Source: Acidipila sp. (GTDB lineage: Bacteria > Acidobacteriota > Terriglobia > Acidiferrales > UBA7541). Taken from it: a DNA stretch of 45,631 nt. The stretch covers positions 1-45,631 of the forward strand of contig JAAFGT010000026.1 in assembly GCA_010365215.1 (NCBI GenBank), in the 5' to 3' direction. The number at the start of each line of letters is the position of its first letter. Positions within the stretch are counted from its first letter, which is position 1. Below the pieces are notes generated by a model that worked only from the letters and a program-made list of their open reading frames with translations, was not told the origin of the DNA and did not search any database. Made by a program: the position numbers and the translations under genes. Shown here in pieces: positions 1-45,631 of the stretch.

Positions 1-1
1 A

Positions 2-337
2 GCCGATTTCGAGTGGCGCGGCTTCGAGTGGATGGATTGCCACGATTCCGACCACAGCGTTCTCAGCTTTCTTCGCCGCGCGAAAGACCCGAAGGATTTC
101 CTGGTGGTGGTGGTAAACCTCACCCCGGTGGTTCGAGAAAATTACCGCGTACCGGTTCCCGCTCCGGGTTTCTACACCGAAGTTCTCAACACCGACGCAG
201 AAGTCTACGGCGGCACGAACGTCGGCAATCTCGGGGGCGTGCCCGCCGATCCCATGGCCTGGGGTGACCGCCCCTACTCGCTAAAGCTGACCTTGCCGCC
301 GCTCGCCGCGGTTTTCTTCAAGCCCTCCCGCGCCTGA
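2..337 (+). CDS. glgB: 1,4-alpha-glucan branching enzyme, C-terminal fragment
   Basis: The reading frame is open from the window edge, so the N-terminus and catalytic barrel lie outside; 111 residues are visible. They match the C-terminal all-beta domain of GH13 branching enzymes: an opening FEWMDCHDSDHSVLSF stretch, then FLVVVVNLTPVVRENYRV, the ending typical of GlgB with NTDAEVYGGTNVGN, and a final LTLPPLAAVFFKP. The enzyme makes alpha-1,6 branches in glycogen in the cytoplasm. Family assignment is secure from these motifs. I cannot tell which glg genes lie upstream. No gene overlaps its stop, and the next start is about 110 nt away. Confidence 0.93.
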   Translation, partial: ADFEWRGFEWMDCHDSDHSVLSFLRRAKDPKDFLVVVVNLTPVVRENYRVPVPAPGFYTEVLNTDAEVYGGTNVGNLGGVPADPMAWGDRPYSLKLTLPPLAAVFFKPSRA

Positions 338-387
338 CTACCGCTCTGCCTGCAGATGTGTCCAGTGGCCGCCCTTCGTGATTGCGG

Positions 388-414
388 GGAACTTTTCTCT
401 GCCACCTCGCGTAA
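388..414 (+). promoter_or_regulatory. Candidate ECF-sigma-type promoter
   Basis: GGAAC at 388-392, a 17-nt spacer beginning with TTTT, then CGTAA at 410-414. This GGAAC/CGTA arrangement and spacing is the usual layout of extracytoplasmic-function sigma promoters. It would start transcription about 25-30 nt before the ATG at 449, which has a strong ribosome-binding site GAGGAGG at 434-440. The match was found by eye and is a prediction. Confidence 0.4.
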
Positions 415-448
415 CGAATAGTACAAGCGAGGCGAGGAGGCCTCTCCC

Positions 449-1072
449 ATGACCACCGGAAAAACAAAAACCGCGGGTGCGCTGGCCGCAATTGCCGCAC
501 TGACCTTTATCGGCGTTTCGGCCATTACGTTGGCGGCACAAAACGACCCCAACGCCGCGCCGCAGGGCGCTAGCGCAACCGCCGACCGTTGGCTGCACGT
601 CTCGGTGATTAACCGCGACCCCAAAGGCGACCGCGTACGCGTCAATCTGCCGATCTCCGTCGCTGAAGGAGTCCTGAGCTCGGTTAAACATGATCGCCTC
701 GACCACGGCGTCATCAAAGTGGACCAGCTCAAGATGGACGAAGTGGATTTTCGCAAGCTGTACGCTAGTCTAAAAAGCGCTAAAGACGGCGAGTACGTAA
801 CCGTCGAAAGCGCTTCCTGCAACGTGCGCGTGGCAAAAGATAACGGTTTCTTCATCGTGCGCGCCAACGATAAGAGCAAGAAGGAGTCCAATATCTATGT
901 GCGCATGCCTTTCGCCGTCGTCGACGCGCTCTTCTCCGGCAAGCCGGACGAACTCAATGTTCTCGCGGCGCTGCGCGTTCTCTCCAGTCACGGCGACTCC
1001 GAGCTGGTCTCGGTGAAAGACTCGGAAAACACCGTGCGCGTCTGGGTGGACTCGAAAAACAGCACGGACTAA
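449..1072 (+). CDS. Secreted or membrane-anchored repeat protein of unknown function
   Basis: 207 residues; I do not recognise a named family. The hydrophobic segment at about residues 9-31 reads as an uncleaved anchor or signal peptide. Two related units follow. Unit A (about 48-139) runs strand - P - helix - V-rich strands; unit B (about 148-202) is a shorter copy. Both show a (V/Y)(R/V)xxP start, a helix ending in LxSxxD, then ExVxV and VRVxxD strands. The next gene, 143 nt downstream on the same strand, contains the same unit, so the two probably form an operon of paralogous domains. The start is supported by GAGGAGG eight bases upstream. A possible ECF promoter lies just before it. Confidence 0.8.
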   Translation: MTTGKTKTAGALAAIAALTFIGVSAITLAAQNDPNAAPQGASATADRWLHVSVINRDPKGDRVRVNLPISVAEGVLSSVKHDRLDHGVIKVDQLKMDEVDFRKLYASLKSAKDGEYVTVESASCNVRVAKDNGFFIVRANDKSKKESNIYVRMPFAVVDALFSGKPDELNVLAALRVLSSHGDSELVSVKDSENTVRVWVDSKNSTD

Positions 1073-1215
1073 CTCTGGTCAGCCGTGCGGCAGATCACAG
1101 AAATTACGCGCGGCGAGTTTTGTAGGGGCACGGCATGCCGTGCCCGCTTAGCGGCAGCGACGCTGAGAGTTTGTGGGAGTTTTTAACGGGGACTGACCGG
1201 GAGGCCAGGAAAGCC

Positions 1216-1641
1216 ATGATCATTGCGAAGATACTTCTAGGAACGGCTGTGCTGGGCGGCGCGGTAGCCATGCAGGATGGCATCGTCACCGTCAATGTCC
1301 GGGAAAAACATCCCGGCGGCCATCACATCTGGGTCGCGGCCCCGGGCGTACTGGTTCCGCTGGGATTAAAGTTCGCGCCCAGGCATGAATTGGAAGAACA
1401 GATGCGCTGTTCGCGCGAGTGGTTGCCGGTAGTGCACGCCGCGCTTCGCGAACTGCAAAAATCGCCCGACGCAATCTTCGTGGAAGTGCAGACAGCCAGG
1501 GAGCACGTCCTGGTGCAGAAGTCCTGGGGCCGCATCCAAGTGGACGTAGACACAGACGACGCGGAAGTTCACGTGGCCGTCCCGCTCCGCACCGCGCAGC
1601 ACGCGCTCGCCGAGCTCGAGGAGCTGCAGCCCGCATCCTGA
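1216..1641 (+). CDS. Small secreted paralogue of the upstream repeat protein
   Basis: 141 residues from the ATG chosen because AGGAAAG precedes it and the protein then begins with a hydrophobic segment (MIIAKILLGTAVLGGAVA). The same frame could start earlier at 1135, but that would bury the signal segment behind a polar stretch. Residues about 24-112 align by eye with unit A of the neighbour: VNVREKHPGGHHIWVAAP against VSVINRDPKGDRVRVNLP. A second unit begins at about 116 (EVHVAVPLRTAQHALAEL) and is cut off by the stop. Function is unknown; a cell-envelope or regulatory role is only a guess. It converges with the next gene at a gap of 18 nt. Confidence 0.72.
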   Translation: MIIAKILLGTAVLGGAVAMQDGIVTVNVREKHPGGHHIWVAAPGVLVPLGLKFAPRHELEEQMRCSREWLPVVHAALRELQKSPDAIFVEVQTAREHVLVQKSWGRIQVDVDTDDAEVHVAVPLRTAQHALAELEELQPAS

Positions 1642-1659
1642 GTAGAGCCCTGCGGCCGC

Positions 1660-2379
1660 CTAAATGTCCGGGCCCGTCTGGGTCACCATTCTCTGCGGCT
1701 CAAACTCCGTTTGAATATAAAGAGTGCTGGGCTTGCACACGAATTCCACCGACTTCTCCTCCGGCGCCACCAGCGGCTCACCAGTCGCCAGATTCTTGGG
1801 GAAATGAAAGAGCACTGCGGTGATGGTCTTGCCGTCCGGCCCGCGTTGGAACTCGACGTCGGTTGGCGGAACTTTTTGCTTGTTCTTCTTCGCCCGCAGA
1901 TAGGTCACACCCTCAAGCGCCGCCGCGTCCGCGTTTTCGAAGGCTAGTAAATTTCGGCCTAGAATGGCTACTTCATAATCCGGGATTGCACCGGTGAGGC
2001 TTTTCTCAGCGTCAGCTTCGGTCAATGCACCCCGCCGTACCGCTGCGCGCACCGCCGCGCGCCGGATGGTCATCGCTGACGCCCACTGAACGGTGAAATC
2101 CATCCCACCGCCGCGCTGATTCGGCACGTTCGCCTCCGCGCCGGGGGAACCGCTTGTGCCTTTGCCTGGCCCCCCCGTGTTCAACGACGAGTTGGCTTGG
2201 TTCGATGCTGTATCAAATGGGATCTTCACTTTCCTGGCCCACGGGGAATCGGTCATAATTTGACGCAGATCCACATCATCCCACTGCTTATCCGTCTTTT
2301 GCTTCCAGGGATCGCCAGCCCGTGCGCCAATCGCGAAACAGAACAGACCAGCCAGAGCAAAAACTAATTTACGTTTCAT
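1660..2379 (-). CDS. Secreted protein with SPWAR motif (acidobacterial GWxTD-like)
   Basis: 239 residues. I chose the ATG at 2379 because GGGAGG lies six bases upstream and the protein then begins with a clean signal peptide (MKRKLVFALAGLFCFAIGARA). The frame is open further upstream to an ATG at 2481 that would overlap the permease stop (ATGA), but that start adds 34 polar residues before the signal peptide. After the signal comes a DVDLRQIMTDSPWAR motif like the TDSPWA sequence seen in secreted acidobacterial proteins often labelled GWxTD. Residues about 60-95 are a Gly/Ser/Asn-rich linker. The C-terminal half is a mixed alpha/beta domain with no motif I can name. It lies directly downstream of the permease on the same strand. 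Confidence 0.75.
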   Translation of the reverse strand: MKRKLVFALAGLFCFAIGARAGDPWKQKTDKQWDDVDLRQIMTDSPWARKVKIPFDTASNQANSSLNTGGPGKGTSGSPGAEANVPNQRGGGMDFTVQWASAMTIRRAAVRAAVRRGALTEADAEKSLTGAIPDYEVAILGRNLLAFENADAAALEGVTYLRAKKNKQKVPPTDVEFQRGPDGKTITAVLFHFPKNLATGEPLVAPEEKSVEFVCKPSTLYIQTEFEPQRMVTQTGPDI

Positions 2380-2477
2380 AACCATCCTCCCGCCAATCCT
2401 CCCACCGCTTCCCGATCGCCGTTTTTTCTCAAGCTTGCCGCGTCGCCCTGCTCGAATCTCTGCGTTTAAGACTTCGC

Positions 2478-3566
2478 TCATTCAAAGGCCAGCGCCTCTA
2501 CCGGGTCGCTGCCGGAAGCGCGCACCGCTGGGAACACAGCCCCCAGCAACGCCCCGAGGAATGCCAGCGCAACACTTCTCAGCACCCATGCCCTGGTAAT
2601 TAGAATCATCAGTCCTGGCGAATACGATTTGAGCGCCCGGCAGGCCAGGAACGTCGCCGCCAGACCAATGATCACTCCCAGCGCCGACATCAGCGCCGTT
2701 TCGCTCAGAAACAGCCGCGCCACTTCCATTCTGGAAACGCCCAACGCTTTGAGGATTCCGATCTCCCGCGTGCGCTCCAGCACCATGGTGTGCATGGTCA
2801 GCAACACCACCAGGAAACTGATGGAGACGCCAATGATCACCATCACATTCAGGAACGGCTTCATTCCCGGCAGGTTGGAGGAATTCATCAGCGTCAGATA
2901 ATCCTGCATGGACCGCACCAGATGGCCGGGAAGTTTTCGCACGATGGCTTGTCGCGTGGCTTCGGTATCCCCTGTGCTTCGCACGTAGAACAGCGTCACG
3001 CGCTTATCGGCCGCGGCGATCTCCTGCGCCGTCGCCAGGGGAATAAACGAGCGCGCCCCTTTTCCGTGCGCTACTACCCCGCAGACCGTGAAGTCTCGGT
3101 TGAAAATGCTGAAGTGATCGCCAACGCGCAAATGGCGCTTTTCCGCTTGAATATCATCCAGAATGACTTCATCCGGTCGCTGGAAAGCCCGCCCGTCGCG
3201 AAAGACGAATCCCTGGCTTAGCGCACTGAAGCTCTGAAATTCAATTCCGTAAACGATTTCCAGGTTGCGCGCGTTGGCGATCACCAGCACCGGCGCCACC
3301 TGGTCCACGCCCGGCACCGCAGCGATTGTCTCTGCCAGGGATTGTTGCAGGACGGCGTTTGAAAACTGAAAGAAGATCGAGGCGTTCGGCGGCTGCACCA
3401 GAATGTCCGCGCCCACGCCCTCGACGCGTTTGCCCCAGTCGTTCACTGCGCCCAGCGTCATTCCCACGATCAGCAGGACGAAAGTAACCTGCAAAGCCAC
3501 GGCCACCACGCTCAGCGCCGTGCGTAGCGGGCGCGCGCGCAGATTGCTCCACAGCAACTGGGTCAT
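2478..3566 (-). CDS. FtsX/MacB-type ABC transporter permease without a visible ATPase partner
   Basis: About 362 residues from the ATG at 3566 (MTQLLWSNLRARPLRTALS). A GTG at 3587 has a better Shine-Dalgarno (GGGGGA), and an ATG at 3626 is also possible, so the start is uncertain. The layout is that of the MacB/FtsX family: one N-terminal membrane helix (about 19-42), a periplasmic MacB_PCD-like domain (about 43-250), then three C-terminal helices containing the conserved RTREIGILKALG and ending SDPVEALAFE. Such permeases work with an ATP-binding subunit, often in lipoprotein or peptide handling. No ATPase gene is adjacent: upstream is a divergent SDR gene, downstream the secreted SPWAR protein, which may be a partner. 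Confidence 0.9.
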   Translation of the reverse strand: MTQLLWSNLRARPLRTALSVVAVALQVTFVLLIVGMTLGAVNDWGKRVEGVGADILVQPPNASIFFQFSNAVLQQSLAETIAAVPGVDQVAPVLVIANARNLEIVYGIEFQSFSALSQGFVFRDGRAFQRPDEVILDDIQAEKRHLRVGDHFSIFNRDFTVCGVVAHGKGARSFIPLATAQEIAAADKRVTLFYVRSTGDTEATRQAIVRKLPGHLVRSMQDYLTLMNSSNLPGMKPFLNVMVIIGVSISFLVVLLTMHTMVLERTREIGILKALGVSRMEVARLFLSETALMSALGVIIGLAATFLACRALKSYSPGLMILITRAWVLRSVALAFLGALLGAVFPAVRASGSDPVEALAFE

Positions 3567-3747
3567 CGAGAAGCCGTTCCACGCCACAAATCCCCCACTC
3601 AGAACCCGATCTACGCACTTTAGCATTGCCCTTACCAGTGGTCAAAGCGCCTCGGCGGAGCACGCTCCGCTAACAACCCTAGCCATGCTAGATTTGTGCG
3701 CACCACCGTTCGTTCCCGAGAGAGTGCGCCAGGGAGAGCCCGTGGCC

Positions 3748-4827
3748 ATGGACACGCCGCAATCTGAATCGCACGGAACCAGCAGTGGACCCGTCCGGCG
3801 ATTGCTTGTCACCGGAATCTCCGGCAACCTCGGCGCCCGCCTCGCGCCCCTGCTGCAGGGGTTTGATCTCTTCTCCGCTGATCTGTACGCACCCCCGTCA
3901 TCCACGAGTGCCGGAAAATTCTTTCTTCTCGACCTGTCCACCACGGTAGGGCAGTCCGCCGTCGGCGAACTGATCGAGCGGGAAGGCATCGAAGCCATTC
4001 TTCACCTGGCATTCGTAATCGATCCGGTCCAGACCGGCATTCTGGACCCACAGCGCATGTGGCGGGCCAACGTCGTCGCCACACAAAAACTTCTCGAGAC
4101 TGTCGCCGCCTGCAATCGTTCGTCCACTCGCGTGCGGCTGTTTGTTTTTCCCTCGAGCGTTTCCGCCTATGGACCCGATCTACCGCCATTCGTGGGCGAA
4201 GACGCGCCGCTCGCCGCTCACACGCTCCCCTACGCCATCCATAAGAAGGTCAGCGACGAACTCTGCCGGCGCTTCCACCCAACGCTCGGAGGATGCGCCG
4301 TTTACATTTACCGTCCGCACATTTTCGCCGGGCCCACGGTCAACAATTTCATCCTGCACGCGATGCGCGGCCGGGCCAGCGGCCGGGGATGGCTGGCGCG
4401 GCGTGCCGAACGGCAGCGCTGGCGCATTCCCATTTTGCTCCCTGCTTTTTCCAAAGCAGAAAATCTCATCCAGTTCATTCACGTGGATGACATGGCGCGC
4501 GTTTTGTTCTGGACGTTGACCAACTTCGCCCCATGCGAGCTTAAAATCTTCAACTTGGCGGGATCCGGGCCTCCGGTTTCCTTCGTCGAGTGCGCCCGGA
4601 TGTCCGGCACGCCCCTCCTGCGCATTCCTGGCGAAACGTCAGTCTCCCTGCTACTCAAACTCTTCTGGAATCTCGGTCTTTCCGGCGTGCCGCCAGAGGC
4701 GCTTCCCTATTTTCTCGGTTCCTACACCATGGACACCTCTCGCCTGCGATCAGAACTGGGCCGCGACTATCCATCAGTGATTCAATGGTCTTCGCGCGAC
4801 GCTATCGCCGATGCGCTCAAACTTTGA
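3748..4827 (+). CDS. NAD-dependent epimerase/dehydratase (extended SDR)
   Basis: 359 residues from the ATG at 3748, which has AGGGAGAG nine bases upstream; the frame is open earlier but without a good ribosome site. The Rossmann nucleotide loop VTGISGNLG (G23, G26, G29) is near the N-terminus. The catalytic YxxxK is present as YAIHK, after a PSSVSAYG strand. A C-terminal substrate domain includes LIQFIHVDDMARVLFWTL and FNLAGSGPPVSF, typical of nucleotide-sugar epimerases and related SDRs. The substrate cannot be told from the sequence. It is divergent from the permease gene across 181 nt, which should hold both promoters. Confidence 0.88.
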   Translation: MDTPQSESHGTSSGPVRRLLVTGISGNLGARLAPLLQGFDLFSADLYAPPSSTSAGKFFLLDLSTTVGQSAVGELIEREGIEAILHLAFVIDPVQTGILDPQRMWRANVVATQKLLETVAACNRSSTRVRLFVFPSSVSAYGPDLPPFVGEDAPLAAHTLPYAIHKKVSDELCRRFHPTLGGCAVYIYRPHIFAGPTVNNFILHAMRGRASGRGWLARRAERQRWRIPILLPAFSKAENLIQFIHVDDMARVLFWTLTNFAPCELKIFNLAGSGPPVSFVECARMSGTPLLRIPGETSVSLLLKLFWNLGLSGVPPEALPYFLGSYTMDTSRLRSELGRDYPSVIQWSSRDAIADALKL

Positions 4828-4839
4828 ACTGTTACAAGA

Positions 4840-4859
4840 TTTCAACAGTTGTGTTGAAA
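4840..4859. repeat. Perfect 8-bp inverted repeat with 4-nt loop
   Basis: TTTCAACA at 4840-4847, loop GTTG, TGTTGAAA at 4852-4859. It starts 12 nt after the stop of the SDR gene, in a convergent intergenic region. The stem is AT-rich and is not followed by a T-run, so it is a weak terminator candidate. TGTTGAAAA (4852-4860) and TGTGGAAAA (4864-4872) form a near direct repeat resembling DnaA-box sequences. Confidence 0.55.
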
Positions 4860-5003
4860 ACCATGTGGAAAAAACCTTTTTCTCACCGCCAACTCTATAC
4901 CGCATATGATTTTCTTCCGGTTTGCACCATTGTTCAGCACAAATTTTATTTTCTTTGGCCAGCGGAATGCCCACAGGGAAATTTCTTCTCATTCGTGAGT
5001 CCG

Positions 5004-5018
5004 TGGGAAAATTTCCCA
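5004..5018. repeat. Perfect palindrome TGGGAAA-A-TTTCCCA
   Basis: A 7+1+7 inverted repeat in AT-rich DNA about 40 nt beyond the 3' end of the DCC-family gene. It looks like an operator or a short hairpin. Its position at a 3' end argues against ordinary promoter control. A partial echo (CCACAGGGAAATTTC) lies about 30 nt upstream at 4971-4985. Confidence 0.45.
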
Positions 5019-5056
5019 AAATAAGATTTTGCGGTCGCAGTGCCCGATCCATCCGG

Positions 5057-5494
5057 TTACGTGTCGAATCGTGCGCGCAATTTCTCGGGAAGTACCGGGC
5101 AGGAGTCTACCGGACGGACGAACCACCGATGGCGGTTCCGCGCCACCGCATCATAAGCGGCATCGCGCAGGAACGCCGGGATCAGCGCAAGCATCCCGGC
5201 CACGAGCCGCCACAATCCTCCCATGCTCTGAAGGATATGAATCACGGCAGCGGAACGGACCAACATTTCGTCGTCTGCCGTGCGGACCACGATGCTATCC
5301 CCTATCGCCCGTTCCCCTGAAGATTGACGTTGTCCCGGGGCGATGCATGCCCGGAACAGTTCTCCCTGCACCGGCGCAAACCGGAAAGTCACGGGGGTGG
5401 ATTCTTGCGCCAGCACGAATCGCACCAGGCGATGGCACAGGCCGCACTGCCCGTCATAGAAGATCCACTCGGTTCCAGGGGGGTGCTGCGGCAC
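5057..5494 (-). CDS. DCC-family (DUF393) thiol-disulfide oxidoreductase
   Basis: About 145 residues from a GTG at 5494 that has GGGA six bases upstream; a TTG at 5512 in the same frame would add six residues but has no ribosome site. The N-terminal WIFYDGQCGLCHRLVRFVL carries the family hallmark DGxCxxC (C17 and C20 in this numbering), which gives the DCC family its name. The family has a thioredoxin-like fold and is presumed to act on disulfides; substrates are mostly unknown. A C-terminal AxxRxRWF-type segment (YDAVARNRHRWF) also fits the family. It stands alone: convergent with the SDR gene, and followed upstream by another minus-strand gene about 85 nt away. Confidence 0.85.
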   Translation of the reverse strand: MPQHPPGTEWIFYDGQCGLCHRLVRFVLAQESTPVTFRFAPVQGELFRACIAPGQRQSSGERAIGDSIVVRTADDEMLVRSAAVIHILQSMGGLWRLVAGMLALIPAFLRDAAYDAVARNRHRWFVRPVDSCPVLPEKLRARFDT

Positions 5495-5523
5495 GATCCA
5501 TCCCTCATTCAAATGCGAGCACG

Positions 5524-5551
5524 TGCAGGTAGGTGAATGCAGGTAAGTTAA
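5524..5551. repeat. 14-nt direct repeat upstream of the DCC gene
   Basis: TGCAGGTAGGTGAA (5524-5537) is followed at once by TGCAGGTAAGTTAA (5538-5551), two mismatches apart. It sits 30 nt upstream of the DCC-family start, where a regulator could bind. A chance duplication is equally possible. Confidence 0.4.
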
Positions 5552-5578
5552 CTCGCCGCTCAGGCGTTGGCACGGGCG

Positions 5579-6076
5579 CTAGTACCAGCGCGTGGGTTTC
5601 TCCAGCTTGATTTTAATCGTCTGCTCCGGCTGATCCAGGTCATACCAACGCCCGTACGTCCTCCAGCCCGGCGCCATCACTTGCACCAGCACCTTCCCGC
5701 GCGGCACATTCGGAACTTTGACCATCCCCTCGCGGTTGGTTTTCAGGTCCATCTCCGGCAGCTTCTCCCGCCCGAACATTCGCGCTTTGGGATACCGCAC
5801 ATAGACGCTGGCGCTGTCCACCGGCTTGTCGTTGTCTCCTGCGGTGATCTCAATGTGCAGCGTCGACACACCGGAAGGCTTCACCGCCTTGTCGCTTGCC
5901 ACCGCGTCGGTTTTTGTCGATTCGCTCTTTGTCGACTCGGGCTTTGCCGCCTCCGGCTTCGCTGCGTCAGGCTTTGGCTTCCCCTGTGGCTCCTGGCCTC
6001 TGGCATAATTCGGCGCGGCACAGAGCAGCGCCAGCACCGCGAAGATGGAGAGCAGGGTCTTTCTCATTCCATTCAT
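5579..6076 (-). CDS. Secreted protein with carboxypeptidase-regulatory-like beta-sandwich
   Basis: 165 residues. The ATG at 6076 has GAGG six bases upstream, and a signal peptide follows (KTLLSIFAVLALLCAAPNYARG, residues about 6-27). Residues about 28-68 form a Lys/Pro/Ala/Ser-rich low-complexity linker with repeated AKPE and TKSES words. The C-terminal 95 residues (from STLHIEITAGDNDKPVDSAS) look like a carboxypeptidase-regulatory or transthyretin-like beta domain, with NREGMVKVPNVPRGKVLVQV matching the usual core strands and a WRTYGRWYDL end. The role is unknown. Such small domains are common in acidobacterial envelope proteins. Confidence 0.75.
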   Translation of the reverse strand: MNGMRKTLLSIFAVLALLCAAPNYARGQEPQGKPKPDAAKPEAAKPESTKSESTKTDAVASDKAVKPSGVSTLHIEITAGDNDKPVDSASVYVRYPKARMFGREKLPEMDLKTNREGMVKVPNVPRGKVLVQVMAPGWRTYGRWYDLDQPEQTIKIKLEKPTRWY

Positions 6077-6364
6077 TTCGTTCCTCGATGCCTAGCGTTG
6101 CAGCGGGTCGCTTATCTGGGATGCGTCCAGAAGCGCTCTTCGATGCCCAGTTTTATGAGTTAACTGCTTCCCGCCTCGGCATTTGACTGCGCGCGGCGGG
6201 TAAGCTAATTTCGTTGCTTCGGATTCCCGCGCCCCACGCGAAAGAATCTCCATTCATATACCCGGAGAACACTTTCCGCAACTCGTATGCGCACGGGCGC
6301 CGATCTTGCGCCGCTAGGGAAAGCCCGCATGCACACCTGGCTGCGCGGATTCTCGAGGAGACAC

Positions 6365-7504
6365 ATGGGATTTTCAACCGATGCGATCCACGTAGGCCAG
6401 GAGGCCGACCCCTCCACCGGCGCTATCGTCGCGCCCATCTACCAGACCTCCACCTACCTCCAGGAGGCCCTCGGCAAAGATAAGGGCTATGACTACGCGC
6501 GCACGGCTCATCCGAATCGTCGCGCCCTGGAGCGCTGCATCACTCGCCTGGAAGGCGGCCTCACCAGTTTCGTCTTCACTTCCGGCATGGCCGGCATCGA
6601 CGCCGTCTTCCGCCTTCTGCGCCCCGGCGACCACACCATCCTCTCCGACTCCGTCTATGGCGGCGTCTACCGGCTCACCACCCAGCTCCTCGTGCAGTTT
6701 GGAATGGAGTTCACTTTCGTGGACACTTCCTGCGCCAAAAACGTGGCCCAGGCCATCCGCCCTTCCACCAAAATGCTCTATATCGAGACGCCCACCAATC
6801 CCACCATGCTGGTCACCGATCTTGCCGCTATGGGCAGCCTGGCCCGTGAGCGCAACGTCACCCTGGTGGTGGACAACACCTTTCTCAGCCCTTACTTCCA
6901 GCAGCCCATCACCTTTGGCGCGCACATCGTGGTCCATTCCATGACCAAATATCTCAACGGCCACAGCGACATGACCGGCGGCGCCGTCATCCTCACTCGC
7001 CAGGAAGATGCCGACAAAATTTACTTCCTGCAACGCTCCACCGGCGCCGGCTTGGCTCCCATGGACTGCTTTCTGGTTTCCCGCGGCATCAAAACGCTGG
7101 CCGTGCGCATGGAACGCCACAATCAGAACGGCATGGCCATCGCCCGCCATCTCGAAGCCCATCCTAAGGTGAAGCGCGTCATCTATCCCGGCCTGGCCTC
7201 TCACCCGCAACACGAAGTGGCCAAGCGCCAGCAGCGCGGCTTCGGCGCCATGATCGCCTTCGACCTCGGCTCGCTGGCCGCCGCCCGTCGCCTGCTCGAC
7301 CACGTGCGCCTCTGTTCCCTGGCCGAAAGCCTCGGCGGCGTGGAAACTCTCATCTCGCACCCCGCCAGCATGACCCACGCCTCCATCCCCGCGGAAGTGC
7401 GCGCAAAAACAGGCATCACAGAAGGCTTGGTGCGCATCTCGGTCGGTATCGAAGATGTTGAGGACCTAATCGCCGATCTGAACCAGGCGCTCGACCACAT
7501 TTAA
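6365..7504 (+). CDS. Cys/Met-metabolism PLP enzyme (cystathionine gamma-synthase/gamma-lyase type)
   Basis: 379 residues. The ATG at 6365 is chosen for GAGGAG four bases upstream and for the family-typical start GFSTDAIHVGQE. The PLP-binding lysine is K195 in VHSMTKYLNGHSDMTGG. Other conserved pieces are FTSGMAGIDAVFRLL, YIETPTNP, VVDNTF and the C-terminal SLGGVETLISHPASMTHA. The enzyme belongs to the transsulfuration family and acts in the cytoplasm on cystathionine, O-acyl-homoserine or a related substrate. Sequence alone does not separate synthase from lyase. The next gene, a cupin, follows on the same strand after 124 nt and may be separate. Confidence 0.93.
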   Translation: MGFSTDAIHVGQEADPSTGAIVAPIYQTSTYLQEALGKDKGYDYARTAHPNRRALERCITRLEGGLTSFVFTSGMAGIDAVFRLLRPGDHTILSDSVYGGVYRLTTQLLVQFGMEFTFVDTSCAKNVAQAIRPSTKMLYIETPTNPTMLVTDLAAMGSLARERNVTLVVDNTFLSPYFQQPITFGAHIVVHSMTKYLNGHSDMTGGAVILTRQEDADKIYFLQRSTGAGLAPMDCFLVSRGIKTLAVRMERHNQNGMAIARHLEAHPKVKRVIYPGLASHPQHEVAKRQQRGFGAMIAFDLGSLAAARRLLDHVRLCSLAESLGGVETLISHPASMTHASIPAEVRAKTGITEGLVRISVGIEDVEDLIADLNQALDHI

Positions 7505-7575
7505 TCGTTCTCATAATCGTTCGCCTTGTCGATCGCATAATTGCCCCCAGCTTGCCAGGGTTATGGCCCCGCCCG

Positions 7576-7607
7576 TCAGGCCAGCACAGCATCAGGCCAG
7601 CACAGTA
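7576..7607 (+). repeat. 16-bp tandem duplication before the cupin gene
   Basis: TCAGGCCAGCACAGCA (7576-7591) is followed immediately by TCAGGCCAGCACAGTA (7592-7607), one mismatch. It lies inside the possible N-terminal extension of the cupin frame. It fits untranslated leader better than coding sequence and favours the GTG start at 7629. Confidence 0.7.
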
Positions 7608-7628
7608 TCTTCCCGACAGGAGCAACCA

Positions 7629-8090
7629 GTGGACATCAACGAGCGCAGACCCGCCTATCTCGCGCCGGGCACCAGCATCACCGGAAAAATTCTTAACGTC
7701 CTCGGCGACCGCGTCACCGTAAAACTTTCCGGCGGCGAAACCGTTGGTGCCTCCACCATCTTTGAAATCGAAACCGACCCCGGCACCGGACCGCCCATGC
7801 ACGTCCACCACCGCGAGGACGAAGCGTTTTACATCCTCGAAGGCGAATACGAGTTCCACGTAGGCGGCCGCGCAATCCGCGCGCGCGCCGGAGCCTTCCT
7901 GTTCGGCCCGCGCGAAATCCCCCACCGCTACCAGGTAGTCGGCGCCACGCGCGGCCGCATCCTCGTCTGCACCCAGCCCGCCGGCCTCGAATACTTCTAC
8001 GAAGAAATTGCCGCCGCCACCGTCAACGGCCACCCCGACATGGAAAAAGTCGGCGCCGCCTGCCGTAAATACCAAATTGAATTCGTGTAA
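7629..8090 (+). CDS. Cupin-domain protein
   Basis: 153 residues from a GTG at 7629 with AGGAG six bases upstream. An ATG at 7563 would add 22 residues encoded by a tandem repeat and has no ribosome site. The first cupin motif is visible in PPMHVHHREDEAFYILEGEYEF, with two His and a Glu as metal ligands. The second is in FLFGPREIPHRYQV, whose His would be the last ligand. This is the quercetin-dioxygenase-like small-cupin group. The true substrate, if any, is unknown; many members are non-enzymatic sensors or isomerases. Confidence 0.88.
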   Translation: MDINERRPAYLAPGTSITGKILNVLGDRVTVKLSGGETVGASTIFEIETDPGTGPPMHVHHREDEAFYILEGEYEFHVGGRAIRARAGAFLFGPREIPHRYQVVGATRGRILVCTQPAGLEYFYEEIAAATVNGHPDMEKVGAACRKYQIEFV

Positions 8091-8311
8091 CGGCGGTCAA
8101 ACCCCGCTGCAAACAAAAGTTCGGTCCCGGCTGTTCAAATCGGAAGTGGTGTGGAAGTCGGACTCCCCCCGGAAGTAGCGCCCGTCAGGTTCCCCACGCC
8201 TCATTCGCCTTCCCTCAGCAAAACCTCATCGCAATCTGTCTGACCCCACAGGACTTCCTCAGCAGCCAACCGCTATCTCCTTGCGTGTGCGCTAGCGCGC
8301 CGGGAGGAAGC
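8091..8311. other. Intergenic leader before the aspartic protease
   Basis: About 220 nt between two plus-strand genes. I see no open frame, RNA or clear terminator. The last 20 nt contain the ribosome site GGGAGGAAG for the next gene. Confidence 0.5.
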
Positions 8312-9184
8312 ATGAAATCCAGGACTTTCGTTTTGCCGACCCTGCTGGTGATAATTTCCGGGAATTGCTCGCCGCTGTTTGCCGCGGACCCACCCACCGA
8401 GATTCCCTTCAAGCTGTACGCCGGGTTTGCCATCGTGGTTCGCGGAGCATTCGGAAACCAGGACAACCTGAATATTCTGGTGGACACCGGCGCGGTGCCA
8501 AGCGTCGTCCATCAACGGCTGGCACGAAAGCTGAATCTGAGCGGCCCTCGTGAAGACATCGCCGTAGTCAGCCAGAGCCGTTCCCTCGAGCGCGTGGCGC
8601 TCCCTCAGCTGCGCCTTGGGCTGCTCGAATTTCCATCCGTTTCCGCAGTAGTCCTCGACCTCGCGCCAATCGAAAGCCGATTGGGGCTCCGTTTGGATGC
8701 CATCATCGGTCTCGACGTTCTCGGCCGTCAGGACTTCACGATCGATTACCGGCAGCGTAAGATTCTGTTCGGCGCGGCAGCCGCCGGCGAAGCCATTCCT
8801 TTCGAGCTGCGAAGTGAAGCGGGAGCACCTTATGTGGTGGTGCGTATGGCGATGAATTCGCAAATTGTACGGCTACTCGTGGATACCGGAGCCGATGGCA
8901 TCACTCTGTTTGCCGCGCGTTTCCAGGGGCGGATCCCCGCATTGCAATCGTCTGGCGCGCGCAAAGATGTAAACGCCGGCGGCGAGTATGCCGTGGCTCG
9001 CGTTCAGCTCGCGGAGGTCCGCTTGGGTGGAATGCAACGGGGCAAGCGGCAGGCCACAATGGTCGAAACCGCTGCATCGGCTTTGCGCGACTTCGACGGC
9101 ATGCTCGGCCCTACCTCCTTGGGCATCACGCGCATGGCTTTCGATTTCCGGAGCAACAATCTGTACCTCGAAGTAAATCGGTAG
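8312..9184 (+). CDS. Secreted aspartic protease with two retropepsin-like domains
   Basis: 290 residues. I chose the ATG at 8312 because GGGAGGAAG precedes it and a signal peptide follows (KSRTFVLPTLLVIISGNCSPLFA). Domain 1 has the catalytic triad LVDTGAVPSVV (D58) and the matching hydrophobic-Gly turn LDAIIGLDVLG. Domain 2 repeats the pattern with LLVDTGADGITLF (D191) and FDGMLGPTSLG. Retropepsins normally work as dimers with one DTG per chain; here both halves are in one chain, as in pepsin, so an intramolecular active site is likely. It would act outside the cytoplasmic membrane. The regulator gene that follows begins only 4 nt after the stop. Confidence 0.87.
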   Translation: MKSRTFVLPTLLVIISGNCSPLFAADPPTEIPFKLYAGFAIVVRGAFGNQDNLNILVDTGAVPSVVHQRLARKLNLSGPREDIAVVSQSRSLERVALPQLRLGLLEFPSVSAVVLDLAPIESRLGLRLDAIIGLDVLGRQDFTIDYRQRKILFGAAAAGEAIPFELRSEAGAPYVVVRMAMNSQIVRLLVDTGADGITLFAARFQGRIPALQSSGARKDVNAGGEYAVARVQLAEVRLGGMQRGKRQATMVETAASALRDFDGMLGPTSLGITRMAFDFRSNNLYLEVNR

Positions 9185-9188
9185 CCCC

Positions 9189-10970
9189 ATGCCGCGGCGA
9201 AAAGCTATAATCCGCAGCAGAATCCTAGTGCTTCGGAGCCAGAACTTGCAAGGCGATTTCCGCATCGGCAAATGGCTCATCCAGCCGCAGATAAACGCCC
9301 TGCAGGCCGACGGAGGGACGAAACACGTCGAGCCCAAGGCCATGCAGGTGCTCGTCTATCTGTCTGAGCACACCGACGAGGTGGTTACAAAAGAACGGCT
9401 GATCGGCGCGGTGTGGGCGGACACCTTTGTCACGGACGATGTGCTCACTCGTTGCATCTCCGAGTTGCGCAGAGCGTTCGAGGACGATGCAAAAAATCCC
9501 CATGTGATCGAGACGATTCCCCGTGGCGGATATCGCCTCCTCGCATCCCTCGATGGAACACTCGAGGCCCTTCAAACACGCGGCGGCCCCATCGACTCCA
9601 TTGCAGTTTTCCCACTCGAGAATGCTAGTACAGACCCGGATACCGCGTACCTCGCTGTGGGGATCCCCGGGAGTATCATTCACAGTCTTTCTCAGATCCC
9701 CCGACTACAAGTGATTTCCTGGAGGAGTACCTCCAGCGACGAGAATCGTCAAAGTGATCCGTTGGCAATCGGCCGCAAACTTGGCGTGCGAGCTGTGCTA
9801 ATCGGGAGAATCTGGCAGCGCGCAAATAAGTTGCGGCTGCATGTTGATCTGCTGGATACCGCAAACGGGGAGGAAATCTGGGGGGATCAATACGACCGAA
9901 ACCTCACCGAACTGTTCGCAGTGCAGGACGAAATTTCCCGCGAGATTTCTCAGAAGCTCCGGTTAAAGATGACAGGGGAGGCCGAGAGACGGCTCACCAA
10001 GCGGTACACCGAAAATATCGAAGCCTATCAGCTTTACGTGCGCGCCCGCCATTGGTGCGAGAAGAGAAGCGCTGAAGGATTTCGACGTGGAATCGAGTAC
10101 TTAAACCAGGCGATTCAGAAGGATCCAAACTACGCTTTGGCCCACGCCGAGTTCGCGCAATGCATTTCTATCCCTTGTTACTACGGTTCCGTTGATCCCA
10201 ATGTTGCTTACCCAAAAGCCAGGGCTGTGGCGCTCCGCGCCCTTGAAATCGATCCCAACCTGGCCGAAGGCCATGAGGTTCTGGCTACCATTCTGAAAAA
10301 CTATGACTGGAATTGGGTTGAGGCCGAGAGAGAATACAAACGTGCCATCGATCTCAATCCGAACTACGCAACTGCCCACTATCATTACTCGTACCTCCTC
10401 GCTGAATTAGGCCGCTTTGAAGAAGCGATTCGTGAAGCGACCGAAGCCCTGAGCCGTGACCCCATGTCCGCCCTCCTGAACGCAGGACTGGCATTCGTCC
10501 TTTTGCATGCGCGCAAGCTGAACCGTTGCATCGAGCAAGCCCTTACCGCGGCAGAACTGGACCCCAATATGACTCTCTGCTACTGGACTCTTGGCACAGC
10601 TTATGAACAAGAAGGGAAGTATCGGGAGGCTATTAAAGCCTATGGGAAATGTATCGCGCTGGGCGGCGCCGTCGCATTCTCTAGAGCATTCATAGCTCAC
10701 GTTCATGGCAAATCCGGCGAGCGGGCAAAAGCTTGGGATGCCGTCCGTGAGTTGCAGGAGCTGTCCAAGACCAGTTACGTTCCCTCAGTGGCTTCAGTCA
10801 TCGTTTATGACGGTCTGATGGAGAAGGATCTCGCGATCGATTCTCTGCAGAGGGCGTGCGAAAATCGCGAGACCAATTTGATTATGATCAAAGTGTGGCC
10901 TCATTTCGACAATTTGCGCGACGATCCCCGCTTTCAGGAAATCGAGCGGCGAGTCGGCCTCCGACGGTGA
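9189..10970 (+). CDS. Winged-helix regulator with TolB-like domain and TPR repeats
   Basis: 593 residues from the ATG at 9189, four bases after the protease stop; no strong ribosome site is seen, so translation may be coupled, or a GTG at 9228 may be used. Residues about 20-120 are an OmpR/PhoB-type winged helix (KAMQVLVYLSEH, LTRCISELRRAF, the wing VIETIPRGGYRLL). From about 138 a TolB-N/FlgO-like domain follows (SIAVFPLENAS, VRAVLIGRIWQ, GEEIWGDQYDR). The rest is TPR (AIQKDPNYALAHAEF, AIDLNPNYATAHYHY, AAELDPNMTLCYW). Unlike CadC/ToxR proteins, no membrane helix separates head and tail, so it should be cytoplasmic. The targets are unknown; the protease operon is the nearest candidate. Confidence 0.9.
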   Translation: MPRRKAIIRSRILVLRSQNLQGDFRIGKWLIQPQINALQADGGTKHVEPKAMQVLVYLSEHTDEVVTKERLIGAVWADTFVTDDVLTRCISELRRAFEDDAKNPHVIETIPRGGYRLLASLDGTLEALQTRGGPIDSIAVFPLENASTDPDTAYLAVGIPGSIIHSLSQIPRLQVISWRSTSSDENRQSDPLAIGRKLGVRAVLIGRIWQRANKLRLHVDLLDTANGEEIWGDQYDRNLTELFAVQDEISREISQKLRLKMTGEAERRLTKRYTENIEAYQLYVRARHWCEKRSAEGFRRGIEYLNQAIQKDPNYALAHAEFAQCISIPCYYGSVDPNVAYPKARAVALRALEIDPNLAEGHEVLATILKNYDWNWVEAEREYKRAIDLNPNYATAHYHYSYLLAELGRFEEAIREATEALSRDPMSALLNAGLAFVLLHARKLNRCIEQALTAAELDPNMTLCYWTLGTAYEQEGKYREAIKAYGKCIALGGAVAFSRAFIAHVHGKSGERAKAWDAVRELQELSKTSYVPSVASVIVYDGLMEKDLAIDSLQRACENRETNLIMIKVWPHFDNLRDDPRFQEIERRVGLRR

Positions 10971-11263
10971 GTTAAGGTAAGACCGACCTTGTCCCTCGAT
11001 CGAGCAGATCGATTCGAGAGCACGAACGGGACAGGAAGGTCTGACTGTTGAGCGGTTGGCCAGGCCTCGAGACGGGGCTTAGCTTAAGGGTGCCGCGCTC
11101 TTTTGCGGTTTAGATTTATGCAAAGGGTGCGGTTCTTCGGGTCTTTACTCTTGTCCCTTCGCCCAAAAAAGGGGGGAGGTAACTCGGAAGATAATCCCAC
11201 AAACATCAGATCGAATTCGTATAGAAAGCAGATTGCGGCCGGGGAGACACTGGAAATGATCCG
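10971..11263. other. Convergent intergenic region
   Basis: About 290 nt between the TPR regulator and the PBP gene, which point toward each other. Apart from the hairpin at 10985-11041 and a short A/G run (CCCAAAAAAGGGGGG near 11163-11177), I see nothing supported. A 69-codon frame at 11103-11312 has no ribosome site or family resemblance. Confidence 0.5.
10985..11041. repeat. Long imperfect hairpin
   Basis: Inner stem: CTCGATCGA (10995-11003) pairs with TCGATTCGAG (11009-11018) with one bulged T and a 5-nt loop. Outer arms: GACCTTGTCC (10985-10994) pairs with GGACAGGAAGGTC (11029-11041) with a small bulge. It starts 14 nt after the TPR-regulator stop. No T-run follows, so it is not a standard intrinsic terminator. 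It may be a transcript-end structure or a decayed repeat element. Confidence 0.55.
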
Positions 11264-13585
11264 CTACTCGTTCACGTACACAACGCGTCCGCGATTGTCT
11301 TGCGTCTTATAAAAAACCGGCGCGGCAGTCTGCGCCGTTCTGCACGGCACTTTGAATTCGCCGCTCTCATTCCCGCATGGCCACATACTCGCCACGGCTT
11401 CTGTTCCGCCACTTCCCAGGCGCGCGGCGGCGGCCGGATCCAGCGGTTTTTCTCCCCGCAGGTACGCGTCGATGCTCTGTTCGATCTCTGCGGGAAACGC
11501 GGGAGCGCTGCCCGCCAGCTTGCTCTTGTAAATTTTCGCCATGATCTCGCGGAAAGCTGGCAGAGCGGCTCGCCCGCCCGTTTCGCCCGCGCCCAGCGAA
11601 TGGGCATCATCAAACCCCAGCCGCACGGCCACGGTAATTCCTCGCGGACCATAAGTGGACCCCACAAAAATCGCATCGCGGTAGTTGCTCGTCGTCCCTG
11701 TTTTGCCCATCACCGGAATGGCCGTCGAATCCAGTGCGTGCGCCGTGCCCCCCGGAATGCGCACCACCCCGCGCAGTCCTTCTTGAATCAGGGAAAGCGC
11801 CGCGTCATGCACATCGCTGTGCCAGCCGCTGTGCGCATAGAGCACCTCGCCGCGCCCTCCTTGCACCTTTTCCACGATATGCGGGTCGGCATCGATGCTG
11901 CTGGCCAGCGTGCGGTAGGCGTTGGCCAGCTCCAACAAAGTAACTTCAGAGGCGCCCAGCGCTGTCGTCGCGTAAGGCTCCAGTCGCGAGTGGATGCGCA
12001 ACGACTGCGCTGTGCGGATGATCGAATGAATGCCGATCTGCTCGCTGATCCAGACCGCCACGGCGTTTCTCGACTCCGCCAGCGCCTGTCGTGCTGCGAT
12101 GATTCCCTCAAAGCGCCCGTCGTAATTCGAAATCCATTTCACCGCGCCACCCGATCCATTGGCTACGCGGATCGGGGCATCGGGCACCGGGGAATCCAGC
12201 GTTAACATCCCCGCCTGAAACGCCGCCAGATAAACGATCGGCTTCATCGCCGAGCCCGGCTGGCGCAGCGATTCGGTCGCGCGGTTATAATCCGGGTAGG
12301 CGCTCGGCCGCGCGTTGTACATCTGCCGGCCCCCCACCTCCGCCAAAATCGCCGCGTCGCTGTTGCGTAAAACTACGGCGGCCCCCTGCAGCATCCCCAC
12401 GCTTTTCGGGTGCCGCTTCTCGTAGGCCTTCACGCTGCTCTCCAGCGCCTCGGTCGCAATTCTCTGAATGCGGCTGTCCACCGTGGAATATACTTGAATG
12501 TGCCCTGTGAGCAGATTTTCTCCTTTGAGGTTCTCACCCAGTTCGTTCAGCTCACCTAGAACTGTTTTGACGGCCGCCGGCGCTGCCACGCCTGAATTTG
12601 TTGCCGCCACAAAATCCAAAGGCTTCCGCGCGCACCTCGCCGCCGACTCTTCAGTCAAATAATGATTCGCCGCCATCTGCGCGAGAATGTGGTTGCGGCG
12701 CCGCAGCACTCGGGATGCGTTTGCATCGGTTGGCGCGTAGTCGCGCGGAGACTTCGGAATTCCCGCCAGCAGCGCCGCCTTGTCCGCATCTTCCGCCGTC
12801 AGCGTGGTCAGCGGCCTGCCGAAGTAATACTCGGACGCCGCTGCGAATCCATACCTCCGGTTCCCCAGAAAAATATAATTCGCATACCGAGCCAGCAGTT
12901 CCTCTTTTGCTCTCTGCTTCGAGCCGAACCGCCTCTGCATCTCCTCTTCGATCCACACGGAGAGGCGCATCTCCTCGATCTTACGCAGCAACTTGTTGGT
13001 GCCGCGCGCGCCGATGAAAACGCTCAGCAGCCATGGAACCGGACGGTTCCACTCCAGCTGGGCGCCGTTTTCATTGCTGGTAATCCCGCGCAGAAAGTAG
13101 CCGCGCACAAGCTGCTGCGTGATCGTCGACCCGCCTTGCGGAAAAAACTCGCGCTTTGAACTCCCAAAATTGATTTTGCCCAGCGTGCGGAAAATTCCTG
13201 TGTAACTCAATCCGGAATGGGAGAAGAAATCTTTATCCTCGGCCGACAGCAAAGCCTCGCGCATGACCGGCGGAATTTCCCGGTAATCCAGAACTTCGCG
13301 CCGCTCTTTGGCCATCTCCGCGAGAACCTCGCCGTTCGCGCCGTAAACGTGTCCCACGCTGGGCGGCTCGAAACGGATAAATCCGTCGAGATCGGGCAGT
13401 TCGCGCCGGTCGAAATAAATGTGATAAATGCCCAGCGCGGCGAAGAACGACGTGGCAAAAGCTAAAAATAAAACCAGGCGCGCAGCGAGAGATTTTTCCA
13501 GAACGCCCTGCAACGATTTGCGGGCGTGAACGCAGGACTCCGCAAGTTTCTTTGCATTCGGGACCAGAACATCTCTAAATAACAA
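11264..13585 (-). CDS. Class A penicillin-binding protein (glycosyltransferase + transpeptidase)
   Basis: About 773 residues from a TTG at 13585 preceded by a GGAGGAAGG run; a TTG at 13612 adds nine residues. After one membrane helix (LAARLVLFLAFATSFFAALGIYHIYF) comes a GT51 domain with SAEDKDFFSHSG and QGGSTITQQLVRGYF, followed by an unusually long segment containing PVPWLLSVFIGARG before the usual NYIFLGNRRYGFAAAS. The transpeptidase domain has S454xxK (QPGSAMKP, counted from 13612), SRN (ESRNAVAVW) and KTG (GKTGTTSNYRDA). The protein polymerises and crosslinks peptidoglycan outside the membrane, PBP1a-like. It is divergent from the Ntn-hydrolase gene. Confidence 0.95.
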   Translation of the reverse strand: MLFRDVLVPNAKKLAESCVHARKSLQGVLEKSLAARLVLFLAFATSFFAALGIYHIYFDRRELPDLDGFIRFEPPSVGHVYGANGEVLAEMAKERREVLDYREIPPVMREALLSAEDKDFFSHSGLSYTGIFRTLGKINFGSSKREFFPQGGSTITQQLVRGYFLRGITSNENGAQLEWNRPVPWLLSVFIGARGTNKLLRKIEEMRLSVWIEEEMQRRFGSKQRAKEELLARYANYIFLGNRRYGFAAASEYYFGRPLTTLTAEDADKAALLAGIPKSPRDYAPTDANASRVLRRRNHILAQMAANHYLTEESAARCARKPLDFVAATNSGVAAPAAVKTVLGELNELGENLKGENLLTGHIQVYSTVDSRIQRIATEALESSVKAYEKRHPKSVGMLQGAAVVLRNSDAAILAEVGGRQMYNARPSAYPDYNRATESLRQPGSAMKPIVYLAAFQAGMLTLDSPVPDAPIRVANGSGGAVKWISNYDGRFEGIIAARQALAESRNAVAVWISEQIGIHSIIRTAQSLRIHSRLEPYATTALGASEVTLLELANAYRTLASSIDADPHIVEKVQGGRGEVLYAHSGWHSDVHDAALSLIQEGLRGVVRIPGGTAHALDSTAIPVMGKTGTTSNYRDAIFVGSTYGPRGITVAVRLGFDDAHSLGAGETGGRAALPAFREIMAKIYKSKLAGSAPAFPAEIEQSIDAYLRGEKPLDPAAAARLGSGGTEAVASMWPCGNESGEFKVPCRTAQTAAPVFYKTQDNRGRVVYVNE

Positions 13586-13659
13586 CTCCTTCCTTCCTCC
13601 GGAGCCCCGCAAATACCTTCGCGAACAGCCTCCCAGCTACATTCTCAGTATCAATTCGA

Positions 13660-13712
13660 TCCTTCGCATGGGCTGTTCCCTAAGGGACACGCCCCGTTTG
13701 GGACACTGACTT
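13660..13712. repeat. Possible dispersed repeat in the PBP/hydrolase divergent region
   Basis: The stretch GGGCTGTTCCCTAAGGGACA followed by CGCCCCGTTTGGGACACTGA contains short palindromes (CCCTAAGGG) and paired GGGACAC words. It resembles the extragenic repeat sequences common in soil acidobacterial genomes. Only one copy is in the window, so the call rests on appearance. Confidence 0.3.
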
Positions 13713-13841
13713 TGTGGAGTGAGTTTAATTAGGCCGGCGGGTTAACCGGGGAGCCTTGCGTGTCTCGCCCCACTCCAGTAATATCCGCCCTGCGCGTGAA
13801 CACGGAGATCCCCTGGCGCGCTTTCCCGAAGAGGCCAGCAA

Positions 13842-15347
13842 ATGCATACACGCCGAATCGCCACATCGACTGTATTTCTCGTCTGCGCTGTTCTCCTCGC
13901 ATCCCTGGTGATGCAACGGGATGGCCTGCTGAGTTATTTCTCAGGGTCGCGCGCATTCGCAAAGAATGATTCCGCCACTCCTCCCCCAGGCAAAGCGGCC
14001 GCGGACGCACGCCTCAACGGCAGCGCGCGCCACGAGGAGGGGGGATGGATCTATCTGCATATCGAAGGCCCGCCCGCGCAGCTCGGTTTCCAACACGGCT
14101 ATCTTCTCGCTCCTGAAATTGACGACGCCTTCCGCGCCATTCGCCTCGACAACACGCATCGCACCGGGCGGAACTGGGATTTCTTCCGCGCCACCGCACG
14201 CGATGTTCTGTGGCCGGGCATCGACGCCGAATACCGCGAAGAGCTCACCGGCATCGCTGACGGCGCGCGCGCCAACGGGATCGCGCTCGACGTCTGGGAC
14301 ATCGTGGCCATGAACGCCTTCGAGGAAGTCCCCGACTATTACGTCCCGTGGCTCAATGCTCAGCAAAAAGTCGCCAACGCCCCGCATCTGGTCAGTCCGG
14401 GCAACTGCAGCGCCTTCGTGGCCACAGGCAGCTACACCAAAGACGGCAAAATCGTCATCGCGCACAACAACTGGACGGGCTACTGGGCCGGCCAGCGCTG
14501 GCGCATTATTTTCGACATCGTCCCCGCGCAGGGCCATCGCATGTTAGTTGACGGTTTCCCAGGCGTCATCACCAGCGACGATGATTTTGGCGTCAACGAC
14601 GCCGGTATCATGACCACGGAAACCACCATCACCCAATTCAACGGTTACGACCCCAAGGGCAAGCCCGAATTTGTGCGCTCCCGCAAAGCCCTCCAATACG
14701 CCGCATCGATTGACGAGTACGTTAGCCTCATGCTCGAGGGCAACAACGGTGGTTACGCAAACGACTGGCTGCTCGGCGACCGCAAAACCGGCGAGATCGC
14801 CCAGCTCGAGCTCGGCTTGAAGAATCACAAGCTCTGGCGCACTCGTGACGGCTATTTCGTCGGCTCGAATTTCGCCAGCGATCCAAAGCTCATTCAGGAG
14901 GAGACCAACTTCGATCCTAAGAATCCCGCCAGCTCGCCGAATGCGCGCCGCGCTCGTTGGGAGCAGCTGATGAAACAGAATAAAGGCAAGATCGACGTGG
15001 CGCTGGCCGAAAAGTTCCTCGGCGATCACTACGATGTGGTCCTGCAGCGCGAGGAAGCGGACGAGCGCACGCTCTGCGGGCACACCGATACATCTTTACG
15101 AGGCGTTCCCGAGTGGGAGTGGCATGCCAATTATCCTGGCGGCGCCGTTCAAGGGAAAGCCATGGACAGCGCCATGGCTGCGGCGATGAGTTTCCGCGCG
15201 CGCATCGGTCACCCGTGCGGGCAGGATTTTATCGCCAAGCCTTTTCACGAGAAAAATCCCCAGTACGCCTGGCAAGCGCCAATCCTCGGCGACATGAAGG
15301 CCGGCCCGTGGACGCTTTTCCGTGCGGGGCAATCCGCCGGAAAATAA
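13842..15347 (+). CDS. Secreted Ntn-hydrolase (C45 / phospholipase-B-like fold)
   Basis: 501 residues. The ATG has a GAGG ribosome site, and a signal or anchor segment covers about 8-24 (TSTVFLVCAVLLASLVM). The key motif is SPGNCSAFVATG followed by DGKIVIAHNNWTGYW. In C45 acyltransferases and PLB/LAMA-like hydrolases the Cys of NC(S/T) becomes the N-terminal nucleophile after self-cleavage; here that is C189 after N188. GFQHGYLLAPEI near residue 83 is the usual N-terminal element. The substrate is probably an amide or acyl lipid outside the cytoplasm. The related eukaryotic PLBD proteins have the same CSA...AHxxW pattern. It is divergent from the PBP gene by about 250 nt. Confidence 0.82.
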   Translation: MHTRRIATSTVFLVCAVLLASLVMQRDGLLSYFSGSRAFAKNDSATPPPGKAAADARLNGSARHEEGGWIYLHIEGPPAQLGFQHGYLLAPEIDDAFRAIRLDNTHRTGRNWDFFRATARDVLWPGIDAEYREELTGIADGARANGIALDVWDIVAMNAFEEVPDYYVPWLNAQQKVANAPHLVSPGNCSAFVATGSYTKDGKIVIAHNNWTGYWAGQRWRIIFDIVPAQGHRMLVDGFPGVITSDDDFGVNDAGIMTTETTITQFNGYDPKGKPEFVRSRKALQYAASIDEYVSLMLEGNNGGYANDWLLGDRKTGEIAQLELGLKNHKLWRTRDGYFVGSNFASDPKLIQEETNFDPKNPASSPNARRARWEQLMKQNKGKIDVALAEKFLGDHYDVVLQREEADERTLCGHTDTSLRGVPEWEWHANYPGGAVQGKAMDSAMAAAMSFRARIGHPCGQDFIAKPFHEKNPQYAWQAPILGDMKAGPWTLFRAGQSAGK

Positions 15348-15559
15348 ATGCACGCGGTGCAGTGGCGTCGAGCCTGCTCGCGCTCATGCTCTCATCGAGG
15401 ATAGACGCCAGCCTCTGCTATTTCTACCCTTCCGCTTAATCCACCCGATCAGAATTATGCAACGCGCGCGCGGGACTATAGAATTGAAGCCGCACAAATG
15501 GCTGTTACCGTCGACCGCGCGCAGAGCTTCGTGCACCGCTGGAAAAGGACTGGTAGGAA

Positions 15560-17419
15560 ATGAAGTGGAGTCGCCAATCAGTTTTGAGCTTGCTGTTATT
15601 CCTCCAGCTTGCTCTGATCTGCCTGATCGTCGGCGAATGGCTGTTCGTATCTACTCACCGCCTCTACCTGGAAGATCGCACCGACGATGCCAGCCAGGGA
15701 ACCGCCTGGGAACATTTTGTAGCCGAGAACGGCTTCATCGTTCCCAAGATCATCACGCGCGATGATGCGCGCTTCACTTTCCATCTCGATCTGTACACAA
15801 GCTCCGTCCTTCATGTTCGCGCAACGCCCGATGGCCCCGCGGCGTGCGAAGTGTATCTGGTAAAAAACGGAGCGCGCACTTTGCTCCTGCAGGCCTCGCT
15901 ATCAGGTCCCTTCTCTGCTTCGGCGCTGGTGCCTTCGGGACCAGTCGATGTGGAGATCGTCAATCATGGCGTGATCACCTGGTCAGACTTGCGCGTGGTC
16001 ACAAGATTTCGAGTTCTTCCCGAGCTGCTCGCCTTCGCCATCCTCTTTTTATTCACCTGCCGGTTCAAACGGGATACCCCGCTGCCCGCAGCGCCGATTC
16101 AATTCGCTCTGGCGCTCGCTTCTATCTGCGTCACTTTCGTGCTCATCGAGTTAGGCATGCGCACGGTGAATGAAAAACTACCTTTCTCCGTCGCCGACAG
16201 CCGCCATGATCTCGGCGTCTTTCGTCTGGACCCGCGATGGCAGTTCTCTACACGCTACAAGAAGCGCATGCGTCCGAATTCGAATACCTACACGCAGTGG
16301 AATTACGGAGACCTGGTGACCACCGCCGCCATTCCCGCCGAAGCTAGCAGCCCCACGGTAAATCGCTTCCCCATCAGCACGGATTCGGAAGGCTTCCGCA
16401 ATCCCGTTACGCGCGAGCGTATTGCAGTCGCTGCGCTCGGTGACTCGTTTACCGACGGCTTGATCGTTCCTCGCGAGCAAACCTGGCCCGCGCAGCTCGA
16501 GAAAATACTCGGCACCCCGGTGCAAAATTACGGCACCGCCGGCTTCGGACCCCAGCAGGAACGATATGTCCTGGAAGATTTCGCCATCCACCACCACCCG
16601 AAAGTTGTAGTGATCGCATTCTTCGCCGGCAACGATATTTTCGATGCCGAATCGTTTGCCAAGTTCCAGCAGTCCCCCACGGACTCTGCGGAAATCCCAG
16701 GGTGGAAAATCAAGAAAGTAGTCATGCGCTATCAGACGTTTTATCCCTACACGCTATCCAGTATGGCGCTGCAGGGAGTGTGGCGACGCGACGTGCAGAC
16801 CGCCGATCAAACGCTGCAGCCTGCGCCGGCGGCCGCGGCCGCATCGCTACCCGATTCCGCCTCGCAGCCGCGCGCCTATTTCAACCGCGGTATGTTCCAC
16901 TTCCCCGTTCACGGTCAAGAAATGTCTGTAGCCATAATGCCCGCGTATCTGCGGACACTGAACTATTCGCGGGAATGGTTTGCGGCGAGGCCAGGTTGGG
17001 AGCTGACTCGCCGCACCTACCTGGAAATCAAGCAGACCGCGGCGCAAAACGGCGCCACCTTGGTGGTGATGTTTATTCCCTTCAAGAGCCAGGTGTTCTT
17101 GCCGCTGCTGCAGCGCGCTTTTTCTTCCGGCGACCTCAACCGTGATTTCCGTTTCTACTTTCGCGAGAACCAGTCCGACGCCAATGTAGCCGTCATGGCC
17201 AAAAACAGGCTAGCGCAGAACGAGTTGATGCGTACATTTTGCGAGGACAATGGCCTGCCCTTTTTGGATTTGACCCCAGCTATCCAACAGCAAATCGAGC
17301 AGGGTAACAATCTCTACTTCCCCGATGACGCCCACTGGAATGCCGCGGGCCATGCCTTCGCCGCGCAGGAACTGGCCGCCTTTCTGAAACAGCACAAAAT
17401 AGAATATTCCCTGCCATGA
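15560..17419 (+). CDS. Membrane-anchored SGNH/GDSL hydrolase
   Basis: 619 residues; TAGGA precedes the ATG. The protein opens with a membrane segment (SVLSLLLFLQLALICLIVGEWLFV), then an extracytoplasmic beta-rich region (about 30-150), two further hydrophobic helices (about 153-170 and 178-200), and a C-terminal SGNH domain. The nucleophile is S296 in AALGDSFTDGL, with G in NYGTAGFGPQQE, N in AFFAGNDIFD, and D589/H592 in PDDAHWNAAGH. All four SGNH blocks are therefore visible. SGNH proteins of this membrane-linked type often esterify or de-esterify envelope polysaccharides (AlgX/AlgJ-like); the substrate here is not known. Confidence 0.88.
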   Translation: MKWSRQSVLSLLLFLQLALICLIVGEWLFVSTHRLYLEDRTDDASQGTAWEHFVAENGFIVPKIITRDDARFTFHLDLYTSSVLHVRATPDGPAACEVYLVKNGARTLLLQASLSGPFSASALVPSGPVDVEIVNHGVITWSDLRVVTRFRVLPELLAFAILFLFTCRFKRDTPLPAAPIQFALALASICVTFVLIELGMRTVNEKLPFSVADSRHDLGVFRLDPRWQFSTRYKKRMRPNSNTYTQWNYGDLVTTAAIPAEASSPTVNRFPISTDSEGFRNPVTRERIAVAALGDSFTDGLIVPREQTWPAQLEKILGTPVQNYGTAGFGPQQERYVLEDFAIHHHPKVVVIAFFAGNDIFDAESFAKFQQSPTDSAEIPGWKIKKVVMRYQTFYPYTLSSMALQGVWRRDVQTADQTLQPAPAAAAASLPDSASQPRAYFNRGMFHFPVHGQEMSVAIMPAYLRTLNYSREWFAARPGWELTRRTYLEIKQTAAQNGATLVVMFIPFKSQVFLPLLQRAFSSGDLNRDFRFYFRENQSDANVAVMAKNRLAQNELMRTFCEDNGLPFLDLTPAIQQQIEQGNNLYFPDDAHWNAAGHAFAAQELAAFLKQHKIEYSLP

Positions 17420-17466
17420 CGCCTGCGCGATAGCGGATAGGCCAGGCGGAATGGATGTGCCACGCC

Positions 17467-17832
17467 CTAAGCCCGCCGAGAAGTTTTTGTTTTCTTTCGC
17501 GCAGCGCGTGGTACGCGAAGACTTTCATCCATCCACTTCAAGTATTTTTTCGATCCTGCCGCGATCGGCAGCGCGATGAATTCCGGAACTTCGTAGCTAT
17601 GCAGCCGCGTCACCACCGCTTCCACCTTCAGCACCAATTTCCGCGAAGTCTTAATCAGCAGCAGATCCTCGGGCGTCGCTTCGATTCTGTCCTTCCAGCG
17701 ATACGTGGAAAGCACCGGCACGGGAAGCACGGCAACGCAGGCGGCAACGCGCTCGTCGATCAGCGCGCGCGCTATGGCTCCCGCTTCTCCCTGCTTTGCG
17801 CAGGTAACCAGCACGAGCACTTTATTGGTCAC
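17467..17832 (-). CDS. cutA: Divalent-cation tolerance protein CutA
   Basis: 121 residues from a GTG at 17832 with AAGGAG five bases upstream; the frame is open further but only overlaps the divergent gene. The family signature is clear: LVTCAKQGEAGAIARALIDE, AACVAVLPVPVLSTYRWK, EDLLLIKTSR, LHSYEVPEFIALPI and YLKWMDESL. CutA is a small trimeric ferredoxin-like protein first linked to copper tolerance; its molecular role is still debated. The last 15 residues are a basic tail (RAARKKTKTSRRA) not seen in the short CutA proteins. It is divergent from the phosphohexomutase gene across 81 nt. Confidence 0.95.
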   Translation of the reverse strand: MTNKVLVLVTCAKQGEAGAIARALIDERVAACVAVLPVPVLSTYRWKDRIEATPEDLLLIKTSRKLVLKVEAVVTRLHSYEVPEFIALPIAAGSKKYLKWMDESLRVPRAARKKTKTSRRA

Positions 17833-17913
17833 GGTGACTCCTTCGTGCCGGCGCTTTCCCCAACACGGCACCGCCGGTTGTCTTCGGCTTCCGGCAAGAT
17901 ACAATGGACGCGA

Positions 17914-19338
17914 ATGGCCGACAACCCCATCCACTTTGGAACCTCCGGCTGGCGCGCCATCATCGCCGACCAGTTCACCTTTGCGAACGTACGCTTGGCC
18001 GTCACCGCCATCGCGCAGCATGTTTGCGATGGCGGCAGATCGCCGGTACTACTTCTCGGCCACGATCGCCGTTTTCTGTCCGAAGAATTCTCGCGGCTGG
18101 CCAGCGGCATACTGCGCGGGCACGGCGTGGGCGTTTTGTTTGCCGACGCACCCACGCCCACGCCTACGCTGGCGTACGAAATTCTGCGCCGCAAGACCGA
18201 TGGCGCCATCAATTTCACCGCCAGCCACAATCCCGCCGAATATCACGGTTTAAAATTTTCCGCCGCGGATGGCGGCCCCGCGCTGCCCGAAGTTACCCAG
18301 GACATCGAAGCGCGCGCCGCGAAACTCGCCCAGTCCGGCTTGGGCTCCGCACAAAGCACTACTACCCATGAAAATCCCGCGCCCGCCGAATTGATCGATC
18401 CGCGGGCGCCATACCTAGCGCGCCTTCGCGAACTCGTCCGCTTCCCTATTCTCCGCGAAGCCAAATTGAACGTGGTCTGCGACCTCCTGCACGGCTGTGC
18501 CGCCGGCTACCTCGACCGCATTCTCGCCGAGGAAGGAATCGAATCGAGCGCCCTGCGCACCGACCGCGACGTCTTGTTCGATGGGCATGGCCCGGACGTC
18601 TCCGAGGAAAATCTTCAGCCACTCTCGCAGGCGGTGCGCGAACGCAAAGCCAGTGTGGGTCTGGCCACCGACGGCGATGCCGACCGCTTCGGCATCATCG
18701 ACTCTGACGGAACCTTTCTAGCTCCTAATCACATCTTGGCGCTGGTTTATGATTACCTGGTGGAATCGCGTGGATGGCGCCTGGGCGCCGCACGCAGCGT
18801 GGCCACCACTCATCTCATCGACGCGGTGGCTCGATTTCACGGCCTCCCCATTCATGAAACTCCCGTGGGGTTTAAATACATCGGTGAATTTATTAAGCAG
18901 GATGTCATTGCATTGGGCGGCGAAGAAAGCGCCGGCTTGACCATTCGCGGCCACGTCCCCGAGAAGGACGGCATCCTGGCCGGCCTGCTGGTGGCGGAAA
19001 TGGTGGCCGCGCGCCGCGCTTCGCTGGCAGAGCAACTTAAGACACTCTTCAAGAAAGTCGGGAAAGAATATTGGCCCATTCGTGAGAATCTACAGTTGTC
19101 CGACGAAGTGAAGGCGCGAACCGTGGCACGATTGAAAGAAGACATCAAAGTTTTCGAGGGGCGGCCGGTCTCCAGCCTCGACCGCACCGACGGCCTGCAG
19201 ATGATCTTCGCCGATGGCTCGTGGGTTCTGTTGCGCCTTTCAGGAACCGAGCCGCTTCTCCGCGTTTACGCGGAAGCCGCCACGCCCCAGGAATCGCGGC
19301 AGCTCGTGGCCGACGCCGATAAATGGATCGCAGCATGA
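17914..19338 (+). CDS. Phosphoglucomutase/phosphomannomutase family enzyme
   Basis: 474 residues from the ATG at 17914 (MADNPIHFGTSGWRAII). All four family motifs are present: the phosphoserine loop NFTASHNPAEYHGLKFS, the Mg-binding DGDADRFGIID, the sugar-binding GGEESAGL, and the C-terminal phosphate loop RLSGTEPLLRVY. It interconverts hexose 1- and 6-phosphates for glycogen or cell-wall sugar synthesis in the cytoplasm. The GGEESAG loop is nearer to phosphoglucomutases than to GEMSGH-type phosphomannomutases. Its stop overlaps the ftsB-like start (ATGA), so the two are translationally coupled. Confidence 0.93.
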   Translation: MADNPIHFGTSGWRAIIADQFTFANVRLAVTAIAQHVCDGGRSPVLLLGHDRRFLSEEFSRLASGILRGHGVGVLFADAPTPTPTLAYEILRRKTDGAINFTASHNPAEYHGLKFSAADGGPALPEVTQDIEARAAKLAQSGLGSAQSTTTHENPAPAELIDPRAPYLARLRELVRFPILREAKLNVVCDLLHGCAAGYLDRILAEEGIESSALRTDRDVLFDGHGPDVSEENLQPLSQAVRERKASVGLATDGDADRFGIIDSDGTFLAPNHILALVYDYLVESRGWRLGAARSVATTHLIDAVARFHGLPIHETPVGFKYIGEFIKQDVIALGGEESAGLTIRGHVPEKDGILAGLLVAEMVAARRASLAEQLKTLFKKVGKEYWPIRENLQLSDEVKARTVARLKEDIKVFEGRPVSSLDRTDGLQMIFADGSWVLLRLSGTEPLLRVYAEAATPQESRQLVADADKWIAA

Positions 19339-19712
19339 CGCCCGCACGAAAAAACGCCGCCAAAAACCGCGCCGGCAGAAAAAAACAAAAACACGCCGAG
19401 ACGTTTCAACGCGCGATCCGATACGCCCTGGGCGCGGTGCTCTTGCTGGTCTTCATGAACGGTCTTTTCGGCCAGAATGGCTATCTCGCTCTGCGCCGCG
19501 CGCATGCCGACGTGCAAAAACTGCACAAAGAAATCGACCAGCTCAACGAACAGAATCATCAACTATCCGGCGACGTGCACGCACTCAAGACCGATCCCGC
19601 CGCCGTTGAGCGCGTCGCGCGTGAAGATATGGGCCTCGCCCGGCCAGGCGAGCTGGTGTTCCGGCTGCCCGAAACCGCGAAGCCCGCTCCAGCGGCTCCT
19701 GAACCGAAATAA
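19335..19712 (+). CDS. ftsB: Septum formation initiator, FtsB/DivIC family
   Basis: 125 residues. I chose the ATG at 19335 because it overlaps the preceding TGA; an ATG at 19323 is also in frame. The N-terminus is strongly basic (KNAAKNRAGRKKQKHAE), followed by one membrane helix (ALGAVLLLVFMNGLFG) and a coiled coil (HADVQKLHKEIDQLNEQNHQL) ending in the DivIC-type VERVAREDMGLARPGELVFRL. FtsB/DivIC joins FtsL and FtsQ in the divisome and activates septal wall synthesis. It is often near eno in other bacteria; here it follows a phosphohexomutase instead. A Pro/Ala-rich tail ends the protein. Confidence 0.9.
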   Translation: MTPARKNAAKNRAGRKKQKHAETFQRAIRYALGAVLLLVFMNGLFGQNGYLALRRAHADVQKLHKEIDQLNEQNHQLSGDVHALKTDPAAVERVAREDMGLARPGELVFRLPETAKPAPAAPEPK

Positions 19713-19743
19713 ATAACTTCCTGGACTGCTCGCAACTTCAATT

Positions 19744-20850
19744 TCACACAGCGATGCGCCGGCGCAGCAACAGCACCCAGCCTCTTCCCTTACCCTTCAG
19801 CCTGGTGCGCGCTGATGACAGCATCAGCATCGCCAGGAAAATAATCAGCAGCCCCAGCGATGCCATGGGCACGCTCATCGCGCGTTTGGGGAGAATGGAA
19901 AAGCGGCCGTAAACAAACGGAAGGTGAACCCAATAGACCAGCAGCGTGGTCTGCCCGATCTGCACCAGGGGGCTGAATCCGCGCAGCCCGGCTCCCCACC
20001 GGCACCACGCAAAGGCGCCCGCCATCATCAGCAGCACAATGCCCACGCGGATCAGGAAAAAATCCGGACTGGTGTGCCAGAAATCGTATACCTCATAGAC
20101 TCTCACCGGCAGTGAATCAAAGAACCTCCCGAAACTCACTAAGGCCACCCCGCCCGCGCCCAATACCGCTATTGTCTGGACTTCGCGTTTTCGCGCCCAA
20201 TCGGCAGTCAGCAGAAATCCGGCAGCAAGTCCGGCGAATGCGAATGCCGTCCACGGAAAAATCGGAAACAGCCAGGTTTGCGGTACATCGAATATATGGA
20301 CACCGTCGATGTACGACTCGAGGAACCACGGAAGAAAGCCCGGTCGCCAGGTAGTCCACAGGGGCGGCGTAACCAGCGCAATAAACAGCGATACTGCGGC
20401 CGCGGTCACCGCGCTGCGCCTCGCGTCAGCCGCGAGGTAACACATCGCGCCCATCAACATCATCGATAGCCCGATGATATTCAACACGTCAACGCGCAGC
20501 AGATCGCTCCACGGCGCGCCGGGCTGCCCCAGCAGAAACTCCTGAAGCCGAAACAGCAGCGCCAGTCCAAAAATTTGCGCGCCGCGCAGTATCGTCGTGC
20601 GCGCGATTTCCGCAGGTGTTACCCCGCGGCCGCGCAGCTTGCCGGTCATCAGCGCAAACGACACGCCCGCAAGAAACAGAAATATCGGCGCGGGAAAAGT
20701 TCCGCCCAGCCGCGACCAGCCGAACAGCGTTCCTCGACGCGCGGAATCGCTCAACCACGCGTCGTAACAATGCGTTTGAAACATCAGGACGCACGCCAGG
20801 CCGCGCATCCAATCGATATAAACCAGCCGACCCCTGGGCGTTTCCGGCAT
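19744..20850 (-). CDS. DUF1624 / HGSNAT-like membrane acyltransferase family protein
   Basis: 368 residues with about ten membrane helices. The N-terminal RLVYIDWMRGLACVLMFQTHCYDAWL and APIFLFLAGVSFAL are the hallmark of the DUF1624/HGSNAT catalytic family, whose eukaryotic member acetylates terminal glucosamine across a membrane. The His in QTHCYD is the likely counterpart of the catalytic His. A C-terminal LVQIGQTTLLVYWVHLPFVYG block fits acyltransferase-3-like proteins too. Substrate unknown; acylation of an envelope glycan is an inference. It is convergent with ftsB (31-nt gap) and divergent from the CPBP protease gene. Confidence 0.85.
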   Translation of the reverse strand: MPETPRGRLVYIDWMRGLACVLMFQTHCYDAWLSDSARRGTLFGWSRLGGTFPAPIFLFLAGVSFALMTGKLRGRGVTPAEIARTTILRGAQIFGLALLFRLQEFLLGQPGAPWSDLLRVDVLNIIGLSMMLMGAMCYLAADARRSAVTAAAVSLFIALVTPPLWTTWRPGFLPWFLESYIDGVHIFDVPQTWLFPIFPWTAFAFAGLAAGFLLTADWARKREVQTIAVLGAGGVALVSFGRFFDSLPVRVYEVYDFWHTSPDFFLIRVGIVLLMMAGAFAWCRWGAGLRGFSPLVQIGQTTLLVYWVHLPFVYGRFSILPKRAMSVPMASLGLLIIFLAMLMLSSARTRLKGKGRGWVLLLRRRIAV

Positions 20851-20908
20851 CAGTTCGGTTAGACTAACGCTCTGTGACCGAATTGCGCCAGATGAATATC
20901 AACGCGCC

Positions 20909-21916
20909 ATGAATATTACGCGCGACACGGATATCACCCGCCGCGACACCCGCCAGATCGGAGTCCCCGCCGCCGCCGGCCTCTGGATGGCCGTCTGCTT
21001 TCTCGCTGCGTTTGCCGGTACGTGGCGCGGTCTAGGTGGCCGTCCCTTCGCTGCGGCGCTGGGCGCATTTGCCGCGCTCGTCGCTTGCGAAGTCTTGCTC
21101 GCCGCGCAAGGCGTAGCCTCGCGCTTCGCGGCAGCGCCTCGGGGACTGCGTTCGTCCATGCCGCTGGTGCCTTTGCTCGTCTATGTTTTCTACTCCATCG
21201 CCGGCGGCGGCGGCTGGCTGCATATCGCTTTCGCTGCTTTGTACGTTTTCGTGCCCGCCGCTCTTCTCCTCGACGTCCAGGACCGCCCGTCCGGTTGCTG
21301 GAATGACTATGCAGCGCTGCTTTGCATCTGGCTGCCAGCCGAATTTCATTTTCTCCAGCAGCTCTTTCCCTACCCGGCCGCGGGGCTTTCGCATCCGCTG
21401 TGGGTTGCGTTTGCGGTGACCGCGGCGCTGATCGCATTTCTTCTGGTGCGGCGACTCGAAGGCGTGGGGTACACGTTGGCGTGGGGGCGGGGCTGGAGCT
21501 TCATCATCGGTATCAATTTTCTGCTTTTTATCGCCGTAGCCGTTCCACTGGGTCGCGCGATTGGATTCATAGCATTTCGTCCGCAACTTTCCCGGCTGCA
21601 AGCGCTGCCTCTCGTTGCCGTCGGGATGCTGATTTTTACAGCCTGGCCGGAGGAATTTCTATTTCGCGGGTTGATTCAGAATCTTCTCTCAAAAACTATC
21701 GGCAGTGAGCGGCTAGCGTTATTCGTGGCGGCGGCCATCTTTGGCCTGGCCCATCTCAACAACGGCGTTTTTCCCAACTGGCGCTATGCGTTGCTGGCCA
21801 CTCTAGCGGGCCTAGCCTACGGCCAGACTTGGCGCAAAACCGGTTCCATCTTCGCGTCCGCCATCGTCCACGCCCTGGTAAACGTTTCCTGGTACGCGCT
21901 CTTTCGCACGCTGTAA
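20909..21916 (+). CDS. CPBP-family intramembrane metalloprotease
   Basis: 335 residues, mostly hydrophobic, with about eight predicted helices. The C-terminal half carries the CPBP (Abi, CAAX-protease and bacteriocin-processing) motifs: WPEEFLFRGLIQNLL with the tandem Glu, FGLAHLNNG with the His, and HALVNVSWY with the last His and Asn. The family comprises Rce1-like glutamic intramembrane proteases; bacterial members are linked to processing of membrane peptides or to bacteriocin immunity. The N-terminal half has no known motif. No peptide precursor is visible next to it. The start is the first ATG of the frame, without a strong ribosome site. Confidence 0.87.
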   Translation: MNITRDTDITRRDTRQIGVPAAAGLWMAVCFLAAFAGTWRGLGGRPFAAALGAFAALVACEVLLAAQGVASRFAAAPRGLRSSMPLVPLLVYVFYSIAGGGGWLHIAFAALYVFVPAALLLDVQDRPSGCWNDYAALLCIWLPAEFHFLQQLFPYPAAGLSHPLWVAFAVTAALIAFLLVRRLEGVGYTLAWGRGWSFIIGINFLLFIAVAVPLGRAIGFIAFRPQLSRLQALPLVAVGMLIFTAWPEEFLFRGLIQNLLSKTIGSERLALFVAAAIFGLAHLNNGVFPNWRYALLATLAGLAYGQTWRKTGSIFASAIVHALVNVSWYALFRTL

Positions 21917-21970
21917 GGGTGCGCCTGCCGCGGCGCCCGCGAATCACCCGCTATACACGCCGCGTCTCGT

Positions 21971-22762
21971 TCAGCGCACCACGCCCGCCAGCGGACTCGA
22001 CGCCGACGCGTACAACTTCTTCGCCATCCGTCCAGCGAGGAACGCCTTCCTCCCCGCTTCCACCGCCAGCCGCATCGCTTCTGCCATCAGCACGGCATCC
22101 TGCGCTTCGGCAATCGCCGTATTCATCAGCACTCCGTCCGCACCGAGTTCCATGGCGATTGCGGCGTCCGAGGCGGTGCCTACGCCAGCGTCGATAATCA
22201 GCGGCACTTCCGTGATCCGCTCGCGCAGAATCCGCAAGGCAGTCATGTTTTGAATTCCCAGCCCCGAACCGATCGGCGCCCCCAGCGGCATCACCGCCGC
22301 GGCCCCGGCATCAATCAGTTTTCGCGCCACGATCAGATCGTCCGTCGTGTACGGCATCACCACGAAGCCTTCTTTCGCCAGCACGCGCGTCGCTTCCACC
22401 AGTTGCTCGGTATCCGGGTAGAGCGTCTGCTGGTCCCCAATCACTTCCAGCTTCACCCAGTTGGACAATCCCACCTCGCGCCCCAAGCGCGCCGTGCGAA
22501 TCGCTTCGTCAGCCGTGTAGCAAGCCGCGGTGTTCGGCAGAATGAAAATCTTCTCGCGGTCGATGAAGTCCAGCAACGATTCCTTGGTGCGATCGGTGAG
22601 GTTCACACGGCGCACCGCCACGGTCACCATGTCCGCGCCGCTGGCGGCATGCGCGCGAGCCATCTCCTGAAAGCTGCGGTATTTCCCCGTACCCACAATC
22701 AGGCGCGAGCGGAATGCACGTCCCGCGATAACCAGTGAATCGATAGCCAGTGAATCTTGCAT
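21971..22762 (-). CDS. thiG: Thiazole synthase ThiG
   Basis: 263 residues from the ATG at 22762 with GGAG eight bases upstream; the longer frame has no family resemblance. ThiG builds the thiazole phosphate of thiamine from deoxyxylulose 5-phosphate, dehydroglycine and the ThiS thiocarboxylate. Visible features are [36 protein letters not shown], the Schiff-base Lys in [22 protein letters not shown] and [13 protein letters not shown]. No thiS, thiF, thiH, thiO or thiC lies in the window. It lies 31 nt downstream of the acyl-CoA ligase on the same strand and is probably co-transcribed. Confidence 0.96.
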
Positions 22763-22793
22763 GAGGGTTTCTCCGCTCTTATTGTGTAACGTT

Positions 22794-24617
22794 TTATTGT
22801 AACGCCGGTGGGCGTGGCTCGGCCACGTCAGCGTACAGCTGCTCAATCGTCGCGCGGTAGCGCTCCTCGATCGACCGGCGCTTCAACTTCAGCGTATAGG
22901 TCAGCTCCCCGCCATCAAACGTAAAATCGTGATCGACCAGCGCGAATCGTTTGATTCTCTCGTATTGCGCGAAAGGCTGCATCAGGCGTTCCACCTCGCC
23001 CTCGATCAGCGCGCGCGTCCAGGGATGCGCTGCAACTTCCGCTGCGGAGGGAAACGTCAGCCCTTCCTTCTTCGCCGCCGCCTCGACCTTCGCAAAATTC
23101 GGCACCAGCAACGCGGCCACAAACTTACGCCTGTCGCCTACCACCGCCGCATTCAAAATGTAGGGGCTGCTTTTGAGCGCGTTCTCAAGCGGCTGCGGCG
23201 CCGCGAATTTCCCTCCCGCTGTTTTGATCAAATCTTTTTTGCGGTCGGTAATGCTCAAATAGCCGTCGGCGTCGAGCGTACCGATGTCGCCAGTGTGCAG
23301 CCATCCGTCTTCGCTCAACACCTCGCGCGTGGCTTCCGGCTTCTGGTAGTAACCCATCATCACGCACGGTCCCTTCACTAAAATCTCGCCATCCGCCGCA
23401 ATGCTCACGGCGACATTGGGGATCACCTGCCCTGAGGTACCCATGCGGTTTGCCCCGGGCACATTCGACGAGACGACCGGGGAGGTCTCCGTCAATCCGT
23501 ATCCTTGATACACCTCGATGCCAATCGACCAGTAAAATTCCGCCAGCTCGCGTGTCAGCGGTCCGCCACCCGAAACAAATTTTCGAATGCGTCCTCCGAT
23601 GCCCGCGCGGATGCGCGAATAGACCAGCTTATCAGCCACTTCCCATTCGAGCCGCACACCCAGCGGCACCGGGCGTCCATACGCACGCCAGGGTTTGGCT
23701 TTCTCCGCCACTTTAATTCCCCATTCAAAAACGTTTCGCCGCCATCCCGCTGCGTACCCCCCGCGCTCCATAATATTGGCGTAAATTTTCTCGAAGAAGC
23801 GCGGCACCGCAGCCGCGAACTGCGGCCGCGCCTCCAGCAGCGCCTGCGGCACCTCCTCCATCCTGCGCACATAGGCGATGGTCACGCCGCGGAAAAGATA
23901 ACCGTAGTCCACCATGCGCTCGAAGATGTGCGAGAGCGGCAAAAATGACAGCGACACATCTCCGCTCTTGAAATCCTCGTCGCGCATCCCGTCGGTGGCG
24001 TTCGAGGTTAAATTGCGATGACTGAGCATCACGCCCTTCGGCTCGCCCGTCGTGCCGGAGGTATAGATCAGCGTGGCCAGCTGCTCGGGGCGAATCTCGG
24101 CGGCGCGCAGGCGATATTCCACGACAGCCGAATCATCAGCACCCGCAATCATCGCCTGGTAACTCAGCACCCCCGACGCGAGCGCACCCGGCAGCGCGTC
24201 CGCCGCCCCGGCCGCTACGATTTTCTCCATCGCAGGTACGCGGTCGCGGCAGGCGACAAGCCTTCGAATCTGTTCTTCCCCCGCGGCGAACCCCAGTCGC
24301 GCGCCGGAATGCTCGAGGATAAACGCCATCCTTTCCGGCGATTCGTTGAAATAAATTGGCACCACCACCGCGCCCAGGCCGGTAATCGCGAAGTCCGCAA
24401 TATGCCATTCCGGGCAGTTCGGTGCGAGCAGCGCAACGCGATCCCCGGCCTTTACGCCCAACTGGGCCAGCGCACTTGAAAATCCCGCGATTCGCCGCAA
24501 CATCTCCGCCGAGCCAATCTCTTTCCAGCCGTCAGCGGCACGATAAAGAAGAGTCCGCGAAGAGGGGTAGCGGTCGAGTGCTTCCAGCAGGCGTTGAGGC
24601 AGCGAAAGATAATCCAT
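22794..24617 (-). CDS. AMP-forming long-chain acyl-CoA synthetase
   Basis: 607 residues from the ATG at 24617 ([17 protein letters not shown]); the upstream alternative is a TTG. The adenylate-forming family motifs are in order: [20 protein letters not shown] (P-loop), [22 protein letters not shown], and [14 protein letters not shown], with the C-terminal [12 protein letters not shown] carrying the catalytic Lys region. It activates fatty acids to acyl-AMP and then acyl-CoA in the cytoplasm, similar to FadD15-type proteins. Substrate chain length cannot be read from the sequence. It is divergent from the urocanate hydratase gene by about 155 nt. Confidence 0.92.
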
Positions 24618-24773
24618 CGGTCCGCTTTGGACTCTACTCCGCGCTTCTCTTCCGCGCAAACTCTTGCGGATCGTCGGCTGGTTCGCACGCCCATCACACG
24701 CTCGTGCGTTTGCTCCGGGCCAGTTTCAAAATGCGCCGCCATCTGCGGTACACTTTCCGGCAGGAGCCGCCCG

Positions 24774-26450
<1,677 letters not shown>

Positions 26451-26460
26451 GGAGGAAGCC

Positions 26461-27363
26461 ATGTACGTCATCGCCGGCGCCACCGGCAACACCGGAAAAG
26501 TAATCGCGGAACTTCTGCTCGCCAAGGGACAAAAAGTTCGCGTGATCTCTCGCAGCGCCGACAAATTGCAGCCCTTCGTAAACCAGGGCGCTGAAGCTTT
26601 CGTCGGTTCCCTCGACGATTCCGTCGCCATGACCCGCGCATTCTCGGGGGCCACCGCCGTTTACGTGATGATTCCGCCTGATATCACCGCGAAAGATTTT
26701 CGGGCCACGCAAGACCGCACCAGCGACGCGCTTGCCGCAGCCATCGCCGGCGCAAACGTCAGCCACGCAGTTTCACTTTCCAGCGTAGGCGCTGACAAAT
26801 CGGAAAAAACCGGCCCGGTCGTCGGTCTGCACCAGTTCGAGGAGAAACTAAACCGCATCGCCAATCTAAACGTGCTGCACCTGCGCGCGGGGTACTTCAT
26901 GGAAAATCTGCTGCCGCAGATGGGCGTGATCCACTCAATGGGAATGATGGCCGGCCCGCTGAAGGGCGATCTCCAAGTAGCGATGATCGCCACGCGAGAT
27001 ATAGGCGCGGCCGCCGCCGCGGCGCTGCAAGCGCGCGACTTCACCGGCAAGCAAACCCGCGAGCTGCTCGGCCAGCGCGACGTCACCATGAACGAGGCAG
27101 CGGCGATTATCGGCAAGGCCATCGCCAAGCCCGGTCTGTCTTACTCCAAAGTCCCCGACATGATGCTCAAGCCCGCGCTCAAGCAGCTCGGCATGTCCTC
27201 AAGCATGGTCGATCTGCTCCTGGAAATGGCCGGCGCGCTAAACTCCGGCTACATGACGCCCCTCGAGAACCGCTCCGCCGCCAACACCACGCCCACCAGC
27301 ATCGAAAACTTCGTCGCTGATATTTTTGTCCCGGCATTCCGCGGAAACGCCGCCGGAGCGTAA
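26461..27363 (+). CDS. NmrA-like NAD(P)-binding protein
   Basis: 300 residues, with GAGGAGGAAG just before the ATG. The N-terminal YVIAGATGNTGKVIAELLLAKG is a Rossmann dinucleotide loop (GxxGxxG), followed by VRVISRSADKL and SLDDSVAMTRAFSGATAVYVM, as in NmrA/YcaZ-type atypical SDRs. The YxxxK catalytic pair of classical SDRs is not evident, so it may be a redox sensor or a reductase of the quinone-oxidoreductase-2 type. It follows hutU by 10 nt and is very likely in the same transcript. A role in histidine breakdown is only an inference from position. It converges with the amidohydrolase gene with an 11-nt gap. Confidence 0.87.
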   Translation: MYVIAGATGNTGKVIAELLLAKGQKVRVISRSADKLQPFVNQGAEAFVGSLDDSVAMTRAFSGATAVYVMIPPDITAKDFRATQDRTSDALAAAIAGANVSHAVSLSSVGADKSEKTGPVVGLHQFEEKLNRIANLNVLHLRAGYFMENLLPQMGVIHSMGMMAGPLKGDLQVAMIATRDIGAAAAAALQARDFTGKQTRELLGQRDVTMNEAAAIIGKAIAKPGLSYSKVPDMMLKPALKQLGMSSSMVDLLLEMAGALNSGYMTPLENRSAANTTPTSIENFVADIFVPAFRGNAAGA

Positions 27364-27374
27364 CGCCAGCCGCT

Positions 27375-29108
27375 CTACGGTTTGTAGCCCGCGCCCCGCA
27401 GCACTTTTCCGGGCAGCGCGCTGGTCATCTTCCCTTCCGCGATCACCGCCACGCCATTCACCAGCACATACTCCATACCCTCGGAAAGCTGGTTGGGATT
27501 CTCAAATGTCGCCACGTCGCGAATTTTCTCCGCATCGAATACCACCACGTCCGCCCACATTCCCGCTTTAAGCACGCCGCGGTCCGTCAGGCGCATGCGC
27601 TGCGCGGCCAGCGCGGTCATCTTGCGAATTGCTTCTTCCAGCCGCAGCAGTTTTTCTTCGCGCACATATTTCCTCAGGATGCGCGGGAACGTGCCGTACG
27701 CCCGGGGGTGGGGATGCTCCTTGCCCAGCAGGCCATCCGGCGCGGTGCCCTGCGAATCGTTGTCAAAAGCCACCCACGGCTGCGCTACCGCCAGGCGAAT
27801 GTCCCGCTCGTCCATCCCAAACACAGCCACCTCGGTGAACGCGTTGTCTTCGATCAACACGTCGAAGATCGTGTCGATGGGATCCTTGTTCCAAAGTTTG
27901 GCAATCTCCGCGATGGTCTTGCCCTGCAGCGGCAGCAGTTTCGGATTCTGCACCACGCACAGCAGTATTTTGTCGGGCCCGCTGATCTCCTGCCACTCGT
28001 TGTCCCACTCTTCCGAGGGAGTTTCCATCTCTTTGCGGATGCGCGCCCGCAGGGCCGGATCTTTGAGGCGCTCGATGAGCTTCGCTTCGCCGCCCGCATG
28101 CGCCCATGCCGGAATAAACGCGGAAAAGCTGTTGAACCACGCGGGATAAGCGTAGGTGTCCGCGCTGATATCCACGCCTTCCGCGCGGGCCTTCTCAATT
28201 CGCGCCACCACTTCCGGCATGCGTCCCCAGTTCGCCTTGCCGGCCACCTTCAGGTGCCACACTTCGATGGGCACGTGCGCCTCGCGGCCAATGCGCACGG
28301 CTTCGTCGATGGCCGTAAGCACTCCGTTACTTTCGTTGCGCATGTGAGTCGAGTAGATGCCGCCAAACGGCGCCGCTTCGCTGGCCAGCGCAATCAGCTC
28401 TTCGGTTTTCGCGTAGGGCGCGGGCGCGTATTCCAGCGCCGTGGAAACGCCCACCGCGCCGTCGCGCATCGCCTCGCGCACCAGCGCCTTCATTTTCTCA
28501 AGCTCCGCAGCGGTCGGTTGACGATCATCGTCGCCCAGCACCATGCGCCGCACCTGCGTCGCGCCCACGTAGCTGGCTAGATTGATCCCCATACCTTGCT
28601 TTTCGAGCCGCGCAAAATACTGCCGGAAAGTGCGCCAATCCGCAGTGACGCCATAGTGTTTCCAGCCAAGCGCATCGCCTGCCACCAATGCGTCACTCTG
28701 CGGCGCGATGCTGCCCCCTTCGCCGGTAATTTCCGTAGTAATGCCCTGAAAAATCTTCGACGGCAGATGCGGATTCACCAGAATGGTCAGCTCGGACTGC
28801 CCCAGCATGTCGATAAAGCCCGGCGCGACTATCTTTCCCGCGGCATCGATCGTCCGGGTCGCCGGGCACCGCGGCGTTGCTACCTCACAAATCGCTCCGA
28901 TCGCCGCGATGCGCCCATCGCGAATGGCCACATCGCCCGAATACCATGGCGAGCCGGTGCCATCGACAATTCTCCCATTGCGGATAACCACATCGTAGCG
29001 CGCGCCGCTCGCGCGATTATCCAGAGCCGCATTCTGTTCCGCTTGTCCCAACGCCTGCGACACGCACGCCAGCAGGACGAGCCCGAAAATCGTTGCTCTA
29101 ACAAGCAT
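27375..29108 (-). CDS. Secreted D-aminoacylase-like amidohydrolase with altered metal ligands
   Basis: 577 residues from the ATG at 29108 (GGAGG five bases upstream), beginning with a signal peptide (LVRATIFGLVLLACVSQALG). The fold is that of N-acyl-D-amino-acid deacylases: VVIRNGRIVDGTGSPWYSGDV, VAPGFID, YSTHMRNES, EVWHLKVAGKANWG, PRAYGTFPRILRKYVRE and a final GMWADVVVFD. The canonical HxH after GFID is replaced by MLGQS (residues 101-105), and the usual GNCG by GEGG (around 130). The His of STHMR and of VWHLK remain. A changed or mononuclear metal site is likely. It lies inside the hut cluster on the opposite strand, so its link to the pathway is uncertain. Confidence 0.85.
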   Translation of the reverse strand: MLVRATIFGLVLLACVSQALGQAEQNAALDNRASGARYDVVIRNGRIVDGTGSPWYSGDVAIRDGRIAAIGAICEVATPRCPATRTIDAAGKIVAPGFIDMLGQSELTILVNPHLPSKIFQGITTEITGEGGSIAPQSDALVAGDALGWKHYGVTADWRTFRQYFARLEKQGMGINLASYVGATQVRRMVLGDDDRQPTAAELEKMKALVREAMRDGAVGVSTALEYAPAPYAKTEELIALASEAAPFGGIYSTHMRNESNGVLTAIDEAVRIGREAHVPIEVWHLKVAGKANWGRMPEVVARIEKARAEGVDISADTYAYPAWFNSFSAFIPAWAHAGGEAKLIERLKDPALRARIRKEMETPSEEWDNEWQEISGPDKILLCVVQNPKLLPLQGKTIAEIAKLWNKDPIDTIFDVLIEDNAFTEVAVFGMDERDIRLAVAQPWVAFDNDSQGTAPDGLLGKEHPHPRAYGTFPRILRKYVREEKLLRLEEAIRKMTALAAQRMRLTDRGVLKAGMWADVVVFDAEKIRDVATFENPNQLSEGMEYVLVNGVAVIAEGKMTSALPGKVLRGAGYKP

Positions 29109-29265
29109 CTTTTCCTCCGTGCGGAAAACATCGCCCATCGGCGCCAGACGCATCGCATCATACGCCCGCACGCACCCTAGTTCTAGCCGATGGACATTCC
29201 CTCTCCCGGCTCCCATCGGTGGAAGCATATTTTAGAGGTAGAATAACCCGCGTTGCCCACATCGC
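29109..29265. promoter_or_regulatory. Divergent promoter region, amidohydrolase / hutI
   Basis: 157 nt between two divergent genes, so it should carry both promoters. An AT-rich patch (CATATTTTAGAGGTAGAATAA, about 29227-29247) lies just before hutI and contains -10-like words. I cannot define a matching -35 or a regulator site. Confidence 0.4.
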
Positions 29266-30648
29266 ATGACCAAACCAAAAAACTCGCTACTGATCACCGG
29301 CTGCCGCCAACTGGTTACTCTCGCCGGGGCCTCGCCCCGCCGAGGAAACGCCATGCGCGAGCTGGGCATTGTTGCTGACGGCGCGGTGCTCATTGAGGAA
29401 GGCCGCATCGCCGCAGTCGGCACGCGGCGCGAGATTGAACGCCGCGCCGACGCGCGCCGCGCCCTTAAACTCGACATAGCCGGCCGCATCCTTGTGCCCG
29501 GCCTGGTCGATTCCCACACCCATCTTATTTTCCCGGTAAGCCGCGCCGCCGAATACGAGCAGCGCATTTCCGGTGCCACCTACGAGGAGATTGCGCGCTC
29601 CGGCGGCGGAATACTTTCCACCGTGCGGCATCTGCGCGCCGCGCGGGCGCCGGCCCTCGAGCGCGCCGCGCTCGCATTCCTCCAGGAATTTGCCGCGCAC
29701 GGCACCACCACCCTCGAAGCAAAAAGCGGTTACGGCCTCGACTGGCCCAGCGAACGGCGTATCCTGCGCCTGCTTCGCGAGCTCGGTCGCCAGCAGCCCG
29801 TTGAAATCGTGCCTACCTTCCTGGGCGCCCACGTCATTCCCCCGGAATATCGCCCGCACAAAACCGGCGCCGAGGAATATATCGCGCGCGTCTGCAAAGA
29901 CATGCTTCCCGCCGTCGCCCGCGAAAAACTGGCGCAGTTCTGCGACGTTTTTGTCGATCGCGGCGCCTTCACCGTGGATCAAGCCCGACGAATTTTTGCC
30001 GCCGCGCGCGCGCTGGGCCTGGTGCCGCGACTCCATGCCGAGCAGCTCAGCCATACCGGCGCCGCGCGTCTGGCCATCGAAGTCGGCGCGGCCAGCGCCG
30101 ACCACCTCGAACAGGTCGACACCAATGACATCCGCGCGCTGGCAAAATCCGGCGTCACCTGCACTATGCTGCCCGGCTGCAATTTCCATCTTGGCTTGCG
30201 CCAGTACGCGCCGGCCCGCGCGCTCATCAACGCCGGAGCCATCGTCGCGTTGGCCACCGACTTTAATCCTGGCACCAGCCCCACGCTCAGCCTGCCCATG
30301 ACCATGGCTCTGGCCTGCACGCAAATGCGCATGACTCCCGCCGAGGCGCTCACCGCCTGCACCATCAACGCCGCGCACTCGCTCCGCCTGGACGCGCGCA
30401 TCGGCTCCATTGAAGTTGGCAAGGACGCCGACCTCGCCGTATTCGATCTTTGCGACTACCGCGAGATTCCCTATTATTTCGGAGTCAACTATTGCTGGAT
30501 GACCGTGAAGCGCGGCAGCACCGTGTATTCGCGGCAGCCCGCGACCCGGGCTGATAGCCCACGTCCGCCCAAGACTCGTACGCGACGTGCACCGCGCGCG
30601 ACGGAAGCCCGCATGACCGAAATTTCGGATGCCGGATACGCGTTATGA
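29266..30648 (+). CDS. hutI: Imidazolonepropionase with basic C-terminal extension
   Basis: 460 residues. It opens imidazolonepropionate to N-formiminoglutamate, the third step of histidine breakdown. Zinc ligands are visible in VDSHTHLIF (H84, H86), ATDFNPGTSPT and the His-rich middle (LGAHVIPPEYRPH, LHAEQLSHTGAA, SADHLEQV). The body ends with YCWMTVKRGSTVYSRQP, where most HutI proteins stop. Here about 40 further residues follow, rich in Arg/Pro/Thr and without resemblance to anything. The stop overlaps the kinase start (ATGA). The extension may be harmless read-through created when the kinase gene became fused to the operon. Confidence 0.95.
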   Translation: MTKPKNSLLITGCRQLVTLAGASPRRGNAMRELGIVADGAVLIEEGRIAAVGTRREIERRADARRALKLDIAGRILVPGLVDSHTHLIFPVSRAAEYEQRISGATYEEIARSGGGILSTVRHLRAARAPALERAALAFLQEFAAHGTTTLEAKSGYGLDWPSERRILRLLRELGRQQPVEIVPTFLGAHVIPPEYRPHKTGAEEYIARVCKDMLPAVAREKLAQFCDVFVDRGAFTVDQARRIFAAARALGLVPRLHAEQLSHTGAARLAIEVGAASADHLEQVDTNDIRALAKSGVTCTMLPGCNFHLGLRQYAPARALINAGAIVALATDFNPGTSPTLSLPMTMALACTQMRMTPAEALTACTINAAHSLRLDARIGSIEVGKDADLAVFDLCDYREIPYYFGVNYCWMTVKRGSTVYSRQPATRADSPRPPKTRTRRAPRATEARMTEISDAGYAL

Positions 30649-33035
30649 TTAACCAGACGCTCGGTCACTACCGCATCGTCGCGCAACTTGGCTCCGGCGG
30701 CATGGGCGTGGTCTATCGCGCGCGGGATCTCCGCCTCGACCGCGACGTGGCGTTGAAAGTCCTGCCGCCCGGCACCCTCTCCGACGAAGCGACTCGCAAG
30801 CAGTTCCGCAAAGAAGCCCTGGCGCTGGCCAAGCTCAATCATCCCAACATTGAAACCGTTCACGAATTTGATACCCAGGACAACGTCGATTTTCTGGTGA
30901 TGGAGCTTATTGAAGGAACCACGCTCGCGGACCGCCTGCGCAACGGGCCCCTTCCCGAAAAAGATGTCCTTGCGTTCGGCGCCCAGCTCGCTGCGGGCCT
31001 CGAAGAGGCGCACGAGCACGGCGTCGTGCATCGCGATTTGAAACCGGGAAATATCTTCGTGACGCCGAAGGGCTTGGTGAAAGTGCTCGATTTCGGTCTG
31101 GCCAGATTCCAGCAGCGAGAAAAAGCGCCTGACCTCACCGCCAGCCTTACCGCAGTGCTTCCCCTCGCGGGGACTCTGCCCTACATGGCTCCGGAACAGT
31201 TGCACGGCGAGCCCGCCGACGAGCGCAGCGATATCTATGCCGCCGGCACCGTGCTCTACGAAATGGCTACCGGAGTTCGTCCGTTCCGTGACGAGCTGTC
31301 CACGCGTCTCGCCGACTCCATCCTCCATCAGCCCCCGCCTCCCCCGTGCGCCGTGAATCCGCGGGTCTCTGCGCCGCTTCAAGCCATCATCCTGAAGTGC
31401 CTGGACAAAGAACCGGAAAGCCGCTACCAGTCAGCCAAAGAGCTGGAAGTTGACCTGCGACGCGTGGCGCGCGATTCCACGTCAACGCGTGTGGCCATTT
31501 CAAGTTCTGGAAACGTTGCATTGGTCGCCCGGCCGCCTTCGAACCGACGATTATCTATCGTTGCCGCGTTGGTGGGGTTCCTCGCGCTCGCCGCCATCGC
31601 CAGTTGGTGGGCTTTCAGTCCGCAAGGGCCGCGAACCGCGCACGCCGCGCAGACCACAGTGGCCGTGCTCCCCTTCCAGAACCTCGGCGCCGGCGCGGAC
31701 GCCGACTACCTGCGATTTGCCCTCGCCGACCAGATTGCCACTACGCTCAGCTACGCTTCTGCCCTGGCCGTGCGTCCCTCCACGATGACTCAGAAATATG
31801 CCGAACGCGATGTCGACGTTCAAGTGGCCGGGCGAGCCTTGCGCGTGGCCAATATCGTCACCGGACACTTTCTCCAGCAGGGCGGCCACATCCAGATGAG
31901 CCTCGAGCTGATCGACGTGGAAGGCAATCGCGTGCTTTGGCGCGATACTGTCGACGCGCGCGCGGACGACCGCATTGGCTTAGAAGCCCAGCTCGCCGCG
32001 CGCGTGCGCCAGGGCGTGGCCACACGTCTGGGCGCGGCGTCAACCGGCTCTGCTGCCGGGCGCACCCAGCCGAAGAATCCTCAAGCTTACGATCTTTACC
32101 TGCACGCTATCGCGCTCCCTCACGATCCCGTTCCTAATAAGCAGGCCATCTCGCTGTTGGAGCAATCCGTCGCGCTGGACTCCGGGTATGCACCGGCCTG
32201 GAGCGCTCTTGGAAGCCGCTATAACTACGACGCGCAGTACTCTACCGGCGGTGACGAAGCCTTCCGGCGAACCGAGGCGGATCTGGGACGCGCCCTCGCG
32301 CTCGACACGGACCTGGTCGATGCGGCTACTGGTCTGGCCTCCTCGCACCTGGAGAACGGAAAAATGAACGCAGCGTATGAGGAAGCCAAAGCCGCGGTCA
32401 CGCGAAGACCTGACAGCGCCATCGCCCATTTCACTCTGAGCTACGTCTTGCGTTACGCCAGCCTGTTGGATGAATCAGTGAGGGAATGTGACCTCGCCTT
32501 CGCTCTTGATCCCACCGACTACCGTTTGCGCTCTTGCGCGTTCGCTTTTATCTATCTGAACCGGCCCGGCCGCGCCATGGAATTTGTCCGTCTGGACAGC
32601 GGCTCGGAGTGGTCCAATCGAGCCGGCGGAATGATCCCCATGGAACAGGGAAAAATCGACGAGGCCATGGCTTACTTTCAGAAAATCCCCGCGGATTCCT
32701 GGTTGTCGCCTCAGCTGATTATTGCCTGCATGATGCACCGGCCCGCCGACGAAATTGACCGTTTGACCCAAGAATGGCAAGCCGCTTTGGCGTCGGTGCG
32801 AGACGGTGAATACATCTACAACACCACGGCGGACCTGGTCTTCTGTGGAAAGCGGATGGAAGCCCTGCACAACCTCCACCGCGCCATTGACCACAATTTT
32901 TGCGCCATTCAGGCGGGGGATACCGATCCGAGATACGCCAGTCTGCGTAGCATGCCGGAATTCGCCGCTTTCCGCGACGCCGCCACGGAGTGCCGGAAGA
33001 AATTCCTCGTTCAGCGCGATGCGCAGATCCATTAA
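30645..33035 (+). CDS. Ser/Thr protein kinase with TolB-like domain and TPR repeats
   Basis: 796 residues; the ATG overlaps the hutI TGA. The kinase domain (about 8-275) looks active: LGSGGMGVVYRA, VALK (K38), HRDLKPGN (D131), DFG (D149), and a YMAPEQ segment. A single membrane helix follows at about 300-322 (LSIVAALVGFLALAAIASWW). Outside it are a TolB-N/FlgO-like domain (VAVLPFQNLGAGADADYL, LIDVEGNRVLWRDTVDA) and TPR-type repeats to the end. This is the common acidobacterial arrangement of a cytoplasmic kinase with a periplasmic sensing tail. Its position between hutI and ftcD suggests co-transcription, and the signal and targets are unknown. Confidence 0.94.
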   Translation: MINQTLGHYRIVAQLGSGGMGVVYRARDLRLDRDVALKVLPPGTLSDEATRKQFRKEALALAKLNHPNIETVHEFDTQDNVDFLVMELIEGTTLADRLRNGPLPEKDVLAFGAQLAAGLEEAHEHGVVHRDLKPGNIFVTPKGLVKVLDFGLARFQQREKAPDLTASLTAVLPLAGTLPYMAPEQLHGEPADERSDIYAAGTVLYEMATGVRPFRDELSTRLADSILHQPPPPPCAVNPRVSAPLQAIILKCLDKEPESRYQSAKELEVDLRRVARDSTSTRVAISSSGNVALVARPPSNRRLSIVAALVGFLALAAIASWWAFSPQGPRTAHAAQTTVAVLPFQNLGAGADADYLRFALADQIATTLSYASALAVRPSTMTQKYAERDVDVQVAGRALRVANIVTGHFLQQGGHIQMSLELIDVEGNRVLWRDTVDARADDRIGLEAQLAARVRQGVATRLGAASTGSAAGRTQPKNPQAYDLYLHAIALPHDPVPNKQAISLLEQSVALDSGYAPAWSALGSRYNYDAQYSTGGDEAFRRTEADLGRALALDTDLVDAATGLASSHLENGKMNAAYEEAKAAVTRRPDSAIAHFTLSYVLRYASLLDESVRECDLAFALDPTDYRLRSCAFAFIYLNRPGRAMEFVRLDSGSEWSNRAGGMIPMEQGKIDEAMAYFQKIPADSWLSPQLIIACMMHRPADEIDRLTQEWQAALASVRDGEYIYNTTADLVFCGKRMEALHNLHRAIDHNFCAIQAGDTDPRYASLRSMPEFAAFRDAATECRKKFLVQRDAQIH

Positions 33036-33188
33036 AAAGCTGCACGCGGTTGGCCTGTGTTATAAGCACCGCTTCACCCGCTTCACCCTATCGGGCTGCT
33101 CGGAAATCCCGTATGATTTTGGACGGTAACTGTTTCCGGTTATTTTAGGCCGCACCGAGGCGAGCAGTCAGCGCGGAAAGCGTCACGA

Positions 33189-34724
33189 ATGAAACGACTC
33201 ATCGAATGTGTGCCGAATTTTTCTGAAGGTCGCGACGCCGCAAAGGTCGAGGCGCTGGTCGAGGCCATGCGCGCGGTCGATGGTGTGGCCGTCCTTGACC
33301 GCGAGATGGATGCGGACCACAACCGCTGCGTCATCACCCTCGCGGGCGAGCCGGACCCGGTCGCCGAGGCGGCTCTTCGTGGCGTCGGCAAAGCGCTCGA
33401 GCTCATAGATCTAACCAAACATTCCGGCGCGCATCCGCGCCTCGGCGCCGCCGACGTCATCCCCTTCATCCCGGTCGAGGGCGTCACCCTGGACGACTGT
33501 GTAGCGCTGGCCCGCCACGTAGGCCGCGAAATCTGGGAGCGCTACCATATCCCCGTCTATTACTACGAGGCCGCTGCGCTGCGCCCCGAACGCGCCAACC
33601 TCGAAAATATCCGCAAAGGCCAGTTCGAAGGCCTGCGCGAAGAAGCGCCCAAAAATCCCGCCCGTGCTGCCGACGTAGGCGGCCCGGCGCTGCACCCCAC
33701 CGCCGGCGCCACCGTGGTGGGCGCGCGCAAATTTCTCATCGCCTACAACGTCAACCTGAATACGCCCGACATGGCCATCGCTAATAAAATTGCCAAGGCC
33801 ATTCGTTTTTCCAGCGGCGGCCTGCGCTACGCGAAAGCCATGGGCGTCGACTTGCAAGCGCGCCACCTGGCGCAGGTTTCCATCAATCTCACCGACTTTG
33901 AACAGACCCCGATGCACCGCGTTTTTGAACTGGTCGAGCGCGAGGCCAAACGGTACGGCGCCGCCATCGTGGGCAGCGAGATCGTCGGCCTCGTGCCGCA
34001 GCGCGCTTTGGACATGGCCGCGGATTTTTTCCTCCAGCTCGAAAATTTCTCTCCCGCGCAGGTTCTCGAAAATAAACTTGCCGCTGCGCGCGAGGGCCGC
34101 CCGCTCGAAGCCACCGGCGCCCTTGCGTCGCAGGCGCGCCCGTTTCTGGACGCGGTCGCCGCACCCTCTGCCGTGCCCGGTGGCGGTTCCGTCGCCGCAC
34201 TGGCCGGCGCTCTCGCCGCCAGCCTCGGACAGATGGTCGCCAGCCTTTCGCGGCAAAAAAAATCACAAGCTGCACACGTCGAGCAACTTACCGCTATGCT
34301 GGCGGAACTGCGCGCTGCTGGTGATGTACTCACCGAGGCGGTCGACCGCGACGCCCAGTCCTATGAAGCCGTAATGATCGCCTTCCGCCTGCCAAAAGCG
34401 ACTCCAGCCGAACAAGCAGCACGGACCGCGGCAATTCAGAACGCCACTCGCGGGGCGGCCGAAGTCCCTCTACAAGTGGCGGAAACTTCCGCTACACTTT
34501 TCGAGTTGCTCGGGCAACTGGAAGGCTTCTCCAGCGCTTCTATGATCTCAGACCTTCGCGTCGGCCGGCTGATGGCGGTGGCGGCCACAAAGGGCGCGCT
34601 CGAAAATGTTGCCATCAACCTGGAGTCCATCACGGACGCGGAATACGCCGCAAAAACCCGGGGGAAAGCGGCGGACATCCGAGCACGCGTGGCGGACGGA
34701 GCCGGAAATGCACCCGGCCGTTAA
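33189..34724 (+). CDS. ftcD: Fused glutamate formimidoyltransferase / formimidoyl-THF cyclodeaminase
   Basis: 511 residues. The N-terminal 300 residues are a glutamate formimidoyltransferase: RLIECVPNFSEGRD, the catalytic His region KHSGAHPRLGAADVIPFIP, GPALHPTAGATVVGARKFLIAYNVNL. The last 190 residues are the cyclodeaminase: APSAVPGGGSVAALAGALAA, VDRDAQSYEAVM, and SDLRVGRLMAVAATKGALENV. The fused protein moves the formimino group from formiminoglutamate to tetrahydrofolate and releases ammonia, finishing the glutamate branch. The two-domain fusion is known from animals and several bacteria. It lies 153 nt after the kinase gene. No hutG is seen, so this is the tetrahydrofolate route. Confidence 0.95.
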   Translation: MKRLIECVPNFSEGRDAAKVEALVEAMRAVDGVAVLDREMDADHNRCVITLAGEPDPVAEAALRGVGKALELIDLTKHSGAHPRLGAADVIPFIPVEGVTLDDCVALARHVGREIWERYHIPVYYYEAAALRPERANLENIRKGQFEGLREEAPKNPARAADVGGPALHPTAGATVVGARKFLIAYNVNLNTPDMAIANKIAKAIRFSSGGLRYAKAMGVDLQARHLAQVSINLTDFEQTPMHRVFELVEREAKRYGAAIVGSEIVGLVPQRALDMAADFFLQLENFSPAQVLENKLAAAREGRPLEATGALASQARPFLDAVAAPSAVPGGGSVAALAGALAASLGQMVASLSRQKKSQAAHVEQLTAMLAELRAAGDVLTEAVDRDAQSYEAVMIAFRLPKATPAEQAARTAAIQNATRGAAEVPLQVAETSATLFELLGQLEGFSSASMISDLRVGRLMAVAATKGALENVAINLESITDAEYAAKTRGKAADIRARVADGAGNAPGR

Positions 34725-34825
34725 ATTTATTGCACGAGTACGGCGGAGAAAAGATGCCGCGCCAGCTCGCGCCAGGGAAAAGGGGAATAATGACAAGTCG
34801 CACGGAACGTCACACAAAAGGTCAC

Positions 34826-35929
34826 ATGAAGCGTAGAGCGATCACTCGTATCTTGGCACTGGCCGTCGCTCTTCTTCTGCTGCCCTCAGCCGTGCCGCCC
34901 TCGCGCGCCGGCTCGCTCACCACGTCCGTGCTCGGAATGTTTCCGAAAGACGTCGGTGAATTTGTCTACGTGGACCTGAAGACGGCGCGCCGCTTTTCCT
35001 GGTTTGCTCAATTCAAAGACCAGGTGGTGCCCAGCCGCTTTCGCCAATTCGAAAAATTTCTCGCCGCCGCCGGCATCGATCCCGATACGCACGTGGACGA
35101 GCTGGCCTGGGCCGCAGTAATGTCCGGCCCCAAGACCGTCCAGGCGAAGGCCGAGCCTCCCGCCCTGCCGCCCGCGAAAGATTCGCAGGACAAAGCTTCT
35201 ACTTCCCCGGCCAAGAAGCCCGCGCCTGTCCGCGCACCCTTGCCCGAGATCTCTGGAGAACAGATCGTCGGCATCGCCATCGGCAATTTTTCGCCCGACT
35301 CCGCCGAAAAATACTTCGAAAAACAGAAACTCCCCACCCTCAAACTGCGCGGCTTCACCCTGTACGGCTTTGGTGCCGGGACGGGCCCCGGCGACATTTT
35401 CTTTTTCTTCATCGATTCCAACACCGCCGCCTTCGGCCATCGCCAGGAGCTCGAAAAGCTGATCGACGTGCGTTTCGGCGCCGAGGAAAGTTTTCTGCGC
35501 AACGAACACATTTATCCCCTGGTGGATGAAGTGAACGGACGCGGCGTGATGTGGGCGGCCATGGACGATGGCTACACGCGCCTCGGCATCAACCAACTTC
35601 TTCCCGAAGCCGCGCAGTTCCCCGACGCCGGAAAACTGCTCGCGCGCGTCAAGGCCATGACCATCGACGTGCAAGCCGATAATGGAATCGACACCCACCT
35701 CAACGCGGTATGCGGCTCGCCCGATGATGCCAATGCCTTCGCCCAACTCCTGCAGGCCGGACTGCTCTATCGCCGGTATCAGGAAGCGAAGACCAATCCT
35801 GATCTGGCCAGGGCCATCGACAGCTCCACGGTCAGCGCCAGCGGTGACCGGCTCAAAGTCGGTCTCGCGCTAAACAACGAACTACTCATGGCACTCCTGC
35901 GACGGAACACCTTCGCCTTGAGAAACTAA
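34826..35929 (+). CDS. Secreted protein of unknown function
   Basis: 367 residues from the ATG at 34826, chosen to place a normal signal peptide at the start (KRRAITRILALAVALLLLPSAVPPSRA). An ATG at 34790 has a better ribosome site (AAAAGGGG), so 12 more residues are possible. After the signal the protein reads TTSVLGMFPKDVGEFVYVDL, the way DUF3352-like envelope proteins begin. A Lys/Pro/Ala-rich linker covers about 110-140. The C-terminal half alternates strands and helices, including FAQLLQAGLLYRRYQEAK. I cannot name a family with confidence. It follows ftcD on the same strand after about 100 nt. Confidence 0.75.
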   Translation: MKRRAITRILALAVALLLLPSAVPPSRAGSLTTSVLGMFPKDVGEFVYVDLKTARRFSWFAQFKDQVVPSRFRQFEKFLAAAGIDPDTHVDELAWAAVMSGPKTVQAKAEPPALPPAKDSQDKASTSPAKKPAPVRAPLPEISGEQIVGIAIGNFSPDSAEKYFEKQKLPTLKLRGFTLYGFGAGTGPGDIFFFFIDSNTAAFGHRQELEKLIDVRFGAEESFLRNEHIYPLVDEVNGRGVMWAAMDDGYTRLGINQLLPEAAQFPDAGKLLARVKAMTIDVQADNGIDTHLNAVCGSPDDANAFAQLLQAGLLYRRYQEAKTNPDLARAIDSSTVSASGDRLKVGLALNNELLMALLRRNTFALRN

Positions 35930-35982
35930 TCGCAGCTCTCTCATTCCGAGCCAAGCCGGTTTATGGACCCGCTCAATACGTT

Positions 35983-36006
35983 GTCATTCCGAGCGCAGCG
36001 AGGAAT
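35983..36006. repeat. REP-like element GTCATTCCGAGCG...
   Basis: GTCATTCCGAGCGCAGCGAGGAAT, with ATTCC and GGAAT as inverted ends. This TCATTCCGAGC...GAGGAAT word is widespread between genes in acidobacterial and some other soil genomes. A partial copy (TCATTCCGAGCC) is at 35941-35952. It is a dispersed extragenic repeat; I claim no function for it here. Confidence 0.6.
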
Positions 36007-36106
36007 TGCTCTTAACGCAAGCCAAATACAACCTGGATTCTTACACTCGCTTACTGCAGTTAGGTTCGAAACGTTTTTGGTAGAAAGAATAGGAGAGCGG
36101 GGTTCC

Positions 36107-36157
36107 GTGCTGGCGCGGACTCAATGCTGGCGCAGACTCGATGCTGCTGCGCGGCCT
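36107..36157. repeat. Three imperfect 17-nt tandem repeats
   Basis: GTGCTGGCGCGGACTCA (36107-36123), ATGCTGGCGCAGACTCG (36124-36140) and ATGCTGCTGCGCGGCCT (36141-36157). The first two differ at three positions; the third is decayed. They lie just outside the 3' end of the RsbW-like gene, in about 225 nt of DNA (35930-36155) with no other supported feature. Confidence 0.55.
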
Positions 36158-36584
36158 ACTGCAGACTCTTCTTCGCAGGTTTAAGGTACTTCACCAGCCG
36201 AAGCCGCGACTGGCCTCCCTCATTGTCGTAAAGCACGCGATCCACCAGCGCCAGCAGCAAAAGGCCGTGCGCCGGGGCCGCATCGTCGCCCGTACTGAAG
36301 AATGAATCCAGCCCGATGGCCGGCGCCTGGTCCGACGCGTGCGCCAGCAATATCTCCAGCCGGTCGGGATAATGTTCGATGGAGACATCGATGGGCGTCT
36401 CCGGCGTTTCCAGTTGGCTGATGGTTTCCTGGCAGGCCTGCTCCGCGGCGCTCATCAACTGCTTTTGCGTCGCTTCGTCCAATTCCGCGCGCTGCGCAAA
36501 ATGTTCTACCGCGCCGCTGACCGCGCTGATCATGCGCGGGTCGCCGGTGAGCCTCAGTTGAACGCGCGTAGGTTCAGTGGACAT
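36156..36584 (-). CDS. Degenerate RsbW/HATPase-like protein
   Basis: 142 residues. The overall pattern is that of anti-sigma-factor kinases of the GHKL family: VQLRLTGDPRMISAVSGAVE, a helix LMSAAEQACQETI in the N-box position, and GLLLLALVDRVLYDNEGG followed by SRLRLVKYL, which matches the usual GxGL-LVDxxxYxSxxGGTxVRLVK end. The N-box Asn is not seen (QETI), and the G1 loop Asp-x-Gly is unclear, so ATP binding may be lost. It would then act as a pure binding protein. It starts 4 nt downstream of the Cys-rich gene on the same strand, so the two are coupled. No sigma factor is adjacent. Confidence 0.68.
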   Translation of the reverse strand: MSTEPTRVQLRLTGDPRMISAVSGAVEHFAQRAELDEATQKQLMSAAEQACQETISQLETPETPIDVSIEHYPDRLEILLAHASDQAPAIGLDSFFSTGDDAAPAHGLLLLALVDRVLYDNEGGQSRLRLVKYLKPAKKSLQ

Positions 36585-36588
36585 TCTG

Positions 36589-36774
36589 TTAGTGCGAGCT
36601 GCGCCCCGGATTGGCCAGCCGCACGTCGCAGGCCTCGCGACAGTCGGGACAATAATACTGGCCGTCTTCGGCGAGTTGCACGTGATCCTGGCCCTTGCAC
36701 AACATGCAGAAGCGGTCGCAGGTGCAGAGCTGTTCCGTCCTGTCGCACTGCGCGCAGACTATGTCCCCACTCAT
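36589..36774 (-). CDS. Cys-rich small protein, probable zinc-binding
   Basis: 61 residues from the ATG at 36774; the frame also runs up to 36840, but the extra part has no merit. Nine cysteines are arranged as CAQC, CTC, CMLC and CPDC with a further Cys (positions 7, 10, 17, 19, 23, 26, 42, 45, 49), which suggests one or two zinc-ribbon/knuckle sites. I do not recognise a named family. It precedes the RsbW-like gene by 4 nt. A redox or zinc switch acting on that partner is a possibility, on the model of zinc-containing anti-sigma factors, but there is no direct evidence. Confidence 0.6.
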   Translation of the reverse strand: MSGDIVCAQCDRTEQLCTCDRFCMLCKGQDHVQLAEDGQYYCPDCREACDVRLANPGRSSH

Positions 36775-36899
36775 GGCCCAAACTATAAGCCACGCGCCGC
36801 GCCGCCCACAAGCGCGATGTTCTCCGGGGTGTAAATCCACGTTGATCAGTTGATCGCTCGGCGCAAACGGGCCTGTTTCGCACTCTACCCCGTGCCCTG

Positions 36900-37595
36900 T
36901 TATTCCTTAGGACCGTTCTTCGATGCGCGATATCCGGCCTGAATCGCTTCCTCTTCGGTCATGTATTTTCCCTCTTTTGTCTTTCCGTACCAGCGATCTC
37001 CCTGCCGGTGATAGACCTTGGTTGAAGTATTCACCCAAACCATTCCCGGACCAGCTTCGTCTGGTGACGCGGCCCTTGTCCCTGCTTTTTCCCTCGTTGA
37101 ATTCGCTGGCGCTGAGTTCGCCGGCGTTGCTTTCTCCGGCATCGACCTGGCTGGAACAGCCGGAGCTGCATGGCTCCCCGCTGTTGGATTGGCCTGACGA
37201 GCAGAGCCGGCGGCCGGCATAGTTCTCGCCGTTGCTCCGCCGCTCACCGAAACCAGCGGGACAATCTTTTTAATCGTGCGCGCCGAAACGCCTGCTTTTG
37301 AAAGTTCCTCGACGGAAGTGTAAGGCCGTCCAGCGATAATCTTCTTTGCCGTCGCCGGCCCCACGCCCGGCAATGCGTCCAATTCTTTCTCGCCGGCGGT
37401 GTTCAGGTCCACCTTAGCCTTCGTATCGGTCTTCGTATCGCTCTTCGCATCGGCACGTTTTGCCGCGGCGGCTTCCGCACGCTCGGCGCGCTTGGATTTT
37501 CTCGATCCCTGTTCAGCGGAAACGCTGACCGCGCTCCATACCGACAAAGCAGCGATGAGGCATAGCAGTACTTTCGAAATATGCGGCTTAGTCAT
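36900..37595 (-). CDS. Secreted helix-hairpin-helix protein (ComEA-like)
   Basis: 231 residues; GGAG lies five bases before the ATG. A signal peptide (KPHISKVLLCLIAALSVWSAVSVSA) is followed by a Lys/Arg/Ala-rich stretch, then a ComEA-type HhH unit: KVDLNTAGEKELDALPGVGPATAKKIIAGR and the second hairpin SVEELSKAGVSARTIKKI. Residues about 120-185 are a Pro/Ala/Ser linker. The C-terminus (KVYHRQGDRWYGKTKEGKYM, EEEAIQAGYRAS) is a small domain also found in secreted nuclease-like proteins. ComEA proteins bind DNA during natural transformation. The other com genes are not in the window, so a DNA-uptake role is suggested and not shown. Confidence 0.85.
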   Translation of the reverse strand: MTKPHISKVLLCLIAALSVWSAVSVSAEQGSRKSKRAERAEAAAAKRADAKSDTKTDTKAKVDLNTAGEKELDALPGVGPATAKKIIAGRPYTSVEELSKAGVSARTIKKIVPLVSVSGGATARTMPAAGSARQANPTAGSHAAPAVPARSMPEKATPANSAPANSTREKAGTRAASPDEAGPGMVWVNTSTKVYHRQGDRWYGKTKEGKYMTEEEAIQAGYRASKNGPKE

Positions 37596-37658
37596 CTGAT
37601 CTCCTTTCCCCAAGTTTTGATAACGCGATTTTTTTGACTGGCTTGATGAGTCCAACAT

Positions 37659-37877
37659 CTATTCATTAGTTTTGCCAAACACGCCCCCGAGCCCGGCCGT
37701 CGCGGCTTTCAGTTCATCTTGCACCGATCCGCCCGCAAGATAGCGATCCAGACCGCTCGCCAGGGGTGCCGGCAGCCTTTCTTTCAAATGGCTCACCATT
37801 ACGTTCACCGCTTCTTGAGCCTGCTCCGGCGACATGCCCGTCTTCGCACTCAACTTCTGCACCAGTTCCTGCATCAT
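37659..37877 (-). CDS. Small helical protein, DUF2267/YidB-like
   Basis: 72 residues from the ATG at 37877 (GGAGG four bases upstream); a second ATG is three bases on, and the frame is open further upstream without merit. The sequence is one or two amphipathic helices (KTGMSPEQAQEAVNVMVSHLKERLP, LASGLDRYLAGG). This pattern of SPEQAxxAV...LKERLP...L is seen in DUF2267/YidB-like small proteins. Function unknown. It lies 63 nt upstream of the HhH gene on the same strand and is probably transcribed with it. Confidence 0.6.
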   Translation of the reverse strand: MMQELVQKLSAKTGMSPEQAQEAVNVMVSHLKERLPAPLASGLDRYLAGGSVQDELKAATAGLGGVFGKTNE

Positions 37878-37949
37878 CCCCGCCTCCTCTTTCTTGTTTC
37901 TTGAGTTGAATCCTGGAAAGGTTACCGCGCGCCAAAACAAATTCACCAA

Positions 37950-38170
37950 TCATCGGAGGGGGCCGTTGTAAGAACTTCTAGCCTTACCGATGGCAGGCAC
38001 GGCAGATCAACCATTCATCGTTACCACCACGGTGAAGATGCTATGGGCGCGAGGCGCGACGGTCTGTCCACTAACGAACACCGCTCTTTCATCCCGCTTG
38101 CCGCTTCCTTGACGCTCTCCGATGCGCGTGCTAATTTGAATGTTCCGCTGAACGGCACGGAACGGATCGA
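37950..38170. other. Intergenic region upstream of gcvT
   Basis: About 220 nt (the small gene is divergent). I looked for a glycine riboswitch, which often precedes gcvT, and do not see its conserved core. The GTG start of gcvT lacks a strong ribosome site. Nothing else is supported. Confidence 0.4.
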
Positions 38171-39325
38171 GTGACTTCTCCTGCAACCTTAGAGCTTCGA
38201 AAAACCGCACTCAACGCCGCCCATCGACAGATGGGAGCCAAGATGGTCAATTTTGGCGGCTGGGATATGCCCGTCGAATATCCCGCTACCGGCGGCTTGA
38301 TCGCCGAGCACATGGCCGTGCGCACCGCAGTTGGCGTCTTCGACGTCAGCCACATGGGCGACATCGTCATTGAATCCACCGGCACGAATAAAGAATCCGC
38401 CGCGGCCCTCGCCGCCGTGCAGCACATCAGCATGAATGACGCCTCCAAACTGGCCATCGGCCAGGCGCACTATTCCGCCCTGCTCAATCCCCACGGCACT
38501 TTTGTGGACGACGTCGTCGTTCACCGCACCGGCCACGAAGGCTATCTCCTGGTCATCAATGCCGGCACCCGGGAAAAAGATTTTCACTGGGTGCGCGACA
38601 ACGTACGCGGCTTCGCCTGCACCGCCCGCGATGTTGGCGACCACTACACTCAGCTCGCCATTCAGGGCCCGCGTGCCGCAGATCTTTTGAGCACGCTCAC
38701 CGCCGCCGATCTGCCCGCCGTCAAAAATTATTGGTTCACCCGGGGCGAAGTCTGCGGCCTCCCCAACGTGCTCATCGCGCGAACCGGCTACACGGCTGAG
38801 GACGGCTTCGAGATTTATGTCCCCTCCGACGCCGCCACCAGCGCCATGGTTTGGAACCGCGTGCTCGACGCCGGCAAAGAGTTCGGGATCCTCCCCTGCG
38901 GCCTCGGCGCGCGCAATACTCTGCGTCTCGAAGGCCGCATGGCGCTCTATGGCCACGAAATCTCCGACACCATCAACGTCTGGGAGGCGGGCCTAGACCG
39001 CTTCTGCAAAATGGATAAGGGCGACTTCATCGGCCGCGCGGCTCTAGAAAAGGCGCGCGCCGAGGGACTGCGCCGCACGCTCGTGGGCCTGGAAATGGTA
39101 GATCGTGGAATCGCCCGCGACGATTACAAAGTGTTCGACCAGGACGGCCGCGAAGTCGGCTACGTCACCTCGGGCTCGCCCGCGCCTTTTCTAAAAAAGA
39201 ACATCGCCCTGGCCTACGTGCCGCCTGCGCTGGCCGAAGTCGGAACCGCGCTGCTGGTTGAGGTCCGCACTCAAAAGCTAAAAGCAAAAGTAGTCCCGAC
39301 GCCTTTTTACAAGCGTCCCCGGTAG
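38171..39325 (+). CDS. gcvT: Glycine cleavage system T protein (aminomethyltransferase)
   Basis: 384 residues from a GTG at 38171. The start is supported by the conserved N-terminus LRKTALNAAHRQMGAKMVNFGGWDMPVEY. GcvT takes the aminomethyl group from lipoylated GcvH, releases ammonia and gives methylene-tetrahydrofolate. Other conserved parts are FDVSHMGDI, the folate-site ARTGYTAEDGFEIYV, CGLGARNTLRLEGRMALYGHEI, and GYVTSGSPAPFLKKNIALAYV. It is the first gene of the four-gene gcv operon. A short hairpin and a good ribosome site separate it from gcvH. Confidence 0.97.
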   Translation: MTSPATLELRKTALNAAHRQMGAKMVNFGGWDMPVEYPATGGLIAEHMAVRTAVGVFDVSHMGDIVIESTGTNKESAAALAAVQHISMNDASKLAIGQAHYSALLNPHGTFVDDVVVHRTGHEGYLLVINAGTREKDFHWVRDNVRGFACTARDVGDHYTQLAIQGPRAADLLSTLTAADLPAVKNYWFTRGEVCGLPNVLIARTGYTAEDGFEIYVPSDAATSAMVWNRVLDAGKEFGILPCGLGARNTLRLEGRMALYGHEISDTINVWEAGLDRFCKMDKGDFIGRAALEKARAEGLRRTLVGLEMVDRGIARDDYKVFDQDGREVGYVTSGSPAPFLKKNIALAYVPPALAEVGTALLVEVRTQKLKAKVVPTPFYKRPR

Positions 39326-39333
39326 CTCGCCAC

Positions 39334-39355
39334 GGCCAGTTAGAAAAAATTGGCC
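39334..39355 (+). repeat. Hairpin between gcvT and gcvH
   Basis: GGCCAGTT (39334-39341) pairs with AATTGGCC (39348-39355), with one G-U pair and a 6-nt A-rich loop. It sits 8 nt after the gcvT stop. It may attenuate or protect the transcript between the two genes. No T-run follows, so full termination is unlikely. Confidence 0.5.
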
Positions 39356-39391
39356 CGCGCGCAAAAAAGGCGCTAACAACAAGGAGCCCGT

Positions 39392-39793
39392 ATGTCGTAT
39401 CCGGCGGATTTTCGTTACTCAAAAGACCACGAGTGGATCAAAGTTGAAGGCGGCACGGCGAAGATCGGCATTACCGACTACGCACAAAAATCCCTCGGCG
39501 ACGTAGTCTTCGTCGAGCTTCCCAAGCCCGGTGCGAAATTCACCGCCGGCAGCGCCTTCGGCACAGTCGAATCCGTCAAGGCGGTCAGCGAAGTGTATAG
39601 CCCGGTGACTTGCGAAGTTCTCGAAGTCAACGAATCGCTGGCCAGCGCACCGGAAACAATCAACACCGATCCACACGGCGCCGCCTGGCTCATCAAGGTG
39701 CGCCTGCAGACTCCCGCCGAAGTTCAATCCATGATGGATGCCGCCGCCTACGAAGCCTACATCGCCGAGAAGGACAAGGAAGCGCACGCCTGA
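39392..39793 (+). CDS. gcvH: Glycine cleavage system H protein
   Basis: 133 residues; AAGGAG precedes the ATG. GcvH is the lipoyl carrier that shuttles the aminomethyl group between GcvP, GcvT and Lpd. The lipoylated lysine is K63 in ESVKAVSEVYSPV, and SKDHEWIKVEGGTAKIGITDYA and VFVELPKPGAKF are typical. The C-terminus is slightly longer than in many GcvH proteins (EAYIAEKDKEAHA). Its stop overlaps the gcvPA start by one base (TGATG), which gives translational coupling. Confidence 0.97.
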   Translation: MSYPADFRYSKDHEWIKVEGGTAKIGITDYAQKSLGDVVFVELPKPGAKFTAGSAFGTVESVKAVSEVYSPVTCEVLEVNESLASAPETINTDPHGAAWLIKVRLQTPAEVQSMMDAAAYEAYIAEKDKEAHA

Positions 39794-41139
39794 TGCGTTA
39801 TCTTCCGAAAAGTGATTCCGAGCGTCGCGAAATGCTGGCGTCTATCGGCCTCGAGAAAATGGAAGATCTTTTTATTTCCATTCCCGCCGAGTATCGCCTC
39901 ACCCGGCCGCTCAGTGTTCCCGGCCCGCTCTCGGAAAAAGAGATCATCGATTATTTCCGGGCGCGCGGCAGCGAAAATGCCTTCGGCTACAGCTCGTTTC
40001 TCGGCGCTGGCGTCTACAACCACCTGCGATCCGTAGTCACCGATGCCTTGATTCAGCGCGGAGAATTTCTTACCAGCTACACGCCCTATCAAGGCGAAAT
40101 CAGCCAGGGCACGCTGCAAGCTATCTTTGAATTTCAGACCCTGATGTGCCAGCTCACCGGGCAGGAGGTGGCCAATGCCGGAATGTACGATGGTTCCACG
40201 GCCACCGCCGAAGCCGCGCTCATGGCCGAGCGCGTCACCGGCCGCAGCGGCATCGTCGTGGCGCGGTCACTGCACCCCGAATATCGCCAGGTGCTGGACA
40301 CCTACGGCCGCCACGCCGCCTTGCAGTTTTCTGAAGTGGGTTTTACGGCCACCGGGCAGATCGACCTTAGCGCCATTCGCGCCGCTGTCGGCCCCGCAAC
40401 TGCCGCGGTCGTCGTGCAGTCCCCCAATTTCCTCGGCGTGCTCGAGCAAGTGCCGGCCATCGCCGAGATCGCTCACGCCGCTGGCGCGCTGCTCATCGTG
40501 GCCATCGCCGAAGGCGTTTCCCTCGGCGCAGTAAAGCCGCCCGCCGACGCGGACATCGTCGCGCTTGAAGCGCAGAGCTTCGGACTCGCCCCCAGCTTCG
40601 GCGGTCCTTTCGCTGGCGTGATCGCCACGCGCGATAAATTCGTTCGCCAGATGCCTGGCCGCCTCGCCGGTCAGACCGTTGACTCCACTGGCCGCCGCGG
40701 ATTCGTCCTCACCCTGGCGACCCGCGAGCAGCACATCCGCCGTGAGAAGGCCACCTCGAATATCTGCACCAACCAGGCGCTTTGCGCGCTGGCCGCCACG
40801 ATCCATCTATCGCTTCTCGGCCCGCAGGGTTTGCGCGAAATGGCCGATCAGAATATCGCCAAAGCGCGCTACGCCGCCACGGAACTCGCCAAACTTCCCG
40901 GCGTGTCCGCGCCGTTCAGCGGCCCGGTCTTCAACGAATTTGTGCTGGAATTTCCGCGCTCCGTGAAAATCCTGAATAAGGACCTGCTGCGCGAGAAAAT
41001 CATCGGGCCACTGCCGCTGGGGAATTTTTTTCCTGACCTGACCAAGCGCGGTCTGTACTGCGTCACCGAATTGCATTCGCGCGCGGAGATCGACCGCCTG
41101 GTGGCGGGCACAAAACGCGCGCTGGAGCTGCCGATTTAA
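39793..41139 (+). CDS. gcvPA: Glycine dehydrogenase (decarboxylating) subunit 1
   Basis: 448 residues, starting inside the gcvH stop (TGATG). GcvPA/GcvPB form the split P protein that decarboxylates glycine with PLP and passes the aminomethyl group to GcvH. The N-terminal MRYLPKSDSERREMLASIG is typical, as are SSFLGAGVYNH, SYTPYQGEISQGTLQAIFEFQ, AGMYDGSTATAEAALMA, the glycine-rich GLAPSFGGPFAGVIATR and ATSNICTNQALCAL near the C-terminus. The PLP lysine is in the PB partner. It is two-subunit, as in many thermophiles and acidobacteria. Confidence 0.97.
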   Translation: MRYLPKSDSERREMLASIGLEKMEDLFISIPAEYRLTRPLSVPGPLSEKEIIDYFRARGSENAFGYSSFLGAGVYNHLRSVVTDALIQRGEFLTSYTPYQGEISQGTLQAIFEFQTLMCQLTGQEVANAGMYDGSTATAEAALMAERVTGRSGIVVARSLHPEYRQVLDTYGRHAALQFSEVGFTATGQIDLSAIRAAVGPATAAVVVQSPNFLGVLEQVPAIAEIAHAAGALLIVAIAEGVSLGAVKPPADADIVALEAQSFGLAPSFGGPFAGVIATRDKFVRQMPGRLAGQTVDSTGRRGFVLTLATREQHIRREKATSNICTNQALCALAATIHLSLLGPQGLREMADQNIAKARYAATELAKLPGVSAPFSGPVFNEFVLEFPRSVKILNKDLLREKIIGPLPLGNFFPDLTKRGLYCVTELHSRAEIDRLVAGTKRALELPI

Positions 41140-41181
41140 TGTGGCGCCTCACGACGCGCGCCACTCGAATTCATTGAGAAC

Positions 41182-42669
41182 ATGACTGAAAAACTAAAAC
41201 GAACCGCACGCCACATCAGCCTCGGCGAAAGCCTCATCTTCGAGCGCTCCGTCCCGGGCAAGCGCGGCTTTGAGCTGCCGCCGCTCGACGTCCCCGCTGT
41301 CGATTCCGCCGCCGTCGTCGGCGCTGAATTTGCGCGCTCCCGCGTCGAAGGCTTTCCCGAAGTCAGCGAGATCGAAGTGATCCGCCACTTCACCCGGCTC
41401 TCCACGTGGAACTACGCCATCGACTACGGCATGTACCCCCTCGGCTCCTGCACCATGAAGTACAATCCGCGCGTCAACGAATTTGTCGCGCGATTGGATG
41501 GCATCGCCTCCGAGCATCCCTATCAACCCGTCGAGCTCGCCCAGGGCTGTCTGAAAATTCTCTGGGCGCTGCAGCAGATTCTCCTGGAAGTTACCGGCAT
41601 GGACGCGGTGACCCTGCATCCCTGCGCCGGCGCGCAAGGGGAATACGCCGGCATCCTGATGATTCGCGCGCTGCTTACCAGCCGCGGCAATCCGCGCAAA
41701 AAAGTTTTGGTGCCGGACTCCGCGCATGGTACCAATCCCGCCACCGCGGTCACCGCCGAATACGCCGTCGAAAATATTCCCTCTGACGCCAACGGCCGCA
41801 TCGATCTCGCGCGCCTCAGCTCCGTGGTCAACGAAGACGTCGCCGCGCTGATGGTCACCAATCCTAACACCGTGGGCATCTTCGAAAAAGATATCGCCGC
41901 CGTCGCCGAGCTGCTGCACTCCCGCGGCGCGCTGCTCTATATGGATGGCGCCAACATGAACGCTCTTGCCGGGGTCGCGCGTCCCGGCGACTTTGGTGTC
42001 GACGTGATGCACATGAATCTGCACAAAACATTTTCCACGCCGCACGGTGGCGGCGGCCCCGGCGCCGGCCCCGTAGCCGTCAAAAAATCCCTCGAGCCTT
42101 TCTTGCCATCGCCCGTGCTCGTCCAGCGCGCCGATGGCAAACTTAATTTCGACAACAATCGCCCGCAATCCATCGGACGCCTGCGCGCCTTCTACGGCAA
42201 CTTCGGCGTCCTGGTGCGCGCTCTGGCTTACGCGCTCGCGTACGGTCCCGGCATGCGCGCCGCCACAGAAGACGCCGTGCTCAACGCCAACTACATCCGC
42301 AAAAATCTCGAGGACACATTCGAGCTTCCCTACCGCCAGCCCTGCATGCACGAAGTGGTTTTCAGCGATGCACGCCAGCGAAAAAACGGCGTTACCACCA
42401 TGGATATCGCCAAGCGCCTCATCGACTATGGCTTCCACCCTTACACCACCGCCTTCCCGCTGATCGTTCCCGGCGCCATGATGATCGAGCCCACCGAATC
42501 CGAATCCCGCGCCGAGTGCGACGAATTTATCCAAGCCATGCGCAGCATCGCCGAGGAGTCCGCCACCACCCCCGAGCGCGTAAAAACCGCTCCCCACTCC
42601 ACTCGCATCGGCCGCCTCGACGAAACCACCGCCGCCCGCAAGCCCATCCTCCGCTGGAAACCGCAGTAG
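41182..42669 (+). CDS. gcvPB: Glycine dehydrogenase (decarboxylating) subunit 2
   Basis: 495 residues. The PLP lysine is K282 in MNLHKTFSTPHGGGGPGAGP. Other conserved blocks are YPLGSCTMKYNPRVNE, EHPYQPVELAQGCL, HPCAGAQGEYAGILMIR, DSAHGTNPATA, MVTNPNTVGIFE and YMDGANMNALAG. It forms the P protein with GcvPA and ends the gcv operon; the gap after gcvPA is 42 nt. A 467-codon frame on the opposite strand is a GC-bias artefact. The lipoamide dehydrogenase needed to reoxidise GcvH is not in the window. It converges with the beta-propeller gene. Confidence 0.97.
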   Translation: MTEKLKRTARHISLGESLIFERSVPGKRGFELPPLDVPAVDSAAVVGAEFARSRVEGFPEVSEIEVIRHFTRLSTWNYAIDYGMYPLGSCTMKYNPRVNEFVARLDGIASEHPYQPVELAQGCLKILWALQQILLEVTGMDAVTLHPCAGAQGEYAGILMIRALLTSRGNPRKKVLVPDSAHGTNPATAVTAEYAVENIPSDANGRIDLARLSSVVNEDVAALMVTNPNTVGIFEKDIAAVAELLHSRGALLYMDGANMNALAGVARPGDFGVDVMHMNLHKTFSTPHGGGGPGAGPVAVKKSLEPFLPSPVLVQRADGKLNFDNNRPQSIGRLRAFYGNFGVLVRALAYALAYGPGMRAATEDAVLNANYIRKNLEDTFELPYRQPCMHEVVFSDARQRKNGVTTMDIAKRLIDYGFHPYTTAFPLIVPGAMMIEPTESESRAECDEFIQAMRSIAEESATTPERVKTAPHSTRIGRLDETTAARKPILRWKPQ

Positions 42670-42710
42670 CGCAGTACTGCTTATTCGCCCCGGCCTGTAG
42701 CTCCATCATA

Positions 42711-42761
42711 AAAACTAAAAAAAACGGCGCCTCAATCGTCCCTGGGGAGGTCGAGGCGCCG
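42711..42761 (-). terminator. Intrinsic terminator for the beta-propeller gene
   Basis: A 9-bp perfect stem, CGGCGCCTC (42725-42733) with GAGGCGCCG (42753-42761), and a 19-nt loop. Read on the minus strand, the stem is followed by a run of T residues (TTTTTTTTAGTTTT, opposite 42711-42724). This is a textbook factor-independent terminator. It starts 34 nt after the end of the minus-strand gene. For the plus-strand gcv operon it would form the same stem but without a T-run. Confidence 0.9.
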
Positions 42762-42794
42762 GAATTGAACTCCGCCTCAGAATCCGCGGTGCGT

Positions 42795-44027
42795 TTACTT
42801 CATTACTTCGAAGACCATGATTTTTGCGTCTTCAATCGAGACTTCCTTTGCCTGGGGTACCGGGGGCGTAATAATAAGGTGCTTGGGGACTGCCGCATAA
42901 AAGCGATGCAGTTCCGGCACCAGCAGCGCGGTCTTGGCAATCGCGCCGGTGGCTGCCCTTCCGAGGCTCTGGTAGTGGTCGGCGTCGATCTGCTTAAACA
43001 CTTCAACGTACCCGCCGCTTCCATTGTAATAAACGCGCTTGGTGGGTATATCGAAGAACAGTTCGTCGACGCCCGCTTCCGTGTCGATCGTGTTGAGGAC
43101 GTTTCCCGAGTCTGCATCCATGATCACCAGCTTCCCCGGCCGATAAGTGTGCGAGCGTTTAACGCGGCTGCCGATCAGCAGTCTGCGATGCGCGCTATCG
43201 ACGGCAACGGCATGGGGCTCGGGTCCGCCAACGATAGGCCACGTGTTAATCACCGCGCGTTTTTGCAGATCGATCACCACCGTCTGGCTGCTGTCGCCCA
43301 TCACCACGTAAAGTCTGTTGGTTTTCGGATCGAGCGCAAGGCCAGCGGGATTTTTGGCTGGTAGCTCGATGGTGCCCACATACGTGCCTGCCTTCAGGTC
43401 TACGATCTCGATGGAGCCGTGGGGGCCGGCGTTGGGCTTGGAATCGGAGCGGCTGCCAAGATAAAACAAGTGTGTCGCTGGATCATATGCGCCGTTGTCG
43501 GGGATTCTTCGAGAGTCGTCGGCGAGCTCATGCGTGGCGAGAGGGATATTTTTCTTTAGTTCGTAGCTGGTGGCGTCGAACGATTTTACCGTGGCATCTC
43601 CGTCATCGACCCAGATCTCATTGGTCTCCGGAAAATATAAAATCTTGCGCGGATCCCCGCCAAAGCCGACGATGGAGTGAAGCACGTTGCCGGTCTTCAG
43701 GTCGATGACTTCGATCGATCGCTGGAGCTCGCCGGGCACGAAGAGGCGCTGGCCCTTCACGTCAGCGGCCATGTGATCAAAATAGCCTTCGACATTCGGC
43801 AAGGGAATGCTTTGTATCAACCGCAACGGGCAACGCGATGCTTTGTCGCAGCTCTCGTCGATGATCCCACTTTGCCTGGGTGCTTCAGCCTTGGCGGCCT
43901 CTTGCTTGCCCATCTGCTGGTTGCCCGGTTCCTTCTTACCCTCTTCCTGCGCGTTCACGCTCTGCGCCGCCGCGCCCATGCTCAATCCCATCCACAACGC
44001 GCACACCACTCCCGCGTACGTTTTCAT
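42795..44027 (-). CDS. Secreted YncE-like beta-propeller protein
   Basis: 410 residues from the ATG at 44027 (AGGAG six bases upstream; a TTG two codons earlier is in frame). A signal peptide (KTYAGVVCALWMGLSMGAAAQS) leads into a charged Gln/Lys/Glu linker. From about 70 on there are repeated propeller blades of the YVTN/YncE kind: GQRLFVPGELQRSIEVIDL, HGSIEIVDLKAGTYVG, NRLYVVMGDSSQTVVIDL, PGKLVIMDADSGNVLNTID. Such proteins are periplasmic or cell-surface and often of unknown ligand. The pattern DHMAADVKGQRLF is common in acidobacterial and planctomycete members. It has its own terminator, described separately. Confidence 0.88.
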   Translation of the reverse strand: MKTYAGVVCALWMGLSMGAAAQSVNAQEEGKKEPGNQQMGKQEAAKAEAPRQSGIIDESCDKASRCPLRLIQSIPLPNVEGYFDHMAADVKGQRLFVPGELQRSIEVIDLKTGNVLHSIVGFGGDPRKILYFPETNEIWVDDGDATVKSFDATSYELKKNIPLATHELADDSRRIPDNGAYDPATHLFYLGSRSDSKPNAGPHGSIEIVDLKAGTYVGTIELPAKNPAGLALDPKTNRLYVVMGDSSQTVVIDLQKRAVINTWPIVGGPEPHAVAVDSAHRRLLIGSRVKRSHTYRPGKLVIMDADSGNVLNTIDTEAGVDELFFDIPTKRVYYNGSGGYVEVFKQIDADHYQSLGRAATGAIAKTALLVPELHRFYAAVPKHLIITPPVPQAKEVSIEDAKIMVFEVMK

Positions 44028-44033
44028 CCTCAA

Positions 44034-44255
44034 CTCCTAAATGAAAGAATTTTTATTTTCGCCACCGCTTGCGATAAAACCCTAGCAACATCACGCAGCG
44101 ATGTCAAAGCAGAACAACCTGGCCGGGCGCAGCTTGCGCGCGATAACAAGATCCGTTTCTCGTACTGGAGCGCACTGCGTCGGTGATTCCACGTTTCCCG
44201 CGTGCGCGTTTATTCAGGCATGTGAATTATTACTTCCGAGTGCGCGTCTGGAAAA
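44034..44255. other. Intergenic region between two minus-strand genes
   Basis: About 220 nt upstream of the beta-propeller gene and downstream of the ADOP permease. It should contain the promoter of the propeller gene. I see no convincing element. Confidence 0.4.
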
Positions 44256-45631
44256 TTATTGTTCGCGCAGCAGGTTTGCAGGGTCGACGTGCAGGGCGCG
44301 TCTCACCGGACCGGCGACCGAAAGTGATCCAGTGAGCAGCACAGTAAGGGCAACCGAGGCGAGCACAAATGGATCTTGCGCGGAGGCTTGGTAGACGATG
44401 GCTGAGAGTATTCGGCTCGCCGCCACGCCCAGCACGATGCCCACCACGCAGCCGCTCCCGAGCACGATGAGCATACGACCGAGCGCTGTCGAAATAATCT
44501 GCTTCGCCTGCGCACCGAGCGCGACACGAATACTCAGCTCGCGCAGCCGCTTGCTCACTGTATACGAGGCCAGGCCGAAGGTTCCGGTGACCGAGAGCAA
44601 CAGTCCAAAAGCTCCAAATAGGCCGAGGGCGACCGTAGCCACTTGGGATGGAAATAGACTCAGCGCCAGCTGGCTTTTCCAGGGGCCCGATTCCTGGATA
44701 GGAACGGCGACGTCAAGATCGCGGACCACTTTGCGAAGAGTGGCTACCATATCGCCCGTGTCGCGCTGCGTCCGGACGATGAGCGCCGTCCTTATGTCCC
44801 CTTTCTGCGAGATCGGGAAGAACACTGCTGCTTTCGGATCTTCACTGAGCGTGAAGTGTTTTCCGTCGGCCATGATGCCCACGATCTGGATCGACACACC
44901 GTGGCGATCTTTAAAATAGCGTCCCACGACATCGTTGGAGTTGAAGAGCCGCCGGGCGAACTCCTGATTCACAATGGCAACACGCGGCGTCGTCGTTGTG
45001 TCGGTAAAGCTTACATCGCGTCCCGCGAGTAGTGGTGTGCCAGCGGCGGTCAGATACCCCGGCGAGACGTCGTACCAGTAGGCCGCAAATGCTTTGTTTG
45101 TAGGTCTAAACTCGACACTTTGTTGGGAGTAGACATCGAGGAGGGATGCGTCGAAGTCCAGTGGCGTGGTATTCGAATAGCCTGCCGCTTCTACGCCGGG
45201 GAGCTGCGAGACTCTCTCCAGCAGTTGGCGCTGGAAATGATCGGCGGAGTCCGCTGTATAGCCGGCCTGGCTCAGATCGAATGTCGTGCGCACAGCATTC
45301 TTCGTATTGAAACCCAGGTCCATAGTCATCGATTTGTTCAAACCACGCAACGAGACGAAGGCGGCCGTAACTGTGACGCAGCAAAGCGCGATCTGCGCCG
45401 CCAGCAGCACGTCGCGCAGCGCCCAGCGGCCTCCGGCGGAAGCCTGGTTTCCGCCGCCCTTGATAGCATCGTTAGGATCGGTCTTGAATATCTGCCGGAG
45501 CGGCATGATCCCGAACATTACGCCGGCAAACACCGAGATAAGAAATGCTATCAAGATCAACGATGGCTGCGGCAACACGTGGAACTTGAAAGGAAATCGG
45601 GACGGCGGGTGCCAGCCCGCCAGGCCGGTGA
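44256..45631 (-). CDS. ADOP-type ABC transporter permease, 3' part
   Basis: The frame is open to the window edge, so the N-terminus is missing; about 457 residues are visible. The order is a membrane helix with LILIAFLISVFAGVMFGIMPLRQIFKTDP, a second helix (LLAAQIALCCVTVTAAFVSLRGL), a MacB_PCD-like periplasmic domain with LERVSQLPGVEAAGYSNTTPL and NQEFARRLF, and a three-helix FtsX end with RLRELSIRVALGAQ and VDPANLLREQ. This is the second half of the double-FtsX acidobacterial permease family (ADOP). Such proteins occur in many copies in these genomes. The start and its ATPase cannot be seen. Confidence 0.93.
   Translation of the reverse strand, partial: TGLAGWHPPSRFPFKFHVLPQPSLILIAFLISVFAGVMFGIMPLRQIFKTDPNDAIKGGGNQASAGGRWALRDVLLAAQIALCCVTVTAAFVSLRGLNKSMTMDLGFNTKNAVRTTFDLSQAGYTADSADHFQRQLLERVSQLPGVEAAGYSNTTPLDFDASLLDVYSQQSVEFRPTNKAFAAYWYDVSPGYLTAAGTPLLAGRDVSFTDTTTTPRVAIVNQEFARRLFNSNDVVGRYFKDRHGVSIQIVGIMADGKHFTLSEDPKAAVFFPISQKGDIRTALIVRTQRDTGDMVATLRKVVRDLDVAVPIQESGPWKSQLALSLFPSQVATVALGLFGAFGLLLSVTGTFGLASYTVSKRLRELSIRVALGAQAKQIISTALGRMLIVLGSGCVVGIVLGVAASRILSAIVYQASAQDPFVLASVALTVLLTGSLSVAGPVRRALHVDPANLLREQ

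Follow-up and report, generated by a model that had tools for sequence, protein, structure and literature searches.

What could two neighbouring genes for small proteins be doing behind an apparent ECF-type promoter in Acidipila sp., when neither protein falls into a named family? The window, by which we mean the whole 45,631-nucleotide stretch of DNA that was analysed, is one complete contig (C69) from a draft genome of 4.1 Mb, and this genome carries a single copy of each gene. The first, P1 (positions 449–1072, forward strand), recognised by its homologues and profile matches, encodes a predicted exported protein of 207 residues with two full copies of one unit, the second, P2 (1216–1641, forward strand), recognised by its homologues and its adjacency to P1, encodes a probably membrane-anchored protein of 141 residues with one unit and a half. 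A first-pass annotation, made from the sequence alone, had described the two as adjacent secreted proteins built from the same unit and had suggested envelope-stress or ECF control; its reading frames and coordinates proved correct when checked against the sequence, its overall observation is confirmed by the present analysis and its interpretation is supported. We propose, at a probability of roughly two in three with the mechanism set out below included, that P1 and P2 form a two-gene operon, which would be an extracytoplasmic part of an autoregulated ECF regulon that also has parts of the PSP, Lia and Yvl type.

A conserved gene pair sharing one unit

Homologues of P1 occur in 52 of 101 genomes (the host genome counted) and homologues of P2 in 50 of them. 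The adjacency seen in the window holds among these relatives: of the 50 genomes that have both genes, 49 carry them on the same contig and strand with P2 at most ~0.7 kb downstream, the sole exception being G023, where they are on separate contigs, and G030 and G084 carry P1 without P2. P2 was likewise found behind P1 in 37 of 38 fetched regions, mostly from the same genomes as the 101-genome survey, and the pair was present in all four Acidobacteriota MAGs found by protein pattern, one of which is labelled Candidatus Acidoferrales. A P1 profile search across the phylum matched 50 of 199 genomes, 37 of these at an E-value of 1e-18 or better, and the 13 weaker ones hold more distant cousins; the distribution of P1 is patchy, none of the listed genomes of family f11 having it. 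Among the papers listed in literature searches, no title or opening of an abstract dealt with the pair or with its regulon, which is no proof that the pair is undescribed.

The two units of P1 cover residues 46–133 (584–847) and 133–207 (845–1069), the single full unit of P2 covers residues 22–104 (1279–1527) and is followed by a half unit of strand, strand, proline and helix at residues 104–138 (1525–1629), all on the forward strand. Profiles of 29 rows each (with L030 dropped from alignment A1 and L055 from A2) aligned P1 to P2 over 113 columns, at an HHalign E-value of 1.7e-13 and a probability of 98, in agreement with the claim that the proteins share one unit. Profile comparisons of single units gave E = 6.9e-12 between the two units of P1, E = 2.7e-9 between P1 unit 1 and P2 unit 1, and E = 5.2e-9 between P1 unit 2 and P2 unit 1. 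Judged by these comparisons, the units of P1 and P2 are homologous and the repeat is beyond chance. The half unit of P2 is kept across the 29-row alignment, and when compared alone it gave weak profile probabilities of 80, 44 and 24 against P1 unit 1, P1 unit 2 and P2 unit 1.

In the predicted structure of P1 (mean pLDDT 68.9, from a five-sequence alignment, with residues 1–44 below 50) the order strand-strand-helix-(strand)-helix-strand-strand occurs twice. The copy that had been described as full is so, the second, which had been described as shortened, appears instead as a full unit with a shorter middle, made of strands at residues 134–141 and 148–154, helices at 155–161 and 171–179, and strands at 184–190 and 194–201. 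For P2, the description as one unit and the start of a second stands, and the element order of its low-confidence model (mean pLDDT 51.6, too weak for superposition) agrees with it, one unit being followed by strand-strand-helix.

Both proteins had been called secreted, which fits P1 and does not fit P2 so well. In P1, a hydrophobic N-terminal core with an AxA-like site is found in 30 of 30 rows, by a permissive pattern and a crude hydropathy test, and marks a predicted signal peptide region at about residues 1–30 (449–538, forward strand); one of the 30 rows has an extra hydrophobic stretch beyond residue 50. The N-terminus of P2 (residues 1–21, 1216–1278, forward strand) is hydrophobic in 30 of 30 rows by the same crude test, but has an AxA-like site in only 24, which argues that P2 is more likely membrane-anchored than secreted; no lipobox was found in the P2 N-termini of these 30 rows.

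The gap between the genes contains, at 1125–1145 (no strand assigned), the palindrome GGGGCACGGCATGCCGTGCCC, which its genome-wide matches identify as a REP-like interspersed repeat outside the system: with up to 2 mismatches it was counted 28 times forward and 26 times reverse in the genome, most sites being counted on both strands, against 0 and 1 for the control. Beyond P2, a convergent gene (1660–2481, reverse strand; scanned as 1660–2370) encodes a protein with no Pfam match, and the gene next to it (2478–3626, reverse strand) resembles, by eye, an FtsX/MacB-type permease; the clusters of both genes recur near other P1–P2 pairs.

Relation to the domain behind SHOCT-like hairpins

That the unit has no named family, as the first-pass annotation had put it, holds for Pfam and NCBIfam, where scans of P1 and P2 gave nothing above chance and where no Pfam model covers the unit domain in the scanned proteins, but it does not hold in the wider sense, as profile comparison relates the unit to what follows the SHOCT-like hairpin (PF22746) in DUF2089-type proteins. 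When 29 P1 rows were compared with Pfam and NCBIfam, 56 families matched weakly, and among the best 25 of these 56 DUF6432 was matched by 10 rows (best E = 0.006) and PF22746 by none. The Toastrack family DUF2807 was matched by 3 of the 29 rows (best E = 1.4e-4), which we take to be partial or accidental. The window's own P1 and P2 matched neither Toastrack (DUF4097/DUF2807) nor PF22746.

The relation is carried by the cousins, small exported single-unit proteins and TPR/HEAT-repeat proteins ending in one unit, which were weak P1-profile matches in other Acidobacteriota. The cousin set comprised 13 rows taken by regular expression from these matches, mixing single-unit with TPR/HEAT-linked copies and including one fragment of 8 residues, and it was compared with Acidobacteriota SHOCT proteins, for which 13 loci were tried, two (L114 and L116) failed the regular expression and one (L112) was taken out by eye, so that 10 rows remained, among which two have identical units. 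The cousins matched the region after the hairpin at an HHalign E-value of 3.5e-10 and a probability of 96.7, against a maximum of 6.3 in 30 column permutations. They also matched P1 unit 1 at E = 1.4e-17, a value that is partly by construction because the P1 profile picked the cousins, whereas their match to the SHOCT-adjacent region is independent. Compared directly with that region, P1 unit 1 reached a probability of 88.6 (maximum 26.8 in 40 column permutations, 0.7 when reversed), P1 unit 2 reached 72.9, P2 unit 1 43.7, the half unit of P2 26.2 and the whole of P2 23; the direct match is thus a modest one and becomes strong only by way of the cousins. Taken together, the cousin and permutation results argue for placing the unit in a domain family also found behind SHOCT-like hairpins.

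PF22746 was matched in 11 of 31 relatives at E = 0.01 (7 over the cut-off) and in 6 of 149 genomes of a phylum sample, and it was not matched in the Acidipila sp. genome itself, which we count against the proposed reading. A plasmid collection searched with a SHOCT protein gave one match, to a Streptomycetaceae megaplasmid. In G067 a DUF2089-type protein (L077 1029–1914, reverse strand) is split into two overlapping genes, the HTH part (PF09862) and then SHOCT plus unit (PF22746), these lie ~5 kb from the P1–P2 pair and a PspC gene lies ~2.4 kb away on the other side. A separate locus in G272 (L283, frame from 187, forward strand) contains a stop-to-stop frame of 372 amino acids with two unit-like stretches and a long Pro/Thr-rich linker between them.

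One promoter before P1, the sigma operon and PspC

The GGAAC-N17-CGTAA element that had been noted upstream of P1 is present (388–414, forward strand), with its -35 GGAAC at 388–392, a spacer of 17 nt and its -10 CGTAA at 410–414, the end of which lies 34 nt before the ATG at 449. It is conserved. Among the 30 best P1 loci (window included, out of 52 genomes), 19 carry GGAAC-N15-18-CGT within 220 nt upstream of P1, against a mean of 0.42 and a maximum of 5 in 500 shuffles, and we reject chance as its origin; none of the 30 carries it within 130 nt upstream of P2. A looser form that also admits GGAAAC and GAAC, a pattern widened after inspection, was found within 250 nt at all 30 P1 loci, against 0.19 expected. 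At 19 more distant P1 loci the strict motif occurs in 8 (0.5 expected), some with odd distance or composition. Covariation of the P1 and sigma promoters was not seen in genus g6, because the P1 promoters there are mostly GGAAAC while the sigma promoter keeps GGAAC.

The same promoter recurs within the Acidipila sp. genome, where the pattern GGAACWTTT-N10-13-CGTW has five sites, against one for the reversed pattern. Four of these precede P1–P2, an ECF operon (C4), a PspC gene and, starting 131 nt before it, a luciferase-like monooxygenase gene; the fifth (C73) lies inside a long coding frame and is counted among the chance matches. The ECF operon site starts 77 nt before the sigma frame and 140 nt ahead of the match to sigma region 2, and the operon runs from the sigma gene through a zf-HC2 anti-sigma gene and two LiaI/LiaF-like membrane proteins to a LiaF-TM/DUF4097 (Toastrack) protein, with Pfam matches to Sigma70_r2/r4, zf-HC2, LiaI-LiaF-like TM1, LiaF-TM and DUF4097. 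Its sigma factor scores above the cut-off of TIGR02937, the general ECF model, and the highest equivalog scores, to models of the SigE, SigM, RpoE and SigW types, stay below theirs. The PspC site starts 96 nt before a tandem PspC gene (PspC match 7.9e-46), the product of which (L142 6177–6716, reverse strand) joins a zinc ribbon to two tandem PspC domains. When the ECF orthologue was searched directly in 18 genomes of our own choice, it was present in all 18 and had the motif in 16 (15 GGAAC, 1 TGAAC). With the same promoter before the sigma gene in Acidipila sp. and in these 16, the C4 sigma factor is predicted to be autoregulated; the two sigma genes without the motif we count against the regulon.

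Over 61 genomes the strict pattern had 211 matches against 96 for the reversed pattern, therefore many single motif sites are chance and any one site without other support may be so. From 18 P1-bearing genomes we took 76 further strict sites, leaving out the 13 strict P1–P2 sites of these genomes and four sites (L249–L252) picked by eye as likely sigma promoters. Open reading frames starting within 400 nt downstream of the 76 sites encode the same ECF sigma factor at 12, PspC at 5 and Toastrack-like proteins at 8, one of these eight (L181) being assigned by BLAST cluster only, and labels given by eye add 7 MacA-like adaptors, 3 FtsX-type permeases and 2 ABC ATPases. The seven adaptors form one BLAST cluster directly behind the motif in several genomes (L195, L200, L201, L215, L227, L228 and L240), which suggests that efflux is part of the ECF regulon. 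Against the regulon we count the 39 of 76 sites at which no downstream gene could be placed in an envelope or transport family, and also three genomes (G003, G018 and G025) in which the sigma promoter is present yet P1 is not. Among these 39, four sites (L184, L209, L220 and L232) precede a small soluble protein of ~90 amino acids with no assigned family, and a gene that is PadR-like by eye occurs at 2.

Proposed role and alternatives

In the mechanism that we propose, the zf-HC2 anti-sigma protein would let go of the sigma factor under membrane or envelope stress, RNA polymerase holoenzyme would initiate at GGAAC-N16-17-CGT promoters, and the targets switched on would be its own sigma operon, the tandem PspC protein and P1–P2. 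P1 would then enter the periplasm, P2 would be anchored in the inner membrane and face the periplasm, and the two would come together on the periplasmic side of the inner membrane. Their shared unit may be an extracytoplasmic version of the domain after the SHOCT-like hairpin in DUF2089-type proteins and may serve at the membrane as a module for binding proteins, in all likelihood through docking of P1 on P2, perhaps via the half unit of P2. As sensor or effector, the pair might buffer or stabilise the damaged membrane, or it might tune the sigma switch by feedback.

It is possible, but on balance improbable, that P1 and P2 are instead signal inputs, as RseB is for RseA: by binding either a membrane ligand or the anti-sigma factor, an exported unit protein would set sigma activity in a negative feedback loop. 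The first-pass annotation had pointed to a neighbouring ECF or anti-sigma gene as something to look for. At orthologous pairs such a gene is exceptional, no ECF gene being found inside the P1–P2 operon and the fetched flanks of 3 of 38 regions having one, none adjoining, whereas beside distant homologues it does occur: in distant Acidobacteriota 8 of 12 unit-gene regions have an ECF gene close by in the same orientation, a count with no background rate behind it (of 16 weak-match regions, L273–L288, 12 were enlarged and L277, L283, L287 and L288 were left out). Seven of the eight (L293–L298 and L303) have the order ECF, anti-sigma-like, unit gene(s), with zf-HC2 found by Pfam in 4 of 4 tested and the other anti-sigma labels given by eye, and this order makes a candidate for a separate signalling system. 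Six of these seven encode a TPR/HEAT protein with a unit at its end, followed by a single-unit exported protein. A place directly behind ECF and zf-HC2 is a usual one for anti-sigma accessory proteins and speaks for the RseB-like role, as do the P1 model's weak structural similarities to RseB (2v42_B, Z 4.1, rmsd 6.1, 106 aligned) and to LolA (2w7q_A, Z 4.8, rmsd 8.0, 113 aligned). However, Z-scores below 5 at an rmsd of 6–8 Angstrom are background, the best VIA Z for the P1 model being 4.9 with PURA in the top row, a Foldseek search of the model against the PDB gave no match at E = 0.001 or better (which is not proof of a new fold), PDB sequence searches with P1 and P2 gave nothing significant, RseB included, and in the lineage of the window P1–P2 is unlinked from the sigma operon. 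P1 does share with RseB, the periplasmic sensor of sigmaE, that it has two parts, is predicted to be exported and is linked with an ECF system, and a tuning of the sigma switch by P1–P2 would follow the logic of RseB, but nothing in the fold comparison rises above background to support this.

A more tentative extension, which we hold to be rather improbable, takes the unit as an undescribed domain family on both sides of the membrane, cytosolic behind SHOCT-like hairpins and exported with ECF/zf-HC2, in which the exported pairs (P1–P2, and the TPR/HEAT-unit with the single-unit protein in distant genomes) would form a stress-sensing complex that monitors the envelope and tunes the anti-sigma factor, the half unit of P2 being completed by a unit of P1.

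We regard it as unlikely that P1–P2 answers to another ECF sigma factor with overlapping specificity. Since GGAAC/CGT is widespread as an ECF consensus, its presence at both P1–P2 and the C4 operon could reflect just that; the genome has 18 Sigma70_r2 matches (17 above the cut-off), and a second sigma gene (C81) carries a weaker GGAAC-N17-CGT without the T run at -303, which we count against the regulon. Yet the loose GGAAC-WT..CGT motif, with its T run, lies within 400 nt of only the C4 ECF gene among those 18 matches, and the motif and the C4-type ECF gene recur across genomes, where PspC and Toastrack genes are targets too. Very improbable is a role of P1 and P2 as periplasmic proteins unconnected with stress, for example carbohydrate related, which stand beside glgB on that account or by accident. 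A gene of the glgB cluster does end 111 nt upstream in the window, and cluster c4 (11 members, one of them GlgB by Pfam) recurs beside other pairs, but the neighbours vary between genomes (glgB, beta-CASP hydrolase, amidohydrolase, aminotransferase, D-serine dehydratase-like, GlnD and others) with no conserved operon partner seen beyond P1–P2, and the promoter stays.

If P1–P2 is an extracytoplasmic part of an autoregulated ECF regulon, as we favour, that regulon has PspC, LiaI/LiaF-TM and Toastrack parts in common with the yvlABCD/LiaIHGFSR and PSP network of B. subtilis (YvlB, YvlC/PspC, LiaF, LiaG/Toastrack), as described in PMC9239133 and PMC11237479. According to PMC9239133, both PspA and LiaH are interaction partners of B. 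subtilis YvlB, LiaG has its DUF4097 part outside the cell, and PspA stands beside band-7 proteins in Acidobacteriota, in a gene set different from the P1–P2 regulon; in PMC11237479, Toastrack and SHOCT-like proteins are predicted to be intracellular, and the main text does not contain 'Acidobacteri'. Like the Yvl, Lia and PSP systems, the P1–P2 regulon has units that appear related to the domain behind a SHOCT-like hairpin; unlike them, its parts in Acidipila sp. are spread over several ECF-driven operons, and its unit proteins are predicted to be exported or anchored and are without a SHOCT-like hairpin or Toastrack domain. In B. subtilis yvl is controlled by sigmaW, and the P1–P2 regulon resembles the sigmaW regulon in being under candidate ECF control. 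The DUF2089/SHOCT-like_DUF2089-C proteins (PF09862, PF22746) have a C-terminal domain that would fall into the same family as the unit of P1–P2, but P1 and P2 differ from them in having no Zn ribbon, HTH or SHOCT-like hairpin and in carrying export or anchor sequences. The C-terminal part of LiaX of enterococci (NF038025) is matched by the Toastrack protein of the Acidipila sp. ECF operon (7.8e-7, far below the cut-off). Unlike LiaX, P1 and P2 do not match NF038025; the N-terminal domain of LiaX is presumably related to their unit.

A gene pair that is present in about half of 101 related genomes, and unnamed in Pfam and NCBIfam, receives a testable function, and an apparently autoregulated ECF sigma factor of Acidobacteriota is tied to the PspC/LiaF/Toastrack toolkit known from Bacillus and Enterococcus. 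The domain defined here would link DUF2089-type regulators with exported proteins, and the promoter motif supplies a list of candidate members of the regulon.
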